From the NCBI GenBank assembly GCA_018396795.1, contig JAGTRH010000074.1, positions 1 through 6,829 of the forward strand: a DNA stretch of 6,829 bases, written 5' to 3'. Each line of letters begins with the position of its first letter. The stretch's first letter is position 1. Source of the DNA: Candidatus Bathyarchaeota archaeon (GTDB lineage Archaea; Thermoproteota; Bathyarchaeia; Bathyarchaeales; B26-1). Made by a program: the position numbers and the translations under genes. Positions 1 through 6,829 of the stretch are shown here, piece after piece. The notes under the pieces are model-generated. The model was not told where the DNA came from, did no database searches, and was given only the letters and a program-made list of their open reading frames with translations.

Positions 1-108
1 TTGCCCGGTTACGGCATAAGCCTCCTTAACGCCTTCAATCTTAAGCGCGGCCTCCGCAACCTTCCATATCATGCCTGGCTCGGAATTCACAAGTATGTAT
101 GCTCTCAT
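1..108 (-). CDS. Stand-alone RAM (Lrp/AsnC ligand-binding) domain protein, 3' end cut by the window
   Basis: Only the first 36 codons are present; the gene runs off the left edge. The visible N-terminus begins MRAYILVNSEPGM and continues with a helix containing KVAEAALKIEGVKEAYAVTG. This is the first beta strand, first helix and second strand of an AsnC_trans_reg/RAM fold, starting directly at the domain with no room for a helix-turn-helix. It is therefore a stand-alone RAM protein rather than a full Lrp. The ATG at 108-106 is preceded by a good Shine-Dalgarno AAGGTGA (119-113), four bases away. Such domains bind amino acids or similar effectors and assemble as dimers to octamers, but the ligand and partner of stand-alone forms are mostly unknown. 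It lies downstream of the SAM synthetase on the same strand with a 123-base gap, and resembles the two RAM genes at 4428 and 4690. Confidence 0.82.
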   Translation of the reverse strand, partial: MRAYILVNSEPGMIWKVAEAALKIEGVKEAYAVTGQ

Positions 109-112
109 GCAT

Positions 113-150
113 TCACCTTAAAGGTTTAATAATTTTATGAATTATAAAAA
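113..150 (-). promoter_or_regulatory. Candidate TATA box and RBS for the RAM-domain gene at the left edge
   Basis: On the minus strand TTTTTATAA (150-142) lies about 35 bases before the ATG at 108, and AAGGTGA (119-113) is a Shine-Dalgarno. A start site roughly 26 bases from the TATA centre would give a leader of about 12 bases that just holds the RBS. The region is AT-rich, so the TATA call is weak; the RBS is clear. The rest of the 109-231 gap shows nothing else beyond a short T-run (TCTTTTT on the minus strand near 231-225) just after the SAM synthetase stop, which could end that transcript. Confidence 0.4.
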
Positions 151-231
151 ATTAACTGCAAGATGTTCATTTCACTTTGATTTTATTCCGATAAAATTGT
201 GACGAAGAAATAGGATTGCTGTTTAAAAAGA

Positions 232-1443
232 CTAGCACACTGGTATTCTCCCGTATGCTAAATCTATACTGAACTTATCAATGTTTTCAAGTTCGTATTC
301 AGCTATTTCTTCAGCTTTTCTTCTTATGGTGTCAAAGCATGTTTCTGAATCCGCGATTAATTGCACGGCTGTTATGACTGGCTGATCTATTGGCTGCCCA
401 ATCTTGCTTAGCATCCACACGTAAACTTCCTTAAGACTGCTAACTTCGCTATAAATTTCATTAGCAATTTTATGAGTTAACAGATTGTATATTTTTCCAA
501 CGTGGCTGACCGGGTTCTTGCCAGCTGCAGCTTCGGAGCATTGTGGTCTATTGAGTGAGATTAGTCCATTAACTCTGTTGCCTCTGCCCACTTGCCCCGA
601 ATCGGCACCATCCGCGCTTGTTCCAAGCACTGTCAGATAGATGCCGCTCACACCTCTACCAGGTGCATCTAAAGTATTTAGCTCAATTTGAATTTTATCA
701 AAGGAGCCACTTCTACTTTCAATGAATTCCTTCATGTCTTCTAAGACTTCCCTTTTCTTCTCAAAGTAATATTCTTCGTCACTTATGAAACGATCTACAA
801 AAGCTATCGAAACCGTTAGATTTAAATCCCTGTGTCTTCGAAAGCCCATAACCTTTATATCTTCACCAGTTTCAGGAAACCTTCTCTTAAAGTTTTCCGA
901 ATTAAGATACTTCTCCAAGTCTAAAACAAGCCTCTCGGTCTTAGTTAAAGGTGCCCATCCAACGGCTGCAGAAGTGTCGTTTGCTTCGAGAATTTTTCCA
1001 CCCCGTTTAAATATGTCTGTGAGCGCTTGTGAGCCCGGTTGTATCTCAACTTGATAATTTACGTGATTATCCGGATCAACGAACCTAAGATTTCTCTTAA
1101 ACCAGTCTCTGGCTGTTTGGATGGCTATTTCTGCTACAGGTATTTTAATGCCATTAACCTCAAATGTCGCTCTATCGCCGAAAATCATCTTCATAGGCTT
1201 TTTAATAACGCCGCCACCAAATCTTACTTCCACTTCGCCAGCTACAAGGAGAGACTTATCAATATTATGGTGCATTATTGCTCCAGTCTTCTCGATATAT
1301 TCCTTGCAGAGGTTCACCGAAACCTCGTTCATTATTGAATCACATATAGTATCCGGGTGACCCAGCCCCTTTCTTTCAACAATTTCAATCTCTTGTTCTT
1401 CTAGGGGAACGCTTTTTAAAGGTATAACTGTTATATTTTTCAT
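232..1443 (-). CDS. mat: S-adenosylmethionine synthetase, archaeal type
   Basis: This enzyme makes S-adenosylmethionine from methionine and ATP in the cytoplasm, releasing phosphate and diphosphate. The 403 residues match the usual length of the archaeal family (about 400), which is very divergent from bacterial MetK. Recognisable blocks are [18 protein letters not shown] near residues 23-40 (nucleotide-binding His/Asp), [21 protein letters not shown] near 58-78, [15 protein letters not shown] near 287-301, and [18 protein letters not shown] near 304-321. The protein ends near an acidic ENIDKFS stretch and AYGRIPVC. The ATG at 1443 is supported by an in-frame stop just upstream and by GGATGAT (1458-1452), eight bases away. 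The HTH+CBS gene is divergent across 217 bases. No frameshift or missing motif is seen. The methionine synthase at the right edge would supply its substrate. Confidence 0.97.
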
Positions 1444-1451
1444 TCTGACGC

Positions 1452-1502
1452 ATCATCCATTATTTACGCATCGAAAGATTATTAGGGTAATTAAATATAT
1501 AA
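1452..1502 (-). promoter_or_regulatory. Candidate promoter and RBS of the SAM synthetase gene
   Basis: On the minus strand TTATATAT (1502-1495) is the best TATA-like element. A start about 26 bases downstream of its centre would give a leader of some 30 bases that contains GGATGAT (1458-1452). Two copies of ACGCATC (plus-strand 1448-1454 and 1466-1472, 18 bases apart) fall between the TATA and the ATG and stand out in this AT-rich stretch. They could be an operator but have no proven role. Confidence 0.45.
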
Positions 1503-1634
1503 TTTACGGTATAATGAATGGGAAAAATATGTACTATAATATATAATTAATCAAATGTTTTGTAATGAAATGTAAAGTAGGAACTTGATTTAAAAATAGA
1601 AAAATAAATATTTCTCTCTAAAAAGTTAATTTAT

Positions 1635-1655
1635 GGGTTATAACTGGGGGTTATC
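1635..1655 (+). promoter_or_regulatory. RBS of the HTH+CBS gene, overlapping a small palindrome and direct repeat
   Basis: GGGGGTTATC (1646-1655) differs at only two positions from GGAGGTGATC, the complement of the archaeal 16S rRNA 3' end. It sits about nine bases before the TTG at 1661, which supports that start. Just upstream is the perfect 8-base palindrome GTTATAAC (1637-1644), and GGGTTAT occurs twice (1635-1641 and 1648-1654). This could be an autoregulatory operator, but the sequence alone does not show it. The rest of the 1444-1660 gap is AT-rich with several TATA-like stretches (for example AAAATAAATA near 1600-1610). Confidence 0.5.
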
Positions 1656-1660
1656 ACTTT

Positions 1661-2191
1661 TTGATAATATCTGGCTCAATGCTTAAGAAGATGAGGCTTG
1701 AAGCTGGATTAACTCAAAGTCAGCTTGCAAAAATGGTTGGGGTTTCTCAGGCTCATTTAGCCAAAATAGAAAGTGGGAAGGTTGATCCCAGATTATCTAC
1801 TGTGAATAAAATTTTGCAGATATTAACCAGTAGGCGCGGTAAAAAATGTGGAGAAATAATGACGCGTGAAGTAATAACGACAACATTAAAGGAGAAGATA
1901 AAGAACGTTAGCGAGATAATGGTAAGATATGGGTTCTCGCAGCTACCTGTTGTTGATGGAAACAAAGTTGTTGGTATGGTAACTGAGGAGGGGATCGTAA
2001 AGAACTTAAGCCCAAACATAGCTGAGGAACCCGTTGAGAAGATTATAGAGCCACCGCTTCCTACTGTATCAGAAGACACGGATATTAGCGTAGTAAGACC
2101 ATTGCTAGAGATGCATCCGGGAGTTTTGGTAACGAGAAAGGGTGAGTTAGTTGGAATAATAACTCGCTCAGATCTGCTGAAAGTAATATAA
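1661..2191 (+). CDS. Transcriptional regulator with an XRE-type HTH and two CBS domains
   Basis: The 176-residue protein has an N-terminal XRE/Cro-type helix-turn-helix (about residues 4-58; GLTQSQLAKMVGVSQAHLAKIESGK) and a CBS pair (about 62-115 and 123-176). CBS pairs bind adenosyl ligands such as AMP, ATP or SAM, so this is probably a metabolite-responsive DNA-binding protein of a family widespread in archaea. The second CBS ends in the canonical GIITRSDLL (T168, D171). The first ends GMVTEEGIV, with Gly111 where an Asp or Asn often contacts ribose, so the two sites may not be equivalent. The TTG start is preferred over the ATG at 1679 because of the strong RBS and because ISGSMLKKMR belongs to the first helix region of related proteins. 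It is divergent from the SAM synthetase, which suggests that gene, or its own, as a target. Confidence 0.9.
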   Translation: MIISGSMLKKMRLEAGLTQSQLAKMVGVSQAHLAKIESGKVDPRLSTVNKILQILTSRRGKKCGEIMTREVITTTLKEKIKNVSEIMVRYGFSQLPVVDGNKVVGMVTEEGIVKNLSPNIAEEPVEKIIEPPLPTVSEDTDISVVRPLLEMHPGVLVTRKGELVGIITRSDLLKVI

Positions 2192-2296
2192 AGTTTTGGT
2201 GATGGACTACAGATTTTTGAAGCCTATTGTAGGATATAATCAAAAAAGAGTGAGAAGAAATATCCATAAAAAGTGCGTGGAGTGTATTGCAAACAA
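2192..2296. other. Convergent intergenic spacer with possible T-rich terminators
   Basis: This is the gap between the stop of the HTH+CBS gene and the stop of the Lrp gene. Plus-strand T-runs (TTTT near 2194-2197, TTTTT near 2214-2218) and minus-strand T-runs (CTTTTTTG near 2249-2242, CTTTTTAT near 2273-2266) are compatible with archaeal oligo-T termination in both directions. No hairpin or convincing gene was found. An open frame starting near 2196 runs antisense into the Lrp gene and is not supported. Confidence 0.3.
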
Positions 2297-2764
2297 CTAT
2301 GAAAATTTAACTCTAAAGTCTTCTTTCACGACGTTTAGGACGACATTGGTAACGGTCCGCTTAACATATGGCATAGATAGAAGCTTTTTAACGAACGCGT
2401 TTAACCCAGTTCTATCCTTAAACCTGGCTATTACAGCTACATCGAAATCTCCAGTTATGTCGTAGACTGCAACAACATTATCAATTTTTGCAATCTCATT
2501 TTCCACATCTACTAGATGAGCCCCCTCTGCTTGAATAAATATGATTGCTATTGTTCCATATCCAACTCTTGCTGGATCGACAAGTACAGTGTAACCTTTT
2601 AATATCCCTTTCTCTTCAAGATTCTTAATGCGATTATAAGCTGTTCCAACAGACACGTCTAGCTTACTGGCTATTTTATTAAAGCTTATACGTGAATCCT
2701 CTTGCAATAACCTGATTATTTGAAGGTCTAGTTCATCAACATCTGTGGATGGCGATATATTCAC
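2297..2764 (-). CDS. Lrp/AsnC-family transcriptional regulator
   Basis: A full-length Lrp-type protein of 155 residues, typical for the family. Residues 10-58 form the AsnC-type winged helix-turn-helix (LDLQIIRLLQEDSRIS, then IASKLDVSVGTAYNRIKNL). After a short hinge (YTVLVDPARVGYG), residues about 70-150 form the RAM effector-binding domain, with the characteristic YDITGDFDVAVIARF stretch. Such proteins bind DNA as dimers or octamers and respond to amino acids. The GTG start at 2764 is the only usable one: an in-frame TGA lies a few codons upstream and there is no suitable start before the HTH. GGGGGTGA overlaps the GTG itself, so it cannot act as a normal RBS, and initiation may be leaderless. 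It is divergent from glnA across 108 bases holding repeated TTGAA/TTCAA half-sites, so autoregulation and control of glnA are likely but inferred. A glutamine-responsive Lrp (Sa-Lrp) is known in Sulfolobus. Confidence 0.94.
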   Translation of the reverse strand: MNISPSTDVDELDLQIIRLLQEDSRISFNKIASKLDVSVGTAYNRIKNLEEKGILKGYTVLVDPARVGYGTIAIIFIQAEGAHLVDVENEIAKIDNVVAVYDITGDFDVAVIARFKDRTGLNAFVKKLLSMPYVKRTVTNVVLNVVKEDFRVKFS

Positions 2765-2770
2765 CCCCGT

Positions 2771-2798
2771 TTCAAATTGAACATTTATTCAATATAAA
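2771..2798 (-). promoter_or_regulatory. Candidate lrp promoter with overlapping Lrp-type operator half-sites
   Basis: On the minus strand TTTATATT (2798-2791) is a TATA-like box whose expected start site (about 2769) is only a few bases before the GTG. Overlapping it are TTCAA-A-TTGAA (2771-2781, perfect dyad) and TTGAA-CATTTA-TTCAA (2777-2792, perfect arms), that is, three half-sites in alternating orientation. Lrp proteins in archaea often repress themselves by binding over their own core promoter, and this geometry fits. A second TATA-like stretch (TTTTAAATAA, around 2815-2806) is an alternative. Confidence 0.5.
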
Positions 2799-2832
2799 TT
2801 AAACTTATTTAAAAGTTTTCTTAAAATCTTGC

Positions 2833-2848
2833 AAAAAGTTTATATATG
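2833..2848 (+). promoter_or_regulatory. glnA core promoter (BRE and TATA box)
   Basis: AAAAAG (2833-2838) followed by TTTATATATG (2839-2848) is a strong archaeal BRE+TATA arrangement, the clearest in the window. A start about 26 bases beyond the TATA centre falls near 2869, only three or four bases before the TTG at 2873. With no Shine-Dalgarno before that TTG, the glnA mRNA is probably leaderless. TATTGAATAAA (2871-2881), at the expected transcription and translation start, is the inverted copy of TTTATTCAATA (2784-2794) in the lrp promoter. Confidence 0.65.
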
Positions 2849-2872
2849 TGCTTGTAATAAGAGAGCAAACTA

Positions 2873-4375
2873 TTGAATAAAAGCGGTGACTGGCAATTGC
2901 AACAAGATGATAACTTCGATGAAGCAGTTAAGAATGCTATTGAGATCTTAAGAGTGAATAGGGTTCGGTGGGTACATTCGACCTTCATTGATATAAGAGG
3001 TTTAATGCAAGACATGGTTATACCCGCGAGAGAGTTCATTGAGGGAAATGCCTTCAGAGCGGGTTTAGGTTTCGATGGCTCATCGGTTAGGGGCTTTAAA
3101 TCAATTGAGGAATCAGATATGGTTCTTATACCTGATCCGAGGACTTTAGCTATACTTCCATGGACTAGTAGTGAGAATCAGAAGAGCGCCATAATTATAG
3201 GAGATGTCTGCGAGGCGTATGGAAGCAAGGAACCCTCTGAGGTTGATCCAAGAGGTTATGTTGCGAAAAGAGCTGTTAAAGCGGCCGCTGAAATGGGTTA
3301 TAACGAGTATATCGCTCCTGAACTAGAACATTTTATATTTTCGTCAATTGACCCAACAAGGCTCGTATGGGATCTTTGGGTCAGTCCGGATGGTGGCAAA
3401 GGCGATTCTTGGGGTGCCCCTAGAGTTGTTCCGCAGTCACCAGAGATCTCCAGCGGAGGTTATGTTATTAGACCTAGAGAAGCCTATTATAGGCCCCCTC
3501 CTGAAGATACGACAATTGAGTATAGAAATGAGGTTTCAGCGGTTCTTGAGGATTACTTTGGGTTTAAAATTGAGAAGCATCATCACGAAGTTGCGACTGC
3601 CGGGCAGATTGAGATAGATTTCCAATATGGTCCACTTGTAAAGACTGCTGATAGAACAATATACTATAAGTTTGTTGCGAAGAATGTTGCTAAAAGGCAT
3701 GGTTTAATAGCTACTTTCATGCCAAAACCAGTCTATATGGATAATGCGAGTGGAATGCACGTTCATATGTCGCTGTGGAGGGGCGAAGTGAATGTTATGT
3801 ATGATGAGAGTGACGAATACGCGGAGATCAGTCAAACTGGTAGATACTTTATTGGGGGTCTGCTCGAGCACGCTAGAGCATTAACGGCAGTATGCTGTCC
3901 AACGGTAAACTCATATAAGAGGCTAGTACCAGGATTTGAGGCGCCAATTTATATTGTTTGGTCACGTAGAAATAGATCTGCTTTAGTTAGAATACCAGTT
4001 TACCAAAGAGGACCGCAGTATTCTCCCTATAAGCGCGTTGAATATCGCGGTGTGGATCCCTCATGCAACCCCTACTTATCGTTTGCATGTCTTTTAATGG
4101 CCGGACTTGATGGCATAAAAAAGAAGATCGAACCGGGTGATCCAGTTGATGAGGATATTTATAAGTTATCTCCGGAAAGAAGAAGAGCACTAGGTATTAA
4201 TGAGCTACCAACAACGTTAAAGGAAGCTATTGATGAGATGAAAAGTGATGAAGTGATCCACCGGGCCCTTGGAAGTCACATATTTGATACATTTATAGAG
4301 TATAAGATGAACGACTGGCGACAATACTGTCTCTATATAACACCATGGGAAATAACGAAATACCTAGATTATTAG
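2873..4375 (+). CDS. glnA: Glutamine synthetase, type I
   Basis: It makes glutamine from glutamate, ammonia and ATP as a cytoplasmic dodecamer. All catalytic residues are visible (Salmonella equivalents in brackets): D68 in DGSSVRGF (D50), E150 and E152 in PELEHFIF (E129, E131), E239 and E247 in HHHEVATAGQIEI (E212, E220), H296 and H298 in SGMHVHMSL (H269, H271), R350 and E356 in KRLVPGFEAP (R321, E327), RSALVRIP at 368-375, and E390 in RVEYRGVDPS (E357). At 500 residues it is longer than most archaeal GSI-alpha proteins. The excess lies mainly between F156 and Y205, where GSI-beta enzymes also carry an insertion. Y430 in DEDIYKLSPE aligns with the bacterial adenylylated Tyr, but no adenylyltransferase is near. 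The TTG start fits the promoter position and a leaderless message. It is the first gene of a cluster with two RAM proteins and a condensing enzyme. Confidence 0.97.
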   Translation: MNKSGDWQLQQDDNFDEAVKNAIEILRVNRVRWVHSTFIDIRGLMQDMVIPAREFIEGNAFRAGLGFDGSSVRGFKSIEESDMVLIPDPRTLAILPWTSSENQKSAIIIGDVCEAYGSKEPSEVDPRGYVAKRAVKAAAEMGYNEYIAPELEHFIFSSIDPTRLVWDLWVSPDGGKGDSWGAPRVVPQSPEISSGGYVIRPREAYYRPPPEDTTIEYRNEVSAVLEDYFGFKIEKHHHEVATAGQIEIDFQYGPLVKTADRTIYYKFVAKNVAKRHGLIATFMPKPVYMDNASGMHVHMSLWRGEVNVMYDESDEYAEISQTGRYFIGGLLEHARALTAVCCPTVNSYKRLVPGFEAPIYIVWSRRNRSALVRIPVYQRGPQYSPYKRVEYRGVDPSCNPYLSFACLLMAGLDGIKKKIEPGDPVDEDIYKLSPERRRALGINELPTTLKEAIDEMKSDEVIHRALGSHIFDTFIEYKMNDWRQYCLYITPWEITKYLDY

Positions 4376-4387
4376 GAGTGATTTAAA

Positions 4388-4453
4388 ATGCGTATTGATA
4401 GTGTTAAAAAGAAAGGGGGTGTAAAAAATGATAAGGGCATATATTTTTGTTGA
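4388..4453 (+). CDS. Putative 21-codon mini-ORF overlapping the start of the first RAM gene
   Basis: ATG at 4388 is preceded by GGAGTGAT (4375-4382, overlapping the glnA stop), one of the best Shine-Dalgarno matches in the window, five bases away. The frame encodes a basic peptide beginning MRIDSVKKKGGVKNDKG and stops at TGA 4451-4453. It runs past the start of the RAM gene at 4428 in a different frame, and the RBS of that gene (AAGGGGGTG, 4413-4421) lies inside it. It may be a translated upstream ORF that tunes or couples translation of the RAM gene, a relic of an earlier start, or chance. No family is recognised and the peptide is too short to judge by codon use. Confidence 0.35.
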   Translation: MRIDSVKKKGGVKNDKGIYFC

Positions 4454-4667
4454 AACTAAACCTGGAACATCTCTTGATGTTATTAAAAGAATAAAGAATA
4501 GGGTTAAAGAGGTTATACAAGCAGATGCTATATATGGGAGATTTGATGCTGTTGTAATAATTGAGGCACCTAATTTAGAGAGTATTCATGAGATATTATA
4601 CAAAGTTATTGAGAAGGATCCAGATATCGTTCATACCGAGACGTCTTTGACCTTAACTGAAATTTAA
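4428..4667 (+). CDS. Stand-alone RAM (Lrp/AsnC ligand-binding) domain protein, first of two
   Basis: The 79 residues consist of one AsnC_trans_reg/RAM domain and nothing else, with no helix-turn-helix. Strand 1 is RAYIFVETKPGTS, helix 1 spans about residues 16-29, GRFDAVVIIEAP forms the strands with the conserved G-x-aromatic-D turn, helix 2 is LESIHEILYKVIEKDPD, and the last strand contains VHTETSLTL. The ATG is fixed by a TAA in frame at 4422-4424 and by a strong RBS, AAGGGGGTG, six bases away. The domain binds amino acids in Lrp proteins. Stand-alone forms are known in archaea and bacteria but their targets are poorly defined. It lies 52 bases after glnA and 22 before a second RAM gene, so co-transcription is likely. 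An effector-sensing regulatory subunit for a neighbouring enzyme or a hetero-oligomer partner of the Lrp are both possible (inference). Confidence 0.9.
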   Translation: MIRAYIFVETKPGTSLDVIKRIKNRVKEVIQADAIYGRFDAVVIIEAPNLESIHEILYKVIEKDPDIVHTETSLTLTEI

Positions 4668-4689
4668 ATAATAATCTTGGGGTTTAAGG

Positions 4690-4986
4690 ATGACAGCAAG
4701 TAAAGATCTCAGAAGAAAAGCGCTAAGAGCATTTGTTCTTGTAAGAATGAAGCCTGGGACATCCGAAGAGATAGTTAGATCTAGGCGGATAAAAGGCGTT
4801 AAAATGGCTAATTCAGTTCTTGGAAGATATGATGCGGTTGTAGTTATAGAGGCTAGTAGTCTCGAGGAGTTGCAGAAGATAATATATGAGATGGTTGAGC
4901 AGCATCCAAACGTTGTACATACTGAGACGCTGATCTCCATCTTTCATCCACCAACCATAACTCCTGCAAACAAAAATGAAAGTTAA
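4690..4986 (+). CDS. Stand-alone RAM (Lrp/AsnC ligand-binding) domain protein, second of two
   Basis: The 98-residue protein has a short basic N-terminal extension (about 11 residues, MTASKDLRRKA), a RAM domain (about 12-84) and a proline-containing tail of about 14 residues. The domain shows RAFVLVRMKPGTS, GRYDAVVVIEAS, LEELQKIIYEMVEQHPN and VVHTETLISI. It shares the blocks KPGTS, DAVV-IEA and HTET with the gene just upstream, so the two are probably a diverged tandem duplication; this copy is two residues shorter between strand 1 and the GR(F/Y)D turn. TGGGG (4678-4682) seven bases before the ATG is a fair RBS. There is no DNA-binding domain. The 3' end abuts the condensing-enzyme gene and overlaps it if that gene starts at 4976. 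The two RAM proteins may form a hetero-oligomer (inference). Confidence 0.9.
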   Translation: MTASKDLRRKALRAFVLVRMKPGTSEEIVRSRRIKGVKMANSVLGRYDAVVVIEASSLEELQKIIYEMVEQHPNVVHTETLISIFHPPTITPANKNES

Positions 4987-5014
4987 GATTGGCGAACAGA
5001 AAATGGTGGATATT

Positions 5015-6235
5015 ATGACACTTAAGAGAATAGACCCGGAAGATATATACTTCAAACTTTCATTGAAAACTGAACCTATAATTGATGATACAACATTAAG
5101 AGACGGCATACAGATGCCTGGTTTAGCGGTTTCTCCAGAAGACGCTGCGGAAATAGCCCGCTTACTAGACGAGATAGGTGTTGAACGGATAGAGCTACAT
5201 CATTTTCAGAAGCCTGATAAAGAAGCAGTTAAGCTAATTCAGAAAATAGGCTTGGGAGCACGATTAGCTGGCTGGTGTAGAGCAGTTAAAGAGGATATAG
5301 ATGATGCAATAGACTGCGGGTTCGAGGAAGTCGGCATTTCTCATCCAGTGTCTTTCATCCATTTTAGGGCTAAGTGGCCAGATAAATCTCCAAATTATCT
5401 TTTAGACAGGGTTATTGAGGTTGTTGAATACGCCGCTAAAGATCAAGGATTGAGAGTTTTCGTTCATGGCGAGGATAGTACCAGAGCTGACTGGGATTTT
5501 GAAAAGATGTTTATTAATGCTGTTGCTGATGCTGGAGCTGAATGTTATAGAATATGCGATACAGTGGGGGTCGGGCTATCTGATCCTAATGCACCCTTAC
5601 CAAATGGGATCCCGGCGAAGATTAAAGCCATTAAGTACGAGACGAAAATAAGTGATGTAGAAATTCATGCGCATGATGACTTTGGAAATGCTGTAGAGAA
5701 TACTATGGCAGCTGTAAGGGCTGCTTCTGGACTTTGGGATAGAATCTACTTGAGCACAACTTTTCTCGGTATAGGTGAGAGGGCTGGGAACGCTGAAACA
5801 GAGAAAGTTATAATGAACTTATACATGCATTATGGCGTTAAAAAGTTTGAGGGAAAAACAGAAAAGCTAACTGCCCTAGCTGAATTAATAAGTCGAGCAA
5901 CAAGTTATGTTGTTCCACCAAATAAAGCTATCGTTGGCACCTATGCTTTTGCGCATGAATCAGGAATTCATACACATGGCGTCCTGAATGATCCATCAAC
6001 ATATGAGCCCTATCGACCTGAGCTTGTGGGAAACATACGCAGACTAACAATAGGTAAGCATTCCGGAAAAGCCATAATTAAGCATAAAATAATAGAAATT
6101 ACCGGTAGAGAACCAGATTTAGATGTACTTATGAAGGTTGTTGATGAGGTTAAGAAACTTTACGAACTTGGAAGAAAAGCCTCATTGAAGGATGAAGAAT
6201 TTAAGAGAATACTTAGGGATGTCGGTTTACTCTAA
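5015..6235 (+). CDS. HMGL-like condensing enzyme (homocitrate / isopropylmalate / citramalate / Re-citrate synthase superfamily)
   Basis: Enzymes of this family condense acetyl-CoA with a 2-oxoacid in a metal-dependent TIM barrel. Seen here are DDTTLRDGIQMPG (5084-5122; catalytic Arg, metal Asp and Gln kept), EDSTRAD (about 5471-5491), CDTVGVG, the metal-binding HAHDDFG (5666-5686), GIGERAGN (5768-5791), ESGIHTHG (about 5957-5980) and IGKHSGKA. The protein ends about 55 residues after GKHSG, so the C-terminal LeuA feedback domain is absent, as in NifV/AksA-type enzymes. DGIQ replaces the common DGEQ. GWCRAVKED, EDSTRAD and the DPNAPLPNGIPAKI insertion recall, from memory, Re-citrate synthases, while the C-terminal half looks NifV/homocitrate-like; I cannot fix the substrate. 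The ATG at 5015 has GGTGGA four bases upstream. The in-frame ATG at 4976 gives 419 residues, overlaps the RAM gene by 11 bases and has no RBS; it cannot be excluded. Confidence 0.9.
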   Translation: MTLKRIDPEDIYFKLSLKTEPIIDDTTLRDGIQMPGLAVSPEDAAEIARLLDEIGVERIELHHFQKPDKEAVKLIQKIGLGARLAGWCRAVKEDIDDAIDCGFEEVGISHPVSFIHFRAKWPDKSPNYLLDRVIEVVEYAAKDQGLRVFVHGEDSTRADWDFEKMFINAVADAGAECYRICDTVGVGLSDPNAPLPNGIPAKIKAIKYETKISDVEIHAHDDFGNAVENTMAAVRAASGLWDRIYLSTTFLGIGERAGNAETEKVIMNLYMHYGVKKFEGKTEKLTALAELISRATSYVVPPNKAIVGTYAFAHESGIHTHGVLNDPSTYEPYRPELVGNIRRLTIGKHSGKAIIKHKIIEITGREPDLDVLMKVVDEVKKLYELGRKASLKDEEFKRILRDVGLL

Positions 6236-6243
6236 AACAACTT

Positions 6244-6264
6244 AATTTGCTTAAATAGCAAATT
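6244..6264. terminator. Perfect inverted repeat between convergent genes, candidate bidirectional terminator
   Basis: AATTTGCT (6244-6251) and AGCAAATT (6257-6264) are perfect complementary arms around the 5-base loop TAAAT. The repeat begins eight bases after the condensing-enzyme stop and includes the last codons and the stop of the methionine synthase gene, so it lies where both convergent transcripts should end. The stem is AT-rich and not followed by a long T-run on either strand, so it is not a textbook intrinsic terminator. Structural pairing or chance are alternatives. Confidence 0.4.
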
Positions 6265-6829
6265 CCTTAACTTTCGTAGATGCCTCAACCATGTTCCTAA
6301 GCTTTTTGATAGCAATCTCGTAACCTTTTTCCCTGGAACCATTAACTACTAGATTTCTAAATCCACAGTCCGGTGTAAAAATCAGGCAATCGCCAAAATC
6401 CCTAAATTTTATCATTATTTTGAAAATTTCGTGAGGGCTTTCTATTTTTGGGTTTCTACTTGATAAACAGCCAACCGATAGTATTTTTCCGCTTCTCCTT
6501 AAATCTTCAGGATTATAAACCTTTATATTCTCAGGAGAATCATAAAATTCATGGCTTAAAAAATCCATACTGGTCTCCAATAAGATGTTGGCAAGTTTCG
6601 GGGAGATTCTGCCGCAAATATGCATCCCAACCATAGTATCCCCGCAACTCTCTCTTAATACATCAAGTATTTTCTTAATTTCATTCTCAGTATACTTAAA
6701 AGGTATTCTTACCCCAACAATGACCCCTAAAATAGGCTCATCAATAGAGATCATGCTGGCACTTTTTGAAGCAGTTTTGCATGATTTAGATAATATCTGA
6801 GCGATCTGCTCTATTAACCTAATATCTGA
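6251..6829 (-). CDS. metE: Cobalamin-independent methionine synthase (MetE) C-terminal catalytic domain, 5' end cut by the window
   Basis: It transfers a methyl group to homocysteine to make methionine, using a zinc site. The minus-strand frame has no stop from 6253 up to the window edge. The 25 codons before the Met at 6754 continue the family sequence (LIEQIAQILSKSCKTASKSA, then SMISIDEPILG), so that Met is internal and the N-terminal part lies beyond the window. Counting from it, the zinc ligands of E. coli MetE are all matched: H45 and C47 in GMHICG, E69 in SHEFYD, C130 in TPDCGFRNL. The visible part is 192 residues. Archaeal MetE proteins are usually about 310-340 residues, corresponding only to the C-terminal half of the bacterial enzyme. 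Such short core enzymes are thought to use a methyl-corrinoid donor rather than methyl-folate, but the missing N-terminus prevents deciding this. It converges on the condensing-enzyme gene with 15 bases between stops. Confidence 0.88.
   Translation of the reverse strand, partial: SDIRLIEQIAQILSKSCKTASKSASMISIDEPILGVIVGVRIPFKYTENEIKKILDVLRESCGDTMVGMHICGRISPKLANILLETSMDFLSHEFYDSPENIKVYNPEDLRRSGKILSVGCLSSRNPKIESPHEIFKIMIKFRDFGDCLIFTPDCGFRNLVVNGSREKGYEIAIKKLRNMVEASTKVKEFAI

Follow-up and report, generated by a model that had tools for sequence, protein, structure and literature searches.

Two stand-alone RAM proteins encoded behind glnA in uncultured archaea: a candidate two-part nitrogen sensor

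The same two small RAM proteins, RAM1 and RAM2, are encoded in the same order behind the glutamine synthetase gene glnA in several uncultured archaeal lineages. This arrangement suggests that the two proteins are a dedicated nitrogen sensor with two parts. From the sequences, and by analogy with characterised RAM proteins, we give a probability of roughly 45% to the reading that they together make up a heteromeric amino-acid sensor, which would come from the glnA transcript and adjust glutamine synthetase (GS), likely by direct contact. Co-transcription, the hetero-oligomer, the ligand and the direct contact with GS are the parts of this reading that we infer. What stand-alone RAM structures do physiologically has been described as unclear (PMC2995911). 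The order and the glnA link are kept across GS lineages and in two phyla, and they offer a defined candidate partner and ligand for such proteins. If the RAM pair does act on GS, it would be an unrecognised control of ammonia assimilation in uncultured archaea that are mostly without PII. No description of the glnA-RAM1-RAM2 arrangement was found in the open-access papers searched; subscription papers lay outside the search.

Gene layout of the window and the two RAM proteins

The window is the whole stretch of 6,829 nucleotides that was analysed, and the closest matches of its proteins place it in Bathyarchaeia. Its glnA gene (2873–4375, plus strand, TTG start) encodes a type I GS of 500 residues, which scored 418.6 bits with PF00120 and 584.6 bits with TIGR00653 (cut-off 429.15). 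It is followed on the same strand by a spacer of 52 bases (4376–4427), RAM1 (4428–4667, 79 residues), a gap of 22 bases and RAM2 (4690–4986, 98 residues). The next plus-strand gene (4976–6235) encodes an HMGL-like synthase of the homocitrate/isopropylmalate/citrate synthase superfamily; read from its first ATG, this gene shares 11 bases with the end of RAM2. The sequence-only reading had placed two HTH-less RAM frames between glnA and this synthase, all on the plus strand, and both the open reading frames and the Pfam matches agree with it. A full-length Lrp with HTH and RAM domains is encoded divergently from glnA (2297–2764, minus strand). The remaining genes are those of a methionine adenosyltransferase (232–1443, minus strand), an XRE-CBS protein (1661–2191, plus strand) and a MetE-like protein, which runs past the window end (6251–6829, minus strand).

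The lrp-glnA intergenic region (2765–2872) contains a TATA-like TTTATATA, located by eye at about 2839–2846. About 27 bases separate it from the TTG start downstream, and it would be the putative glnA promoter. The scan for sigma-70-type promoters remained at chance level (8 found against 10.2 expected), and the whole window gave zero Rfam matches at gathering scores. The glnA-RAM1 spacer was inspected as well. A Shine-Dalgarno-like purine run was seen there by eye, and a terminator-like site was looked for and not found in it. A leader ORF noticed by eye in the same 52 bases was rejected, because the spacer varies in length and the ORF was unconserved by eye in 24 relatives.

PF01037, the Lrp/AsnC ligand binding domain, was the only Pfam family matched by either RAM protein. 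The score was 41.9 bits for RAM1 (residues 6–77 of 79) and 34.6 bits for RAM2 (residues 17–83 of 98), with a cut-off of 25. The domain spans almost all of each protein, as in a stand-alone RAM protein. Neither RAM1 nor RAM2 matched an HTH family in Pfam, whereas the neighbouring Lrp matched several HTH models. RAM1 and RAM2 share 42% identity and carry the signatures GRFD ... HTET and GRYD ... HTET, respectively. In addition, RAM2 has a short N-terminal extension (KDLRRK...), which is common to its close relatives. The best PDB matches of the two proteins were 2cvi, 2e1a/2z4p and 2zbc, with chains of 75–83 residues. The 2cvi chain, which we take to be DM1, aligns with GEYD...TSTM at the positions where RAM1 and RAM2 have GR[FYH]D...HTET. 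The archaeal demi-FFRP proteins (DM1, DM2, DM3, STS042 and TvDM) are HTH-less PF01037 proteins like RAM1 and RAM2. However, RAM1 and RAM2 differ from them as two fixed paralogues in tandem that are tied to glnA. A C-terminal zinc ribbon (CPxC...CxxCG) was observed on RAM2 of the loci L149, L152, L158 and L159 (for example L159:5251–5610, minus strand) and also in P0244 and P0327. The zinc-ribbon Pfam models gave weak, sub-cut-off matches in four scanned proteins carrying this motif.

Conservation of the gene order and history of the genes

The conserved unit is glnA-RAM1-RAM2, and the synthase is optional. A RAM2-centred search was carried out over 201 genomes of the class (Bathyarchaeia), and 48 genomes matched at E ≤ 1e-10. 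Neighbourhoods were examined for all 35 RAM2 places at E ≤ 1e-30, which came from 34 genomes, and 29 of these places had glnA-RAM1-RAM2. Of the other six, one is an additional pair in G014, and five are away from glnA, with convergent or separated genes. Among the 14 genomes with weaker matches, GS was beside a RAM gene in none of the 11 examined (G063, G155 and G170 were left out).

Tandem RAM1-RAM2 loci were tabulated from several sampling routes, so that the counts over the resulting 56 loci are not frequencies. The count excludes the distant tandems L085, L086, L087, L090 and L164, which are 31–44% identical to RAM1/RAM2. GS lies no more than 100 bases upstream at 37 of the 56 loci, each of the 37 in a different genome. 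Therefore, the glnA-RAM1-RAM2 order is beyond chance. The glnA-RAM1 spacer ranges from –49 to 82 bases over these 37 loci, the negative values arising from the choice of ORF start. At the other 19 loci, GS is 698 bases away in one and was not found there in 18 (only about 620 bases upstream are visible in L157). Two further glnA-linked cases stand outside the table, namely L165, whose RAM2 appeared in the search of the phylum and was not called as an ORF by the script, and L172. Distant RAM tandems away from glnA were also observed (L085, L086, L090 and L164), in G001 and G006 alongside a glnA-linked pair.

The link extends to more distant GS lineages. The search of the phylum gave 56 of 300 genomes at E ≤ 1e-13, from which 16 genomes with single matches (E 1e-17 to 1e-13) were left out. 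At L158, L159 and L163, which belong to the same phylum, the RAM pair lies 6 bases downstream of a GS that is only 47–49% identical. Matches were also obtained in 5 of 28 genomes from the phylum to which a Hadesarchaea genome belongs, and the one of these five that was looked at (L172) carries GS (51% identity)-RAM1-RAM2. Since this is one genome of 28, transfer or misbinning may account for it. The sequence-only reading had proposed a survey of the gene order across archaeal genomes; the order recurs, and uniqueness to this genome is ruled out.

A GS tree was built from 61 rows longer than 400 residues, with shorter GS at contig ends left out, and the RAM pair is carried in two of its clades. 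Clade A has 40 rows, with the pair in 33 and missing in seven. Those seven fall in two subclades, and all of their genomes (G004, G031, G110, G164, G167, G180 and G190) have another GS match. In the second clade, which is 46–51% identical to the window GS, three rows have the pair 6 bases behind, five are without it and one has GS 698 bases away. The link between the RAM pair and GS is therefore either old and often lost or has arisen more than once, and either history speaks for function. A single GS match was found in 29 of the 32 unit-bearing genomes searched. Over the 32 loci with all three genes, the mean pairwise identity was 76.4% for GS, 67.2% for RAM1 and 74.7% for RAM2. In methanogen GS, the Arg62 position is tied to glutamine feedback (PMC10799026). 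The window GS has Ser at the column of B. subtilis GS Arg62. The aligned clade-A GS, with or without RAMs, have S, T, A or P at this column and never arginine (the truncated GS of L141 has no residue there; L165 and L169 were left out). Loss of the feedback arginine was therefore rejected as a mark of the RAM-linked GS.

RAM1 and RAM2 are old, separate paralogues in a fixed order. A quick RAM tree (107 rows, 90 columns, many forks unresolved) included 42 of the 56 tandem loci and the window. All second-position genes formed one clade (SH-aLRT 97) and the first-position genes another (SH-aLRT 84), so that RAM1 precedes RAM2 at all 42 loci and in the window. By the best BLAST match alone, RAM1 precedes RAM2 in 54 of the 56 loci; the first genes of L158 and L163 are slightly nearer RAM2 by BLAST, yet they stand inside the RAM1 clade of the tree. 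The GR[FYH]D motif was present in 56/56 first genes and 55/56 second genes, and HTET or RTET in 55/56 and 50/56, respectively. One protein, P0241 (155 residues), is a RAM1-RAM2 fusion in that order. Its first half is 58% identical to RAM1 against 51% to RAM2, and its second half is 62% identical to RAM2 against 48% to RAM1. It was the sole fusion among the 120 matches listed of 1,588, and as one record on a contig of 1,220 bases it could be an assembly error. The separate clades, the fixed order, the shared motifs and the one fused record together favour a heteromeric unit. The conserved order, the old paralogue split and the fused protein also support the idea, proposed from the sequence alone, of a two-component hetero-oligomer. 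The third RAM of the three-gene loci fell outside both clades. It is a generic RAM gene (GVYD) located behind RAM2 at loci of the second GS clade (L158:1582–1824, L159:4967–5197 and L163:4660–4902, minus), and downstream of it at these three loci is a gene with EF-Tu-like GTP-binding domains.

Candidate sensing mechanism and the divergent Lrp

RAM proteins are dimers that assemble further, and amino acids are bound between the dimers (PMC2995911). By analogy, RAM1 and RAM2 would be made from the glnA transcript and would assemble together as unlike subunits, probably in a ring of dimers, the form taken by other RAM proteins. The effector of the P. horikoshii stand-alone RAM protein DM2 is Gln. 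DM1 responds to 2-oxoglutarate too, and in vitro it assembles with FL11 into hetero-octamers (PMC2995911). Judged from the DM1/DM2 precedent, a mixed RAM1/RAM2 assembly that senses glutamine is most likely. The effector would be bound between the dimers, and 2-oxoglutarate or another amino acid would be the alternatives to glutamine. The assembly would then adjust GS to the nitrogen status. Physical contact with the enzyme is the most likely route, and the pair would fill the role held elsewhere by PII/GlnK.

A different reading starts from the divergent Lrp, which the earlier reading had not mentioned. RAM1 and RAM2 could be transcriptional co-regulators, which would form mixed oligomers with this Lrp or another one, as the DM1/FL11 hetero-octamers would allow. 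They would thus modulate how the Lrp responds to its effector and binds DNA in the lrp-glnA region, and would not touch GS. We hold this reading as a tentative one, with appreciably less than an even chance. Both the window and many relatives, RAM-less ones included, encode an Lrp divergently beside glnA. In Halobacterium, the Lrp next to glnA activates glnA (PMC2894021), and the neighbourhood is common in halophiles, including Haloferax (PMC8229911). As in the window, the full-length Lrp of Halobacterium salinarum and Haloferax mediterranei is beside glnA in the opposite orientation (PMC2894021, PMC8229911). The top NCBIfam match of the window Lrp is the haloarchaeal Lrp model NF041396, with 122.8 bits under a cut-off of 190, so that the window resembles the haloarchaeal type in gene placement and falls short of the model score. 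Moreover, the glutamine-responsive Sa-Lrp binds glnA control regions (PMC3584215). However, no Lrp was found beside GS in L158, L159 and L163, which carry the RAM pair, and Lrp-GS pairs without RAMs are common. The RAM pair and the Lrp are therefore separable. Nor is adjacency a proof that the proteins meet. The passages on the haloarchaeal Lrp-glnA pair mention no RAM-only genes behind glnA (PMC2894021, PMC8229911); here the RAM pair is added, also where an adjacent Lrp is missing. Because the pair and the Lrp are separable, and the pair and GS recur together, contact with GS is ranked slightly above a purely transcriptional role.

The sensor acting on GS would take its place among other small GS-controlling proteins, namely PII/GlnK1, sP26, GlnR and the cyanobacterial inactivating factors, and the comparison concerns function only. 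Both sP26 and the cyanobacterial inactivating factors are small proteins that control GS. In contrast to all of these, RAM1 and RAM2 have the RAM fold; they matched PF01037 and not the P-II family PF00543, and so are not PII/GlnK members. PF00543 was missing from 31 of the 32 genomes with glnA-RAM1-RAM2, and the same search detected it in 13 of 14 control genomes. However, it was also absent in 192 of the 201 class genomes (present in 9), and therefore the absence of PII is not specific to the RAM pair. The contrast with PII that the sequence-only reading drew is weak, since PII is rare throughout the class. In its strongest form, the preferred reading would make RAM1 and RAM2 an obligate hetero-oligomer with glutamine as its ligand and GS itself as its docking partner, a new class of GS regulators built from the Lrp ligand-binding fold in PII-less archaea that is reused beside purine-pathway enzymes. 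This form is less likely than not.

RAM genes away from glnA and the downstream synthase

GS cannot be the sole target, because 19 of the 56 pairs have no GS within 100 bases and some of these have purine genes, GuaA or a dehydrogenase of the isocitrate type in their vicinity. PurM, PurC and PurF genes flank RAM pairs on the opposite strand at L156, L160 and L155 (assigned by Pfam for L156 and the PurF of L160, by eye for L155). In L082 and L097, GuaA comes after glnA-RAM1-RAM2, and in L084 it comes after a pair that has no glnA. An isocitrate-type dehydrogenase follows the RAM pair in L149 (Pfam) and in L147 and L150 (by eye), and RAM2-like genes adjoin PurC/PurP-type genes in L112 and L114. 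The common theme of the neighbours without glnA appears to be the use of glutamine and ammonia, several of the 18 neighbourhoods being unannotated. The pair could then be a free-standing nitrogen/purine sensor for glutamine-using pathways (GS, PurF, GuaA and PurM/PurC), with glnA merely its commonest neighbour. The purine genes and GuaA listed above would fit such a sensor. On the other hand, GS is the commonest neighbour at the strong RAM2 places of the class (29/35) and recurs with distant GS lineages, which makes this reading improbable. Two side observations concern other small RAM genes. A RAM1-like gene without RAM2 (L117:5658–5897) adjoins two ammonium transporter genes (L117:2402–5205), and the ammonium transporter neighbourhood is the usual place of GlnK in other organisms. 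Another small RAM protein is encoded beside kdpB-like E1-E2 ATPase genes in L116, L117 and L118, with a kdpC-like gene recognised by eye.

Regulation of the downstream synthase by the RAM pair is very improbable: the 11-base overlap in the window and the known fusions of RAM domains to homocitrate synthase speak for it. Against it, the RAM2-centred survey found the synthase behind RAM2 at just 14 of its 29 places with glnA-RAM1-RAM2, and 8 of the 32 unit genomes have no orthologue of the synthase. The synthase was accordingly rejected as a conserved partner of the unit. The sequence-only reading had proposed a regulatory pair for one or both enzymes; its link to glnA is upheld by the conserved order, and its link to the synthase is not. 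The synthase-centred scan, with one genome per species, covered the best 80 of 538 loci. The full order glnA-RAM1-RAM2-synthase was present in 12 of these 80, and RAM1/RAM2 were not found beside the synthase in the other 68 at the cut-off used, some of them on short contigs. Over the 37 GS-linked loci, the synthase follows RAM2 in 18, a count from mixed sampling that gives no frequency, as 12 of these came through the synthase-centred scan.

The synthase has HMGL-like/HCS_D2 domains in Pfam, and its best solved relative is the homocitrate synthase 6ktq. None of the 17 curated homocitrate/isopropylmalate/citramalate synthase models listed reached its cut-off, the best being a subfamily model with 327.7 bits against 517. 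Among the 32 unit genomes, 24 have only the synthase (orthologues at 64% identity or more), seven have only the canonical citrate synthase family PF00285, one has neither and none has both. In the 201 genomes of the class, a synthase orthologue (E ≤ 1e-100) was found in 71 and PF00285 in 46, with both in 13 (16.2 expected if independent). The mutual exclusion in the unit genomes, set against co-occurrence in 13 of 201, is suggestive of a Re-type citrate synthase that replaces PF00285. A possible role of the synthase is to supply citrate for 2-oxoglutarate; such a role would account for its position behind glnA. In G013 and G188, the synthase and the canonical citrate synthase are encoded about 5 kb apart.
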